A stretch of DNA of 64,000 nucleotides from Prochlorococcus marinus CUG1417. GTDB lineage: Bacteria > Cyanobacteriota > Cyanobacteriia > PCC-6307 > Cyanobiaceae. The notes under the pieces are model-generated. The model searched no databases, was not told the origin of the DNA, and saw only the letters and a list, made by a program, of their open reading frames with translations. A program made the translations under genes and the position numbers. The DNA lies in the NCBI RefSeq assembly GCF_017695975.1, contig NZ_JAAORN010000001.1:496001-560000 (forward strand), given 5' to 3'. The stretch's first letter is position 1; each line of letters opens with the position of its first letter. Positions 1 through 64,000 of the stretch are shown piece by piece.

Positions 1-1078
1 TATGTAGGCTAACCGAATGTCCCATCATTCTTGCAGCTACAGTATCAGGTAAATCATAAAAGATTGTTCTAACTGCCCAAGCATGCCTAAGATCGTAAGG
101 TTTTATTTGTAAAGAGTAACGCTTAAACTGATCTGTAATTTTTTTTCCAATTTTCTGTAAGGTTGTAATCTTTAGATCCTTGTTAATATTTGGCAGTAGT
201 TCTGGATTTTCACCAAGTTTTGATAATTCGAACTTTTCTACCCATTCAGGATGAAATGGCCAAACTTGATGTTCCCCTGTTTTAGTAGTAGGTAAAACTC
301 TTATAATTTTGTCTCCAAAACTTGTTAAAGAACTTAAATCGCAAAAAAACACTTCATGATTTCTTAATCCGTATGTGGCCATTAAACCAAAAACAAATTT
401 CCAAGATTTATTAGGTATCTTCGCCCAAATAATTTCTATTACCTCGTCTGTTGGGAGATCCCTAAATCCTGCTTTATTTAAACCATATCCTCTAGAATTT
501 AGTTTCCAATCTTCTGGAAGTTTAATTTCCAAAAACTTAGCTAAAACACTTAGAGAAGTCGCGCATTGTTTCCTACTTCTGCTTCCTTCCTTATAACTTT
601 CAAGTGTTTTTTGAAATATTTTTTCTAAATCTTCACTGCCATATTCACTATAAATATTAAGGACTCTTTTCAGATAAGGTTTGTAAGAACTTCTCCAAGT
701 AGTTTTTCTAGTACTGCTTAAATATTCACTTTTGCTTTCTTTAAAAAAGAATTCTTCAAATTGATTCAATCTATTTGGAAATTCAAAGTCATTTTTCCCC
801 CCCTTTTTACTTGGGTTAACTATCCAATTAATCCAGTCAAATTGATTTAATTCCAGTTGCAAATTGATTAATTGTAATTTTTTCTTAGCCTCCTCTAATC
901 CAGAAATATCAGCTTTTAAACCAAGAGATATTCTTTGAATTTTAAAGTTATTCTTATCTTCTTTTAAAGGAAGTGAACCTCGTATATTTAATTTCCCCCC
1001 CCTTTTTTCAATTCTTAGTTTGCTCCCTTGAGTAGCAAATTTATCATTGATATTATTTATTTCCTGAATTACGTTCAT
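1..1078 (-). CDS. Tyrosine recombinase (phage integrase family), 3' end beyond window
   Basis: The reading frame is open from an ATG at 1078 to the window edge, about 359 codons, so the C-terminus with the catalytic tyrosine is not visible. The last visible part carries the recombinase box with arginine and histidine (YDLRHAWAVRT) followed by ARMMGH, typical of the C-terminal half of the catalytic domain. An earlier stretch ATYGLRNHEVF fits the first catalytic arginine. The N-terminal part is Lys/Glu-rich and fits a core-binding domain. Two homopolymer G runs (8 and 7 G in the mRNA, at 995-1002 and 797-803) each encode a (K/R)GG(K) motif near codons 26 and 92; the frame is intact through both. 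It is divergent from hemH with 65 bases between starts. No att site or cargo island is evident, so it may be a resident, domesticated recombinase. The family call is firm, the role unknown. Confidence 0.85.
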   Translation of the reverse strand, partial: MNVIQEINNINDKFATQGSKLRIEKRGGKLNIRGSLPLKEDKNNFKIQRISLGLKADISGLEEAKKKLQLINLQLELNQFDWINWIVNPSKKGGKNDFEFPNRLNQFEEFFFKESKSEYLSSTRKTTWRSSYKPYLKRVLNIYSEYGSEDLEKIFQKTLESYKEGSRSRKQCATSLSVLAKFLEIKLPEDWKLNSRGYGLNKAGFRDLPTDEVIEIIWAKIPNKSWKFVFGLMATYGLRNHEVFFCDLSSLTSFGDKIIRVLPTTKTGEHQVWPFHPEWVEKFELSKLGENPELLPNINKDLKITTLQKIGKKITDQFKRYSLQIKPYDLRHAWAVRTIFYDLPDTVAARMMGHSVSLH

Positions 1079-1143
1079 TTATTTATATAATTGAACTTAT
1101 AATGACGTTTTTAATGTTGATTTTCAATCTCCATAAATTTTAA

Positions 1144-2319
1144 ATGGATAAAGTAGGCGTCTTACTAATGAACTTAGGAGGGCCTGAACGTATTAATGAT
1201 GTAGGTCCATTCTTATACAATCTTTTTTCTGATCCAGAGATAATCAGGACCCCTTTCCCTGCTTTCCAAAAGCCTTTGGCTTGGTTAATTAGTACGCTTA
1301 GAAGTACTACTTCTCAACAGGCTTACCTTTCTATAGGTGGTGGATCTCCTATAAGAAGAATAACTGAACAACAAGCAAGAGAATTGCAATCTAAATTAAG
1401 AGATAAAGGGTTGAATGCTACTACCTATATTGCCATGAGGTATTGGCATCCTTTTACAGAATCAGCAATAGCTGATATGAAAGCAGATGGTATCGATCAA
1501 ATTGTAGTACTACCTTTGTATCCACATTTTTCAATCAGTACAAGTGGTTCAAGCTTCAGGGAATTAAAAAAATTACGAGATTCAGATAGTGATTTTAAGA
1601 AAATCCCGATGAGATGTATAAGAAGTTGGTTCAGTCAATCAGGTTACTTAAAATCAATGGTTGAATTGATTTCAGAGCAAATTTCACTTTGTGAATCACC
1701 TTCTGAAGCTCATATATTTTTTACTGCACATGGAGTTCCTAAGAGTTACGTAGAGGAAGCAGGAGACCCATATAAACAACAAATTGAAGATTGTTCTTTA
1801 TTAATAATAAATGAGTTAGAAAAATATTTAGGTCATAGCAACTCTTATACACTTTCTTATCAAAGTAGAGTTGGCCCAGTTGAATGGTTGAAGCCTTACA
1901 CAGAAGAAGTGTTAGAGGACCTGGGAAGTTCCAAAGTTAATGATCTGATTGTGGTACCCATAAGTTTTGTTGGGGAGCATATTGAAACATTGCAAGAAAT
2001 TGATATTGAATATAAAGAAATTGCTGAAAAAGCTGGAATAGTAAACTTTCGTAGGGTTAAGGCTTTAAATACTCATCCTACTTTTATTGAGGGTCTTAGT
2101 GATCTAGTAGTTTCTTGTTTAGAAGGGCCTCTAGTTAATATTGAAGAGGCTTCACAGTTGCCTGAAAAAGTTAAACTTTACCCTCAAGAGAAATGGCAAT
2201 GGGGTTGGAATAATAGTTCTGAGGTTTGGAATGGAAGAGTTGCCATGATAGTTTTCCTCATACTTTTTATAGAACTTATTTCTGGTTCTGGTCCGTTACA
2301 TAGGCTAGGAATTTTATAA
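1144..2319 (+). CDS. hemH: Ferrochelatase with C-terminal CAB-like segment
   Basis: Inserts Fe2+ into protoporphyrin IX to make protoheme, the last step of the heme branch of tetrapyrrole synthesis. The protein is 391 residues, opening with [12 protein letters not shown] and carrying the [15 protein letters not shown] segment with the metal-site histidine, both typical of the family. Bacterial enzymes are usually near 320 residues; the extra length is a linker and a hydrophobic C-terminal helix starting near residue 363 with NGRVAM, the chlorophyll a/b-binding (light-harvesting-like) motif known from cyanobacterial and plastid type II ferrochelatases. The tail suggests thylakoid association and coordination with chlorophyll. 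The gene starts with ATG and is divergent from the recombinase gene. Confidence 0.97.
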
Positions 2320-2456
2320 AGATCAACTTATAATTTACCTTGAAAAAATTTGAATTTATTGAAAGATTTTTGAATTAGTTTCTGACATTACATTTCTAAA
2401 TGAGGCAAAAGTTTTTGATTAAGTTTAATATTTATAGTAATTATTGAATTTCTTTA

Positions 2457-4220
2457 GTGACTCTTACTTCGAGATCCTTTTCAAAAGGTAGTTCAAAAAA
2501 TGAAAACCCAGTTTGGATAACTGGTGCAGATGCACTAATGGATTCTCTGAAAATTCATGGGGTAAAAGTTATATTTGGATATCCTGGAGGAGCCATACTA
2601 CCAATATATGACGCAGTTCATAAAGCAGAACAGGATGGTTGGTTAAAGCACTATATGGTTAGACATGAACAAGGAGGTTCTCATGCGGCTGATGGATATG
2701 CAAGATCTACGGGTGAAGTAGGAGTATGTTTTGGGACTTCAGGGCCAGGTGCAACAAATTTGGTTACTGGAATAGCAACTGCTCAAATGGATTCAGTCCC
2801 TCTTGTAGTTGTTACAGGTCAAGTTCCAAGACCTGCTATTGGGACTGATGCTTTCCAAGAAACTGATATTTTTGGTATAACTCTTCCAATTGTTAAACAC
2901 TCATGGGTAATAAGAGATCCTGCAGACATCGCAAAGGTTGTTTCAGAAGCTTTTTTTATTGCCTCTTCTGGTAGACCTGGCCCTGTGTTAATTGATATAC
3001 CCAAGGATGTAGGTCAAGAATTCTTTAATTACCAAAGAGTTTTACCCGGTGAGATTATTCCTAAGGGATTTAAAAGAAATGGCGATATAAATAATTGTGA
3101 TATCAAAAAAGCGATTAAATTGATAGAAGGGTCTGAAAGACCTCTTCTTTATGTCGGTGGTGGGGCAATATCTTCAGGAGCTCATGATGAAATAAGAATA
3201 TTGGCTAAGAATTATCAAATACCAGTAACTACAACATTAATGGGAAAGGGTGCTTTTGATGAAAAAGATAACTTATCGGTTGGAATGTTAGGTATGCATG
3301 GAACTGCTTACGCAAACTTTGCAGTTACAGAATGTGATCTTCTAGTAGCTATTGGAGCTAGATTTGATGATAGGGTGACAGGAAAATTAGATACTTTTGC
3401 TCCTAATGCTAAGGTCATTCATATAGATATTGATCCAGCAGAAGTTAATAAAAATAGGCGTGTAGATGTTGCAATTGTATCTGATGTTTCAAAAGCTGTT
3501 CGCAAAATTAATGAAAAATCTCTCAATAGCAAATTTGCTTTTAAGACTAAGAACTGGTTAGAAAAAATAGATTTTTGGAAAAATAAACACCCTTTGTATG
3601 AGCCACCTGAGAAAGGAGAAATTTATCCTCAGGAAGTTCTTTTAAAAGTAAGGGAACTTTCACCTGAAGCTTATATAACTACAGACGTTGGACAGCATCA
3701 GATGTGGGCTGCTCAATACCTTAGAAATTCTCCAAGAAAATGGATTAGTAGTGCAGGATTAGGAACTATGGGTTTTGGATTACCAGCGGCAATTGGAGTA
3801 AAGGCTGCCTTACCTAATTCAAATGTTATTTGTATCGCAGGAGATGCAAGTGTCTTAATGAATATTCAAGAATTAGGAACATTATCTCAATATGGATTAA
3901 AAGTAAAGTTGGTCATCATAAATAATCGCTGGCAAGGGATGGTAAGACAATGGCAGGAGAGTTTCTACGATGAAAGATATTCCTCATCAGATATGAGCTG
4001 CGGTGAACCTGATTTTGTGAAACTTGCGGAATCTTTTGGAGTTAAAGGTTACTTAATTTCTGAAAGAAAACATTTGCAGAATGAATTTAAAAATGCGCTT
4101 GAACATGATGGCCCTGCCTTGATTAATATCCTTGTAAGAAGAGGTGAAAATTGTTATCCAATGGTTCCTCCAGGTAAAAGTAATGCTCAAATGGTTGGAT
4201 ATGTTAATTGTGAAGATTAA
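2457..4220 (+). CDS. ilvB: Acetolactate synthase, large (catalytic) subunit
   Basis: Condenses two pyruvates to 2-acetolactate (or pyruvate with 2-oxobutyrate) in branched-chain amino acid synthesis; requires ThDP, FAD and Mg2+. The 587 residues show the full family order: an N-terminal ThDP-binding domain with the catalytic glutamate in [16 protein letters not shown], a central FAD-binding domain ([12 protein letters not shown]), and a C-terminal ThDP domain with GDAS...NN ([14 protein letters not shown]). The chosen start is a GTG at 2457; about 20 residues precede the conserved domain, so a slightly later start is possible. The regulatory small subunit ilvH is not in this window. Downstream is the small exported protein at 4288. 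Confidence 0.97.
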
Positions 4221-4287
4221 TTTGTTTTAAATTCGTCATTTTAAAAAATTAACTTTAAGATAATTTAAAAACTTAGATATTACTGAA

Positions 4288-4638
4288 TTGAAAAAATTAT
4301 CAAAAATTTTTATTATTATCTGCTTTATTGTTCTAAATCCTGTAATAGTTAACTCGGCTGAAATCCTTCAAATTAAAAGTTCAAATACTATTTTGGTGGG
4401 GGACCAAAATAGGAATTTAACTATTGGATTATTTTGTGTAGACGTAAATGAAAATGATGAGCTTAAAGCAACTAATTTACTTAAGAGTGAATTTCCAAGG
4501 GGAAGCAAAGTGAAAATAAAACCTTTTGGTTTCAAAGAGAATGTTTTGTTAGCAAAAGTTTTTAATATTAAAGGTACTAAGGAGATGACAGAATTATTAG
4601 TCGCTAAAGAGTTAACTAGTAAAATTTGTTCAAGTTAA
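4288..4638 (+). CDS. Small exported protein resembling a degenerate SNase domain
   Basis: A 116-residue protein with a clear signal peptide: lysine pair, hydrophobic core IFIIICFIVLNPVIV and a likely cleavage after NSA. The mature part has the order of a staphylococcal-nuclease-like barrel (an NTILVGD strand, a GLFCVDV strand where nucleases have a GIDAPE-type motif, a helix with ATNLLKSEF, then GSKVKIKP and LLVAKEL). The catalytic arginine and glutamate of active nucleases are not apparent, so enzymatic activity is doubtful. Two cysteines, in GLFCVD and near the C-terminus in SKICSS, could form a disulphide in the periplasm. Start is a TTG at 4288. It converges with the pgeF-like gene, 7 bases apart. 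Fold assignment is inference. Confidence 0.7.
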   Translation: MKKLSKIFIIICFIVLNPVIVNSAEILQIKSSNTILVGDQNRNLTIGLFCVDVNENDELKATNLLKSEFPRGSKVKIKPFGFKENVLLAKVFNIKGTKEMTELLVAKELTSKICSS

Positions 4639-4645
4639 CTTGGCT

Positions 4646-5428
4646 CTATGAACAGATAAAATTCCATTGCCTCGAGATTGTTTTGCTCCTTCTCCAGGAA
4701 TTAAATTCATTTTTTAATTTGTATGTGCATAAATTGGAGATGTTTATATTTGTATTAGGGATATTTTCATTTACAAGTTGTCTATAGGCAGATCTTTTAA
4801 GATTAAGTTGATTTAAGTATTGCTCTTTGAAGTGATTTGAATCACTAAAACAAAGATCTTTTTCAGTTTTAGTTAAATTGATTTTTATGTTTATGTTTTC
4901 TGCCTTTCTATAAAATTCCTTGAGTGTCAATTTATCAACTAGATAATGTTCCTCTGAAATCGCTGGCCCTATCGCAACAAGTAAGTCATCTTTAGATGTC
5001 CCAAAATTATCGAAAATTTTAACAAGATTTTTTATTATTTTTTTTTCTAAACCCTTTCTTCCACAATGCAAGGCTGCAACATTTCTTGTCCTTTTATCTG
5101 CAAAAAATATTGGCATGCAATCAGCGGTATAAACCCATAAGTTTTGATTGTATTTATTACCGAAAAGACAATCTGCATCAGTCTTATTCCCTTCTTGCGA
5201 ATGTGATCCAAACACTATCACATCACTGTGAATTTGATTGGAAACACAATTTATATAATTTTCATTAAAGTGATTCCCTAATAATTGCAGAAATTTCTCA
5301 GAGCTAGACTTCGTAAAGTATGCATGTTTGAAATTATTATCACTCAGGATAGGTGATGAATAATACTCAAATTTCTTGTTTTGAATAAAAATTTCAGCTT
5401 TTGAGAAATTTATTTCTTTATAAGATAT
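4646..5428 (-). CDS. pgeF: PgeF/YfiH-family (polyphenol oxidase/laccase-domain) protein, apparent ATA start
   Basis: Family members (E. coli YfiH/PgeF) are zinc- or copper-site proteins of about 245-270 residues; E. coli PgeF is reported to edit peptidoglycan precursors by removing wrong residues. The key ligands are visible: NQIHSDV (the QVH histidine), VYTADCMPI (cysteine) and ALHCGRKGL (histidine, in place of the usual HAGWRGL). The first of these lies upstream of the first ordinary start codon in frame (GTG at 5221), so the shorter reading would lose a metal ligand. The frame stays open back to a TAA near 5459 but has no ATG, GTG or TTG before 5221. An AGGAG at 5437-5441 lies 8 bases before an ATA at 5428-5426, giving 260 residues, the family length. 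I chose that start; CTG near 5347 is another option. Confidence 0.75.
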   Translation of the reverse strand: MSYKEINFSKAEIFIQNKKFEYYSSPILSDNNFKHAYFTKSSSEKFLQLLGNHFNENYINCVSNQIHSDVIVFGSHSQEGNKTDADCLFGNKYNQNLWVYTADCMPIFFADKRTRNVAALHCGRKGLEKKIIKNLVKIFDNFGTSKDDLLVAIGPAISEEHYLVDKLTLKEFYRKAENINIKINLTKTEKDLCFSDSNHFKEQYLNQLNLKRSAYRQLVNENIPNTNINISNLCTYKLKNEFNSWRRSKTISRQWNFICS

Positions 5429-5436
5429 AGTTCCCG

Positions 5437-5441
5437 CTCCT
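5437..5441 (-). promoter_or_regulatory. Ribosome binding site deciding the pgeF-like start
   Basis: AGGAG on the minus strand, 8 bases before ATA at 5428. It is one of few good Shine-Dalgarno sequences in the window and the best argument for a non-canonical ATA start of the PgeF-like gene. Confidence 0.5.
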
Positions 5442-5450
5442 AAACTTAAT

Positions 5451-6356
5451 TTATGAAATTAATTCAATATCTCTCAAGATCCAGAATCCTGCAAATTTTT
5501 CGATATATGGCGTTGACTGTATGGCAATAAATTGATAACCAAAAGAATTTTTTTTATTCTCTAAAAACTTTGTGCTCAATATGTTTGCATCTTTTTCTGG
5601 CAAATCTGTAACGAGCCACTTATCGTTTTCTGATGCTTCAAGTATGAGTTGGTTCTTATTGATGACTAATTTAATAGGTTCTAAGCAACTGAACCATGCA
5701 GAAAGTGCTAATGATCTATCTTTGCTAAAAAGTCTTAATCCTGGTACTAAATAATTATCATCTAAATCTTGATTAATTGGGAAAATATCTCCAAATTCCA
5801 TAGGCCAATTTTGTGCTGATTTTAATTCGCCAATTGATATTTCAGAGATAGTTAAAGCATCACCTCTCACTGCTTCTGGTAAAGGTTGAGGAGGGGTTTC
5901 CATTTTTGAAGTAAAAGTAGGAGCTAATACACCTCTTACATAACCTTTTTCATTTGGATAAATATCTTTTTCGAGAAATTCGATTCTATCGAATAAATCG
6001 TAAGTTCTCCTACTTACAAGAGCATCAATACTTACGGCCTCTAGAGATTTCTTAATGATCGATTTCATTGAAGACCTCCAGAATCGAACTATTGAAGGTT
6101 TCGCCCACCCTTGTTTTTTTGCTTCACTTATTGCTTCATTTAGTGCCTTTGTAAGCCATACTGAATTAACTTCATTGGCAGGACATTTTTTATTCCAAAG
6201 AAAAATATCTTCTGTCTTAAAATTCTTTGTAGAGCAAATAATTAACTCCCACCTTTTTTTTCCATTTGATTCAATAATTGGTCTTGAGTAAAAGTCTAAT
6301 TCCCAATCTGAAATTTTTAATTTAAGACTTGACTCCATTTTTTTATTGATGTTCAT
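5451..6356 (-). CDS. Tab2/Atab2-family RNA-binding protein
   Basis: 301 residues. The protein reads as the cyanobacterial form of Tab2/Atab2: WELDFYSRPI near the N-terminus, RFWRSSMKSII in the first half, and a C-terminal W-L-R-D segment ending the last strand (FAGFWILRDIE). In Chlamydomonas and Arabidopsis the homologues bind psaB mRNA and support photosystem I translation; in cyanobacteria the role is less defined. Its ATG overlaps the TGA of the S1-like gene (ATGA, 6353-6356), so the two are translationally coupled, which fits a shared job in mRNA binding or translation. It ends 22 bases before the start of the PgeF-like gene, so the three likely form one transcript. Confidence 0.85.
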   Translation of the reverse strand: MNINKKMESSLKLKISDWELDFYSRPIIESNGKKRWELIICSTKNFKTEDIFLWNKKCPANEVNSVWLTKALNEAISEAKKQGWAKPSIVRFWRSSMKSIIKKSLEAVSIDALVSRRTYDLFDRIEFLEKDIYPNEKGYVRGVLAPTFTSKMETPPQPLPEAVRGDALTISEISIGELKSAQNWPMEFGDIFPINQDLDDNYLVPGLRLFSKDRSLALSAWFSCLEPIKLVINKNQLILEASENDKWLVTDLPEKDANILSTKFLENKKNSFGYQFIAIQSTPYIEKFAGFWILRDIELIS

Positions 6357-7555
6357 TTATCTTGTTCTTTTTTGTCGAAGAGGGCTTTAGTTTTTAGTGC
6401 TCTCTCTGTGGCTTCTTGCATAACTTTTTGCTTATCAATAATTAATTCTCCCGCTGAGTTTTCTAGGAGTGCTGTATTGAGACCAATGCGACCTTTTTCG
6501 AGGTCAATTTCAGATATTAAAGCTTTTATAATTTCCCCTTCTCTAAAAACTTCTCTTAAAGAACGAATCGATCCATTTGTTAATGAGGATTGATGTAGAA
6601 GTCCACTAGCTCCACCTAATTCAATAAAAAAGCCATATGGTTTTACAGCTAAAACTTCTCCTTCAATTAATTGACCTACTTCTAGACTTGTAAGTTTAGA
6701 AACTAATGATGCTTTCTTTTCAGAGAGAACTAATTTTCTGGACTCTGGATTCACCTCAAGAAATGCTACTTTTAGAGTTTTTCCCACAAAAGATTGATAA
6801 TCTTGACCATCTTCAAGCTGGGATCTTGGGATGAATCCTCTCAATCCATCCACATCACATGTAAGCCCACCTCTATTAAATCCATTAATTAAAACGTCAA
6901 TTAATTCTCCATTTTTTGCAGAACTTGATACTTTTTCCCAACTTTGTCTGAGAATTAATGCCCTAGCGCTCACAGTTACCATCCCATCAGCATTTTGTTC
7001 TTTAATAACCAAAACTTCCATTTCAAGACCTATAGAAAACTTTTCTTTAAAGTTAGTTATGACGCCCAAACCACACTCTTTTTTGGGCATATAACCAGGC
7101 GCTTTCCCACCAATGTCAACATATAGTCCATCACTTTCGACTGCTATAACCTTCCCTGTAATTGTTTCTCCTGTGGCCCCAATTGGCTCATTTGCATTTA
7201 AAGCCTCCAAAAAAGCATTTTCGTCAAAATCGAATTCATCAACTGTTCTTTCTAATTGAAAATCTGTGTTTTGCTCAGAAAAATTAAGGGGTCTATTTAG
7301 GTCTTGTTGAGAAATATCAGAAGCCTCATTGTTTTCATTACTGTCCACAATTTCTTTTACTGGATCATCTTTAATTATTTGAGGTTTGATTGCGATATTC
7401 TCTTTTTTAATTTCTTCTTGCAAATTGGTTTGTTTATTATCTTTTTCTTGAGACTTTTTTTGAGTATCTCTCTTGCTTATGCGAAGTACCTGAAGAGGTT
7501 TTTTATTGCCCTTTGGTTGGATATTATCTTGGGCATTTTTATTACTGACTCCCAT
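6353..7555 (-). CDS. S1-domain RNA-binding protein, ribosomal protein S1 homologue (Nbp1/rps1b type)
   Basis: 400 residues. The first ~110 are low-complexity and rich in Lys, Gln, Asn and acidic residues. Then come three S1 (OB-fold) repeats, beginning near ITGKVIAVESDGLYVDIGGK, in the middle around LIDVLINGFNRGGLTCDV, and near LIEGEVLAVKPYGFFIELG. Full-length S1 has more repeats and cyanobacteria carry a second, shorter S1-like gene, so this is the shorter paralogue rather than RpsA itself. It is expected to bind mRNA at the ribosome. Its stop overlaps the Tab2 start. The start region (7556-7621) is divergent from the creatininase-family gene. Confidence 0.85.
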   Translation of the reverse strand: MGVSNKNAQDNIQPKGNKKPLQVLRISKRDTQKKSQEKDNKQTNLQEEIKKENIAIKPQIIKDDPVKEIVDSNENNEASDISQQDLNRPLNFSEQNTDFQLERTVDEFDFDENAFLEALNANEPIGATGETITGKVIAVESDGLYVDIGGKAPGYMPKKECGLGVITNFKEKFSIGLEMEVLVIKEQNADGMVTVSARALILRQSWEKVSSSAKNGELIDVLINGFNRGGLTCDVDGLRGFIPRSQLEDGQDYQSFVGKTLKVAFLEVNPESRKLVLSEKKASLVSKLTSLEVGQLIEGEVLAVKPYGFFIELGGASGLLHQSSLTNGSIRSLREVFREGEIIKALISEIDLEKGRIGLNTALLENSAGELIIDKQKVMQEATERALKTKALFDKKEQDK

Positions 7556-7621
7556 CGTAGGTAAAATAAGGATAATTAATTATTAACATACTCTAAATGT
7601 TAGTACTCAAAATTAAAATTA

Positions 7622-8416
7622 ATGAACTTTAAACCAATACCTAATAAATTTGAATACTTAAATTGGCAAGAAGTTGAGAGTGTTGCAAAAAACAAAAGAT
7701 CAACAGTGATTTGGCCATTCGGAGCTGTTGAGCAACATGGGCCGCATTTGCCTCTTGCTACAGATAGTATTTTTGTTGATGAAATTATTAGTGAAGTTTT
7801 TAAATTACTCCCTGCCGATATTCCATTAAAAAAACTGCCCACTCAATATATTGGTTTTTCTCCGGAACATAAGGGTTTTGCCGGGACAATTTCACTGACC
7901 TCAAATTTAATAACATTAATGATTAAAGAAGTTGGAGGTCAGTTATCTGAAATGGGTTTTAAAAGATTGATATTGATTAATGGACATGGCGGTCAAATTT
8001 CACTACTAAATACAGCTGCAAGAGAGCTAAGGAGTTTCGCACCCGAGATGGCAGTTTTCCCTTGTTTCTTATGGAGTGGTGTTATTGGATTAAGTGAATT
8101 GTTAACAAAAACTGAAATCCAGGATGGGCTTCATGCTTCTTTAGCTGAAACAAGTTTGATGCTCGCTTTGAAGCCAGAATTAGTAGGTGATGAACGCCCA
8201 AATGAGGGCATGAAAGGACAAATTCCAGAAGGCTGGAGTCTAGAAGGGAATGCGCCTACTGCTTGGCTTACTGACGACTTCAGTAAATCAGGTGTTATTG
8301 GAGATAGTAGAGGAGCAAATGAGTCTTTAGGAAAAAATTTAAAGGAATTATTGATTAATCATTGGTTCAAATTGATTATGAATCTGATGCAATCAGATTG
8401 GCCAAACAATTCTTAA
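7622..8416 (+). CDS. Creatininase-family amidohydrolase
   Basis: 264 residues. Metal-site motifs of the creatininase/formamidase (ArfB, MftE) superfamily are clear: WPFGAVEQHGPHLPLATDS near residue 40 (Glu and His ligands, and a downstream Asp) and LILINGHGGQ near residue 120. The later H-A-S-L-A-E-T-S segment matches the family's C-terminal glutamate ligand region. The substrate cannot be told from sequence; members open cyclic or formyl amides. It precedes the alkane genes by 84 bases in the same direction, a neighbourhood conserved in marine picocyanobacteria as far as I recall, but no functional link is visible. Confidence 0.9.
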   Translation: MNFKPIPNKFEYLNWQEVESVAKNKRSTVIWPFGAVEQHGPHLPLATDSIFVDEIISEVFKLLPADIPLKKLPTQYIGFSPEHKGFAGTISLTSNLITLMIKEVGGQLSEMGFKRLILINGHGGQISLLNTAARELRSFAPEMAVFPCFLWSGVIGLSELLTKTEIQDGLHASLAETSLMLALKPELVGDERPNEGMKGQIPEGWSLEGNAPTAWLTDDFSKSGVIGDSRGANESLGKNLKELLINHWFKLIMNLMQSDWPNNS

Positions 8417-8482
8417 ATAAGTTTAAGTAAAAAATGTGACTTAACAATTGAAACTATTTTCATGATATTTAAATAAACTCTC

Positions 8483-8488
8483 TATAAT
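8483..8488 (+). promoter_or_regulatory. -10 box of the ado promoter
   Basis: A perfect TATAAT. Transcription would begin around 8495, leaving almost no leader before the ATG at 8501 but about 33 bases before the ATG at 8528. No good -35 box lies at the expected distance. Confidence 0.5.
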
Positions 8489-8500
8489 CGTGTAATATTC

Positions 8501-9256
8501 ATGCATAATGAGCTAAAGATTACTGACATGCAAACTCTAGAATCAAGTAAAAAAACTATTGAAGAATCGATTAATCCGATTTCTTTAGATTTACCCGACT
8601 TCACTACAGATTCTTACAAGGATGCATACAGCAGAATAAATGCAATTGTTATAGAGGGAGAGCAAGAGGCTCATGATAATTACATTTCAATAGCAACTTT
8701 AATTCCAAATGAGTTAGAGGAATTAACTAAATTGGCGAGAATGGAAATGAAGCATAAAAAAGGCTTTACTGCATGCGGAAGAAATTTAGGTGTAGTAGCT
8801 GATATGGATTTTGCTAAAAAATTCTTTTCTAAATTACATGGCAATTTTCAAGTTGCTCTTGAAAAAGGAAATTTAACTACATGTCTTTTAATACAAGCTA
8901 TCTTAATTGAAGCATTTGCAATTTCTGCTTATAACGTATACATAAGAGTTGCGGATCCTTTTGCAAAAAAAATAACAGAGGGAGTGGTTAAAGATGAATA
9001 TCTTCATTTAAATTACGGTCAAGAGTGGCTTAAAGAGAATCTATCAACTTGTAAAGAGGAATTAATGGAAGCTAATAAGGTTAATCTTCCATTAATTAAA
9101 AAGATGTTAGATGAAGTTGCAGATGACGCATCAGTTTTAGCTATGGATAGAGAAGAATTAATGGAAGAATTTATGATTGCTTATCAAGATACATTGATGG
9201 AAATAGGTCTAGATAATAGAGAAATCGCAAGAATGGCTATGGCAGCTATCGTCTAA
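8501..9256 (+). CDS. ado: Aldehyde-deformylating oxygenase
   Basis: Converts fatty aldehydes to alkanes or alkenes one carbon shorter plus formate, using a ferritin-like di-iron centre. All ligand motifs are visible: the glutamate in VIEGEQEAHDNY, Glu and His in RMEMKHKKGF, the glutamate in IEAFAISAY, and Glu and His in VKDEYLHLNYGQEW. The C-terminus ends AMAAIV as in other Prochlorococcus proteins. Two starts are possible: ATG at 8501 (251 residues) or ATG at 8528 (242 residues, opening MQTLES). Homologues usually open M-x-T-L-E, and the -10 box at 8483-8488 also favours 8528. The partner enzyme aar follows after 108 bases. Confidence 0.97.
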   Translation: MHNELKITDMQTLESSKKTIEESINPISLDLPDFTTDSYKDAYSRINAIVIEGEQEAHDNYISIATLIPNELEELTKLARMEMKHKKGFTACGRNLGVVADMDFAKKFFSKLHGNFQVALEKGNLTTCLLIQAILIEAFAISAYNVYIRVADPFAKKITEGVVKDEYLHLNYGQEWLKENLSTCKEELMEANKVNLPLIKKMLDEVADDASVLAMDREELMEEFMIAYQDTLMEIGLDNREIARMAMAAIV

Positions 9257-9364
9257 TTAAATTTGTAATTAATTAAGGCTTTTAATAATTAATCAAACCT
9301 ATTTAAGTAGTTACCTCTGTGCTATTCTTCATAACATCGTATAGAAACCATTTATAAATTTTAA

Positions 9365-10405
9365 ATGTTTGGGTTAATAGGCCACTCAACTAGTTTTGAA
9401 GATGCAAAAAGAAAAGCTTCGATGCTAGGCTTTGATCATATTGCTGATGGCGACTTGGATGTTTGGTGTACTGCTCCTCCTCAGCTTGTTGAAAATGTAG
9501 AAGTTAAAAGTGCAACTGGAATATCTATTGAAGGTTCTTATATAGATTCTTGCTTTGTTCCTGAAATGCTTTCTAGGTTTAAAACCGCTAGAAGAAAAGT
9601 ACTAAATGCTATGGAACTAGCTCAGAAAAAAGGAATTAATATTACAGCTTTAGGAGGATTTACTTCTATTATTTTTGAGAATTTTAATCTTCTACAGCAT
9701 AAACAAATTAGAAATACTTCATTAGAGTGGGAAAGGTTCACTACTGGTAATACTCATACCGCTTGGGTTATTTGTAAGCAGCTAGAAATAAATGCTCCTC
9801 GCATTGGGATAGACCTTAAAAAAGCAACTGTTGCTGTGATTGGTGCTACAGGTGATATTGGTAGCGCTGTTTGTAGGTGGCTTATCAATAAAACTGGGAT
9901 TTCAGAACTTCTTATGGTGGCAAGACAACAAGAACCTCTAGCGCTGTTACAAAAAGAATTAGATGGTGGCACCATAACAAGTTTGGATGAGGCACTGCCT
10001 CAGGCGGACATTGTTGTGTGGGTTGCAAGTATGCCTAAAACTATTGAAATTGATACTGATAACTTAAAAAAACCATGTTTAATGATTGATGGTGGATACC
10101 CAAAAAATCTTGATGAGAAATTTCAAGGTGAAAATATTTATGTTTTAAAAGGAGGTATAGTAGAGTTTTTCAATGATATTGGTTGGAATATGATGGAACT
10201 TGCGGAAATGCAAAACCCTCAGCGAGAGATGTTTGCTTGCTTTGCAGAAGCTATGATTTTAGAATTTGAAAAGTGTCATACAAACTTTAGTTGGGGAAGA
10301 AATAACATTTCCCTTGAAAAGATGGAATTTATTGGAGCCGCTTCTTTAAAACATGGTTTTTCCGCAATTGGACTTGATAAGCAGCCTAAAGTATTAACTG
10401 TCTAA
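9365..10405 (+). CDS. aar: Acyl-ACP reductase (long-chain, fatty aldehyde forming)
   Basis: Reduces long-chain acyl-ACP (or acyl-CoA) with NADPH to the fatty aldehyde used by ADO. 346 residues open with [14 protein letters not shown], the family signature. The Rossmann motif GATGDIGS lies near residue 160, and the catalytic cysteine sits in [14 protein letters not shown] near residue 290. With ado upstream and accA three bases downstream, the order ado-aar-accA matches the cyanobacterial hydrocarbon cluster and ties alkane output to the malonyl-CoA supply. Confidence 0.97.
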
Positions 10406-10408
10406 ATC

Positions 10409-11416
10409 ATGGCTAAACGTTACCTTCTTGATTTTGAAAAGCCTCTTGTTGAACTTGAGAAGCAGATAGAGCAAATTAAAGAATTAGCTCGAGATTCAGA
10501 GGTAGATGTTAGTCAACAGCTTCTACAGCTTGAAACCTTAGCTGCTAGAAGAAGAGAAGAAATATTTAAATCTCTCACGCCTGCTCAAAAGATTCAGGTA
10601 GCTAGACATCCTCAAAGACCAAGTACTTTGGATTTTGTTCAAATGTTTTGTGATGACTGGATCGAATTACATGGAGACAGAAATGGTGGCGATGATATGG
10701 CATTAATTGGGGGGATAGGTTCGATAAATAATAGACCAGTGCTGATGTTAGGGCATCAAAAAGGAAGGGATACAAAAGAAAATGTAGTAAGAAACTTTGG
10801 GATGGCAAAACCGGGAGGTTACAGAAAAGCTCTTAGATTAATGCAGCATGCAAATAGATTCGCTTTGCCAATTCTTACATTTATTGATACTCCTGGAGCT
10901 TATGCTGGTTTAAAAGCTGAAGAACAAGGTCAAGGTGAAGCAATTGCTAGAAACCTTCGAGAGATGTTTGGATTGAAAGTTCCAATTGTTGCTACTGTCA
11001 TTGGAGAAGGAGGTTCAGGAGGCGCACTTGGAATAGGTGTCGCCGATAGGTTACTAATGTTTGAACACAGTGTTTACACGGTTGCTAGTCCAGAAGCATG
11101 TGCATCAATTTTATGGAGAGATGCTGCAAAGGCACCAGAAGCAGCATCAGCACTTAAAATTACAGGCAAAGATTTACTTAAATTAGGTATTATAGATGAA
11201 GTTTTACCAGAACCTTCTGGAGGGAATAATTGGGCTCCTTTAGATGCTGGAAATACACTAAAAGAGGCTATTGAGAAACACCTGAATGCTCTACTTCAAA
11301 TGCCTGAAGACCAATTAATTGAGGAAAGATACAAAAAGTTCAGGGTTTTAGGTAAATTTATCGAAGCAAATAATATTGAAGAGATTTATAGTGAAATCCC
11401 CCAAAAAACTGAATAA
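10409..11416 (+). CDS. accA: Acetyl-CoA carboxylase carboxyltransferase subunit alpha
   Basis: The alpha half of the carboxyltransferase that moves CO2 from carboxybiotin to acetyl-CoA, giving malonyl-CoA for fatty acids. 335 residues match the usual 320-330, with an N-terminal coiled segment ([12 protein letters not shown]) and the crotonase-like core: [25 protein letters not shown] and the [12 protein letters not shown] turn binding the CoA ester. The ATG follows the aar stop by three bases, so co-translation is likely. The beta subunit and biotin parts are not in the window. Confidence 0.98.
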
Positions 11417-11417
11417 T

Positions 11418-12125
11418 TTGAAACTAGCTTTTATAACGGGTGCTACGAAAGGTATAGGTAAATCTACGGCAATTACTTTTGCCAATGCTGGCTGGGATTT
11501 AATTTTACTCTCCAGGAGTATGGATTTAATGGAGAAACTAAAGAGCGAACTGTTGACCACAAAATCAAAAATTAACCTCGTAAAATGTGATTTATCTAAT
11601 GCCCTAGAAATAGAGCATTGTGTTAAAGAGGCAATTGAAAAATATGGATGCCCTTCAGTACTGATAAATAATGCCGGTTGCGCATTTAATAGCCCCTTAG
11701 TCGAAATGGAATTAGGTCAATGGGAACAAACTATTCAAATAAACCTGACAAGTGTTTTTCAAATTTGTAGTTCAATAATTCCTCAAATGAGAAAAAATGG
11801 CGGTTTAGTTATTAATGTTAGTAGTCATGCCTCTTATAATGCATTCCCCCAATGGGGAGCTTATTGTGTTTCAAAATCTGCATTAGCTATGTTTACTAAA
11901 TGTTTGAGGGAGGAGGAGAGATCTAATTCAATAAGAGCCTGCACCATAACTCTTGGTTCAGTCAATACTCCTCTTTGGGACTCTGAATCAATCAATTCTG
12001 ATTTTGATAGAACTTCTATGCTCTCCTCAAAAGAGGTATCAGAAACTATTCTCTACATGGCTAATAAACCTCAATCACAGTTGATTGAAGACTTGACTTT
12101 GATGCCTTCTGGCGGAGCCTTTTAA
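11418..12125 (+). CDS. Short-chain dehydrogenase/reductase (SDR)
   Basis: A classical SDR with the TGATKGIG cofactor motif at the N-terminus, the NNAG motif and the YCVSK active site (Tyr, Lys) preceded by a VSSHAS serine. About 235 residues, the expected core length. I chose the TTG at 11418, one base after the accA TAA, because conserved sequence starts right there (KLAFITGA); the frame is open further upstream to a TTG at 11376 and a GTG at 11391 inside accA. The substrate is unknown. Its position after accA suggests a link with fatty acid or aldehyde metabolism, but this is inference. Confidence 0.9.
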   Translation: MKLAFITGATKGIGKSTAITFANAGWDLILLSRSMDLMEKLKSELLTTKSKINLVKCDLSNALEIEHCVKEAIEKYGCPSVLINNAGCAFNSPLVEMELGQWEQTIQINLTSVFQICSSIIPQMRKNGGLVINVSSHASYNAFPQWGAYCVSKSALAMFTKCLREEERSNSIRACTITLGSVNTPLWDSESINSDFDRTSMLSSKEVSETILYMANKPQSQLIEDLTLMPSGGAF

Positions 12126-12278
12126 ACATTATGTTTATCTGATTTATCTTAAAATAGTGATTTTTTTTAGTACTATTAGGACCCGATTGAACAAGAGAAT
12201 GTGATATAGTATATGAGCAATTAAGCTTTTGGAAGATACAGTTAATTAAGTTGCATACAATTTTCTGTTTAAAATTTT

Positions 12279-13019
12279 ATGACCTCTACATTACCCAACG
12301 ATAATATTAGAAACTTTGACGACCAGATTACTAATAAACTAATTTCTGAAATTATAAGAGATAGAATTAAGAATTCTGGGAAAAGATTTAGTGCTAATGA
12401 TAATATTTCTGAATTTATAAATCCTGGTGAACTAGAAATTTTAGAAAAAGAAGTAGCTTCAAGAGTAAAAGACTTACTTAATTCCCTAGTAATAGATGTT
12501 GAAAATGATCATAATACTCAAGAAACTGCTGAAAGAGTTTCAAAAATGTATTTAAATGAAGTTTTCAAAGGCAGATATCATGAACAACCTAAAGTTACAA
12601 GTTTCCCTAATGACAAAAATCTTGATGAAATTTATACAGTTGGCCCAATTTCCGTCAGATCTGCATGTTCACATCACCTAGTTCCAATTCTTGGAGAGTG
12701 TTGGATAGGTATTAAACCTGGAAATAAAGTCATAGGACTTTCAAAATTTGCTAGGGTTGCTGATTGGGTTTTTTCAAGACCTCATATTCAGGAAGAAGCT
12801 GTAATGATCCTTGCAGATGAAATTGAAAAATTGTGTGAACCTAAAGGTCTAGGTATTATTGTGAAGGCCCAACATTATTGTATGAAGTGGAGGGGAGTCA
12901 AAGAACCAAATACCAGTATGATAAATTCTGTGGTAAGAGGTGATTTTAGACACGATTTAAGTTTAAAACAAGAATTTTTTGAGCTTGTAAAACAGCAGTC
13001 TGCTACTAATAATTACTAA
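12279..13019 (+). CDS. folE: GTP cyclohydrolase I
   Basis: Makes 7,8-dihydroneopterin triphosphate from GTP, the first step to folate and pterins. 246 residues: an N-terminal helical extension, then the core with the zinc and substrate residues in VRSACSHHLVPILGECWIGI and KAQHYCMKWRGVKEPN, both typical. The stop region overlaps the convergent trpF by four bases (13016-13019). A PTPS/QueD-like gene, a later user of the same product, lies at 48134. Confidence 0.97.
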   Translation: MTSTLPNDNIRNFDDQITNKLISEIIRDRIKNSGKRFSANDNISEFINPGELEILEKEVASRVKDLLNSLVIDVENDHNTQETAERVSKMYLNEVFKGRYHEQPKVTSFPNDKNLDEIYTVGPISVRSACSHHLVPILGECWIGIKPGNKVIGLSKFARVADWVFSRPHIQEEAVMILADEIEKLCEPKGLGIIVKAQHYCMKWRGVKEPNTSMINSVVRGDFRHDLSLKQEFFELVKQQSATNNY

Positions 13020-13672
13020 TTTCTTTTTAAAAACTTAAAAAGATCCTCAGTTTTTTTTATATCTTTTAAACCTGGTGATATTTCAATACTACTTGAAATA
13101 TCTAATCCATCTGGTTTGAAGTTAGTGAGGATTTCATCAATCCATTCAATTGATATTCCACCGGCTAACCACCACGGTTTGCTAAATTGCAAATTCTTTA
13201 GATAAATAGAATTTATTTTTTTCCCTGAACCTCCATAAGTTTCTCTATTCCAAGAATCAAGCAGTATCGCATCTACGTAATCCTCAAAAGGTTTTATTTT
13301 ATCTATGTCCTTTTCCGTTTTTATTCTGAAAGCCTTCCATAGACCGATATTTGGAATTTTTTCCCTTATTTTTTTGCAATAATCAATATCTTCATCTCCA
13401 TGTAATTGAATGATAGTTTCACTTGGGTTTCCTAAGAAATTTTTAATAATTAAATCTATTGGACAATTTTGGACAACTGATACCCTTTCGATTTTTGGAT
13501 ACAACTTTTCTAAGGTTGTAAAAATATTTTTCTTAATTTCAGCTGATATATATCTTGGCGACTCCTCCACTGAAATAATACCAATAGCATGCGCTCCTAA
13601 TTTTGCGACTTGAAGAGCTTGTTCTTCTGAAGTTAGGCCACAAATTTTAATTAAGGTATTACTCTTGGGCAT
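13016..13672 (-). CDS. trpF: Phosphoribosylanthranilate isomerase
   Basis: Amadori rearrangement of PRA to CdRP in tryptophan synthesis. The 218 residues show the TIM-barrel family motifs: LIKICGLTSEEQA at the start (catalytic cysteine), IIQLHGDE in the middle (catalytic-side strand), LLDSW and WWLAGGISIEW near the C-terminal phosphate site, and DISSSIEISPGLKD at the end. It is alone on its strand between folE and the site-2 protease; another trp gene, trpA, is far off at 43755. Confidence 0.96.
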   Translation of the reverse strand: MPKSNTLIKICGLTSEEQALQVAKLGAHAIGIISVEESPRYISAEIKKNIFTTLEKLYPKIERVSVVQNCPIDLIIKNFLGNPSETIIQLHGDEDIDYCKKIREKIPNIGLWKAFRIKTEKDIDKIKPFEDYVDAILLDSWNRETYGGSGKKINSIYLKNLQFSKPWWLAGGISIEWIDEILTNFKPDGLDISSSIEISPGLKDIKKTEDLFKFLKRN

Positions 13673-13727
13673 ATAATTAGCCTATATGTAAAAATAATAT
13701 TATTGCTAAATATAGCGGAGATTATTT

Positions 13728-14951
13728 TTGAGAAGTTGGCAAATTTTTAAAATATGGGGAATTCCCTTTAAAGTTCATCCTTATTGGTTTGTTATTTTCT
13801 TTTTATTCTCATGGAGTATAAGTAATCAGGTTAATTTAACTTCAGGTGATATTTATAGTATTAAAGATTCTTGGGTTATAGGATTTTTAACTTCTTTTTT
13901 CTTATTATCTTCAATTATTTTTCATGAAGTTTTTCATACTTTTGTTTCACTTAATCAGGGTGTAAAAATAAAAAAAATTACTTTTTATTTTCTAGGGGCA
14001 ATTTTACAAATAGATAAGCATTGTCAAACTGCTTTAGGTAATATAAAAATTGCAATTGTTAGACCTCTTTTATGCTTCGCTACAGCGTCTATCCTACTTT
14101 TAATTAGTAATAACAGTGTATCTCAAGAACAAATAGCAGTAAATGTAATTTCTAGAGTAGGTATATTTAATTTGTTCTTAGGTTTCTTAAATTTGATTCC
14201 AATTGGTTCTTTAGATGGGGGGAATTTATTAAAAAGTATTATTTGGCATTTCACAGGGAGTAAAAATAAAGGAAGAAATTTCCTCAATAAAGTAAATTTA
14301 TTGTTATCTTTTTTTGTTTTATTTATTGGGATAGTTTCTTTATTTAGATTTAACTTTTACTTTGGCTTTATTCTCTCTTTTTTGGGCTTGTTTGGAGTTA
14401 ATTCTTCAAAATCTGAAAGTCAATTTTTTAAAATTGAAAACATAGTTAAATTTAATAAAGTTTCTGATATCAAATTGAAGCCTTTGAGGAAAATTGAATA
14501 CGATTCAAACTTCTCACAATTTAATACATTAATAAAAAATAAAAAGGATGTATCGGATAAATATTTTTTTGTTACGAATAATGGTAGATGGACGGGTTTT
14601 GTTGACGAGAATATTTTAAAAACTGTTTCCTTAAAAAAATGGGAAAGGAACTTGGTAGGGGATTTCAAGAAACCAATCGATAATTTTGAAAGTGTATCTT
14701 ATAACGAGAAATTATGGCGAACTATAGAAAGACTTGAAGAAACAAATGAAGGTTTTTTATTGGTTCTGAATGCTGTAGATATCCCTTTGGGGATAATTGA
14801 TAGGTCAAAAATTGGAACCTTTGTATTGCATAAATTAGGTTTTAATTTGCCTTCAGAGATTGTTAACAAACTAAACTTTAAAAATCATTATCCCTTAGGA
14901 ATTGAATTGCCAAGAATAATTAATTCAATGAAGCAGAAAGGAGATCTTTAA
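13728..14951 (+). CDS. Site-2 protease-like (M50) membrane metalloprotease with C-terminal CBS-type region
   Basis: 407 residues with several membrane helices in the first ~230: the zinc motif HEVFHTF lies in the second helix (near residue 67) and the third ligand region NLIPIGSLDGGN near residue 165, where family members have the aspartate. The soluble C-terminal half (about 240-407) looks like a pair of CBS motifs. This layout (SpoIVFB/RseP-related, CBS-linked) is common in cyanobacteria; such proteases cut membrane-bound regulators, and CBS modules often sense nucleotides. The target is unknown. Start is a TTG at 13728. It converges with the lipoate ligase gene, 22 bases apart. Confidence 0.85.
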   Translation: MRSWQIFKIWGIPFKVHPYWFVIFFLFSWSISNQVNLTSGDIYSIKDSWVIGFLTSFFLLSSIIFHEVFHTFVSLNQGVKIKKITFYFLGAILQIDKHCQTALGNIKIAIVRPLLCFATASILLLISNNSVSQEQIAVNVISRVGIFNLFLGFLNLIPIGSLDGGNLLKSIIWHFTGSKNKGRNFLNKVNLLLSFFVLFIGIVSLFRFNFYFGFILSFLGLFGVNSSKSESQFFKIENIVKFNKVSDIKLKPLRKIEYDSNFSQFNTLIKNKKDVSDKYFFVTNNGRWTGFVDENILKTVSLKKWERNLVGDFKKPIDNFESVSYNEKLWRTIERLEETNEGFLLVLNAVDIPLGIIDRSKIGTFVLHKLGFNLPSEIVNKLNFKNHYPLGIELPRIINSMKQKGDL

Positions 14952-14973
14952 TAATTCTTGTCATTAAAATTTT

Positions 14974-15702
14974 TTATTTTTTATAATCAAAAGCAATATT
15001 TTTGAAATTTATATTTGATTTGTTTTTCAGGAATGAATTTCTCAAATGTTCAACTATTTCATCATTTGTTAGTTTTAAATTAACTTTTGGTGGAGCTTCT
15101 TCTTTGAATAATTTGAACCACAAATCTTTTGAAGGGTTTGTTTGAATCTCTCCATGTTGAAGGAATGCACTTTTTTTACGAAATTGGGCACTACCTATTC
15201 TCTTAAACCCATCTTGATCAACTAAATCAGAAATTAATGAAGTTCCAAAACAATTTGTTTTAATGCTTGATTTTCGTAAATTACCATATTGCAAGTTTAG
15301 ACCTAACTCTCTAAAACTTTTAATTAACCAATTATTAACCATTTCATAACTTAAGACTTTATAGTAAGTTTTTTTAAAAGTTAATGCATATGTTATGCCT
15401 CCGGAATGCAGAACAGCACCCCCTCCAGAGGGACGCCTAACAATATTAATTTCCCCATTTGATAATAAAGTTTCCCAATGAGGGGGAATTTCCTTTTGGT
15501 GATAGCCAATTGAAAGCCAATCCCCAGTCCAATAGTAGAACCTTAACGTGAGAATTATTTCAGGATTCGAAATTGTCTGATCTAAAGAATTTAAATCTAA
15601 AGCCATTTGATCAAATCCAGGTAAATTATTTGTCGAAAAAATTAAAGCTTGATTTTCTATTTCCAAAATTAACTTTGTAAGTTTATTTATGATAATTTTC
15701 AA
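14974..15702 (-). CDS. Lipoate-protein ligase A family protein
   Basis: 242 residues of the BPL/LplA/LipB catalytic fold. Visible are the substrate-loop motif RRPSGGGAVLHSGGITYAL and, before it, the segment W..GDWLSIGYHQ. Later, RIGSAQFRKKSAFLQHGEI holds the acyl-group-binding lysine region. It may attach lipoate to dehydrogenase complexes, or act as an octanoyl transferase; the family cannot be split by eye. It is divergent from psaM with 102 bases between. Confidence 0.85.
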   Translation of the reverse strand: MKIIINKLTKLILEIENQALIFSTNNLPGFDQMALDLNSLDQTISNPEIILTLRFYYWTGDWLSIGYHQKEIPPHWETLLSNGEINIVRRPSGGGAVLHSGGITYALTFKKTYYKVLSYEMVNNWLIKSFRELGLNLQYGNLRKSSIKTNCFGTSLISDLVDQDGFKRIGSAQFRKKSAFLQHGEIQTNPSKDLWFKLFKEEAPPKVNLKLTNDEIVEHLRNSFLKNKSNINFKNIAFDYKK

Positions 15703-15761
15703 TAAATTTTTTCTTTCAATTTGTTAATTACGTAACATCATTTTGTAATAGTGTTTAAAAA

Positions 15762-15779
15762 CTCTACTTTTCGGTGGAG
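15762..15779 (+). other. Small hairpin upstream of psaM
   Basis: CTCTAC and GTGGAG pair (one G-U) around a six-base loop, 25 bases before the psaM ATG. The right arm contains GGTGGAG, a Shine-Dalgarno-like string too far from the start to act directly. It may be a leader structure or chance. Confidence 0.3.
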
Positions 15780-15804
15780 AATATAGAAAATATTTTTTTT
15801 TACC

Positions 15805-15909
15805 ATGGAGCCAACTCAAACAATAAATCTTATTGCATTAAGCCTCATAGTTGTTATGCATGCAGGAGTTTTAGCATTAAGACTAGGAATTAGTTTAGGT
15901 AGGAGTTAA
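15805..15909 (+). CDS. psaM: Photosystem I reaction centre subunit XII (PsaM)
   Basis: A 34-residue protein opening [17 protein letters not shown] and ending LGISLGRS: a single thylakoid membrane helix matching PsaM of other Prochlorococcus nearly residue for residue. PsaM sits at the trimer-forming domain of cyanobacterial photosystem I. The frame starts at an ATG with no clear Shine-Dalgarno and ends TAA at 15909. The hydrophobic core has the expected length for one helix. Confidence 0.95.
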
Positions 15910-15997
15910 TAAAAGTTTATTAGAAAATTTAAAATTTTAAGTTAATAATATAGTAAAACTGAATTGATTTATTCAGTAAAAATATCAAGAACTTAAT

Positions 15998-16345
15998 TTG
16001 TCAAAATCTTTTTATAAAAATAGTATTCTTTACAAAAAATACTTAGGTTCTGTATTTATAAAAAGACAACAGAAAGGAGATAATTTTGTATCTTTAATTT
16101 ATTTAATTATAAAAATCTGCTTTTCCCTTTTAGCAATAATAAGCCTGATTAAACTTGGCTATAGCTCCAAAGTAAGGTTGACCAGATTAAGGGAAATTGA
16201 AGACTCATTTTCATACGAAAAATATAGATTTAATGTTTTAACAAATAAGTTTGATGATTTATTCTCTTCTGAAGGTGAGCAAAGATTTATGAAGGATCAG
16301 GATCAAATGATTTCTCGGGACATTATCAGAGTAATATGGCGTTGA
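15998..16345 (+). CDS. Small single-helix membrane protein of unknown function
   Basis: 115 residues, start TTG at 15998. A basic N-terminus is followed by one hydrophobic helix (SLIYLIIKICFSLLAIISLI, about residues 32-51) and then a charged, probably helical tail (TRLREIEDSFSYEKYRFNVL) that could be a short coiled coil. I recognise no domain. It lies between psaM and por on the same strand, so it may be expressed with photosystem genes, but nothing in the sequence shows function. Confidence 0.7.
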   Translation: MSKSFYKNSILYKKYLGSVFIKRQQKGDNFVSLIYLIIKICFSLLAIISLIKLGYSSKVRLTRLREIEDSFSYEKYRFNVLTNKFDDLFSSEGEQRFMKDQDQMISRDIIRVIWR

Positions 16346-16393
16346 TAAGGATGATCTTGAATCATTCTACTTTTCATTTTTCTATTAACTTTT

Positions 16394-17404
16394 TTGCTAG
16401 TGAGTAAGAACATTAAGGGTTTAGTCCTAATAACAGGAACAACTTCAGGAGTTGGATTAAATACTCTAAAACCTCTATTAAGATTTGGATGGGAGGTTAT
16501 AGCTGTTAATCGATCAAATAAAAGAGCTATAAAAATAGCTGAGCAATCCTTGACAAAAGACGAAGTTAAAAATGTTCACTTTATAGAAATAGATCTTTCT
16601 AACTTGGATGACGTGAGAAAAGGTTGCAATGAAATATTAGGAAGATTTAAAAAGCCAATAAATTCTCTGATTTGTAATGCGGCAGTTTACAAACCGAGAC
16701 TAAAGAGACCTGAAAGGTCTCCTCAGGGGTATGAAAACTCTATGGCAGTAAATCATTTTGGGCATTTTCTCATGATAAATCTTCTCATAGAAAATATTTT
16801 ATCTTCTGAAAGAGAAATTTTTTTAAATGGCAAATCAATTGTATTTAAGCCAAGAATCACAGTCTTAGGGACAGTTACGGCTAATTATTCAGAACTTGGC
16901 GGAAGGATCCCAATCCCTGCCCCAGCTGATTTGGGAGATTTATCTGGATTCAAAAATGGTTTTTTATCTCCAATAAGTATGGCGAATGGAAAGAAATTCA
17001 AACCTGGTAAGGCTTATAAGGATAGTAAACTTTGCAATATGGTGACCGTTCAGGAATTATCAAAAAGATATCCTGCTGAGAAGATTATTGTAAATTCTCT
17101 ATATCCTGGCTGTGTTGCTGATACAAAACTTTTTAGAGATACACCTTGGTTATTTAGATTCCTTTTCCCTATATTTCAAAAATTCATAACAAAAGGATAT
17201 GTTTCACAAAGATTGGCAGGAGAGAGGGTCGCTCAGGTGGCAACTTATAAAGAATTTGCTAAACCATCAGTCCATTGGAGCTGGGGAAATCGTCAAAAAA
17301 CTGGTAGAAAAGCTTTTTCTCAAAGGTTGTCAAAAAGAATAATTGATACGAAGACCTCTCAACAAACTTATGATCTAACAAGCCAATTGGTTGGATTAGA
17401 TTGA
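16394..17404 (+). CDS. por: Light-dependent protochlorophyllide oxidoreductase
   Basis: Reduces the D ring of protochlorophyllide using NADPH and light. 336 residues of the SDR fold with TGTTSGVG at the N-terminus, CNAAVYKP, and the catalytic KAYKDSKLCN (Tyr, Lys). The long insert around TVTANYSELGGRIPIPAPADLGDL is specific to LPOR and separates it from other SDRs. The start is TTG at 16394 or GTG at 16400. It converges with chlL, part of the light-independent enzyme for the same reaction, six bases away. Confidence 0.97.
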   Translation: MLVSKNIKGLVLITGTTSGVGLNTLKPLLRFGWEVIAVNRSNKRAIKIAEQSLTKDEVKNVHFIEIDLSNLDDVRKGCNEILGRFKKPINSLICNAAVYKPRLKRPERSPQGYENSMAVNHFGHFLMINLLIENILSSEREIFLNGKSIVFKPRITVLGTVTANYSELGGRIPIPAPADLGDLSGFKNGFLSPISMANGKKFKPGKAYKDSKLCNMVTVQELSKRYPAEKIIVNSLYPGCVADTKLFRDTPWLFRFLFPIFQKFITKGYVSQRLAGERVAQVATYKEFAKPSVHWSWGNRQKTGRKAFSQRLSKRIIDTKTSQQTYDLTSQLVGLD

Positions 17405-17410
17405 TTTAGA

Positions 17411-18298
<888 letters not shown>

Positions 18299-18488
18299 TT
18301 AAAGCTTAAAACACATTATTATTTATATTCTTGCAGCGTAAATACACATGAAATATGTTTCTAAACAAATATGTATTTAATTGTATTAAAAGTGGGAGAT
18401 ATGTTCTAATAACTGAATTTTTAGAATTAAATCTATTGAATTATAAGTGAAAATACTCATGACTTAATTATATTTTGTGAGTAAAAAT
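18299..18488 (-). promoter_or_regulatory. chlL upstream region
   Basis: A 190-base AT-rich gap between chlB (stop) and chlL (start). It holds a 12-base inverted repeat TGTTTCTAAACA near 18357-18368, a possible operator, and TATAAAT-like -10 candidates nearer the gene. No small open frame of interest is seen. Confidence 0.35.
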
Positions 18489-20060
18489 TTAACTGAAATA
18501 TGCTTTAGCGTCGTAAAGGGTTTCATCACTTATTTCTGGGATTCCCCTCGAGATTGCGTATTTTTCGGTATTAGTTTTGACTTTACCTCTTACAAAAAAT
18601 GGAACTTTTGTTAATTCAGCTCTACCAGATTCAGTCCAGATAATTCCTTCCTTACTATTTTTCTCTTCTTTATCCTCAGAATTTACTAAATCTTCTGTTT
18701 TTGTGGCTGTATGTCCTAAATGGCTTTGATGACCATCAACAAACTCAAAGTCATGTTTAAACATATCAATAAGATGCTCTTCTAATCCCATCATTAGGGG
18801 ATGCACCCAGTCATCAAAAATCACATTTGCACCTTCCCAGCCCATCTGTGGGCTAAATCTTGCAGGAACATCTTGAACATGCATTGGTGTACTTATTACT
18901 GAACAAGGAATGCCAAGTCTCTTGGCACTATGCCTTTCCATTTGAGTACCTAAAACCAATTCAGGGGCTGCTTTTTTCATGGCGTCTTCTACTTCTAAAT
19001 AATTATTAGTAATTAGAGCTTCTAAATTTAGTTCTTTTGCAGTTGCTCTTACTTGTCTTGCCATCTCTCTACTGTATGTCCCAAGACCAACTACTTCAAA
19101 ACCCAATTCCTCTTTGGCAATTTTTGCGGCCGCGATTGCATGTGTTCCATCACCAAAAATAAAAACCCTTTTGCCAGTTAAGTAATTTGAGTCAACAGAT
19201 TTTGAGTACCAAGGAAGTTTTGACTTGTGTTCTAATTCTTCTTTATTAGTCATAGGGAGATCCAACTTATTATGAACTTCATTTATAAATTCAATTGTAT
19301 TTTTTATTCCAATTGGAATGGTGTTCGTAAATTCCATTCCAAAGTTCCGTCTAAGCCATTCACATGATGTTTCAGCAATTTCTTGATAAAGACAGATATT
19401 TATTTCAGCATCAATTAATCTTTCAATGTCATCTGGACTAGCACCTAATGGAGCAACTACGTTTGTATCTATTCCTTGTTCTGAAAGGATACGTTGAATT
19501 TCAATTACATCATCCCTACATCTAAATCCTAGTAATGAAGGACCAAGTATATTTACTTTTGGTCTGCGACCTAATTTCTTCCACCTTAGAGGACTTATTT
19601 TTTCTGAATAACTTACTTTCTCTTTTAAAAGAGTTCTTATTAATTGATAAAAAGTTTCTGATGCTCCCCAATTTTCTTTCTTGCTATAAGCAGGTAATTC
19701 AAGATTAACAATTGGCATATCAAATCCCATTCCTTTTGCAAGAGCACCGGGTTGATCTTGGATAAGTTCTGCTGTACAACTTTCCCCAACTAAAAGAGTT
19801 TTCGGTTTAAATCTTTCTACAGCTTCCTTAATGTTTTTCTTAACTAATTCAGCTGTATCGCCTCCTAGGTCCCTAGCCTGGAAAGTTGTATAAGTCACTG
19901 GAGGCCTTTGCCCCCTCCTCTCAATCATTGTAAATAGAAGATCTGCATATGTATCCCCTTGAGGGGCATGAAGAACATAATGTATATCTTTCATTGAAGA
20001 GGCAATTCTCATTGCACCAACATGTGGTGGCCCTTCATATGTCCATAGAGTTAATTCCAT
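18489..20060 (-). CDS. chlB: Light-independent protochlorophyllide reductase subunit B
   Basis: The catalytic NifK-like partner in the ChlN-ChlB heterotetramer. 523 residues open with [20 protein letters not shown], the family signature. The early aspartate that ligates the 4Fe-4S cluster in ChlB sits in the N-terminal region, and the C-terminus has the short PCP-red domain ([17 protein letters not shown]) typical of ChlB. It follows chlN by six bases, so both are probably one transcript. Confidence 0.98.
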
Positions 20061-20066
20061 ATTCTC

Positions 20067-21332
<1,266 letters not shown>

Positions 21333-21480
21333 TCAAGAGCTTATATTTCAAGCTTGCATAAACTTTTTGATTTAAGAAAGTAATTAATAAGTTCTCTTAC
21401 AAAATGAACACATTTAAAAAACTTATATGAATGTTTAAATACTTAAATGGGAATTATTAAAAAAAATTTTGGGGCGTATT

Positions 21481-21849
21481 TTAATTTCTGTAGAATGAAT
21501 TTCCTTGACTTGTTTTTGAAATCTTCCACACATTTCTAGCTATTTTCGTCGCTAATAATCCTGCTCTTTCTAATTTAGATTTCCCAGGCTTTGCCCCAAT
21601 TAAAGCTGTCACTTCTGAAGTGGTTAAAGGTGCTCCAGTATTTATAGCTAATTGCGTTAACTCCAATCTATCTCTGAGGTTCTTAAGATTTACTTTTTCA
21701 ATTTTATCTTCTTCTAACCAACTAAAAGATGGGTCTTTCTGAGATAGTTTTTGCATCAAGCTTAGGCTAACTAATCCAAGAGTTTGATCAGGAGTTAATT
21801 CTTTTTCAGTACCAGAAACATTTGGTTCTTTTTTTTGAGAAGTTCCCAT
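21481..21849 (-). CDS. Uncharacterised small protein next to csoS1D
   Basis: 122 residues, soluble, no signal peptide. The first 35 residues are polar and look disordered; the rest is mostly helical (LTPDQTLGLVSLSLMQKL, LRDRLELTQLAINTGAPL) and ends basic. A T-S-E-V-T-A-L-I-G-A-K-P-G segment resembles a helix-turn-helix start, but I would not call it DNA-binding. It is divergent from csoS1D with 97 bases between and follows chlN after 157 bases. I do not recognise the family. Confidence 0.7.
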   Translation of the reverse strand: MGTSQKKEPNVSGTEKELTPDQTLGLVSLSLMQKLSQKDPSFSWLEEDKIEKVNLKNLRDRLELTQLAINTGAPLTTSEVTALIGAKPGKSKLERAGLLATKIARNVWKISKTSQGNSFYRN

Positions 21850-21946
21850 GAAAATGTATATCTTTTACTTGAAGTTATCGTTTTGTGGGAAGCATGCAAG
21901 TAAATTTAATAGAAAAAATGAACCATTATCCGTTATAGTCGCGTGA

Positions 21947-22717
21947 ATGGAACCAACTTCTAGTTTAAATAGAGGGGAACGAAAAAAAGGCAGTTCTCTT
22001 GTTACAGGATCTGAGGTGCAATCTCAGGCCAGTGGTGCAAGCTGTTTTATTACAACTGATTCAGAAAAGTCTTTGGTGTCCAGACAAGCAAGTCAAGTTG
22101 AGCAAATTGAGTTGAGAACATATGTTTTTTTGGATTCTCTTCAACCTCAATTAGCTGCATATATGGGCACGGTTAGTAGAGGTTTTTTACCTATACCCGG
22201 AGATTCATGCCTTTGGATGGAAGTTTCACCTGGTATGGCCGTGCATAGAGTCACTGATATTGCCTTAAAAGCAAGTAACGTAAGACTTGGTCAGATGATT
22301 GTTGAAAGAGCATTTGGCTCTCTTGCTCTTTATCACAAAGATCAAAGTACTGTTTTACATTCTGGGGATGTTGTTCTAGATGCTATTGGAAGTGAAGTTA
22401 GAAAAAGAACCAAACCTTCAACAAGTTGGACAGAAGTTATTCGAGCTATTACTCCAGATCATGCTGTTTTAATAAATAGACAAAATAGAAGTGGATCAAT
22501 GATTCAATCTGGAATGAGCATGTTTATATTAGAAACTGAACCGGCTGGGTATGTCTTAAAAGCAGCAAATGAAGCAGAAAAAGCATCAAATATAACTGTT
22601 GTTGATGTTAAAGCAGTTGGAGCTTTTGGTAGATTAACCTTAGCAGGGAAAGAAGGAGATGTAGAAGAAGCGGCAGCAGCTGCTATAAGAGCAATTGATG
22701 AAATTTCAAATTATTGA
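21947..22717 (+). CDS. csoS1D: Carboxysome shell protein CsoS1D (tandem BMC domains)
   Basis: 256 residues: about 50 disordered N-terminal residues, then two BMC-type domains in tandem, the first around residues 53-150 ([19 protein letters not shown]), the second around 155-256 ([22 protein letters not shown]). Such proteins form pseudohexameric trimers that stack face to face and may gate a larger pore for metabolites. It lies ahead of the main operon, separated from csoS1 by the opposing rdgB gene, as in other Prochlorococcus. Confidence 0.95.
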
Positions 22718-22724
22718 TAATTTT

Positions 22725-23309
22725 TTAATTTAAGCCAATTTCTTTTTTGAGGTAAGGTGACATAATTTTGGCAGCTTTACCCCTGCTTCCTAACTTACTT
22801 AGTTGTGATTGTGAGAGCTCTCCATAAACAGAGTTAGCTTCTTTTACCCAAAAAATAGATTCGAACTCCCCATTTGGATATTTTGGGTTATTAAGAATTT
22901 CTCCCCAGCATATTCCAGTTGTATCCTTAACTAAGTTTCCTGAGGGATCACATAAAACCATACAACTTATAAATCTTGCGCTCCTGTAAGGACTATCAGC
23001 AAGTTCATTAATTAATTTTTTAATTTTTTCAGCGTTGTTTTTGGCATATCGAGCAGAATATATACCTGGTCGTCCATCTAAGATATCCACTTCAAGCCCT
23101 GAATCGTCAGCTAATGCCCAAGTTTTTGTATCTAAAGCAGCTGCTTTTGCTTTTAAAAGTGCATTCTCAAAATATGTGTTTCCAGTCTCTTCGACATTTA
23201 AATACTCTGGTTGCTTCTGAACCTTTAAAGACAAAACATTAAGCATTTCCGAGATTTCAGAAACTTTGCTTTGGTTGCCACTAGCAATAGTTAGGACTGG
23301 AAGATTCAA
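22725..23309 (-). CDS. rdgB: Non-canonical purine NTP pyrophosphatase (RdgB/HAM1)
   Basis: Hydrolyses ITP, dITP and XTP to monophosphates, cleaning the nucleotide pool. 194 residues with LTIASGNQSKVSEI at the N-terminus (the T/S-x-N-x-x-K nucleotide motif), ALADDSGLEVDILDGRPGIYSARY in the middle, and the SKLGSRGKAA segment at the end. Start is a TTG at 23309. Its insertion between csoS1D and csoS1, facing the other way, is a known arrangement in this lineage; there is no functional tie to carboxysomes that I can see. Confidence 0.95.
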   Translation of the reverse strand: MNLPVLTIASGNQSKVSEISEMLNVLSLKVQKQPEYLNVEETGNTYFENALLKAKAAALDTKTWALADDSGLEVDILDGRPGIYSARYAKNNAEKIKKLINELADSPYRSARFISCMVLCDPSGNLVKDTTGICWGEILNNPKYPNGEFESIFWVKEANSVYGELSQSQLSKLGSRGKAAKIMSPYLKKEIGLN

Positions 23310-23355
23310 AATAACGAATAAATTTATTGAATTATTATCTTACTTCAAAGTTAGA

Positions 23356-23412
23356 TACGGAGACAGGAAAGGTTGAACATTCCACACCTGTGTAGACAGG
23401 GCCTGTCTCGTA
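23356..23412 (+). ncRNA. Candidate structured RNA with competing hairpins
   Basis: GAGACAGG (23360-23367) pairs with CCTGTCTC (23402-23409), extended by TAC/GTA past a bulged G: 11 pairs around a 34-base loop. A second AGACAGG at 23394-23400 can instead pair with the same right arm (six pairs, loop GGC), so the two folds exclude each other. ACAGG/CCTGT pairing with 23387-23391 is a third option. The stretch is about half G+C in a very AT-rich neighbourhood. A TATTAT box lies just upstream and a T6 run about 19 bases downstream. It could be an sRNA, a leader of csoS1, or a DNA operator; the strand is uncertain. Confidence 0.5.
23373..23386 (+). repeat. 14-base direct repeat, copy 1
   Basis: TTGAACATTCCACA inside the loop of the structured element, followed five bases on by GTAGACA. 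The same two blocks recur at 23604-23617 and 23628-23634. Confidence 0.75.
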
Positions 23413-23485
23413 CGGAAATAACATAATGTAAATTTTTTCTTAATACAACAGTATGTTTTGATGCACTAACTAATTTGCATAAGTA

Positions 23486-23515
23486 TTGACATATCAATAG
23501 TACCAAGGGTGATAA
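23486..23515 (+). promoter_or_regulatory. Candidate csoS1 operon promoter
   Basis: TTGACA (23486-23491), a perfect -35 consensus, and TGATAA (23510-23515) after an 18-base spacer. Transcription would begin near 23522. Confidence 0.45.
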
Positions 23516-23603
23516 GTTTAACTTATGAATGATAGAAAAAACATTAATGGAGATTTTGTCGAAAATGCTTGACTTATAAGTACTTAATGAAGCATTCTTC
23601 GAA

Positions 23604-23617
23604 TTGAACATTCCACA
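23604..23617 (+). repeat. 14-base direct repeat, copy 2, in the csoS1 leader
   Basis: TTGAACATTCCACA again, 231 bases from copy 1, followed after eleven bases by GTAGACA at 23628-23634, which abuts the csoS1 start codon at 23636. No Shine-Dalgarno sequence is present, so this conserved leader may itself matter for translation. Confidence 0.75.
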
Positions 23618-23635
23618 TTTAGTATTTAGTAGACA

Positions 23636-23947
23636 ATGGCTACAGAAACAATGGGTATCGCTCTCGGCATGATCGAGACACGCGGACTTGTACCTGCAAT
23701 CGAAGCAGCAGACGCAATGACAAAGGCTGCAGAAGTTCGCCTTATTGGTCGTGAATTCGTTGGTGGCGGTTATGTCACAGTATTAGTTAGAGGCGAAACA
23801 GGAGCAGTTAACGCAGCTGTAAGAGCTGGTGCTGATGCTTGTGAAAGAGTTGGTGACGGCTTAGTTGCAGCTCACATTATTGCTCGTCCTCATAGAGAAG
23901 TTGAACCTGCTCTAGGTAATGGTGAATTTCTTGGTCAAAAGGACTAA
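23636..23947 (+). CDS. csoS1: Major carboxysome shell protein CsoS1 (BMC hexamer)
   Basis: 103 residues of one BMC domain: GIALGMIETRGLVPAIEAADAM at the N-terminus, the VRLIGREFVGGGYVTVLVRG strand region with the pore loop, and AHIIARPHREVEPAL at the C-terminus. It forms the hexameric facets of the alpha-carboxysome. Codon use here is more GC-rich than the surroundings, as expected for a highly expressed gene. It leads the operon and is followed by cbbL after 69 bases; an imperfect hairpin at 23957-23976 lies in that gap. Confidence 0.98.
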   Translation: MATETMGIALGMIETRGLVPAIEAADAMTKAAEVRLIGREFVGGGYVTVLVRGETGAVNAAVRAGADACERVGDGLVAAHIIARPHREVEPALGNGEFLGQKD

Positions 23948-23956
23948 TTAAGTAAA

Positions 23957-23976
23957 GCAAGATTTATAAATTTTGC
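23957..23976 (+). other. Imperfect hairpin between csoS1 and cbbL
   Basis: GCAAGATTT and AAATTTTGC can pair with one G-U, leaving a very small loop. There is no T-run after it, so it is not a clear terminator; it could protect an mRNA end. Confidence 0.3.
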
Positions 23977-24016
23977 ACAATAATTATTTTCCCTACACAG
24001 ACCTAAATTTATCCTT

Positions 24017-25432
24017 ATGAGTAAGAAGTATGATGCAGGGGTAAAGGAGTACAGAGATACCTACTGGACTCCTGAATATGTACCCCTAGACACCGATTTA
24101 CTAGCCTGTTTCAAATGTACAGGTCAAGAAGGTGTTCCAAGAGAAGAAGTTGCAGCAGCTGTTGCCGCTGAATCTTCAACAGGTACTTGGTCAACAGTTT
24201 GGTCCGAGTTACTGACAGATTTAGAATTTTATAAGGGACGTTGTTATCGAATCGAAGACGTTCCTGGAGATCCTGAAGCTTTTTATGCTTTTATTGCATA
24301 TCCTTTAGATCTTTTTGAAGAAGGTTCTATTACAAACGTATTAACATCTCTAGTAGGAAACGTTTTTGGATTTAAAGCTTTAAGACACTTACGTCTAGAA
24401 GATATTAGATTTCCAATCGCTTTCATCAAAACTTGCGGTGGTCCACCAAATGGAATCGTAGTTGAAAGAGATCGTTTAAACAAATACGGAAGACCTCTAC
24501 TTGGTTGTACCATTAAACCTAAATTAGGATTATCTGGTAAAAACTATGGTCGAGTTGTATATGAGTGTCTTAGAGGTGGTCTTGATTTAACGAAGGATGA
24601 TGAGAATATAAATTCTCAACCATTCCAGCGTTGGAGAGAAAGATTTGAGTTTGTTGCAGAAGCAGTTAAGCTTGCTCAGCAAGAAACTGGAGAAGTTAAA
24701 GGTCACTACCTAAACTGTACTGCCAACACTCCTGAAGAACTCTACGAAAGAGCTGAATTTGCAAAAGAGCTAGATATGCCAATCATCATGCATGATTATA
24801 TAACTGGCGGTTTTACTGCAAATACTGGATTAGCAAACTGGTGTCGTAAAAATGGCATGCTTCTACATATTCATAGAGCGATGCATGCTGTTATTGATAG
24901 ACATCCAAAACACGGTATCCATTTCAGGGTTCTAGCAAAATGTTTGAGACTCTCCGGAGGAGATCAATTACATACTGGAACTGTTGTTGGAAAACTAGAG
25001 GGTGATCGTCAAACAACTCTTGGTTATATTGATAACTTAAGAGAGTCATTTGTTCCCGAAGATAGATCAAGAGGTAACTTCTTTGATCAAGATTGGGGTT
25101 CAATGCCAGGAGTATTTGCTGTCGCATCAGGTGGTATTCATGTATGGCATATGCCTGCACTACTTGCGATTTTTGGAGATGATTCTTGTCTTCAGTTTGG
25201 TGGAGGAACACATGGCCATCCATGGGGTTCAGCTGCTGGAGCTGCAGCCAACAGAGTTGCTTTAGAAGCTTGTGTGAAAGCACGTAATGCTGGTCGCGAA
25301 ATCGAAAAAGAGAGTAGAGACATTCTTATGGAAGCTGCTAAACACAGTCCTGAACTAGCTATCGCTCTCGAAACTTGGAAGGAAATTAAGTTTGAATTTG
25401 ACACCGTCGACAAACTAGACGTTCAAGGTTAA
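24017..25432 (+). CDS. cbbL: RuBisCO large subunit (form IA)
   Basis: Carboxylates ribulose-1,5-bisphosphate. 471 residues: catalytic region [19 protein letters not shown] with the carbamylated lysine and its Mg2+ partners Asp and Glu, [17 protein letters not shown] with the first active-site lysine, loop 6 [10 protein letters not shown], and the final active-site residues in [12 protein letters not shown] and [11 protein letters not shown]. The sequence is of the alpha-cyanobacterial (proteobacteria-like) form packed in alpha-carboxysomes. It is followed by a hairpin and cbbS. Confidence 0.99.
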
Positions 25433-25446
25433 ACCAGATTTCAAAA

Positions 25447-25469
25447 TGAGGAGATTTTTCTTCTCCTCA
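25447..25469 (+). other. Hairpin between cbbL and cbbS
   Basis: TGAGGAGA and TCTCCTCA form a perfect 8-pair stem around TTTTTCT. No T-run follows, so it looks like an mRNA-stabilising or processing structure that would leave the cbbL message with a protected 3' end. Confidence 0.6.
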
Positions 25470-25524
25470 AACTTCTATAAATCTCGTTCTATTACGAGTA
25501 ATTTCATTCTCATTTAAATTTATT

Positions 25525-25866
25525 ATGCCTTTCCAGAGCACAGTAGGCGACTATCAAACAGTTGCAACCCTGGAAACATTCGGTTTCTTACCACCGATGA
25601 CCCAGGAGGAAATATACGATCAAATTGCATACATTATTGCTCAAGGCTGGAGTCCTGTTATTGAGCATGTGCATCCTAGTGGAAGTATGCAAACTTATTG
25701 GTCTTATTGGAAGCTCCCATTCTTTGGGGAAAAAGATCTTAACTTGGTTGTAAGTGAATTAGAGGCATGTCATAGAGCATACCCTGATCACCATGTAAGA
25801 ATCATCGGATACGATGCTTACACTCAAAGCCAAGGAACAGCTTTTGTAGTTTTCCAAGGACGTTAA
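25525..25866 (+). CDS. cbbS: RuBisCO small subunit
   Basis: 113 residues of the form I small subunit: LETFGFLPPMTQEEIYDQIAY at the N-terminus, YWKLPFFGEKDL in the middle, and HHVRIIGYDAYTQSQGTAFVVF at the end. Eight copies cap the L8 core. It lies 92 bases after cbbL and has strong hairpins on both sides. Confidence 0.99.
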   Translation: MPFQSTVGDYQTVATLETFGFLPPMTQEEIYDQIAYIIAQGWSPVIEHVHPSGSMQTYWSYWKLPFFGEKDLNLVVSELEACHRAYPDHHVRIIGYDAYTQSQGTAFVVFQGR

Positions 25867-25888
25867 TTCTACTTTATGTAGTAAATAT

Positions 25889-25922
25889 CTTTCTCCAAAA
25901 AATATTTTTGGAGAAAGTTTTT
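25889..25922 (+). terminator. Terminator-like hairpin between cbbS and csoS2
   Basis: CTTTCTCCAAAAA pairs with TTTTTGGAGAAAG (13 perfect pairs, loop ATA) and is followed by five Ts, the form of an intrinsic terminator. Sitting inside the operon, it would be a partial stop or an mRNA end, lowering csoS2 and later genes relative to RuBisCO. Confidence 0.75.
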
Positions 25923-25947
25923 CAAAAGAGTTTCACATTTGAAGATT

Positions 25948-28245
25948 ATGTCAAAAAAAACCAGTAGAGAGATTGCACTAGAAAGAAGAAAGGCGATGAG
26001 TGATAGCGGTAAAAAAGCTGCTGCTTATTCTTCAACTACGAAAGATAGAGTTCGATCTTCTCAAGATATACAAATTCCTGGGACTCAGTCTTCTCCTGAT
26101 AATCAAAATATTTCTAAACCAGCTACAAAACATATTCCAAAAAATCAGGTAAATAGAAAGCCCTCTTCAGCAAATTTATCTAGTAAAGAGTTAGTAATAG
26201 AGAGAAGAAAAGCAATGTCTACCCATGGGAAATCGGCAGTAACTTCATCCGATAGAACTCGTACTGAGGTTAAAAAAGAAAGTCCTGTAAAGACAGTTAT
26301 AACTACAACAAGCAAAAATTCAGAAGTTCAAAATTCACATAATACAGAAATTAAAACATCAAAACCAAACGCTAAAAGAAGAATTAATCAGAAGCGAAAG
26401 CCTATTACTAATACAAGCAGAGATATCGTTTTAGCGAGAAGAGAAGCTCAATCTAAGCATGGTAAATCAGCAACTAAACAAAATACCAGTGCGGCTTCTC
26501 TAGCTAGAAGGGGAGACCCAGATTTAAGTAGTAGAGAGATTTCTCAGAGAGTGAGAGAGCTAAGAAGTAAAACTGGTGCCACAGGTAAAAAAGGTAATGG
26601 TAAATGTAGGCCATGCGGTCCAAATAAAAATGGCGCTAAACAAAATATTGCTGATGCTAGCTGGAAAGTTGGCAAAAGTGAAACTGACTCAGGTCAAATA
26701 GTTACTGGAACACAAGCTAATAGATCTGTAAAAACTACAGGTAATGAAGCAAGTACATGCAGAACAGTCACCGGTACTCAATATATGGGAGCAGAAGTAA
26801 TTGATCAATTTTGTCAAGATAGACCAAGTTATCAACAACCACTTAGATCTACTGTTACCTCTACCACATCAGGTAATAAAGTAACTGGAAATGAAGTCGG
26901 TAGATCTGAGAGGGTCACGGGCGATGAGCCTGGGACTTGCAAAAACCTTACAGGCACTGAATATGTATCGGCTAATCAATCACAGAAGTATTGTGGTGAT
27001 GTTCCAAAAAATCCCTCAAAAGTGAAACATAGTACTACAACTGATGGATTAAAAGTATCTGGATCACTCCCTGGTAGATCAACTCTGGTTACTGGAGATG
27101 AATCAGGTTCTGGACATCAGTTAACTGGAGATCAATATCTTGGCTCAGAGCCAAATCCAAAAGGTAAAGCATTTGAAAAAGTAGGTAGTTACAACACTCT
27201 TAATGGGAATAATGTAACTGGTACAGGTGTAGGAAGATCAGACCATATGACAGGCAATGAACATGGGAGTTGCAAGAATGTAACTGGTGATGAGTATATA
27301 GGATCTCAACAATATGAGAAGTTTTGCGGTTCAAAACCAAAACCAGAAGCTAGAAAAGTAGGTTTAAGCCTTTCTTCAAAGTCAAATTTAATAAGCGGGA
27401 CTATGACAGGAAGATCAAAAATAGTAACTGGAGATGAACCAGGTTCATGCAAAGTGCTAACAGGAACACCATACGCAGGCTTAGATCAGATTAATGATAA
27501 TTGTAGTACCGAGATTTCTGAAGATATGAAATCCCGATCAACAGTTAATTCTGGAAATAATTCAAATGCCAGACTTACAGGACAACAACCAGGAATTGGC
27601 GGAGTAATGACAGGTGCTAAGAAAGGTGCTTGTAAAAACCTAACAGGGACTCCTTATGTTGGTGGAGATCAGTTCTCTCAAGCTTGTGATAATTCTCCAC
27701 ATGATACTGCTTATGCGAATCCGGAAAAGTCAGCAGGTAACTCTTGGAATGAATTCTCTGTTAAATCACCATCAAGAGACAAATATTCTGAAAAAAATAC
27801 TCAAGGTGTTACCGGTAATGAATATGAAAATGGTTCAAAGGTAACAGGACCTTTTGATATGGCTGTTGATAAGGTGACTGGCACTGAAAAATTTAGATTT
27901 GAACCGAATAAAAATATTACTTATAAACAAAAAATGGAAATCGAAGAGGCCGACCGTGCTGCAAAGACACCAGAAAAAAGAGTCTCATCAAGAATTACTG
28001 GTGAAGGACAATCAGTAGGAAATGTAACTGGTGATGATTGGGATCGCGGTGATAAGGTAACGGGTACAGAGGGAGCTTCTTCTAGAAAGCGAAATCCTTC
28101 AAGAGCAGGATTGATGAGCGCAATGCCTCCTATGGAAGTTAAAAGAAATGAGGAAACAGAAAAACCAGATTTCTTGATAACTGGATCAAGTGGTAATACT
28201 CGTGAAGGACAACTTATTACCTTTTCAGGTGGTGCAAGAGGTTAA
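25948..28245 (+). CDS. csoS2: Carboxysome scaffold protein CsoS2
   Basis: The long disordered organiser that links RuBisCO to the shell. From the ATG at 25948 (a TTG at 25939 is in frame) it has 765 residues. Four N-terminal repeats of the form SREIALERRKAMSDSGK recur near residues 5, 81, 156 and 195; these bind RuBisCO. Six middle repeats follow with VTG-x-V-TG-type motifs and, in five of them, paired cysteines; the third lacks both. The C-terminal region keeps VTGDDWDRGDKVTGTEG and ends REGQLITFSGGARG, the shell-binding tail. Only one continuous frame is seen; I did not find a clear frameshift site of the kind used in Halothiobacillus. Confidence 0.97.
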   Translation: MSKKTSREIALERRKAMSDSGKKAAAYSSTTKDRVRSSQDIQIPGTQSSPDNQNISKPATKHIPKNQVNRKPSSANLSSKELVIERRKAMSTHGKSAVTSSDRTRTEVKKESPVKTVITTTSKNSEVQNSHNTEIKTSKPNAKRRINQKRKPITNTSRDIVLARREAQSKHGKSATKQNTSAASLARRGDPDLSSREISQRVRELRSKTGATGKKGNGKCRPCGPNKNGAKQNIADASWKVGKSETDSGQIVTGTQANRSVKTTGNEASTCRTVTGTQYMGAEVIDQFCQDRPSYQQPLRSTVTSTTSGNKVTGNEVGRSERVTGDEPGTCKNLTGTEYVSANQSQKYCGDVPKNPSKVKHSTTTDGLKVSGSLPGRSTLVTGDESGSGHQLTGDQYLGSEPNPKGKAFEKVGSYNTLNGNNVTGTGVGRSDHMTGNEHGSCKNVTGDEYIGSQQYEKFCGSKPKPEARKVGLSLSSKSNLISGTMTGRSKIVTGDEPGSCKVLTGTPYAGLDQINDNCSTEISEDMKSRSTVNSGNNSNARLTGQQPGIGGVMTGAKKGACKNLTGTPYVGGDQFSQACDNSPHDTAYANPEKSAGNSWNEFSVKSPSRDKYSEKNTQGVTGNEYENGSKVTGPFDMAVDKVTGTEKFRFEPNKNITYKQKMEIEEADRAAKTPEKRVSSRITGEGQSVGNVTGDDWDRGDKVTGTEGASSRKRNPSRAGLMSAMPPMEVKRNEETEKPDFLITGSSGNTREGQLITFSGGARG

Positions 28246-28252
28246 GTAAATA

Positions 28253-29782
28253 ATGCCTTTAAGAGGACTGGCTAAAGCCAAGAACTTCACATTGGGGCCA
28301 ACAGCTCCAATGAAAACTTTTACTGAAAATATCCAGATACAAACTAAAAAATCAAATAATTTCCGAAATTCTGGAAAGTCTCATAAATTAACTAATAATA
28401 TCCAAAATGAAAATCTATTTAGGTACGAAAGCAAAATAAAAAGTGATTTTGACGAAATTGTTCCAACCCTAAAGGAAATTGCTCGAATACAACATCATGA
28501 AGATTTTATAACTAAAGCTCAGGTAATATCAAGAAAAAATTTAGGAATAGATCTGCCCCTTCATGTGCTAGATAAATCTTGGGTTAAACCTCTTGATATG
28601 AGAGCTCTATATGCATGGTGTGCTTTTAAACAACATGAGAAACTTAGTGATAATTTTTTTAATAATGATCCACTTGAAGGTGCTTCAGGAAGTAGAGGTG
28701 CGGAAGATTTTGAAAAATTTCTTTTAGATTGTGGAATACATTTACTTGATATAACTCCTTGTTCAGATGGGCGATTAGCTCATTCTGTAGCATATGTAAT
28801 GAGAATACCTTTTAGTTCAGTAAGAAGAAGATCTCATGCTGGTGCACTTTTTGATATTGAAAATACAGTAAATAGATGGGTAAAAACTGAACACAAAAGA
28901 TATAGGGAGAATGTTCCTAATGAAGCGCATAAAGATACCAGGTACTTAAAAGTTGTAACTTATCATTTTAGTTCTGTAGATCCTTTTCATCAGGGATGCG
29001 CAGCTCATGGGAGTAATGACGAGTTAGCTGCAGCAGAAGGTAGAAATAAATTATATGCTTTCAAAGAGGCAGTAGAGAATAGCTTTTGCTGCGGAGCTTC
29101 TGTGGATTTAATGTTAATTGGACTGGATACAGACACTGATTCATTAAAAATACATTTATCAACTATCGATGGCGGTATAGATTTAGAAAAAACTATTTCT
29201 ACATTAGAAATTTATAATTCAACAATAAATTTTTCAAAAGAGGATGCAGAAAGAGAAATTTGCCAGATAATTTCTAATCAATCTTCAAAAGATAAACTGA
29301 GTGGACTAGAAAAATTTACGTATAAATTAATTGTTAATAATATTTCTCAAATTGACTATGTCAAAAGTTTTCATAACGGTTCTTATGAAGATATTGGTCA
29401 TGCAGAGAGGTTTATTGGAGTTGGTATAGGTTTTAAAGAAGTACATCTCAGAAATTTAACTTATTTTGCTCATCTAGATACAGTCGAAGAAGGGGCACCA
29501 GATTTAGATGTAGGAGTTAAGATTTTTACTGGATTAAATGTTTCTCAAGATCTACCCATTCCGGTAGTAATAAGATTTGATTACTCTGGCAAAGTACCCG
29601 GCGCAAAAGAGAGAGCAATAAAAGATTGTGAAAGAGTTAATAATGCGATATCAATTAGATATAAAAATTTAGTTGATCAAGGTTTGTTACATACTTGCTC
29701 TACTATTAGAGATAGGGACAACATTCATTCCGCCCAAATTATTGGAATGTCTTTAGATAAAAAAACAGAGGAGGCTCACTAA
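28253..29782 (+). CDS. csoSCA: Carboxysomal carbonic anhydrase CsoSCA (CsoS3)
   Basis: Dehydrates bicarbonate to CO2 inside the shell. 509 residues: a basic, disordered N-terminal ~60 that probably docks to RuBisCO, a helical domain, then the divergent beta-class catalytic domain. The zinc and dyad residues are visible as Cys, Asp and Arg in ITPCSDGRLAHS and as His and Cys in PFHQGCAAHGSND. The C-terminal pseudo-domain ends near RDRDNIHSAQIIG. It starts 8 bases after csoS2. Confidence 0.97.
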   Translation: MPLRGLAKAKNFTLGPTAPMKTFTENIQIQTKKSNNFRNSGKSHKLTNNIQNENLFRYESKIKSDFDEIVPTLKEIARIQHHEDFITKAQVISRKNLGIDLPLHVLDKSWVKPLDMRALYAWCAFKQHEKLSDNFFNNDPLEGASGSRGAEDFEKFLLDCGIHLLDITPCSDGRLAHSVAYVMRIPFSSVRRRSHAGALFDIENTVNRWVKTEHKRYRENVPNEAHKDTRYLKVVTYHFSSVDPFHQGCAAHGSNDELAAAEGRNKLYAFKEAVENSFCCGASVDLMLIGLDTDTDSLKIHLSTIDGGIDLEKTISTLEIYNSTINFSKEDAEREICQIISNQSSKDKLSGLEKFTYKLIVNNISQIDYVKSFHNGSYEDIGHAERFIGVGIGFKEVHLRNLTYFAHLDTVEEGAPDLDVGVKIFTGLNVSQDLPIPVVIRFDYSGKVPGAKERAIKDCERVNNAISIRYKNLVDQGLLHTCSTIRDRDNIHSAQIIGMSLDKKTEEAH

Positions 29783-29784
29783 TT

Positions 29785-30036
29785 ATGTTAATTTGCAAGG
29801 TTGTAAAACCACTTGTTTCTACCAATAGGATTCCAGGTTTTGAACATAAACATCTGCAGGTTGTATTAGATGGTTCCTCTAATAAAGTTGCAGTTGATGC
29901 TGTTGGCTGTAAGCCAGGAGATTGGGTTATTTGTGTCGGAAGTTCTGCTGCTAGGGAAGCAGCAGGAAGCAAATCTTATCCAAGCGATTTAACGATTGTT
30001 GGAATAATTGATCATTGGGATCCAGACAAGTCATAA
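29785..30036 (+). CDS. csoS4A: Carboxysome vertex protein CsoS4A (pentameric)
   Basis: 83 residues of the EutN/CcmL family, MLICKVVKPLVSTNRIPGFE with VAVDAVGCKPGDWVICVGSSAAR, forming pentamers at icosahedral vertices. It begins two bases after csoSCA. Confidence 0.97.
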   Translation: MLICKVVKPLVSTNRIPGFEHKHLQVVLDGSSNKVAVDAVGCKPGDWVICVGSSAAREAAGSKSYPSDLTIVGIIDHWDPDKS

Positions 30037-30039
30037 AAA

Positions 30040-30045
30040 AGGAGG
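30040..30045 (+). promoter_or_regulatory. Strong Shine-Dalgarno before csoS4B
   Basis: AGGAGG, nine bases before the GTG at 30055. It selects GTG over the ATG at 30064, three codons later, and over the out-of-frame ATG at 30048. It is unusually strong for this genome. Confidence 0.7.
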
Positions 30046-30054
30046 ATATGAATT

Positions 30055-30303
30055 GTGGAAATTATGAAGGTATTAGGAAGGATGGTATGCACTCAAAGAG
30101 TGGCTGGCTTAGGTCATATGAATTTACGAATTTTAGAAAATAATAAAGGAAAGAAATTAGTTGCTGTTGATCCTGTTGGAGCCAGAGAAGGTAACTGGGT
30201 TTTTACTTCTAGCGGCTCTGCAGCTAGATTTGCGTGCCCTAATCCAGAAGTTCAAACCGATTTAACAATTGGCGGTATTATTGATTATTGGGAAAGTGAT
30301 TAA
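30055..30303 (+). CDS. csoS4B: Carboxysome vertex protein CsoS4B (pentameric)
   Basis: 82 residues, paralogue of CsoS4A: KVLGRMVCTQRVAGLGHMNL then LVAVDPVGAREGNWVFTSSGSAAR. The GTG start is fixed by the ribosome binding site at 30040-30045. Confidence 0.97.
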   Translation: MEIMKVLGRMVCTQRVAGLGHMNLRILENNKGKKLVAVDPVGAREGNWVFTSSGSAARFACPNPEVQTDLTIGGIIDYWESD

Positions 30304-30377
30304 AAATTTTAACTTCAAAAATTTATTGAAAAACTTTGTTGAAGGTATAGTGTAATTAGTCTCGAATAAAGAATTTG

Positions 30378-30617
30378 ATGTGGGATAAAAGAGAATCACC
30401 TTTGAGGATTGAAAAAAGATTTGAATTTGAGCAATACTCAAAAATCAGTAAATTCATGGGGAAAATTGAGAAATTATGTGAAGAAAGGCATATCTATCCA
30501 AATATCAGCTTCGGTAAAAATTTTGTAAGTCTCTCAATATTTTTAGATAATAAAGAAATATCAGATATAGAAAAAGACTTTTCAAAGGATGTTGATAAAT
30601 TTTATTTAGAAGATTAG
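30378..30617 (+). CDS. acRAF-like protein (pterin carbinolamine dehydratase fold)
   Basis: 79 residues, in the place where alpha-carboxysome operons carry the PCD-like RuBisCO assembly factor acRAF. The PCD fold is visible (FMGKIEKLCEERHIYPNISF, then FVSLSIFLDNKEISDIEKDF). True dehydratases have a double histidine before the Pro (HHP) and a later Thr-His; here the segment reads RHIYP and the second site LDNKE, so catalysis is unlikely, consistent with a chaperone role. The ATG at 30378 directly follows a TTG. 74 bases separate it from csoS4B. Confidence 0.85.
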   Translation: MWDKRESPLRIEKRFEFEQYSKISKFMGKIEKLCEERHIYPNISFGKNFVSLSIFLDNKEISDIEKDFSKDVDKFYLED

Positions 30618-30623
30618 TCCTTT

Positions 30624-30851
30624 TTAATAATTACTTGGCTTCGCAATATCTCTTTTGATTAAAGCCATTAAATATGTGGGAGCTTTATATCTACCAGGTA
30701 GACATCTATTTAAAGTTTCAAGATGCCCCCAACACACTGTCTTTTCTATATCTTTAACTGAGTTACCTTTTAAAATTAATAGTCTAAGAGCTTTGCAAAA
30801 TAAAGGATAACCTGCTTCAAGTTCATCTATATTAAGCTTTGCTGCTGACAT
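30624..30851 (-). CDS. DUF3136 family small protein
   Basis: 75 residues with LNIDELEAGYPLFCKALRLL and WGHLETLNRCLPGRYKAPTYL, matching the small cyanobacterial DUF3136 family as I know it. No signal peptide or membrane segment. The function is unknown. It converges with the acRAF-like gene, six bases away. Confidence 0.8.
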   Translation of the reverse strand: MSAAKLNIDELEAGYPLFCKALRLLILKGNSVKDIEKTVCWGHLETLNRCLPGRYKAPTYLMALIKRDIAKPSNY

Positions 30852-30936
30852 AGATCAAAGGTTAATTATTAGCTAATAATCTATACAACTATGGTGCAAA
30901 ATTGGTTCATATTTCAAATTTCTCAATAATTAGAAA

Positions 30937-31353
30937 CTAATCTAAAAATGCCACGCAATCTATCTCAACTAAAACTCCTTTTGGTAGAGATGAAACTTCC
31001 ACACAGGCCCTTGCTGGTGGATTATTTATATTAAAAAAATCACTGTATATTTTATTGACAATTTGAAAATTACTTAAGTCGGTTAAGTAAATAGTCGTTT
31101 TTATTACATCCTCTATTCTTGCTCCACCAGCTTTAAGAACTGCTGCGAGATTTTTTAAAACTTGAACAGTTTCCTTCTCGATATCACCTAGACATGTTAT
31201 TTCATTTAAAGCTGGGTCTATAGCAATTTGACCAGAACAATAGATAAAATCTCCAGCTTTTATTGCTTGATTATAAGGTCCGACTGGATCTGGAGCATTT
31301 GATGTTTTAATTACTTGTTTGGGAGACATTTGTTTAAGAAGATACTTATACAT
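30937..31353 (-). CDS. ridA: RidA family enamine/imine deaminase
   Basis: RidA hydrolyses reactive 2-aminoacrylate and related imines made by PLP enzymes. Conserved blocks: DPVGPYNQAIKAGDFIYCSGQIAIDP, the GARIEDVIKTTIYLTDL segment and ARACVEVSSLPKGVLVEIDCVA with the substrate-binding arginine. 138 residues from ATG 31353; the usual length (about 130) is reached from the in-frame ATG at 31329 (MSPKQVIKT), which I prefer on homology. It directly abuts gloB. Confidence 0.95.
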   Translation of the reverse strand: MYKYLLKQMSPKQVIKTSNAPDPVGPYNQAIKAGDFIYCSGQIAIDPALNEITCLGDIEKETVQVLKNLAAVLKAGGARIEDVIKTTIYLTDLSNFQIVNKIYSDFFNINNPPARACVEVSSLPKGVLVEIDCVAFLD

Positions 31354-32094
31354 TTAAACCCATAAATCTTTATTTGCTCTTAAAAAAGTAAATTCTTCTA
31401 AATTTTTTGCTCTTAAGAAAAGGTTTATTTTCATCTCTTCATCAAGTAAAAATGGAATTGTCAATTCATTATGAGAAAGTTTTTTTTCAACTTCTGAAAG
31501 TTTATTTTTTATATCTTGATCTTTAGGCTTGAGATTCAATGCCCATAATATATTTGATTTAGTATATTCATGTGCACAATATACAAGGGTATTCTTTGGT
31601 AAAGATTTGATTCTTTCTAGTGAAGTATACATTTGTTGATAAGTTCCTTCGAAAATTCTTCCACAACCTCCAGAAAATAATGTATCACCAATAAAAAGAA
31701 CAGGATTTTTACCATTCAAAAAGAAGGCAATATGTGAGCTTGTATGCCCTAATACTTCAATTATTTTTACTTCTTCACCTAAAATATTTAAAGTTTCACC
31801 ATCCTCTACAGATACATTTTGAAAAGGTATTCGCTTTTTTTCTTTGGAGGAAGCAATTACCTTTACATTAGGCCATCTTTCAATAAGGGACTTAGTCCCC
31901 CCAATATGGTCTGAATGATGATGAGTTTGCAAAATAGCTTTTAAGTGAAAATTATTTTCATCTATATATCTAATTACTGGTTCGTGTACAGATGGGTCAA
32001 CAACAACAACGGATTTATTTTTTACCCATAACCAAATGACGTTATCACTTAAAACTCTGAGTCCTATTATATTTCGAGCTTTATTTAATTCCAT
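31354..32094 (-). CDS. gloB: Hydroxyacylglutathione hydrolase (glyoxalase II)
   Basis: Hydrolyses S-lactoylglutathione to lactate and glutathione, the second step of methylglyoxal removal. Metallo-beta-lactamase fold with THHHSDH (metal ligands), [27 protein letters not shown] and AHEYTKSN. Start is ATG at 32094; the frame is open further upstream to 32265 but that part overlaps hisG and matches nothing. 246 residues is the normal length. Divergent from hisG with 40 bases between starts. Confidence 0.96.
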
Positions 32095-32134
32095 TGTTAA
32101 CTTAGAATGAAGAATCCTTTGAAGAAATTGATCT

Positions 32135-32773
32135 ATGTTTACTATAGCTTTACCAAAAGGAGCTCTGTTAAAAGATTCAATTTCTACTTTTAAAAAAGTT
32201 GGGTTAGATTTCTCTGACGCGTTGGACGAAAATAATAGATCATTAACTTTTGAATCAAGTTGCAAAAGGGCTAAAGCTTTATTAGTAAGAAATGGAGACG
32301 TTCCTGTTTATGTAAGTTATGGTCAGGCTGATTTGGGTATTGTTGGGTATGACGTTTTACGAGAATCTGAATTAACAGTCGCAAGATTACTCGATTTAGG
32401 ATTTGGGGGTTGTAATATGTCGTTGGCGGTTAAGAAAAATAGCAATTATTCAAAACCAACTGATCTTCCAGCGAATTGTAAAGTGGCAAGTAAATTTGTA
32501 AAAACAGCAAGATCTTATTTTGATGAATTAAATATTCCTGTAGAAATAGTTCATTTGACAGGATCAGTCGAACTTGGTCCTATTACAGGTATGGCAGAGG
32601 CAATAGTTGATTTGGTGGCAACCGGAAAAACTCTTAAAGAGAATGGTTTAATTAAAATAGATGATATTTTCTACTCTACTGCAAGACTAATTGGCAATCC
32701 TTTATCTATGAGATTGGATGATAATCATCTCAGAGATACAATTTTATCAATAGAATCAAATAATGCTTTATAG
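32135..32773 (+). CDS. hisG: ATP phosphoribosyltransferase (short form)
   Basis: First step of histidine synthesis, joining ATP and PRPP. 212 residues, the short HisG type, which needs the HisZ partner for activity and feedback control; hisZ is not in this window. Family motifs: [28 protein letters not shown], and [26 protein letters not shown] with the PRPP-binding loop. The HisIE enzyme that takes the product onward is at 47414. Confidence 0.97.
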
Positions 32774-32785
32774 AAGATTAGCTAA

Positions 32786-34582
32786 ATGTTTTTTAAAGAT
32801 TTTAGAAGGATTAAAAAGTTAGGTAAATATTTAACTAAAGATAAAAAAACGATATATCTAATCTTGATAGTTTTGTTACCTGTTTCTTTCTCTGGAGCTA
32901 TTCAACCATTATTAGTTGGTCAAGCAATTACCATTCTCAAGAACGAAACTACTGATGTCTGGTTAAGTAAAACTTTCTTTGGGCAGTCAATAAATGCAAT
33001 AGTCCTAACTTTATTTATTACTGTTCTTTTTAGATTAGTTCTGCAGGGATACCAAACTTACAATATCCAAGCAGTGGGGCAACGTTTGACAGCAAGAATA
33101 AGAAGAGAACTTTTTGATCATTCAATATCTTTATCTCTTAAGTATCACGATAAAATGCCTGTAGGAAAATTATTAACGCGATTAACAAATGATGTCGATG
33201 CTTTAGCTGAGGTTTTTGGTAGTGGGGCAGTTGGAGTCATTGCTGACTTCGTCAGTCTGATAGTAATTTCTTTGACAATGCTGTCAATTGATCGAGGACT
33301 TGCCATTTTATTACTTTTGACTCAAATCCCAGTCTCATATTTCATTATTTGGCTTCAAAAACGTTATAGAAGAGCTAATTATCAAGTAAGGGAAGAATTG
33401 TCTCAACTCAATTCTGATTTTCAGGAGAATCTTCAAGGTCTAGAAGTGGTTCAGATGTTCAGAAGAGAGGCTTTCAATAGCAAGAAATTTTCCAATACTG
33501 GAGTTGCTTATAAGAAAGCAGTAAATGGAACAATATTTTATGACAGTAGTATTTCAGCATTTATAGAATGGATTTCTCTTGCCGCGGTTTCCTTGGTTTT
33601 GGCAGTTGGAGGATATCTTGTTACCTCTGGAAATATTGGTTTAGGAACATTAACAACTTTTATTTTATATTCCCAAAGACTTTTTGAACCTTTAAGACAG
33701 CTTGCAGAAAGATTTACTCAGATACAAGGAGGTTTAACAGCTGTAGAAAGAATAAATGAATTATTGGATGAAGAAATACTAATTAAGGACTCTATTTCCG
33801 CAAAACATTTTTTAGAAAATTCTAAAAATGCAAATAAGAAATTTAAGGGGAAAATTGAGTTCAAGAACGTTAATTTTTTCTATAACGAAGGAGAACATAT
33901 CATAAAGAATTTATCTTTCATAATCAATCCGGGACAGCATGTGGCTTTTGTAGGGCCAACTGGTTCAGGTAAAACTACCATAATAAGACTTTTGTGTAGA
34001 TTATATGAACCTCAATCAGGCCAAATTTTAATAGATGATATAGATATAAAAGATATTCCTATTGCAACTCTTAGAAATATGTTGGGAGTAGTTTTGCAAG
34101 ATACCTTTATCTTTAGTGGAAATGTCGCAGATAATTTGAAACTTAATTCGAATGTAGACAATCTTGAACTAGAAAATCTTTGTAACGAATTAGGTTTAGA
34201 TAATTTGTTGAAAAAATTACCAGAAGGTTTGAACACCTTACTAAGAGAAAGAGGGGGGAATCTCTCGTCTGGTGAGAGACAACTCCTTTCAGTAGCTCGA
34301 GTAGCGATTAGAAATCCTGTTGTTTTAATAATGGACGAAGCAACAGCTTTTATGGATCCCTCTACAGAGGCTACTTTGCAGAAAGATCTTGAGAGAATCC
34401 TGTCAAAAAGAACAGCATTAGTAATCGCTCACAGATTAGCAACTATTGAAAGTTCTGATAAGATTTTAGTCTTAAGAGGGGGATCATTAGTTGAAGAGGG
34501 AACACATAGTGAATTGAGACTGAAAAGGGGTTTATATTTTCAGCTCTCTGAGCTTCAACAAAAAGGATTCGCGAATTTTTAA
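32786..34582 (+). CDS. ABC exporter with fused membrane and ATPase domains (MdlB/MsbA type)
   Basis: 598 residues: about six membrane helices in the first ~320, then the nucleotide-binding domain with Walker A GPTGSGKTT, Q-loop VLQDTF, signature LSSGERQLL, Walker B VLIMDEATA and switch histidine IAHRLAT. It works as a homo- or heterodimer to push lipids, peptides or drugs outward; the substrate is not evident. Its stop overlaps the next ATG by one base (TAATG at 34580-34584), so the acetyltransferase is co-translated. Confidence 0.93.
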   Translation: MFFKDFRRIKKLGKYLTKDKKTIYLILIVLLPVSFSGAIQPLLVGQAITILKNETTDVWLSKTFFGQSINAIVLTLFITVLFRLVLQGYQTYNIQAVGQRLTARIRRELFDHSISLSLKYHDKMPVGKLLTRLTNDVDALAEVFGSGAVGVIADFVSLIVISLTMLSIDRGLAILLLLTQIPVSYFIIWLQKRYRRANYQVREELSQLNSDFQENLQGLEVVQMFRREAFNSKKFSNTGVAYKKAVNGTIFYDSSISAFIEWISLAAVSLVLAVGGYLVTSGNIGLGTLTTFILYSQRLFEPLRQLAERFTQIQGGLTAVERINELLDEEILIKDSISAKHFLENSKNANKKFKGKIEFKNVNFFYNEGEHIIKNLSFIINPGQHVAFVGPTGSGKTTIIRLLCRLYEPQSGQILIDDIDIKDIPIATLRNMLGVVLQDTFIFSGNVADNLKLNSNVDNLELENLCNELGLDNLLKKLPEGLNTLLRERGGNLSSGERQLLSVARVAIRNPVVLIMDEATAFMDPSTEATLQKDLERILSKRTALVIAHRLATIESSDKILVLRGGSLVEEGTHSELRLKRGLYFQLSELQQKGFANF

Positions 34583-35112
34583 TGATTTTTAGAAACCAAG
34601 GATCGTTAATAAAAAAATCAAATAGCATATCTAGGGATGAGCTGATAAATCTTTATGGTTTAAATTCTTATGAGTTCACTCAAATTAACAAAGAAGAAAT
34701 ATTTGTATGTAGTAAAAATAAAGGTTTAGATCTAATAGAACTAGATCAACTTTTACAAACTGTCGGTTGGAGCAGAAGACCTATAAGGAGAGTGAAAAGA
34801 GCTTTGGATTTTAGTATTTTGGTGGTTGGGTTGTGGCGTCATGATGATAAATTCCCCAGACTTGTGGGATTTGCAAGATGTACTGGAGATGGAATTCTAG
34901 AGGCAACAGTTTGGGATGTAGCTATTAACCCTGTCTATCAAGGACTTGGATTGGGGAAAGAACTAATGAAATACATCCTAAAAGAATTAAAAAATATTGG
35001 AATTTCTAAGGTAACCCTTTTTGCTGATGCTGAAGTGGTTTCATTTTACAAAAGACAAGGTTGGATATTAGAACCAAGAGGCTCTAAATGTGCTTTTTGG
35101 TATGCAAATTAA
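34582..35112 (+). CDS. GNAT family N-acetyltransferase
   Basis: 176 residues. The acetyl-CoA site is clear in VWDVAINPVYQGLGLGKELMKYIL (the Q-x-x-G-x-G/A pyrophosphate loop), and the domain ends FYKRQGWILEP. It resembles the plastid/cyanobacterial ycf52 (SNAT-like) group, with about 60 residues before the domain. The acceptor is unknown; coupling to the exporter gene is by overlap only. It abuts the convergent glycosyltransferase gene without gap. Confidence 0.88.
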   Translation: MIFRNQGSLIKKSNSISRDELINLYGLNSYEFTQINKEEIFVCSKNKGLDLIELDQLLQTVGWSRRPIRRVKRALDFSILVVGLWRHDDKFPRLVGFARCTGDGILEATVWDVAINPVYQGLGLGKELMKYILKELKNIGISKVTLFADAEVVSFYKRQGWILEPRGSKCAFWYAN

Positions 35113-35796
35113 TCATTTTTTATAATAGTCAGAATATATAGATTTTAACGACTCGCCTTTTAACCATCTTCTTCTATAGTGCCAGTTCCTAATTGCTTGG
35201 AGAAAAATATTAGTTCTTTCCCATTTTCTTGAACTTATTAAAATAGTCGAATTTAATTGTTTTAAATCTTTTTTATTGTTTAATCTCCTTAAAAAATCTA
35301 CATCTTCCATCAGAGGTAACTTTTTAAAACCATTATTCTTAAAGTAAGTAGTCTTATTAATTATTAAACCTTGATCACCATAAGGTTGTTTAAGAAATTT
35401 ACTTCTAAAATTTACAAAAATCTCGAGGATTCTATAGATTATTTTTTTGTTATTAATTTTAAATTTAAAATAGTAAATATAATTCTTGTCTCCTTTTAAA
35501 ACTGAATTTATTTTTCTAAACCAATCATGAGTTAATCTTGTGTCTGCATGTAAAAACATGAGCCAGTCTCCTTTGGAATTTTTAGCACCTACATTTAATT
35601 GTAAACCTCGATTTTTTTCATTTAATTTAAATACTTTTGCTCCATAAATATTTGCTACATCAATTGTTTTATCTTCACTGCCACAGTCAACAATAATAAT
35701 TTCTCCATCTTTTTGAATGATTGACAAGTCTGAAAGCAATAATGGCAAATTATTGGCTTCATTAAAAGTTGGGATTATAATCGAGATCTTAGACAA
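35113..35796 (-). CDS. Family 2 glycosyltransferase (TIGR04283-like)
   Basis: The GT-A fold starts at once with KISIIIPTFNEANNLPLLLSDL, followed by IIIVDCGSEDKT and the LMFLHADTRL metal-binding site. I chose the TTG at 35796, which overlaps the end of the previous gene by eight bases; the frame is open back to a TTG at 35820. About 227 residues. Such proteins sit beside or are fused to the TIGR04282/DUF2064 proteins, and the pair is linked by annotation to arsenosugar synthesis; that role is established for few members. Confidence 0.85.
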   Translation of the reverse strand: MSKISIIIPTFNEANNLPLLLSDLSIIQKDGEIIIVDCGSEDKTIDVANIYGAKVFKLNEKNRGLQLNVGAKNSKGDWLMFLHADTRLTHDWFRKINSVLKGDKNYIYYFKFKINNKKIIYRILEIFVNFRSKFLKQPYGDQGLIINKTTYFKNNGFKKLPLMEDVDFLRRLNNKKDLKQLNSTILISSRKWERTNIFLQAIRNWHYRRRWLKGESLKSIYSDYYKK

Positions 35797-36466
35797 GTTG
35801 ATTACTATTTTGAATATCAATTATTGTATCTATATCTATTTTTTTATCTAAAAATTTATATTTTAATTTTAAAGACGCAAAATTATCAATTGTATTTTGC
35901 AGAACGCTTTCTGTCCCCCACATAATATTGATAAAAGGTAAATATAGATGCATTGAGATTATTTTTTCTGATAAACCAATAAGCCAATATCCACCATCAT
36001 TAGATGGGCCCAATATAAGATCATTTTGTTTTAGTTCTCTTAAAGTATTCAATAAATCTTGATGGCATAGATCTGGAAGATCAGTACCAATAAAAATAAT
36101 ATTTTTGATTTTATTTTGAGTACAAAATTTTTTGTTGATGATTATTTGCCTTTTCATTTTTTCGCCCAAGCAACCTTTGCCTTGTAAATTAAATTTTTGG
36201 ATGCCTAATTCTTTAGACCATCTCCTACAATTTTTTTCCCCTAAACCAGATATAGCTATAGAAATATCAATTAGATTTGTTTCTTGGATAAATTTAGCAA
36301 CTGAAATAGTATGTTTGGTCATCACACTTTGTACTTTTGCAGAATTACTTTTACCTATATCTTTTGATAACCTTGTTTTGCATCTTCCAAAACCATGCCA
36401 TTTTGCCATGATAATAAGTAATGCTTTATCCAATACTTTATAGAAACATAAAATAATTATATTCAT
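35789..36466 (-). CDS. DUF2064/TIGR04282-like glycosyltransferase (nucleotidyl/glycosyl transfer fold)
   Basis: 225 residues with LLIIMAKWHGFGRCKTRLSKDIG, the GxGRxKTRL nucleotide-binding start of the family, and VFIGTDLPD-type motif here as IIFIGTDLPDL, then LGPSNDGGYWLIGLS. The family is annotated in arsenosugar synthesis together with TIGR04283. The first ~15 residues from ATG 36466 are hydrophobic and not part of the core; the start may be slightly later. It leads the two-gene overlap. Confidence 0.85.
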   Translation of the reverse strand: MNIIILCFYKVLDKALLIIMAKWHGFGRCKTRLSKDIGKSNSAKVQSVMTKHTISVAKFIQETNLIDISIAISGLGEKNCRRWSKELGIQKFNLQGKGCLGEKMKRQIIINKKFCTQNKIKNIIFIGTDLPDLCHQDLLNTLRELKQNDLILGPSNDGGYWLIGLSEKIISMHLYLPFINIMWGTESVLQNTIDNFASLKLKYKFLDKKIDIDTIIDIQNSNQLV

Positions 36467-36603
36467 AAAAAGAAAAAAATATAAAAAATTTTTTTAATTT
36501 AGATCATGCATTGTTAAAAATTTTTAAATTTATCCTGATCTTGTGATTTGATAATGGCCAATTATTAAATTCCAATTAGATTAATAATCTAGATAATAAA
36601 ATT

Positions 36604-37998
36604 TTGCAAGCAACTAATTCTATTTGGGCGGAAGTTCAACTATCACTCCAGAAAACTTTAAGTAAGCCCTCATTCGAGACATGGATAAGGCCTGCTAAAT
36701 TTAATTGCTTTGAGAATGGTTTGTTGACATTAACTGCTCCAAATACATTTTCAAGTGATTGGTTAAGAAAGAATTATTGTGAAACTATCGAAAAAGCTAC
36801 AAAAGAAATTTGTGGTCATGATGTAAAAGTTGTTTTTAAATCTGAAACAAACACCATAGACACCTTAACAAATAAAAAGAAACCAAATGAAGAGAACGTT
36901 AATCATAAAACAAAATCTTTTTTTAATAATACCCAAAATAATTCTTCAAAAAATCAATTCAAGAATCCTAACGGTTTAAACTTGCGTTACGTCTTTAAAA
37001 GATTTGTTGTAGGACCAAATAGTAGGTTGGCGCATGCAGCAGCTTTGGCAGTTGCCGAATCTCCTGGGAGAGAATTCAATCCATTATTTATTTGTGGTGG
37101 AGTAGGTCTTGGTAAAACTCATTTAATGCAAGCAATAGGTCACTATAGAGTAGAAATAGATCCAGATGCAAAAGTTAAATATGTATCTACAGAGACTTTT
37201 ACTAACGATGTTATTAGTGGTATCAGGAGAGATGGAATGACAGCTATTCGAGATAAATATAGAAACGTAGATTTGATCTTAATAGACGATATACAGTTTT
37301 TAGAAGGGAAAGAGTATACACAGGAAGAATTTTTTCATACTTTTAACGCTCTTCACGAATCAGGAAGTCAAATCGTTATTGCAAGTGATAGACCTCCAAG
37401 TCAATTGTCGGGAATTCAAGAGAGATTAATCTCTAGGTTCTCAATGGGTATGACAGCAGATATTCAACCGCCTGATCTTGAGACTAGGACGGCTATTCTT
37501 CAAAAAAAAGCCGAACAAGAGAGCATGAGTCTTCCAAGGGATTTAATCCAATTTATAGCAGGAAGATTTACTTCTAATATTCGAGAATTGGAAGGAGCAT
37601 TTACTAGAGCTGTCGCATTCGCATCAATAACAGGGTTGCCAATGACAGTTCAATCAATTGCTCCAATGCTTGATCCAAATAGTGTAGGAGTAGTTGTTAC
37701 TCCAAAACAAGTTATTAATAAAGTATCTGATTTCTTTAAAGTTTCTACTGATGAATTGATTAGTTCAAGTAGGAGAAAACCGGTAAGTCAGGCTAGGCAA
37801 ATAGGCATGTATCTTATGCGACATGGAACAAATCTAAGCCTACCAAGAATTGGAGATGAGTTTGGAGGTAAAGACCATACAACAGTTATGTATGCTATTG
37901 AGCAAGTTGAAAAAAAATTGTCTATTGATCCAAATATTGCGAGTCAAGTTCAAAAAATAAGAGATTTACTTCAAATAGATTCAAGAAAAAATTTATAG
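36604..37998 (+). CDS. dnaA: Chromosomal replication initiator DnaA
   Basis: 464 residues. Domain I ([28 protein letters not shown]) at the N-terminus, a polar linker around 80-120, the AAA+ domain with [15 protein letters not shown] (Walker A) and [12 protein letters not shown] (Walker B), and the C-terminal DNA-binding domain with the [15 protein letters not shown] signature. Start is TTG at 36604. In the 137 bases upstream I see no cluster of DnaA boxes, in line with reports that the cyanobacterial origin lies near dnaN rather than dnaA. Confidence 0.98.
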
Positions 37999-38006
37999 TT
38001 TTACGG

Positions 38007-39236
38007 TTAACTAGAAACAAAATTTCTAGGGTCTTGATCATATCTATGCCTGAAAGGTATCTTATCTATTTCATTGATATCACTGAGTGATTCAATTTTG
38101 TTTATTGATTGTCTCAATAACCTTGCTGAAATCAAAGGCATATCTCTTGGAACTGAGATTCTATTTTTTAAGTATCTTAAAGAGATCCCTGAAAGTTTTT
38201 TAGGGATTAGAACTTCGCCTGTGATCATATGGGTCAACGCTGATCTCAATGATTCTTCAAAAAATTCTTTATTGTGTGGGTTTACTTTTAGTAAATTGTT
38301 TTTATGCTTTATTACCCTTTTAAGAGCGATTTTAGCGAAATGTTCTGAATCATAATTTTTATTTAATTCATAATTACCTAGACCCTTTCCAGTATCTATT
38401 AGTTCAGAGAAAATAATCTGTTGTTCATTGCTTTCTTTATAACATCCACCCATTTGTGGGGGTAAATCATGGGAGTGAGTATGAAAGTCTCCTTGAGTGC
38501 CTCTATAAACACTTGTTCCTTCAAAAAGGGTGAGCCAGTTGTCTACATGACGGTAACTAGATCTTAAATTAAACCCTTTATAATAAGCTAATGAAGCATT
38601 CATTCTCTCCATATATGGAATAAAAATTATATCTCCAACACCAGGCTCTATATTACCCCTATTAGATACTGATGGATCAATAAACCCTGATTTTGATTTG
38701 CTTAGGATTTCATTGAGTTTAGAAATGGATTCTTTAAATCTTTTTTTTCTAAAAGAGTTATCTATAAAATTAAGGCTTTCTCGGCAGAGCCAGTTACACC
38801 AAGATCTGAAGATTTCTCTTTCTAATTCTCGAATTTTATCAAGGTTACGGGATGTTATAAATGATCCAAGTGCTCCAAATTCATTTTCTAAAAAAGCTAT
38901 TATATCATCGCTTTCAATTACAACTTGCCCTTTAAATTCAATTGCGGGTAATTTACCCGATCTGACTTTATTGAGGTACCAACTTTCCTTTTGACCATAG
39001 CAAAACATATTTATTTTTTTGACTCTGTATGGAATTCTTTTAAATTCAAGCCATAACCATATTTTCTGACAGTAAGGACACCAAGAATGCTTATCTCTGT
39101 ATAGGGTAACTATCACATCATTTTCAGTATGCCCAAATAATCTTAAATTTGAGTAGGAATTATTTATACCATTGACTTTATCAAGATCTTCAACTTCGAA
39201 TTTATTTAAATCATCCCATGTCAAAATCCCATTCAT
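38007..39236 (-). CDS. Glutathione S-transferase-like protein with thioredoxin-fold N-terminus
   Basis: 409 residues. After ~50 residues comes a thioredoxin-fold GST N-domain with a CPYC motif (SWCPYCQKIWLWLEFKRIPY) and KLPAIEFKGQVVIESDDI, the glutathione-binding strand and turn. A helical GST C-domain follows, then an unassigned ~120 residue tail with several conserved-looking RR/PRDMPLISARLLR segments. It is divergent from gor with 52 bases between starts, which supports a glutathione role. Plant and algal homologues with this long tail are known to me; the substrate is not. Confidence 0.85.
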   Translation of the reverse strand: MNGILTWDDLNKFEVEDLDKVNGINNSYSNLRLFGHTENDVIVTLYRDKHSWCPYCQKIWLWLEFKRIPYRVKKINMFCYGQKESWYLNKVRSGKLPAIEFKGQVVIESDDIIAFLENEFGALGSFITSRNLDKIRELEREIFRSWCNWLCRESLNFIDNSFRKKRFKESISKLNEILSKSKSGFIDPSVSNRGNIEPGVGDIIFIPYMERMNASLAYYKGFNLRSSYRHVDNWLTLFEGTSVYRGTQGDFHTHSHDLPPQMGGCYKESNEQQIIFSELIDTGKGLGNYELNKNYDSEHFAKIALKRVIKHKNNLLKVNPHNKEFFEESLRSALTHMITGEVLIPKKLSGISLRYLKNRISVPRDMPLISARLLRQSINKIESLSDINEIDKIPFRHRYDQDPRNFVSS

Positions 39237-39288
39237 TCTTTGAATTAAAGCTATAAACTAACGTTATAATAATTGATTAAAAAAAGTC

Positions 39289-40653
39289 TTGGAATTTGAA
39301 TTCGATTTAATTGTTGTTGGAGCTGGATCTGGGGGGCTCGCGGCGGCTAAACGTGCAGCAAGCTATGGAGCTAAAGTTGCAATCGTAGAAGTAAATAAAA
39401 TAGGAGGAACTTGTGTGATAAGGGGTTGTGTCCCCAAAAAATTGATGGTTTATGCAGCTAAATGTAAAGAAAATATGGATTCTTCTGAAGGATATGGATT
39501 AAAAAATGAAGGCATTAATTTTGAATCAAATATTTTATTGAAGAATGTTAGAAAGGAGGTTTCTAGATTAAGTAATTTACATAGAAATTCTTTAAATAAA
39601 CTTAACATAACTATTTTTGAGGGCTTAGGAAGATTTACGAATCAAAATGAATTAGAAATAATTTGTCCAAAAACAAAGAAAATTAAAAACAAAATAAGTT
39701 CAAAGAAAATTCTTATTTCAGTTGGTGGTAAACCAAAGAAATTGGATATTCCTGGGATAGATTTGGCATGGACTAGTGATGATATTTTTGAATTAGAAAA
39801 TTTCCCCAAATCAATATTAATAGTTGGAGGTGGATATATTGCTTGTGAATTTGCTTCTATTTTCAGAAATTTAGGCACTCAAGTAACTCAATTAATAAGA
39901 GGCCAACATTTACTTAATGGTTTTGATGAAGATCTTTCTCTCTGCCTAGAGGAATCGCCTACTTTTACTGAAATAAATATAATTTCAAATACTCAACTAA
40001 AGACTATCGAGAGGGTAAATGGAAATCTAGAATCTACCTTGGACTCGGGTGTTAAACTCCTAACTAACAATATCCTTATTGCTACAGGCAGAGAACCAAA
40101 TCTTTTGCCTTTAAATTTAGATTTTTTAAATCTAAAGATGGATGGCCAATATTTAGATGTTGATGAATTTAATCAAACAAGCAACGCAAACATTTTTGCA
40201 ATTGGCGACATTATAAATAAACCAAACTTAACTCCAGTCGCGATAGAACAAGGAAGAGTTTTTTCGGATAATTTTTTTAATGACCAAAAAAGAAAAGTAA
40301 ATTATGAAAATATCCCTAAGGCCGTTTTTACTATTCCAGAAATTTCAACAGTTGGCTTAAGTGAGAGAAAAGCTATAGAAATTCACTCTGAAAAAAATAT
40401 AAGAATTTTCAAATGCAAATTTACCCCTATGTCTAATACTTTTAAAGAGAATAAATCAAAATGTTTATTGAAAATTGTAGTTCATAAGTTAACTGATAAA
40501 GTCCTGGGATGCCATATGTTTGGAGAAACATCATCTGAGATTATTCAGATGGTATCAATTTCATTAAATGCAGGAATAACAAAAAAAGACTTTGATATTA
40601 CTATGGCTTTGCACCCAACCATCTCAGAAGAGTTTGTGACTATGTATGGATAA
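39289..40653 (+). CDS. gor: Glutathione reductase (NADPH)
   Basis: 454 residues of the FAD disulphide reductase family. FAD motif GAGSGGLAAAKRAASYG at the N-terminus, redox cysteines in GGTCVIRGCVPKKLM, NAD(P) motif VGGGYIACEFASIF, the second FAD site FAIGDI, and the C-terminal interface with ALHPTISEEFVTMY holding the catalytic histidine and glutamate. It maintains reduced glutathione and pairs with the divergent GST-like gene. Start is TTG at 39289. Confidence 0.95.
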   Translation: MEFEFDLIVVGAGSGGLAAAKRAASYGAKVAIVEVNKIGGTCVIRGCVPKKLMVYAAKCKENMDSSEGYGLKNEGINFESNILLKNVRKEVSRLSNLHRNSLNKLNITIFEGLGRFTNQNELEIICPKTKKIKNKISSKKILISVGGKPKKLDIPGIDLAWTSDDIFELENFPKSILIVGGGYIACEFASIFRNLGTQVTQLIRGQHLLNGFDEDLSLCLEESPTFTEINIISNTQLKTIERVNGNLESTLDSGVKLLTNNILIATGREPNLLPLNLDFLNLKMDGQYLDVDEFNQTSNANIFAIGDIINKPNLTPVAIEQGRVFSDNFFNDQKRKVNYENIPKAVFTIPEISTVGLSERKAIEIHSEKNIRIFKCKFTPMSNTFKENKSKCLLKIVVHKLTDKVLGCHMFGETSSEIIQMVSISLNAGITKKDFDITMALHPTISEEFVTMYG

Positions 40654-40655
40654 AA

Positions 40656-41735
40656 TTATGAATTAGAAAATTTTAATTTTTCTTGAGCAAATAGAATTAC
40701 TATAAGTATTGAAAAGTAAATAAATAACCCTATCCTTAATTGTGAGAGATTACCAAATCCATTCAAAAAGAGTAACTTATCGAGAATGTAAAAAATATAA
40801 AAATTAATCAAAATAAATCCTTCAATTCTAGTAATTTTACCTTTGCTCCAGAAAATTGGTAAGCATGCGAAGGTAGTTAAAACCATAAATGGTAAGTCAA
40901 CTTTTATTAGACTTTGTTCAATTGCTAAACCTTTAAATCCTGAAAAAATACTACAACTCCCAAGGATTAGAAGTTGATTGAGCAAATTACTTCCTATTAC
41001 ATTTCCAATCGCAAGATCTGTTTTGCCTTTAAACGCAGCAATTATTGAAGTCACTAATTCCGGTAAAGATGTTCCGGTGGCGACTATAGTTAAACCAATA
41101 ACAATTTCATTTACCCCCAAAAGACTAGCAAGTGTTTGAGAACCATTTACTAAAATATTTGAACCAAAACTTAAAAGAAATATTCCCAAAATTAACTTTA
41201 GTAAGATATTAAGCTTCCCTTTATAATTTTCTTTAAATTCTTCTATCTCTGGTTCAGCATCTTTTGTCTCTTCTCCTTTCTCATTGATGGTAGTAATTTC
41301 CCATATTGTATTTAAGATTAAACAAAATATTAGAAAGACCCCTGCTTGAAATGTTAATAAGCCTGTTGATGCCATAGCCCAAACCGCACAAGAGATAGCC
41401 ATTAATAGAGGCACATCTCTTCTTACTATTCTGCTTTTCACCTTAAGAGGTGTTATCAATGAGCTTATACCCAAAACTACTAGAATATTGAAAATATTGC
41501 TTCCAATTACATTGCTTGCCGCAATCGAATCACTGCCTTTTAAAATTGAACTTAAACTTACCAACAACTCAGGAGAGCTTGTTCCAAGAGAAACAACTGT
41601 TAATCCAATTACTATTTGAGGTATTCCTAAAATTAAAGATAAAAATATGGCCCCTTGAATAAAGAACTCTCCTCCAGCAAAAAGTAAAACTACTCCTAAA
41701 ACTATTTCTATTATTGGAAATAAAAAATCACTCAT
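40656..41735 (-). CDS. Cation/calcium exchanger (CaCA family membrane protein)
   Basis: 359 residues with ten or so membrane helices and both alpha repeats of the family: SLGTSSPELLVSLSSILKG with NVIGSNIFN in the first half, and ATGTSLPELVTSIIAAFKG with NVIGSNLLN in the second. It probably exchanges Na+ or H+ for Ca2+ (YrbG-like). An acidic cytoplasmic loop (EEIEEFKENYKG region) joins the halves. It converges with gor two bases away. Confidence 0.93.
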   Translation of the reverse strand: MSDFLFPIIEIVLGVVLLFAGGEFFIQGAIFLSLILGIPQIVIGLTVVSLGTSSPELLVSLSSILKGSDSIAASNVIGSNIFNILVVLGISSLITPLKVKSRIVRRDVPLLMAISCAVWAMASTGLLTFQAGVFLIFCLILNTIWEITTINEKGEETKDAEPEIEEFKENYKGKLNILLKLILGIFLLSFGSNILVNGSQTLASLLGVNEIVIGLTIVATGTSLPELVTSIIAAFKGKTDLAIGNVIGSNLLNQLLILGSCSIFSGFKGLAIEQSLIKVDLPFMVLTTFACLPIFWSKGKITRIEGFILINFYIFYILDKLLFLNGFGNLSQLRIGLFIYFSILIVILFAQEKLKFSNS

Positions 41736-41853
41736 ATTTAGAATTTCATTTAGATAATAAGAATTTTTATAATTGGTTAATAACTATCCTCGAATATCTA
41801 TAAATTATTGTCAATTTTAATTTGCTGTTAAAATTAATTAAATAGAAAAAATT

Positions 41854-42903
41854 TTGAAAACTTTAACCATAATAAAACCTGATGATTGGCATTTACATTT
41901 AAGAGAAGGTCTTGTATTAAAAAATATTATTCATTTTACTTCCGAGTTTTTTGGAAGAGCTGTCGTTATGCCAAATACTAAAACTCCCATTACATCTATT
42001 GAAAGAGCTAGATATTACAAGAAATCTATTGTTGAAGCTTTACCAGAAAGTTCTAAGTTTGAACCACTAATGACAATTTATCTTACAGATGATACTGATA
42101 AAGAAGAACTAATAAATGGTTTCAAAAATAATATCTTTTTCGCAGCAAAATTATATCCTGCCAATGCTACAACAAATTCCAGTTATGGAGTAAAGAAAAT
42201 AGAAAATCTATATAAGATTTTCGAATCGATGCAAGATAATGGAATGCCTCTCTTGATTCACGGGGAAGTGACTGATTCTGAAGTAGATGTATTCGATAGA
42301 GAAGAAGTTTTTATAGATAAAGAACTCTCTCAAATAACTAAAAGATTTCCAAAATTAAAAATCGTTTTAGAACATATAACTACCTCATATGCAGTGGATT
42401 TTGTTCAAGAAAATAATATTGGAGCTACTATCACTCCGCATCATTTGCATATAAACAGAAATGCAATGTTTTTTGGAGGCTTAAATAGTGATTTTTACTG
42501 CTTACCAGTTGCCAAGAGGGAAAATAATAGACTCTCTTTAAGAAGAGCTGCAACAAGTGGAAAAAAATGTTTTTTCTTGGGAACTGACTCTGCTCCACAC
42601 CTTAGGAAGTGGAAAGCTTTTTGTGGATGTGCTGGAATTTTTAATTCGCCAGTAGCAATAGAAAGCTATTTAACAGTATTTGAAGAAGAAGATGCTCTAG
42701 ATAATTTTGAAAAGTTTGCAAGCTTAAATGGCCCTAATTTTTATAATATTTCCCCAAATTTAGAAAAATTAAAATTAGTGTCTAGACCCAATAAAGTAAA
42801 AGAATTTATTGATGTTGTTGAAGATGAAAATATTGTCGGACAAATAAAACCATTTCATGCAGGTGAAATTTTACGATGGCAGGTAGAAGGGATAGTAAAT
42901 TAA
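41854..42903 (+). CDS. pyrC: Dihydroorotase (PyrC type)
   Basis: Closes carbamoyl aspartate to dihydroorotate in pyrimidine synthesis. 349 residues with the zinc motif DDWHLHLREG at the start, NTKTP, the lysine ligand region FAAKLYPANATTNSSYG, LIHGEV, LEHITT, and the catalytic GTDSAPH. It is the E. coli PyrC-like class. Start codon TTG at 41854. It is followed by tRNA-Leu after 103 bases. Confidence 0.97.
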   Translation: MKTLTIIKPDDWHLHLREGLVLKNIIHFTSEFFGRAVVMPNTKTPITSIERARYYKKSIVEALPESSKFEPLMTIYLTDDTDKEELINGFKNNIFFAAKLYPANATTNSSYGVKKIENLYKIFESMQDNGMPLLIHGEVTDSEVDVFDREEVFIDKELSQITKRFPKLKIVLEHITTSYAVDFVQENNIGATITPHHLHINRNAMFFGGLNSDFYCLPVAKRENNRLSLRRAATSGKKCFFLGTDSAPHLRKWKAFCGCAGIFNSPVAIESYLTVFEEEDALDNFEKFASLNGPNFYNISPNLEKLKLVSRPNKVKEFIDVVEDENIVGQIKPFHAGEILRWQVEGIVN

Positions 42904-43006
42904 AAAAAAATCAGATTTAATCAGACAATTAAAAGTGTAAATATTCAAATTTTTCTTGGTTAAATGGGTTGCTTTCGGCTACGATAAAAAAGCGCAAATT
43001 CCTTTT

Positions 43007-43092
43007 GGGAGTGTGGCGGAATTGGTAGACGCGCCGGACTTAAAATCCGTCGAGCGATTTAGCTCGTGGGGGTTCAAGTCCCCCCACTCCCA
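43007..43092 (+). tRNA. tRNA-Leu (anticodon UAA)
   Basis: 86 bases. Acceptor arms GGGAGTG and CACTCCC pair perfectly, with A as discriminator; the D region GGCGGAATTGGTAGAC, anticodon loop ACTTAAAAT with TAA, a long variable arm (GAGCGATTTAGCTC) of the leucine class, and GGGGGTTCAAGTCCCCC as the T arm are all present. CCA is not encoded. There is no intron. Confidence 0.99.
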
Positions 43093-43169
43093 TTATTTAA
43101 TTATTTATTTTTAGTTCTGACGATAACTAACAATAGTTGTTATGTTTTAACTATAAACCATAAATCAAA

Positions 43170-43403
43170 ATGGAAAGTTTTTTCAATAATTCATTCGCCA
43201 CTTTAATTGCTTATATTGGAATTATTTCTACCTATTTATTGGTTATTCCATTATTATTATTTTACTGGATGAATAATAGATGGAATATTATGGGCAAATT
43301 TGAAAGATTAGGAATTTATGGCCTCGTATTTCTTTTTTTTCCAGGTTTAATTTTATTTTCTCCATTTTTAAATCTCAGACTAAAAGGAAGTGGTAAAGGG
43401 TAA
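43170..43403 (+). CDS. ndhL: NAD(P)H dehydrogenase-like complex subunit L
   Basis: 77 residues with two membrane helices ([20 protein letters not shown] and [20 protein letters not shown]) and the motif [15 protein letters not shown] between them, diagnostic of NdhL. It is part of the thylakoid NDH-1 complex in cyclic electron flow and respiration. It is followed four bases later by the DUF3007 gene. Confidence 0.96.
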
Positions 43404-43407
43404 ATAA

Positions 43408-43728
43408 TTGACTAAAGGTAAAGTTATACAAATAGGTTTATTTATTTCATTTATAGGATTAATTAGTTATGAATTTGCACCGCAAATTGGTATCGACAAC
43501 TTTACAGCTACTACTCTCTCAAGTTGTATCTTGATTTTGATTGTTATTACTTGGGTAACATCTTACGTTTATAGAGTTGTAAATGGAAAAATGACTTTCA
43601 TGGAACAAAGGAAACGTTATAGAAAAAAGTATGAAAAAGTTGTTAATGATAAACTAGAAACCAAATTCAATGCATTGTCAAAGGAAGAGCAGCAAAAACT
43701 AATGGAAGATTTAGAAAAAAATCCATAA
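43408..43728 (+). CDS. DUF3007 family membrane protein
   Basis: 106 residues with two membrane helices (KVIQIGLFISFIGLISYEF and TATTLSSCILILIVITWVTS) and a charged C-terminal helix (FMEQRKRYRKKYEKVV) rich in Lys and Glu. It matches the cyanobacterial DUF3007 family, which commonly follows ndhL. The function is unknown; the context suggests thylakoid NDH-1 or a linked process. Start is TTG at 43408. Confidence 0.88.
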   Translation: MTKGKVIQIGLFISFIGLISYEFAPQIGIDNFTATTLSSCILILIVITWVTSYVYRVVNGKMTFMEQRKRYRKKYEKVVNDKLETKFNALSKEEQQKLMEDLEKNP

Positions 43729-43754
43729 ATCTTTCATAGAAAAATCCAAAAATC

Positions 43755-44597
43755 ATGAAAGATAACAGAATGAAAATTATTAAAAATGAATCTTTATCTA
43801 AGGTAGATGAGAAGTTTTGTGACTTAAAAAATAATAATAAATTAGCTTTAATGCCTTTCATAATGGCTGGGGATCCCAATATTGAAATAACGTCTGAGAT
43901 CTTATTAAAGTTACAAGAAAATGGAGCTGACCTTATTGAATTAGGTATCCCTTACAGTGATCCACTTGCAGATGGACCTGTCATTCAAGTGGCGGCCTCT
44001 CGCGCCTTAAAGGCAGGTACTAACCCAAAAAAAGTAATTAAACTTTTAGAGTCTTTAAAAGGTAAGTTGAATATTCCCATCATCCTTTTTTCTTATTTAA
44101 ATCCATTACTGTGTTTTGGCTTTGAAAAGTTTTGTGAGATGGCATCTAATGCTGGAGTTTCTGGACTAATAGTTCCTGATCTCCCTTTAGAGGAAGCTTA
44201 TAAATTTTCTAAAACAGTTAGTGACCATTCTATGGACTTGATTTTATTGGTAGCACCAACTACTCCTTTTGAAAGAATGAAACAAATATCAAATCATACA
44301 AAAGGCTTTACTTATTTAGTAAGTGTTACAGGTGTCACTGGTGAGAGAAACAAAATGGAAAATAGAGTAGAAAAGCTCATTGCCAAATTAAAAGATGTAA
44401 ATGACAATCCAATTGCTGTTGGTTTTGGGATATCCACCCCTGAACATGTTAATAAGGTTCGTAATTGGGGAGCAGATGGAGTAATTATTGGGAGTGCATT
44501 TGTAAAACGAATTTCTAGTTCAAGTGAAAAAGATGTCGTCTATCATGTTGGTGAATTTTGCAAAGAAATGCGTTTGGCAGCCGATCAAAAAAAATAA
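43755..44597 (+). CDS. trpA: Tryptophan synthase alpha chain
   Basis: Cleaves indole-3-glycerol phosphate to indole and glyceraldehyde phosphate. 280 residues; motifs LMPFIMAGDPNIE, GADLIELGIPYSDPLADGPVIQ (catalytic Glu and Asp), LIVPDLPLEEA, TYLVSVTGVTGER and VGFGISTPEHV give the full barrel. About 25 residues precede the usual start region. trpB is not nearby. Confidence 0.98.
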   Translation: MKDNRMKIIKNESLSKVDEKFCDLKNNNKLALMPFIMAGDPNIEITSEILLKLQENGADLIELGIPYSDPLADGPVIQVAASRALKAGTNPKKVIKLLESLKGKLNIPIILFSYLNPLLCFGFEKFCEMASNAGVSGLIVPDLPLEEAYKFSKTVSDHSMDLILLVAPTTPFERMKQISNHTKGFTYLVSVTGVTGERNKMENRVEKLIAKLKDVNDNPIAVGFGISTPEHVNKVRNWGADGVIIGSAFVKRISSSSEKDVVYHVGEFCKEMRLAADQKK

Positions 44598-44680
44598 AAT
44601 ACAAAAAAAATCTATTAATTAAAAAAAATTATTTATATACAATTTATTTTAATAATGTATCCAATTTGTTTTTATTGTCT

Positions 44681-45037
44681 TTAAGATTCTTCCGTAGGTA
44701 ATAATCTGATTTGTTTTCTTCCTAGCTTAATTTCAAATTCATCGCCTGCTTTTAAATCAAGAAGTGCTGTATAAGCTTTCCCAATTAGAAGATTTCCGTT
44801 GCCTTGAACTGTAGCTATATAACTAAGTTTTCTTCCTCCCTTACCAATACCTGCGACTCCAGAATCACCAAGATTAACTCCTTTTGCTTCTAAAAGTGCT
44901 TCATAAAATGCGGTAAAGTTTAAGCGTTCACCTCCGTTTTTCTTAGTGGAAACATATCCACATCCGCGAACTAGGTCAGATTTGCTAACATCACCAAGTT
45001 CTTTGACTTTTGCAAGGAGATCGCTTCCAGTTAGCAT
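44681..45037 (-). CDS. cyAbrB-type transcriptional regulator
   Basis: 118 residues, the cyanobacterial AbrB-like (cyAbrB) form: LTGSDLLAKVKELGDVSKSDLVRGCGYV, then ALLEAKGVNLGDSG, with the AbrB-like swapped-hairpin DNA-binding segment at the C-terminus (LKAGDEFEIKLGRKQIRLL). Family members bind AT-rich DNA and regulate carbon and nitrogen genes. It is divergent from the YciI-like gene, 97 bases apart. Confidence 0.92.
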   Translation of the reverse strand: MLTGSDLLAKVKELGDVSKSDLVRGCGYVSTKKNGGERLNFTAFYEALLEAKGVNLGDSGVAGIGKGGRKLSYIATVQGNGNLLIGKAYTALLDLKAGDEFEIKLGRKQIRLLPTEES

Positions 45038-45134
45038 AATTAATTAAAAGAAAGTTGTATTAAATAACATAGCAATTTGTGTGTAATATATGCAATTATT
45101 TATTATGTATTTACTCTATATATTTATCTTTAAA

Positions 45135-45404
45135 ATGGAAAAGTTTGTAGTTTTTGGAGAGTACTGTGAAGATGCAATTATTAAAAGGGGACCTTTTCGT
45201 GAACAACATCTTAATAGACTTAAAAACTTAAAAGATCAAGATATTCTTGTTACATTAGGGCCAACAAAATGTACCAAATATTTATTTGGAATTTTTAATG
45301 CTAATAATGAGAATGAGTTGAAAGATCTTATTGAGGAGGATATATATTGGGAAAAAGGTATATGGATTAATTATGATATTTATCCATGGATTCAAGCTTT
45401 TTAA
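45135..45404 (+). CDS. YCII-related (YciI-like) protein
   Basis: 89 residues from the ATG at 45135 (MEKFVVFGEYCED); the frame is open back to 45090 but the extra residues are hydrophobic and unlike the family. YciI-like proteins have a compact ferredoxin-like fold; here FREQHLNRLKNLKDQDILVTLGPT and FGIFNANNENELKDLIEEDIYWEKGIW match its order. The function is unknown. Confidence 0.8.
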   Translation: MEKFVVFGEYCEDAIIKRGPFREQHLNRLKNLKDQDILVTLGPTKCTKYLFGIFNANNENELKDLIEEDIYWEKGIWINYDIYPWIQAF

Positions 45405-45600
45405 ATATAATTTACGAAAATATTTTTAGTAATTATTAACTAATAATTGAAAAAAAATAAATTTAAATGAAATTAAATAATATTTCTACTTTATTAATTT
45501 AATTATTTATCATATTTAGGAATTAAAGAAATATTTATTTTAAGGTTAGTTTTTAAGGAGTTATATTATTTTTAACTAAAATATCATATTTAAATAATAT

Positions 45601-45921
45601 TTATTCACAAGTATCTTGTGTTATCTGGTTTACTAAAGAGTCGATATCTAATTGATTATATGGTGGTATTTGTTTTGTTTCTCGATTATCATCCTTGATA
45701 TTGTTTAACCATTTTTGCTCAATCTTTATAAGATTTTTTGCAATATTGAACATCCCGCCTTTTTTATATAACTCTTTAATTTTGAGAATAATCTCAGTGG
45801 TTCTGCTTGATTTGATATTTAATTCATTTGCTAAATCTTTTTGGGTAAATCCGTGAGATTTTAACCAGTCTTTAATGAAGGCGATAAGTTCTTTTTCTTC
45901 CTGTATAGATAATTTACTCAT
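45601..45921 (-). CDS. Small helix-turn-helix protein
   Basis: 106 residues. LKSHGFTQKDLANELNIKSSRTTEIILKIKEL (about residues 18-49) reads as a Cro/CI-type helix-turn-helix. The rest is polar with a Trp in QKWLNN. The regulatory target is unknown. It abuts the YkvA-like gene upstream (45922) without a gap, so they are probably one unit. Confidence 0.7.
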   Translation of the reverse strand: MSKLSIQEEKELIAFIKDWLKSHGFTQKDLANELNIKSSRTTEIILKIKELYKKGGMFNIAKNLIKIEQKWLNNIKDDNRETKQIPPYNQLDIDSLVNQITQDTCE

Positions 45922-46290
45922 TCAATAAAAAGGAAATAACTTATTAAGCTTATTCTCTGCTCTTGCTCTTATTGAAGGAGTCATGTATTTGCTCCATATA
46001 CCGAGTACTGCTGTGAGGGCTACAAAATCATCACTAAAACCAACTAAAGGCATAAAGTCAGGGAAAAGATCAAATGGCATAATTAAATAGGCTAGCGCAG
46101 CCATTAATGAAACTCTTACTTGTGCTGGAGTATAAGGATCTAAAGCCATCTCCAAAACTTCTAAGGCAGGCTTGGCAATTGTTCTTCCTGCTTTAATAAG
46201 AATCTTGATAATGATATTTTCGTCAAATGTTGAACTTTCTAAAACTTCAGCATCATAGATTTTTTCTTGGGTTTTGTAATTGTCTTTCAT
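45922..46290 (-). CDS. YkvA family (DUF1232) membrane protein
   Basis: 122 residues with the hallmark MAALAYLIMPFDLFPDFMPLVGFSDD (about residues 64-89), a DUF1232 segment with membrane-prone character. The function is unknown. It sits 37 bases after the sigma factor gene and directly before the HTH gene, in one direction. Confidence 0.88.
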   Translation of the reverse strand: MKDNYKTQEKIYDAEVLESSTFDENIIIKILIKAGRTIAKPALEVLEMALDPYTPAQVRVSLMAALAYLIMPFDLFPDFMPLVGFSDDFVALTAVLGIWSKYMTPSIRARAENKLNKLFPFY

Positions 46291-46327
46291 CCTTATAAAT
46301 GAAATTTAAATATTTTTAATGGAATTT

Positions 46328-47251
46328 TTAGCTAATACTATCAACTAATCCATTCTGTATTCCTGCTTTTCTAAGTTTTCTTAAAGCACGTTGAACAACT
46401 TGTCGGCAATATTCCCTGCTACAACTCATATGTCTTGCAACTTCAGCTAAAGTTCTCCATTCATTTGAGCCGTCTAAACCAAATCTTAGGCTTACTATTT
46501 TTCTTTCTTTTTCAGTTAAATTTGCTTTATCTAATAATTTCCAAGCAGAGGCGGTCCTTTCGGCTAATTCCGCTAACTCCATTGGAGCAACCTGATCACT
46601 CGGAAGGATGTCAACTAACTCGGAAGGATCTGATTTTGATTTGACAGTACCTTGGAGACTAACAGTGATGCTTCTCAATTCACAAGAAAGGAGTTCGTCA
46701 ATTTCCTCTTTGGTTATTTTCATTTCTTTAGCTAGCTCATCACTACTGGGGGGAATACCCTTAAGTTGCATAAGCTTTGATTTCGCTGATCTTAGTTTTG
46801 TAAGTTTTTCATTAATGTTAACAGGGATCCTAATTGTTCTACTTTGAGTTGACAAAGCTCTATTTAGACCTTGCCTAATCCACCAATAAGCATAGGTAGA
46901 AAATCTATGTCCTCTAGAAGGATCATATTTTTCTACGGCTCTTGTGAGACCTAAGGTTCCCTCCTGAATTAAGTCCAGTAATTCTAATCCCTTCCCTTGA
47001 TATCTTTTAGCAAGGTTGACAACTAGTCTTAGGTTGGCTGTTATCATCTCGTTTTTTGCTTTTTCACCAATTTTGATTTTTTTTCTTTCAGCTTCGGAAT
47101 ATTCACAAGCAGGCCCTTTGCCACCAGCCTCTTGACATCTATTGACAAGCACAACCATTTCTTGAACTTTTCTGCCCATTGTGAGTTCTCTTTCGGGAGT
47201 TAAAAGTTGATGACGACCTATTTCACCAAGAAAATCGCTTAATGAACTCAC
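46328..47251 (-). CDS. Group 2 sigma-70 family sigma factor
   Basis: 307 residues. Regions 1.2 (DFLGEIGRHQLLTPEREL), 2 (RLVVNLAKRYQGKGLELLDLIQEG and AYWWIRQGLNRAL, the -10 recognition helix), 3 and 4 (WRTLAEVARHMSCSREYCRQVVQRALRKLR, the -35 helix) are all present. The lack of a long region 1.1 and the length make it a non-essential group 2 factor rather than RpoD. It leads a possible operon with the YkvA-like and HTH genes. Upstream lies an 11-base-period AT repeat. Confidence 0.94.
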   Translation of the reverse strand: MSSLSDFLGEIGRHQLLTPERELTMGRKVQEMVVLVNRCQEAGGKGPACEYSEAERKKIKIGEKAKNEMITANLRLVVNLAKRYQGKGLELLDLIQEGTLGLTRAVEKYDPSRGHRFSTYAYWWIRQGLNRALSTQSRTIRIPVNINEKLTKLRSAKSKLMQLKGIPPSSDELAKEMKITKEEIDELLSCELRSITVSLQGTVKSKSDPSELVDILPSDQVAPMELAELAERTASAWKLLDKANLTEKERKIVSLRFGLDGSNEWRTLAEVARHMSCSREYCRQVVQRALRKLRKAGIQNGLVDSIS

Positions 47252-47310
47252 GATTTACCTCATTGTTGATATATTCAACTTATAGTCAATTCAGTAATAA
47301 GCCATACATG

Positions 47311-47354
47311 TAATAATTAATTAATAATTAATTAATAATTATTTATTAATTAAT
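47311..47354 (-). repeat. Short AT tandem repeat with 11-base period
   Basis: Two perfect copies of TAATAATTAAT are followed by two diverged copies. The stretch lies 60-103 bases upstream of the sigma factor start, where a phased AT array could bend DNA near the promoter. Confidence 0.55.
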
Positions 47355-47413
47355 TATCATTTTTTTTTTCAAATTTTAGGTTAGGAAAACTATAAATTCT
47401 AAATTTTAATTAT

Positions 47414-48073
47414 TTAACTTTTTCTTCTTGATTCTAAAACAGAAAGTACATCTCTCCACTCAACGCCTTTGTGCATAAGGGCTACTTGGAGATGATAAAT
47501 TAAATCAGCAGCTTCATTTGAGATTGAATCTTTATCATTTTCTTTACAAGCCATTATAAATTCAGCGGATTCCTCTCCTATTTTTTTTAAAATAGTATTA
47601 CTGCCTTTTGTTAATAAATGATTTGTGTAACTTTTTTCTGATGGATTTATCGATCTTTCGTTAATTGTATTGAATAATTCAGAGCAAATATTTGAGAAGG
47701 GAGTTGTTTTTTTCTCTTTTTTATCATTTTGATTAATTTGGATTTCGTTGAAAAAACAACTTTTTTCTCCAGTATGACATGCTCCTGAGCCATTTTGTTT
47801 AATCAAAATGATTAGTGCATCACTATCGCAGTCGAATCTTATTTCCTTAAGTATTTGGGTACTTCCACTTGTAGCTCCTTTTCTCCATATTTCTGATCTT
47901 GATCGACTCCAGTAATGAACGTTTTTGGTTTCGAGTGTCATTGCCAACGATTCTTTGTTCATCCAAGCAAGCATAAGAATTGATCCATCCAGCCAATCTT
48001 GTGCTATTGCAGGGATTAATCCATAATTATCAAAGCGTAGATCTTCTATCGAAAAATTAGTTGAATAAGTCAT
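47414..48073 (-). CDS. hisI: Bifunctional phosphoribosyl-AMP cyclohydrolase / phosphoribosyl-ATP pyrophosphatase
   Basis: Steps 2 and 3 of histidine synthesis. About 219 residues from the ATG at 48073 (MTYSTNFSIEDLRF); the longer reading to 48148 overlaps the next gene and is not needed. The cyclohydrolase half has MLAWMNKESL, WSRSRSEIWRKGATSG and the zinc site FDCDSDALIILIKQNGSGACHTG; the pyrophosphatase half has KIGEESAEFIMACKEND and AADLIYHLQVALM. The fusion is the usual bacterial HisIE. It is divergent from the PTPS-like gene. Confidence 0.97.
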   Translation of the reverse strand: MTYSTNFSIEDLRFDNYGLIPAIAQDWLDGSILMLAWMNKESLAMTLETKNVHYWSRSRSEIWRKGATSGSTQILKEIRFDCDSDALIILIKQNGSGACHTGEKSCFFNEIQINQNDKKEKKTTPFSNICSELFNTINERSINPSEKSYTNHLLTKGSNTILKKIGEESAEFIMACKENDKDSISNEAADLIYHLQVALMHKGVEWRDVLSVLESRRKS

Positions 48074-48133
48074 TATGATCGTTATGTTAAATCTTACTCG
48101 ATGTGTTTTGTTAAAAATTATCCTAACAGTTAA

Positions 48134-48607
48134 TTGATGAATATTCATTCTTTGAAATTTTCATGCAGCAAAAGTTACGAGGATTACCCCTGTTCACATA
48201 GGCAATGGCGCCATGAAGGTCACTGCAGATTTGTGCATGGGTATTCAAGATCATTTACCTTTTGGTTCACTGCAAAAAAATTAGACCTAAATGGTTTTGT
48301 TGTGGATTTTTCAAGCCTAAAGCCCTTAGAAAATAGACTAAAGGAGCAATTTGACCATACTTTTTTAGTAAATAAAGATGACCCTTTGTTGAATTACTGG
48401 GAAAAATTACATGACTTAGATGCTTTAGATCTGAGAATTATGGATAATGTGGGAATGGAGTTCACTTCTGAATTAATTTGGAGATGGGCTAATGAATTCT
48501 TGCTGGACAAGGATAAGGGTAGAACATGTTGTTGGAAAACAGAATCAAAAGAAAATAAATCTAATAAAGCAAGTTATGAGGAAATTCCTGATTGGTTTAA
48601 AACTTAG
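48134..48607 (+). CDS. 6-pyruvoyl-tetrahydropterin synthase/QueD family protein
   Basis: 157 residues. The zinc histidines are visible in GHCRFVHGYSRSFTFWF, and the strand with catalytic residues in FVVDFSSLKPL and FDHTFLVNKDDPL. Members use dihydroneopterin triphosphate, either for tetrahydrobiopterin-type pterins or as QueD for queuosine. The cysteine before the histidines (YPCSHRQWRHEGH) would fit a QueD-type site but the context gives no queuosine genes, so the product is open. FolE is encoded at 12279. Confidence 0.85.
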   Translation: MMNIHSLKFSCSKSYEDYPCSHRQWRHEGHCRFVHGYSRSFTFWFTAKKLDLNGFVVDFSSLKPLENRLKEQFDHTFLVNKDDPLLNYWEKLHDLDALDLRIMDNVGMEFTSELIWRWANEFLLDKDKGRTCCWKTESKENKSNKASYEEIPDWFKT

Positions 48608-48656
48608 ATTAAAGTTATTAAATTTCAATTCATGTGGAATTCTTTAATTTAGATCT

Positions 48657-51239
48657 TTAATCAACAATTATCTCTCCATTAACCAAATAGATATTAATCT
48701 CGTCTTTGTTTAGGTAATGATTATTCAATATATTTTTTGAAATTTTTGTCTCAATTTGTTTTTGAATAATTCTTTTTAAAGGCCTTGCACCATAGGCATG
48801 ATCGAAACTATTTTCGACAAGTTTATTAATTGCCTCATCCGTAATTTTGAATTTTAAGTTTTTTTTGTTAAGTCTTTCTTCTAAATTTTGAAGCTGGATT
48901 TTTGCAATTTCTTTTATGTCATTTAATTCTAAATTATTAAAAATAACTATTTCATCAAGTCGATTTAAAAACTCAGGCTTGAAAAACCTTTTAAGTTCAT
49001 TGTCTACAACTTTTTTGATTTCATTTGTATCTTCTTTTCTAACTGATAAATCATTTATTGATTGACTTCCTAAATTACTTGTGAGAACAATGATTGAATT
49101 TTTGAAATTGATTGTACGACCTTGCCCATCAGTAATGATTCCATCATCAAGAACCTGTAAGAGAATATCTATGATATCTTTATGAGCTTTCTCTATTTCA
49201 TCAAGAAGTATCAATGAATAAGGATTTTTGCGTACAGCTTCAGTTAGTTGACCGCCTGATTCGAAACCTAAATATCCAGGTGGCGCACCTATGATTTTGC
49301 TAACTGAATGTTTTTCCATATATTCAGACATATCAAGTCTTGTAATTGAAGAATTTGAATCGAATATAATTTTTGCTGTTACTTTACTCAGCTCTGTTTT
49401 CCCAACACCAGTTGGACCTAAAAAAAGAAAACTGGCTAATGGTTTGCTTGGGTCATTAAGACCAGTCCTCGATCTTTTAATAGAATCTGCAACAGCACTA
49501 ATTGCAGTATCTTGACCAATAATTTTTTCTTTAAGGATTGACTCGAGGGTTAAAAGCTTATCCTTCTCTGACTGATTTAAGTTCTGTACTGGAATAGAGG
49601 TCCACTTTGAGACAACTTCTGCAATATCATCAAAAGTAACCTCTTGCCTTAAAAGAGTCGTTTCTCCTTTTTTATGAGAATTAACTAAACATTCACTTTT
49701 CTCTTTCAATTTTTTTTGTAAAGAATTTAAAGTTCCAAATTCTAATTCTGCTGCTTTATTGAGGTCAAAACTTCTTTTGGCTTGATCTATTTGAAATTGA
49801 ACAGTTTCAATTTCTTCTTTTACGGTGCTAATCTCATCAATTTCATCTTTTTCTTTTTTCCATTTAGCGCCTAATTCTGCCTGTTTATCTTTAAGGGATA
49901 TAAGTTCATTATTGATTTTTTTTAATCTTTCTACAGAGAAATCATCTGTTTCTCTTTTTAAAGATAATTTTTCCATCTCAAACTGCAGAACTTTTCGATC
50001 AATCTCATCAATTTCTTCAGGTTTGGAAGTTATGATCATGTTTAATCTTGAGGCCGCTTCATCGATTAGATCTATTGCTTTGTCAGGAAGAAATCTATCG
50101 TTAATGTACCTTTCGCTAAGGGTTGCCGCTGCAACTAAAGCATTATCAGAAATTCTCACGCTGTGATGAACCTCGTATCTTTCTCTCAATCCTCTTAATA
50201 TTGATACAGTATCATCTATTGAAGGAGCATCAATTTTTATTTTCTGAAATCTTCGTTCTAGAGCAGGATCTTTTTCTATATTTTGTTTATGTTCATTAAT
50301 AGTTGTAGCACCAATACATCTAAGTTCTCCTCGTGCAAGCATTGGTTTCAATAGGTTGCTTGCATCCAAAGAACCTCCGCTAGCACCAGCTCCAACAACT
50401 GTATGAATTTCATCAATAAAAAGAATGATTTTCCCGTCTGATTCCTTGACTTTCTTAAGGACATTTTTTATTCTTTCTTCAAATTCTCCACGATATTTTG
50501 CCCCAGCTATGAGTGAACCCATATCTAATGAAATTAGTTGTCTATCTTGTAGTGCAGAAGGTACATCGCCATTAATAATTCTTTGAGCCAACCCTTCAAC
50601 GATGGCCGTTTTGCCAACCCCAGGTTCTCCAATAAGAACTGGATTATTTTTTGTTCTTCTACTCAATATTTGAATTGTTCTTCTAATTTCTTCATCCCTA
50701 CCAATAACAGGATCTAAGATCCCATCTCTTGCTGATTGGGTTAGATCAATACCATATTTTTCTAAAGACTCATTAGAAGTATCAAATTCGTTTTTTACTG
50801 CTGGATCTGACTTCATTTTCTTTATAGTTTTAAGAAATTCTGGAATAGATTTTTGATTTAAAATGTGAAATCCATATTTATCATCATAAGTGAAACCATA
50901 AACTAAGTGTTCTGTTGATATCACTACATCATCTAATGTATTTTTAATATCATTAGCTTTTAAAAATATTTTGTATAAAGTATCGCCAATATATAAATTA
51001 TCTTGTTTATTTCTCATTTTTGCTTTCGCATTTAATGAAGAAATTATTTCTTTCTTAAGATCTTTGAGATTTACACTATTTTTTTTTAAGATCTTTTTTG
51101 TAAGGTTGTCTTGTTGTATTAGAGCTAATAAAAAATTATCTGAATCTACGTCTTGTTGGTGATTTTTATAAGCAATTTTTTTAGCAAAAATAAAACAGTT
51201 CCAAGCAGAATTTGAGAATTCGCTTGGAACTATTTTCAT
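48657..51239 (-). CDS. clpB: ClpB-type disaggregase (AAA+ chaperone)
   Basis: 860 residues, the length of ClpB. N-domain (about 1-145), AAA1 with [13 protein letters not shown] and [13 protein letters not shown], a middle coiled-coil region ([21 protein letters not shown] and around) that marks ClpB against ClpC/ClpA, AAA2 with [12 protein letters not shown] and [11 protein letters not shown], and the C-terminal domain. I see no IGF/L loop for ClpP binding in the second ring. The first N-terminal repeat is diverged from the usual ClpB consensus, so this may be the second cyanobacterial ClpB paralogue. Confidence 0.93.
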
Positions 51240-51272
51240 TAATCAAAAATTTAGGTAAGACTGTAATAAATA

Positions 51273-51294
51273 TTAAGTAGAAAAAAGTACTTAA
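51273..51294 (-). other. Hairpin downstream of petE
   Basis: TTAAGTA and TACTTAA form seven pairs around an eight-base A/G or, read on the minus strand, C/T loop, 12 bases after the petE stop. No clear T-run follows in the petE direction, so it is a weak terminator candidate. Confidence 0.3.
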
Positions 51295-51306
51295 CTACAA
51301 AAAGAA

Positions 51307-51657
51307 TTACTCAACAATTACTTTACCTACCATTCCAGCTCCTCTGTGTGGCTCACAATAGTAATCATAAGTTCCTACAGTATCAAATGTTTCTTCCCAA
51401 GACTCTCCTGGGGCAAAAGCTAGATCTGCATGACTTAACTCCTCATGCCCATCGAAAACTGCATTATGGGGAGCTAATTTGTTATTGACAAATTTAACTG
51501 TATCTCCAGCACTAATGGTTACTGTACTTGGTTCAAATGCAAGCATTCCAGCATCAGTTCCAAGTTTTACTTCAACAGTCTTAGCTGAAACAGATGAAAT
51601 TCCTAGACCTAGAGTTAAAACTATTGCGAATAACCCTGCAAAGATTGAACGTAACAT
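51307..51657 (-). CDS. petE: Plastocyanin
   Basis: Lumenal blue-copper protein carrying electrons from cytochrome b6f to photosystem I. 116 residues with a signal peptide ([21 protein letters not shown]) and a mature part holding all four copper ligands: His in [13 protein letters not shown] and Cys, His and Met in [17 protein letters not shown]. Prochlorococcus depends on copper plastocyanin here. It lies between clpB and an epimerase gene on the same strand, with its own 59-base upstream gap. Confidence 0.98.
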
Positions 51658-51716
51658 AATTAAAATTTACTTATTTATACATATTACAAGGCTTTGGGAA
51701 CCGAACTGTGAGAATT

Positions 51717-52700
51717 TTAATTGTTATTACAGCTTGGTAACTTAGATAACCTTAAAATATCTTTCAGTGTCTTGGCGTAACTTTTAAGTTTGAAAGTCTC
51801 AGGATTAGTGATGGTGACATGATTAAAGTCATATTTTTTGATACTGAAGCTATCCCAAGGAGTGGTTTGGATAGGGAGAATTCTTAATAATATTTTTAGA
51901 ATTTTTTTTGTAAGGGGTATCGCAAAATATCTCCTCATATTGTTTCTCTTTAAAAGTGTAATTATGGCGTGATCAATTGAAATGAATTTCTGACCTAGTA
52001 CAAATTTTCTAAAGCCTTTGTATTGTTCTTCTTTATGATTTTTAATTAGAAACCCACAAATTTGAGCAATATCATTTGCGTGTATAAAGTGAAATTTAGA
52101 ATCGAGTTTTAAAAATCTTGCTAACCAAAGCCATTTCCTTATTTCTTTCAATCCACTAGTTAAATAACTCACAGGATATTTACTTTTTTTGCCAAGATTT
52201 CCTCCAAAAACTAGAGTAGGGAAAACAGCGAATGTTTTTTCTGCGTAGGAGCTTTCCCTAAGTCTCTGGAAACATTCATATTTTGTTTGTATATACTCTG
52301 TTCCATAAATCAATGATTCCTTCATTAATTCTGTTTGCGTGTCAAGAATGCTAGCTGTTGAAAAATAAATAATCTTTTCTAACTTTTCAATAGCAAGCAT
52401 TTCAAGTAATTCTTCAAAAGCTTTAATATTTACTTCATAGGCTCTTTTTGGATCTCCCCAAGCTGTAGCAGTATGTATAAAATAATTAATTTGATTAATA
52501 TCCTTTTTATATCTACTTGATTCCCTAATATCGCACACTAATAACTTGACTTTTTTATTTTCCTGAATAGAAATTGGTAAATTACTTTTATCTCTTACCA
52601 TGAGATAAAGCTTGAATTTTGTGTTTTTTAAAAACCAATCAACTAAATATCGGCCTACACATCCATTAGCACCTGTAATTAATAAGTTTTTATATGCCAA
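51717..52700 (-). CDS. NAD-dependent epimerase/dehydratase (extended SDR)
   Basis: 327 residues opening LLITGANGCVGRYLV, the extended-SDR Rossmann motif, then YFIHTATAWGDPKRAYE and YIQTKYECFQRL with the YxxxK active site. The later half has membrane-prone stretches and the 3-beta-hydroxysteroid dehydrogenase-like style. The substrate is unknown. It follows hemE by eight bases, so it may share its transcript. Confidence 0.88.
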   Translation of the reverse strand: MAYKNLLITGANGCVGRYLVDWFLKNTKFKLYLMVRDKSNLPISIQENKKVKLLVCDIRESSRYKKDINQINYFIHTATAWGDPKRAYEVNIKAFEELLEMLAIEKLEKIIYFSTASILDTQTELMKESLIYGTEYIQTKYECFQRLRESSYAEKTFAVFPTLVFGGNLGKKSKYPVSYLTSGLKEIRKWLWLARFLKLDSKFHFIHANDIAQICGFLIKNHKEEQYKGFRKFVLGQKFISIDHAIITLLKRNNMRRYFAIPLTKKILKILLRILPIQTTPWDSFSIKKYDFNHVTITNPETFKLKSYAKTLKDILRLSKLPSCNNN

Positions 52701-52708
52701 GATTTTGA

Positions 52709-53749
52709 CTAGTAAGTAAGTTTTTTCCCATGTTCAAAAAATGTTTGAGCATTTTCTTCTGGAGTCCCAGGTAAAATCCCATGGCCTAAATTAAGAATAT
52801 ATTTCCTGTCTTTAATTTTATTAAAAGTATTATCTATCCTTTCTTTTATTGATTCTTTGTTTCCGAATAAAATACCAGGGTCAACATTACCTTGAATTCC
52901 TATCCCATTAGGGATCCTTTTACAAGCCTCTTCAATATCTACTGTCCAGTCTAATGAAATAATATCTACGCCAGTTTTTGCCATTCTTTCTATCACTCCA
53001 GCACTTCCTGAAATGTATAGAATTACTGGTGTATCAGGGTAATCCTCTTTTACAATATCTACAACTTTTTTTTGATATGGCCCAGCAAAGATATCATAAT
53101 CTTGTGGGCTTAGTTGACCTGCCCATGAATCAAAAATTTGTACTACTTGCGCTCCAGATTTAATTTGATATTTAAGATATTCACCAATAGATTTTGCAAA
53201 ATGATCAAGTAATTTATGAAGTAAATCTGGTTCTTTAAAAGCCATTGATTTTATCAAAGAATAATTTTTACTGCTTTTCCCTTCAACAACATATGCCGCA
53301 AGAGTCCAAGGTGCTCCAACAAAACCTAAAACTGTTGCCTCATTATTGACATCTTTTTTTAGTGAAGAAAGAACTTGTCCTACAAAGCCTAAGCTTTCAC
53401 TTGGATTTAATTCTTTTAAATTTTCAATTTGACTAAGGGTTCTTATTGGGTTCTCAATTATTGGACCTTTACTTTCTATTATTTCAAAATTAATACCCAT
53501 TCCTGGAAGAGGTGTGAGAATATCTGAAAAAAGTATCACACCATCTGGTTTGAAAGCGTGAAAAGGCTGCATTGATATTTCATATGATAGTTCTGGATTC
53601 TCTGACCTCTCTCTAAAGCTAGGGTAACGCTCTCTTAAATCTCTATAGATTTTCATATATCTTCCTGCTTGCCTCATCATCCATACCGGAGGCCGATTTA
53701 CTTTTTTACCTAATGCGGCAGAAAGAAGTAGTGGTAAATTTTCACCCAT
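52709..53749 (-). CDS. hemE: Uroporphyrinogen decarboxylase
   Basis: Decarboxylates uroporphyrinogen III to coproporphyrinogen III, common to heme and chlorophyll synthesis. 346 residues with the two family signatures, [12 protein letters not shown] near the N-terminus and [17 protein letters not shown] in the middle; also [12 protein letters not shown] with the catalytic aspartate. The gap to glgB is 118 bases. Confidence 0.98.
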
Positions 53750-53867
53750 TTTTAAATTAGATTTGTTTTTTTAAATTTAAAATTCCAACTTAAAAATCCT
53801 ACAATGCAAAGCATGTCAAAAGTGTTATGTGAACATTTATATGAAGTACTAAGTTAAATAAGCTTTA

Positions 53868-56132
53868 TTATTTTTTTGCTTGATGTTTGAAGATACTTAC
53901 GCTTAATGGGGGCAAAACAAGTTCTAAAGCATTTTGATAATCATGAATATTGTAATTTATAGATTCCTTACCGCCCATATTTCCTTTATTACTGCCTCCG
54001 TATCTAGATCCATCTGAATTAAATATTTCTTTATAGAATCCCTCAATAGGAACTCCCACCTTGTAAGAATCATGAGTATTAGGTGTGAAGTTAGCAACTA
54101 TGACAAGCCACTCATTGGTATCGTTTTCTCTTCTCATGAAACTTATTACTGAATTTGATTTATCATTACAATCTATCCATTGGAATCCATAAGGATCAAA
54201 GTCATTTTTCCATAGTGCAGGTTCATTTTTATAAAGTCGATTAAGGTCGTCAATTAGGTTCCTGAGGCCTTTATGAGGTTCAAACTCTAGTAACTCCCAT
54301 TGCAGATCATCCCAAACATTCCATTCTTGCCTTTGCCCAAATTCCATTCCCATGAAGATCGTTTTTTTACCAGGGTGGGTCCACATATAAGTTAGTAAAG
54401 CTCTGGTATTTGCATATTTCTTCCAGTCATCGCCAGGCATTTTATGCAAGAGATGACTTTTCCCATGGACAACCTCATCATGACTAAGCGCAAGCATAAA
54501 GTTCTCTGTATAGTTATACGTTATTGAGAAAGTTACACTATTTTGATGGAATTGCCTAAACCAAGGATCTATTTCAAAATAATCGAGCATATCGTGCATC
54601 CATCCCATATTCCATTTCAAGTTAAACCCTAGACCTCCCATGTCAGTTGGTTTGGTTACCATTGGCCAAGTTGTTGATTCTTCAGCGATAGAAAGTGCAC
54701 CTGGGAAATGTTGGAAGAGTACATGATTAGCCTGTTGAAGAAATTTAACGGCTTCTATATTTTCATTTCCACCATTTTCATTGGGGATCCATTCTCCATC
54801 TGGACGTAGATAATCTCTGTAAAGCATTGAAGCCACAGCATCGACTCTTATGCCATCAATATGAAACTCTTCAAACCAATAAACGAGGTTGGCTACTAAG
54901 AAATTTCTTACTTCGTTTCTGCTGTAATTAAATATTAGGGTTCCCCATTCTTTGTGTTCACCTATACGTGAATCTCCATGTTCATAAAGATGACAACCAT
55001 CAAAAAATGCTAAACCATGCTTATCTTTTGGGAAATGGCCAGGCACCCAATCAAGAATTACCCCTATCCCCTCTTCATGACATTTATTAACAAACTCTCT
55101 AAATTCATTTGGAGTGCCAAATCTACTAGTTGGTGCATACCAACCTGTAACTTGGTATCCCCATGAACCATCGAAAGGATGTTCAGATATTGGCATTAGT
55201 TCAATATGAGTAAATCCTCTCTCTTTTACATATGGAATGAGTTTCTCGGTTAATTCTGGATAAGTTAATAATCTTGTTCCGGGTTTTAAATCAGCTGCAG
55301 GCACTGGGTTTCTTGATTCACCATTGTCCTCAAGATATTTATTATCTGTTGATTCATGAAGCCAACTTCCTAAATGCATTTCATAAACTGAAATTGGCTT
55401 GTTAATTTGACTAGAAGAATCTCTATTTGAAATCCAAGAACTATCATTCCAATTAAAGTTTTTCAATTTTGAGACTATTGAACCATTTTGAGGTCTGATT
55501 TCATGCAGGAAACCATAGGGATCAGCCTTCTCATAAATATGACCTTGTTGTGTTCTTATTTCGTATTTATATGTGTCGCCTTCTTTCATTGTTGGCATGA
55601 AAAGTTCCCAAATTCCCCCTAATCTCTTCTGCATTGGATGATGTCTTCCATCCCAAGAATTTATATCTCCAATTATCGAGATTGATTTTGCGTTTGGAGC
55701 CCAAATGCAAAACATGACCCCTTTTTGATTCTTTTCTTCAATGAGATGTGCTCCCATTTTTTCCCAAATATGATGATGATTACCTTCTGCAAAAAGATGT
55801 CTATCAACTTCTCCCATCCACTCTTCTCTATATGACCAAGGATCATGTTGTGTATGTGTGATCCCTCCTCGTGAAATATTTATTTCGTAATTATAGTTTG
55901 GGTTTTCAGGCAGGATAGCTTCAAAAAGCCATTTATGGTTAATGTTTTCGGCCTTATAGGTATTGTTTTTAAAATTTATTTTAACTTCGTCGGCTTCAGG
56001 CATCCATACCCTTATTACCCATTGTTTTTCATAAAAATGAGGACCTAATATTTTTAATGGATTATCATTGCAACAATTTTCTAGGTTGATAGCTTCTGAT
56101 TTAATCCAGTCTGCTTGAATTGTCTCGATCAT
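53868..56132 (-). CDS. glgB: 1,4-alpha-glucan branching enzyme
   Basis: Introduces alpha-1,6 branches into glycogen. 754 residues: two N-terminal carbohydrate-binding (E-set/CBM48-like) regions, the second near [18 protein letters not shown], then the GH13 barrel with [25 protein letters not shown] (nucleophile Asp), [10 protein letters not shown] (acid Glu) and [10 protein letters not shown] (transition-state Asp). The end is a beta domain. It is flanked by hemE and a CocE-type hydrolase on the same strand. Confidence 0.98.
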
Positions 56133-56191
56133 GACTGGTAGATGTTAAGGATTAATAATATCAAACGATTAACCAAAAAATTAATTATTTA

Positions 56192-57766
56192 TTAAAAAAA
56201 AGGGGTCATTTTCATAAATGTTTTATTAAGGCTAAAACTTATAGTAATAACTTTATGATTTGCTGAAGGCGCTCCAACATTTCCATCCCCAAATCCAGGA
56301 TTAACTCCAATAGCGGGATAAGCTGCTGCAGATATTGATAAGCGAAGCTTGCTATCTTTAATCAAACAAATATTTGTTGGCTGCATTGTTATTTGATAAA
56401 TGCAGTCTTCACTTATTTTAGAGTTTTTAACCCTTAAGAACCCTGTTGAAAATTGATTCACCTTTTCATTACCTTCCTCAACAAGAGACAAAGCAAGGCA
56501 GATATCAAAATTGGGCTGATCACTTTTTGCTTGGATTTCTAATGTGGGAACTCCTCTTAAATATTGATCTTCTTTAAAAGAATTGGTTTGAAAAACACCT
56601 ACATCTAGTCGTTTGTCAATAATACTTCTATTAAACTTCCCAGGATTTGGACCTAAATGACCACCGTCAGATGGAGTAGGTCTCCATGGGTCATTAACAA
56701 TTGTGAACCATCCTGATCCTTTTGAATTTATAGTCAGACTTCCATCTTCAGCTTCTACATTTGCAGTGCCATTGCTTTTGAGCCCAAAAATAAATTTAGG
56801 TTGAAATTTATTATCTAATTCTTCCCATTTATTTAATGTAATATTCCATATTTTTTTCTCGTTGTTAAAATTCTTAGAAATACAATTTTCATCTGATTTT
56901 AAATGTTTATCAAAAAATTTTAATAAAGATTCTTGAGATCCCTCCCACCAATTTAGATGTGTCGCATTCCCAATAATAATCTCTGGGGTTCCACCAGCTT
57001 CTTTGGATTTTTTATAAAGATCAAAGGCACCTTTTAAATGTGGATCCCAAAGTCCTCCAATAATTAACATAGGTCGTTTAATCCATGTTGAAATTGGTTT
57101 AAATTCTTCAAATGGGTAAGCATTATTTAAATTTTTAAGCCATTTCAAAACAAAGCTATTAGGATCGTATTTTTTTAAAGTATCAATTCCTTCCCTTAGG
57201 TAACTTTTATTTTCTAAGGCTAATCTGATCTTTTTCCACTCAAGCAATTTATTTTCTCTTTTCATTTTTAGTGCTGCGATTTGAAGTCCCCATGCAATAT
57301 TGTTATGCCACCAATATGCTCCTCCATCTGAGCACCAATGATCCTTAATATTCATCCCAGTCATTGCTGGAGATAAGCAATCGGGCGGCTTTGAATTTAA
57401 TTCACCAGTTAGTTGAGTAAATCCTTGATATGAAAAACCATACAAGCCAAGTTTTCCATTACATTCTTTTAGAGACCTTACCCATTCATGTGTTTCTGAA
57501 GTATCGCTAGCTTCTTGAGAAAAACCATTAAAAACCCCTTCAGAAGCACCCATACCTCTTACATCTTGAATTATTACCATATACCCTTTGGTAGCCCACC
57601 ATTCCGGGTGAGAATAGGTAATAGTTGAAGCTATTTCCCTGCCATATGGTTGTCTCATCAATAATGCAGGCCATGGCCCATTACTATTAGGTAACCAAAT
57701 CCTGGATATAAGTCTTACTCCATCTCTTAGTGTTAGAGAATTGTCAAACCATCTTGAACCAGACAT
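56192..57766 (-). CDS. CocE/NonD family serine hydrolase
   Basis: 524 residues of the X-Pro dipeptidyl-peptidase (S15) style fold. LMRQPYGREIASTIT and DVRGMGASEGVF open it, the nucleophile serine is in LYGFSYQGFTQL, the aspartate in GGLWDPHLKG, and the histidine in NATHLNWWEGS. A C-terminal jelly-roll domain follows (PTLEIQAKSDQPNFDICLALSLVEEGNEK). The substrate may be a peptide or ester; the sequence does not tell. It is 7 bases after the small exported protein gene. Confidence 0.9.
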   Translation of the reverse strand: MSGSRWFDNSLTLRDGVRLISRIWLPNSNGPWPALLMRQPYGREIASTITYSHPEWWATKGYMVIIQDVRGMGASEGVFNGFSQEASDTSETHEWVRSLKECNGKLGLYGFSYQGFTQLTGELNSKPPDCLSPAMTGMNIKDHWCSDGGAYWWHNNIAWGLQIAALKMKRENKLLEWKKIRLALENKSYLREGIDTLKKYDPNSFVLKWLKNLNNAYPFEEFKPISTWIKRPMLIIGGLWDPHLKGAFDLYKKSKEAGGTPEIIIGNATHLNWWEGSQESLLKFFDKHLKSDENCISKNFNNEKKIWNITLNKWEELDNKFQPKFIFGLKSNGTANVEAEDGSLTINSKGSGWFTIVNDPWRPTPSDGGHLGPNPGKFNRSIIDKRLDVGVFQTNSFKEDQYLRGVPTLEIQAKSDQPNFDICLALSLVEEGNEKVNQFSTGFLRVKNSKISEDCIYQITMQPTNICLIKDSKLRLSISAAAYPAIGVNPGFGDGNVGAPSANHKVITISFSLNKTFMKMTPFF

Positions 57767-57773
57767 TTAGGCT

Positions 57774-58040
57774 TTAGATAATGTCTGGGCAGTGCAGCCC
57801 AATGACATAAATTGAAAAGATCTCTGCGTTTACGGGAGTTAACTTTTTTTTATTTGATACATACTCTATAGCTTTATCTGAACTAGCTGAAATGCCTTTT
57901 GAATTAAACTCTCTAAACTTATTACATAAATTCCTAGCTTCGTTTGGATTCTTTTTTACAGTTTCCAATAAGTTAGATTGACTAAAAACAGGATATAAAG
58001 AATTAGAAAGCAAAAATAGAAAAAATAACAAATGTTTCAT
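57774..58040 (-). CDS. Small exported protein of unknown function
   Basis: 88 residues with a signal peptide (LLFFLFLLSNSLYPVFS) and a mature part of about 68 residues holding two cysteines (NLCNKFREF and LHCPDII) that may pair. No known domain seen. It begins just before the CocE-type gene on the same strand. Confidence 0.65.
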   Translation of the reverse strand: MKHLLFFLFLLSNSLYPVFSQSNLLETVKKNPNEARNLCNKFREFNSKGISASSDKAIEYVSNKKKLTPVNAEIFSIYVIGLHCPDII

Positions 58041-58080
58041 TATTACTAACTTTTTCTAAATTCTACAGTAAAAAATTTTT

Positions 58081-58515
58081 TTATCCAAGATTTCCAATAG
58101 ATTCTTCGTTTTGACTAGCTTTTTTAATCCATTCTTTTAAGAGAGTAAAAGTTGTATCTGTCTCAGTTTTTACTCTAAGAGTTCTTTCTAATCTGCCAAT
58201 TTTGCGTTCTAATTCGTAAGGGGTAGATAGTGATAATGATTTAAGAGAAGATATACCGCAATGTAAAAGTAGATATGCTTGCGGTGGAGAAATTCCAATT
58301 TCTTTTTTAAAAATTGCTATAGCTCTAATTTTCTTTAGATTATTCAATGTACATAGTGAAGATTTTCTCTGAATCTCATTTATGTCCAAGTCCGAAAGAT
58401 TACTTAATTTTTCAAAGTCAGTTAGATTATTTTTAATAAAAAAAGATTTCTCATGTCTAAAATTAGTTGGCAAAAAATCTAAAAAGGTTTTACTTCCCAT
58501 TTTTAATAGACTCAT
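58081..58515 (-). CDS. DUF4332-like helix-hairpin-helix protein
   Basis: 144 residues with repeated short helices of the helix-hairpin-helix kind (LSDLDINEIQRKSSLCTLNN; ISPPQAYLLLHCGISSLKSL; STPYELERKIGRLERTLRV), matching the DUF4332 family as I know it. The function is unknown. Starts at ATG 58515 or at ATG 58500, overlapping the end of the previous gene by 26 or 11 bases. Confidence 0.75.
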   Translation of the reverse strand: MSLLKMGSKTFLDFLPTNFRHEKSFFIKNNLTDFEKLSNLSDLDINEIQRKSSLCTLNNLKKIRAIAIFKKEIGISPPQAYLLLHCGISSLKSLSLSTPYELERKIGRLERTLRVKTETDTTFTLLKEWIKKASQNEESIGNLG

Positions 58516-58954
58516 TCATTGTGACATTTTTCTGAACTTCTCCTATAACCACTGGTTTACTTACATCATCTGAAATTTTTTCGAGTTTTCTTATCTTTAT
58601 TTTTACATTCGCACCAGATCTGCTACCTTTCCTTAAGTTTTCCGATAATTGTTCTAAAGTTGGTTCAATAGATTCTTCCGGAAAGTCATCATCTGCTTTG
58701 GCAATAATCAAATCGAACCCATTGTCATAAACAATTGGAACATATTTTGCACCTTCTATTACAACCTTTTCAGAGTAACTTTGTATAAATGCCCAACTAC
58801 TTAAAGAAAGTAATAATGAAAAGATTGTCGCTCCAATTATTCGAAATTTAAAACCAAAATTAAATATAAAAGCTGCTATTGTGCAAATGAAAAGAAATAT
58901 TCCGAAGAATCCAAAAATTTTGGGTGTGTTCTCTAATAGTTCAAAAAAAGACAT
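58490..58954 (-). CDS. Cyanobacterial membrane-anchored protein, probably DUF2518
   Basis: 154 residues with two N-terminal membrane helices (KIFGFFGIFLFICTIAAFIF and IIGATIFSLLLSLSSWAFIQ) and a soluble tail with YVPIVYDNGFDLIIAKADDDFPEE and VKIKIRKLEKI. It matches DUF2518 from memory. The function is unknown. It is divergent from the TamB-like gene, 52 bases apart. Confidence 0.7.
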   Translation of the reverse strand: MSFFELLENTPKIFGFFGIFLFICTIAAFIFNFGFKFRIIGATIFSLLLSLSSWAFIQSYSEKVVIEGAKYVPIVYDNGFDLIIAKADDDFPEESIEPTLEQLSENLRKGSRSGANVKIKIRKLEKISDDVSKPVVIGEVQKNVTMNESIKNGK

Positions 58955-59006
58955 TTAGTGGCTTTGACCTGATTAATTTCTTATATTTTGTAAGCCTACT
59001 CTATTT

Positions 59007-62000
59007 TTGGGTTCTAACTTGAAAAAAATTAGATCTCTAAATTTAAATACTAAGATACTTTTAGTAGGGATGCTTTTACCCTTAGGTTTTTTAGGCTCTT
59101 TTTTATTAAATAATTTTTTAAAAGAAACTTATATTTCTAGGAAATTAGATTTAGAAAAAAGTATTGAGAAAGTTTTAGATAAAAATGTTGATTTAGGCGA
59201 TTATGTGGGGATAAGATTTCTAGGTTTTTCTGTGGGCAATTCAAAAATTAATGATAAAAAAAATATAGATTCTGAAATTAAAGCCAAAAATGTGTATGTG
59301 GGCATTATGCCTTTAAGATCTTTTTTAAAACAAAAATGGATTGTAAAAATAAGTCCTAAGGAAGCCGCCATAAATATAGACAGAGATTTTTTTAAAAGGG
59401 ACGAATCTTATAAAAATGATCGAATTACAAAAAAATCACAAACAAAGTACGAATTGAACTTTAACTTAAATAAATATTCAATTCTAAGTCTTAAAAAATC
59501 AGGATTAAAAACAAAAGTAAAAGGTAAAGTTATTTATAAGTCGAGTAATAGAGAAATTATTGCAAATGTAAAATCAAATTTTGATGAAAAAGGGTTTTTA
59601 AAATTAAGGTTTAATAGAAAATTAAATAAAGACTTTTTATCTTTTGAGTTGTTTTCAAGGGGTTTAGATCTTGAGAATTCTGAATATATTATTGGTAAAA
59701 GAAAAATTATTTTTAAAAAAGGAAATTTTAAATCTAACTTTAAATTTTATAAATTACCAAATGAAACATTTTGCAAAGGACGATTTTCTTTTACTAATTT
59801 AGAAATAAAATCAGAAGCTTTCTCAGAGAATATAAATTCAGATTCAAATAGTTTTTTTTGTAAAGATAATAATTTAATTGGTAATTCAGAAAAATTAAAT
59901 TATGGAACGTTGACTTCGAATTTTAATCTAAATATACCTTTTAATAGAAGTTCCAATAATATTGATCTAAAAGGAAGTATTGGATACATTAATAGCCTTA
60001 ATCCAGATATCCAGTTGTCGGGTAATATCCCCTTTTGGTTTGATAGAAGAGGTATTAATTTTGGTGATATAGATACTAGTTTTAAAATAAATAGAACTCA
60101 ATTATCTAATTTAAATATTTTCAGAAAAAATGATATAAGGGGTTTCATTACTGCTAAAGGAGAATTAAAAGGAAAAATTACTGATCCTGATATCTCGATA
60201 AACTTTAATCTTGATTACCCGCACTTTAGAGGTGTCCGCATTAGAGAAATATGGGAGGGTGATATTAAAAGTGAAAATAATGAATTTCTGCTTAATATGA
60301 AAAATAGATATTCTCCAATCCCTTCATTTCTTTCAATCAATTTTAATTCTGATCTAAAAATAAAAAATGCAAATTTTTTAAGAGTTTTTAATTCAAATAA
60401 AGGTACTATAAGCGTAGTGAAAGAGGATGATGATTATAATTGGCGAGCTGATAATTTTCCTCTTGATGAACTTGAATTATCTATAGACAAAAATCAATTC
60501 GATAGGATTGATGGAATTATTAATGGTAAGGGATCAATTTCGTCAGACCAATCATACTTTGATGGGCGAATTGCTTGGAGTTTGGGTAAATATGGGAATA
60601 TTAATCTAGCTAATTCATTATTTGATTTCCGCGTCAAAGATAATTCTTTTTATATAAACTCTTCATTGTATCCAATTGATGGAGGAATAATTGAAGTTGA
60701 ATATGATTCAAGTAAAAATAATTTAATTAATTCAGAATTCAAGGATATAAGCACTAGTTGGACAATCCTTACTGCAGTAGATATTTTTAACTTTGAGAAT
60801 AAAAAAGTGATTCCTGTAAGTAAATCAAATATTTTGGATGATTTGGAAATAAATAAAGATCAAAAATCATTTAAAGAGAGGATTGATTTTATAAATAATT
60901 TTATTGAAAATAGTAATTTGCTAGATGACAAATTTAATTTGCAAAAATATTTTAATAAATTTAGAAGTAGATACAATGGGAAAATTACTATTCAGGGCGA
61001 TAGACCAGCCAATTATAAATTGAATGCAAAATTAAATGGCTATCTTGATGTATCTAGAGACTTCTATAAGAATAAAAAAGAGGAATTTTCTATTGATTTG
61101 GAAGGAGGATTATTAACAGGGACAGGTTCTTTAAGAATTAAAAAATTTCCCTTAAGTGCAGCAAACATTTTTTTAAATAACCCCAGGGATTTTCTTGGAG
61201 GGTTGGATATAAATTTATTCTATGATCTTGATACGAAATCTTTCTCCAGCGATATTTTTTCCGATGGTTCATCAATTAAAAATAACATAATAATATTTGA
61301 TAAAGGATTAGTTAAATTTAATAATTCTATTTTTGATATTGATTTTTCACTTCTAATAAATAATTCTGAAATTCCAATTACTTTTGAAGGCTCAATACCT
61401 ATAAATAAATCTGATAACTTAGATCTAAGATTGATTGGGAATGGGAAATTTATTGAGTTAATAGATATTTTTGCTGATGAATACTTTACCTTTAAAAAAG
61501 GTGATGTGAATCTAAGAGTGATTCTACAAGGAACCTTAAATAAACCTGTATTAAATGGATTTATAGTAGTTAAAGATTCTGAAATTGATTTTTTAAACAA
61601 TATAATAAAAGATATTAATAGTACAATAATCTTTGATTTTGACTCTCTAGAGATCAATAATCTAGAAGCAAAGACGGAAGATTCTGGAGAAATTTTTGTA
61701 AAAGGGTTTTTGCCTTTTTATAGTCATAATGATTCTGAGAATTCAGAAATTAATTTGATAACGAATAAATTTAATTTAAAGAAAGATAATTTTAATTTTT
61801 TAATAGATTCAGATATAGATTTAAGTGGATCATTTGAAAGCCCAATTTTGGGGGGATCTCTATCTTTTAATAATGGATTTATTAATTTAAATAGTACCAA
61901 TCAAAAAAATAAAAAAGGAAAAAATCAGATTCGAAAGGAGGATGAAAAAGATTGGCCAGAACTCTATTGGAATAATAATGAAAATATTGAAATAATTTCA

Positions 62001-62966
62001 AATGAAACAATTTTGAATTCAGTTCTTTTGGGAGAAACTTTGCCTAATTATTTGGATAATTTGAGTTTTAATAATCTTAAATTAAAACTTGGTCCAGATT
62101 TTAAACTTCAATATTCAGAATTAATTCAAGCTTATTTAGATACCAAATTAGACCTTAATATAAACGGAAAGGTAGGCAAAGATTTAAATGCTAGAGGTCT
62201 AATTTATCTTAAAAAAGGTAGAGCTAATCTATATACTACTCCATTTAAACTTGATAAAAATAAAGATAATTATATTTTATTTGCATCAAGAAGTGGCGTC
62301 GTTCCATTTATTAATTTTTCTCTTGTTAGTAAAGTTCCAGATTCTATAATACCTATAAGTGAAAATAATCAGGATTTAAATATATCAGCTGATCTAGATG
62401 TGAATGAGACTTCTAGTGGTTTGGGATCATTCGGGATTGGCAATTCAAGGCTTATCAAAATTGAAGCGTCTTATGAAGGATTTTTAGATCAATTATCTTT
62501 TGCTGATGAAAATAGAAGAATCCAATTAAGGAGTACGCCAAGTTATAACAGATCACAAATAATTGGTTTGATTGGCGGTAACTCTGCAAATTTAATAAAT
62601 AGAGCATTTATTTCTCAACTTAATAATGCTGATGCATTTAGTGAAAGATTTCAGTTATCTCTATACCCAGCATTAATAGAAAATAATGATTCATTAAATA
62701 ATATTTTTTCTAATGAAAATTTAAATATAGAGAATGATGGTCAATCATCTTCTAATGAGGAATTTTCTTCTCAAGCTTGGGTAGCCGAAATAGGGCTTGA
62801 TATTACTGACGCGATAAATTTTGCCTTCCAAACTGTTCCAGGTAGAGATGATATTTCACCTTTAGGAATTTTGACTTTTCAGGCAAATCCGAACTTAGAA
62901 TTATTAGGTTCTTATGATTCCAATGGGGACTGGAAAAGTCAAGTTCAATTATTTTTTAGATATTAA
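59007..62966 (+). CDS. TamB/DUF490-family intermembrane lipid transfer-like protein
   Basis: 1319 residues with an N-terminal membrane helix (LLVGMLLPLGFLGSFLL, about residues 19-35), a very long beta-rich, Asn/Asp/Ser-rich body, and a C-terminal TamB (DUF490) domain: LYTTPFKLDKNK, FINFSLVSKVPD, RSTPSYNRSQIIGLIGG and a final QLFFRY. Such proteins form a long hydrophobic groove across the periplasm and are linked to outer-membrane lipid transport or protein assembly; in cyanobacteria and plastids the relative is Tic236. The start is a TTG or a GTG near the N-terminus; I used 59007. It is divergent from the DUF2518 gene. Confidence 0.9.
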   Translation: MGSNLKKIRSLNLNTKILLVGMLLPLGFLGSFLLNNFLKETYISRKLDLEKSIEKVLDKNVDLGDYVGIRFLGFSVGNSKINDKKNIDSEIKAKNVYVGIMPLRSFLKQKWIVKISPKEAAINIDRDFFKRDESYKNDRITKKSQTKYELNFNLNKYSILSLKKSGLKTKVKGKVIYKSSNREIIANVKSNFDEKGFLKLRFNRKLNKDFLSFELFSRGLDLENSEYIIGKRKIIFKKGNFKSNFKFYKLPNETFCKGRFSFTNLEIKSEAFSENINSDSNSFFCKDNNLIGNSEKLNYGTLTSNFNLNIPFNRSSNNIDLKGSIGYINSLNPDIQLSGNIPFWFDRRGINFGDIDTSFKINRTQLSNLNIFRKNDIRGFITAKGELKGKITDPDISINFNLDYPHFRGVRIREIWEGDIKSENNEFLLNMKNRYSPIPSFLSINFNSDLKIKNANFLRVFNSNKGTISVVKEDDDYNWRADNFPLDELELSIDKNQFDRIDGIINGKGSISSDQSYFDGRIAWSLGKYGNINLANSLFDFRVKDNSFYINSSLYPIDGGIIEVEYDSSKNNLINSEFKDISTSWTILTAVDIFNFENKKVIPVSKSNILDDLEINKDQKSFKERIDFINNFIENSNLLDDKFNLQKYFNKFRSRYNGKITIQGDRPANYKLNAKLNGYLDVSRDFYKNKKEEFSIDLEGGLLTGTGSLRIKKFPLSAANIFLNNPRDFLGGLDINLFYDLDTKSFSSDIFSDGSSIKNNIIIFDKGLVKFNNSIFDIDFSLLINNSEIPITFEGSIPINKSDNLDLRLIGNGKFIELIDIFADEYFTFKKGDVNLRVILQGTLNKPVLNGFIVVKDSEIDFLNNIIKDINSTIIFDFDSLEINNLEAKTEDSGEIFVKGFLPFYSHNDSENSEINLITNKFNLKKDNFNFLIDSDIDLSGSFESPILGGSLSFNNGFINLNSTNQKNKKGKNQIRKEDEKDWPELYWNNNENIEIISNETILNSVLLGETLPNYLDNLSFNNLKLKLGPDFKLQYSELIQAYLDTKLDLNINGKVGKDLNARGLIYLKKGRANLYTTPFKLDKNKDNYILFASRSGVVPFINFSLVSKVPDSIIPISENNQDLNISADLDVNETSSGLGSFGIGNSRLIKIEASYEGFLDQLSFADENRRIQLRSTPSYNRSQIIGLIGGNSANLINRAFISQLNNADAFSERFQLSLYPALIENNDSLNNIFSNENLNIENDGQSSSNEEFSSQAWVAEIGLDITDAINFAFQTVPGRDDISPLGILTFQANPNLELLGSYDSNGDWKSQVQLFFRY

Positions 62967-63032
62967 CGCAGAAAGAAATTTACTTTAAAGAATCGTTAAT
63001 TTGAATTATTATTAGATTACCTAAAAAATATT

Positions 63033-64000
63033 ATGGCTAATATCTTTGAAGTCCCTCAACCAGGTAATGATCTTCTAGAAAAAGCTGATAAAGTTCGTTT
63101 GGCATCAATAAAAATAAGTCAGACTGAAAATCAAAATAGAATTAAAGCCCTAAATTTTATGGCTGATTATCTAGAAAAAAATTCTAAAGAAATATTAGAT
63201 GCTAATAATGAGGATTATTCAAGTGCAGAAAAAAAGGGTATTTCTAAGGCTTTACTTTCTAGATTGAAATTATCAAAAGCAAAATTAAATTCAGGTATTG
63301 AAGGAGTAAGAAAAGTTGGTGACTTGGCTGATCCTGTAAATCAAGTCCAAATAAAAAGAGAGCTTTCTAAGGGATTGGTCTTAGAAAGAAAAACTGTGCC
63401 AATCGGAGTCTTAGGGGTTATTTTTGAATCAAGGCCAGATGCCGTGATGCAGATTAGTTCTTTAGCCATAAGATCAGGTAATGGAGTAATGTTAAAAGGT
63501 GGTAGTGAAGCCAATTTAACAAATACTTCAATAGTGAGAGCATTGCAAGAAGGTTTAAATGAATCAGGCCTTGATAAAAATGCAATATGTTTACTAACAA
63601 GCAGAAAAGATAGCATGGCGATGTTAAATCTTGAGAAATATATTAATTTAATAATTCCAAGAGGGAGTAATCAATTAGTTAAATTTATTCAGGAGAATAC
63701 AAGAATTCCTGTGTTAGGCCATGCTGATGGAATTTGTCACTTGTTTATAGATATTGAGGCAAATCTAGAAATGGCTTTATCAGTCGCTTTAGACAGCAAA
63801 ATCCAATATCCTGCAGCATGTAATGCTATTGAAACTCTATTAGTCCATAAAGATATTGCTTCAGCTTTTTTAGAAAAGGCCATACCTTTGTTTAATTCTA
63901 ATGATGTTAAGTTAATTGGAGATGAGAGATCAGTTGAATTAGGTTTAAAGTATGAGGCTAGTCTAGAAGATTGGGAAACTGAATATTTGGATTTAATTTT
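63033..64000 (+). CDS. proA: Gamma-glutamyl phosphate reductase, 3' end beyond window
   Basis: Reduces gamma-glutamyl phosphate to glutamate semialdehyde in proline synthesis. The visible 322 residues open MANIFEVPQPGNDLLEKA and show ERKTVPIGVLGVIFESRPD, LRSGNGVMLKGGSEA-type motif here as AIRSGNGVMLKGGSEAN, and the catalytic cysteine in QYPAACNAIETLLV. About 430 residues are expected, so roughly 110 are missing. Start is an ATG at 63033. Confidence 0.97.
   Translation, partial: MANIFEVPQPGNDLLEKADKVRLASIKISQTENQNRIKALNFMADYLEKNSKEILDANNEDYSSAEKKGISKALLSRLKLSKAKLNSGIEGVRKVGDLADPVNQVQIKRELSKGLVLERKTVPIGVLGVIFESRPDAVMQISSLAIRSGNGVMLKGGSEANLTNTSIVRALQEGLNESGLDKNAICLLTSRKDSMAMLNLEKYINLIIPRGSNQLVKFIQENTRIPVLGHADGICHLFIDIEANLEMALSVALDSKIQYPAACNAIETLLVHKDIASAFLEKAIPLFNSNDVKLIGDERSVELGLKYEASLEDWETEYLDLI

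Follow-up and report, generated by a model that had tools for sequence, protein, structure and literature searches.

Much of the CO2 fixed in the sea is fixed by Prochlorococcus and Synechococcus, which have few protein regulators. To our knowledge, little is known about the post-transcriptional control of their alpha-carboxysome operon. Yfr10 pulls down csoS1 and csoS2 mRNAs in MED4 (PMC6778093), and in Synechocystis 6803 rbcL has an antisense RNA, RblR (PMC5306279). Rubisco and CCM genes are also controlled by RbcR (LysR-type), whose activation sites were located at about -90 (review, PMC13249358). Axmann et al. (2005) listed their cluster 87 as a 'region upstream of the rbcLS cluster containing conserved promoter' (PMC1242208). 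That cluster (MIT9313 and WH8102, z -4.24/-3.64) probably includes the region of the element described here, as an untested computational flag that names no RNA, strand or target.

The present element resembled Yfr1 and Yfr10 in being a predicted short structured RNA with an unpaired conserved motif, and Yfr10 has been reported to target csoS1 mRNA. It differed from both in the conserved motif, in the complementarity to the csoS1 5' end and in its operon-adjacent position (Yfr10 at 346,661-346,738 in MED4; present element at 518,433-518,482). With RblR it would share RNA control of the Rubisco mRNA, which is predicted here; RblR, however, is cis-antisense and belongs to a beta-carboxysome organism, whereas the present RNA would be encoded outside its target, would pair over about 15 nt and occurs in alpha-carboxysome cyanobacteria. 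An RbcR-type palindrome at -87 was shared with the RbcR system, which acts at the DNA level and is a layer separate from the present RNA. None of the MED4 ncRNAs Yfr8-Yfr21 in Table 1 of Steglich et al. (2008) was near 518 kb, which fits the stated limits of that screen, in which very short RNAs or gene-adjacent RNAs on the same strand were missed or excluded (PMC2518516). The Rfam comparison suggested in the initial annotation gave no relevant match, with no family at the curated gathering score in the window region and four diverse loci (the window being the whole stretch of DNA analysed, 64,000 nucleotides). The predicted small-RNA gene is apparently unnamed so far.

Structure and conservation of the element

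The element was located between rdgB and csoS1, with the following features:

22725 to 23309, minus strand: gene of an rdgB/HAM1-type NTP pyrophosphatase, as we take it to be from its sequence (ORF list); downstream same-strand neighbour of the predicted small RNA
23350 to 23415, minus strand: predicted small RNA gene of about 60-65 nt, 5' end near 23413-23415 (covariation, promoter, covariance model)
23402 to 23412, minus strand: outer helix A, 5' arm UACGAGACAGG (compensatory changes in 5 of 5 counted pairs)
23356 to 23367, minus strand: outer helix A, 3' arm CCUGUCUCCGUA, with one bulged base (compensatory changes)
23387 to 23400, minus strand: inner hairpin B2, CCUGU-CUAC-ACAGG (pairs kept through double changes or minus-strand G-U)
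23375 to 23386, minus strand: predicted targeting loop UGUGGAAUGUUC, complementary to csoS1 mRNA +1 to +12
23636 to 23947, plus strand: csoS1 (carboxysome shell), first gene of the predicted target operon (ORF list and 372 of 400 family genomes)
24017 to 25432, plus strand: rbcL, next after csoS1

The initial annotation had reported AGACAGG at 23361-23367 and again at 23394-23400, CCTGTCT at 23402-23408, and an outer pairing that encloses a 34-base loop; these coordinates were exact, and the loop was as described. Folding of the lone element was better than that of shuffles, though by no overwhelming margin (z -2.0 on the minus strand, 9 of 200 shuffles as good; z -2.3 on the plus strand, 5 of 200), and it was because of the comparative evidence that the element was judged to be above chance.

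In the rdgB-csoS1 intergenic region, aligned in 29 close relatives (MED4 and MIT9515 presumably among the relatives of the window's high-light Prochlorococcus genome), positions 23360-23399 were 98-99% identical among these 29 high-light loci; the neighbouring rdgB coding sequence reached 85-93%. Across picocyanobacteria (187 csoS1 upstream regions), the element was present in high-light, HNLC and low-light Prochlorococcus, in most marine Synechococcus and in one lake MAG. The arms of helix A changed from GAGACAGG/CCUGUCUC to GCAGCGGU/ACCGCUGC, GAAACGGG/CCCGUUUC, CGACACGC/GCGUGUUG and many more (some 50 different arm pairs family-wide), and were nearly always complementary. Best outer-arm complementarity averaged 20.6 over 79 distinct elements, against 13.6 +/- 2.9 with shuffled flanks. 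RNAalifold on a MAFFT alignment overlooked the outer helix, whose arms are too variable; a structure was specified manually instead and its pairs were counted. On 32 sequences, 83% of its cells were paired, 8 of 12 pairs had double changes, and the covariation score was 0.320 against 0.174 +/- 0.014 in shuffles (0 of 500), decreasing to 0.034-0.137 once partners were slid. The compensatory arm changes that the initial annotation had proposed looking for were thus present across relatives, and comparison showed the structured RNA element that it had placed in the carboxysome operon's control region to be real and conserved.

Throughout the family a GGG had two CCC stretches as possible partners, each excluding the other. 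Hairpin B2 and an alternative loop helix, B1, were mutually exclusive because both use the same GGG. Helix B1 was barely informative by covariation because it hardly varies; it was nearly invariant, with one compensatory change in a Synechococcus pair (L157, L163). The pair of identical left arms put forward at first as a switch was present in the high-light clade but not elsewhere, where the middle arm differs from the outer arm, and the switch was rejected as a general feature. From the initial alternative of a switching RNA or a small RNA, the second option was retained and the identical-arm switch was not.

A covariance model matched the window's genome on its minus strand (E 3.3e-13). With this model the element was recovered from 267 of the 400 family genomes and from 44 of the 59 genera, which underestimates the true number as the model scores weakly in g57. 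In a class-wide search of 242 genomes with the same model, all 21 matches were inside the picocyanobacterial family and none outside it. Viral copies were also considered: among 34 contigs with the 15-base core only L360 stood out, weakly, and the rest looked like chance. On that GC-rich contig from a viral collection, 3243-3291 of the minus strand gave a 27-bit match to the RNA model, which may be chance.

Strand and promoter

A promoter-like minus-strand sequence of the form TTGNNN-N17-TANNTT preceded most elements and ended a few bases ahead of the stem. In the window its hexamers were:

23443 to 23448, minus strand: predicted small RNA promoter -35, TTGTAT (conserved TTGNNN, 17 nt ahead of the -10; TTGTGT in most high-light relatives)
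23420 to 23425, minus strand: predicted small RNA promoter -10, TATGTT (70 of the 79 distinct elements have TANNNT here, as against 6 when the plus strand is read)

Of the 79 distinct elements, 55 had both hexamers on the minus strand and, by the same test, 3 had them on the plus strand, which went against the TATTAT box and T6 run taken at first as strand cues. When helix A was read on the minus strand, its non-Watson-Crick pairs were G-U in 28 cases and A-C in 14 (21 against 13 over distinct arm pairs), and the variants of hairpin B2 were G-U in the same reading. Fold energy left the strand undecided (40 against 36 of 79 elements, p = 0.44; equal mean energies). The sequence evidence gives high, although not complete, confidence that the structured RNA is read from the minus strand (roughly 23415 to 23350), in the direction leading away from csoS1, with a well-supported putative promoter there. 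This predicted -35/-10 pair ahead of the stem is the own promoter expected of a base-pairing sRNA gene. Plus-strand TGTTTTGATGCRCTNACY and CAG...TTTAACAGTC-type blocks at 23420-23500 were conserved across clades between this promoter and that of csoS1; they are possibly regulator sites for the sRNA promoter.

A riboswitch or cis-acting leader of csoS1 was rejected, as promoter and wobble evidence favoured the minus strand and the csoS1 promoter is downstream of the element. A coding explanation was also rejected: neither an 86-aa minus-strand ORF nor an AUG within the loop gave conserved proteins. An intrinsic terminator was looked for in the window region and none was found, and for this reason a discrete short RNA is not proven against a leader of rdgB. 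The latter reading, in which the element is the cis-acting 5' leader of the minus-strand rdgB mRNA and pairing with csoS1 would couple both transcripts, draws on the shared strand and the same terminator result. A conserved CA(C/A)AAT -10-like box 25-57 nt past the stem in most elements, however, suggests that rdgB has a promoter of its own, and the loop was tied to the csoS1 5' end rather than to rdgB, which together make a leader unlikely.

Complementarity to the csoS1 mRNA

The csoS1 loci had a promoter TTGAC-N17/18-CA(T/A/G)NNT followed after about 7 bases by GAACATTCC. In the window the relevant features were:

23512 to 23526, plus strand: RbcR-like palindrome ATAAG-N5-CTTAT, centre at -87 of the putative csoS1 start
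23569 to 23598, plus strand: csoS1 promoter TTGACT-N18-CATTCT (TTGACT 23569-23574, CATTCT 23593-23598), kept in examined loci
23606 to 23620, plus strand: putative csoS1 mRNA 5' end GAACAUUCCACAUUU, also the predicted sRNA pairing site (position relative to the promoter)

The csoS1 promoter was therefore further downstream than the about 110 bases past the element at which it had been placed initially, and its sequence puts the start of the csoS1 mRNA at 23606, 30 nt ahead of the ATG. The RbcR-like palindrome was centred at -87 to -89 of this start in 181 of 186 loci and in 0 of 935 shuffles; as its position fits the about -90 of RbcR activation, it supports the start. Lying between two divergent promoters, the palindrome could serve both.

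The initial annotation had missed the key feature of the locus, in that the csoS1 mRNA begins with a sequence that recurs in the loop of the element. On the minus strand the invariant loop core was GGAAUGUUC, which can pair with csoS1 +1 to +9. In the window the complementarity of UGUGGAAUGUUC reached +15 if two G-U pairs were allowed. It extended over at least 14 nt from +1 in 129 of 161 genomes having both sites, in all of which the pairing site kept a constant position relative to the csoS1 promoter. The loop and the csoS1 5' end of the window had a pairing energy of -22.0 kcal/mol, with very few stronger sites in the 64 kb. In 5 of 8 scanned Synechococcus genomes, those carrying the pair, the 12-mer GAACATTCCACC was found at the element and at csoS1 only.

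Positions 1-5, 8 and 9 were paired in 44 of 44 distinct element/target pairs, and cognate pairs scored 14.07 of 15 against 13.68 for re-dealt pairs (0 of 2000); such counts are inflated by related genomes and represent few independent events, and the pattern was weighed above the probabilities. T7 was changed to C in both partners (GAACATCCC) in one Synechococcus clade (L141, L142, L144, L147, L162, L164, L165), and position 12 was A-U in the high-light clade and C-G elsewhere. Where the copies differed, 20 cases put RNA G opposite mRNA U (C in the element, T in the target) and 5 were the reverse. A few genomes (L067, L099, L167) had a loop mismatch. These coupled changes, the G-U drift and the cognate fit argue for direct pairing of the loop with the csoS1 mRNA, and a conserved unpaired seed that coevolves with its target is what a base-pairing sRNA would have.

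That the element is instead a plus-strand leader or sRNA, sharing GAACAUUCC with the csoS1 5' end through a common protein or RNA that binds both, accords with helices of equal mean energy on either strand and with the identity of the shared motif on the plus strand. Both the promoter count on that strand (3 against 55 of 79) and the 20:5 excess toward the G-U tolerance of minus-strand RNA-mRNA pairing render this explanation very improbable.

In g29 and g33 (L283-L297) the gene order was rdgB - element - csoS1D - csoS1, the gene being taken as csoS1D from its sequence; no csoS1D was present at this place in Prochlorococcus or marine Synechococcus. With csoS1D intervening, the element was about 1.7 kb from the csoS1 start and both copies were kept. 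The element remained on the rdgB side there, a further point for an rdgB leader. A cis-antisense RNA was rejected, the csoS1 transcript start being some 190 bp away from the element (1.7 kb in g29).

Ten genomes had rdgB-csoS1 synteny without the element (L145, L146, L150, L153, L156, L166, L168, L177, L193, L090), probably through about three independent losses. The csoS1 5' motif had drifted in 7 of them (GAACATCCTCC, GAACATTCCAAACC, GAACATTCAATC and others) and was intact in 3 (L150, L156, L166). These three are what would be expected if GAACATTCC were a DNA operator used twice by one transcription factor, with complementarity as a by-product, and the csoS1 region is rich in conserved DNA sites such as the palindrome at -87. 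One copy, however, invariably occupied the same loop of an RNA fold that covaries and has a promoter of its own, conservation extended asymmetrically to 12-16 nt with G-U-type drift, and the match persisted at 1.7 kb, so that an operator deserves very little credence.

Proposed mode of action

The element is likely a minus-strand gene for a base-pairing sRNA, with its own promoter, that acts on the 5' end of the csoS1-rbcL-rbcS mRNA. Comparison among genomes established the fold, the conservation, the complementarity and the co-change at the level of sequence; from these we infer expression of the RNA, both start sites, the pairing, and the sign and mechanism of regulation. The absence of Hfq from most Prochlorococcus (PMC2518516) was counted against an sRNA.

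A sigma-70 promoter would start the short RNA at the base of the stem. The RNA would then fold so that helix A encloses hairpin B2 together with an unpaired, invariant segment for targeting, GGGUGGAAUGUUC (high-light clade: UGUGGAAUGUUC), which would pair with the first 12-16 nt of the csoS1-rbcL-rbcS mRNA, whose leader is predicted to be 30 nt. The GGG of the segment could be held by the hairpin CCC, by the post-loop CCC or by the mRNA, and with these three partners RNA folding may therefore gate target binding. A duplex over about half of the 30-nt leader, near the ribosome footprint, would hinder ribosome loading on csoS1 and so tune carboxysome and Rubisco output. Because of this extent and position of the pairing, translational repression is the first choice, at about even chances; shielding of the 5' end from RNase with stabilisation of the mRNA is the second choice and has a sizeable, lesser chance. 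An influence on the nascent transcript or on rdgB was ranked last.

High-light genomes had extra motif sites, in the sigA leader and opposite an ABC transporter coding sequence; the latter is explained by that coding sequence. In high-light Prochlorococcus, TGAACATTCCAC occurred 302 nt upstream of the rpoD/sigA start, directly after a -10-like TTAGTAT box:

472599 to 472610 of C1 in the window's genome, minus strand: TGAACATTCCAC at the sigA leader (also in L218 and L303)

The motif was absent from the other genera sampled, and the rpoD leader was rejected as a family-wide second target; within the high-light clade it says little because the whole leader is conserved there. It is doubtful that the sRNA gained a second target in the principal sigma factor mRNA leader in high-light Prochlorococcus; if true, one small RNA would tie the CO2-fixing operon to the general transcription of the cell.

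The predicted sRNA probably controls the output of the ocean's main CO2-fixing machine in Prochlorococcus and its relatives. One conserved RNA gene with one clear predicted site at the start of the operon mRNA makes it a testable candidate for a group-wide regulator.
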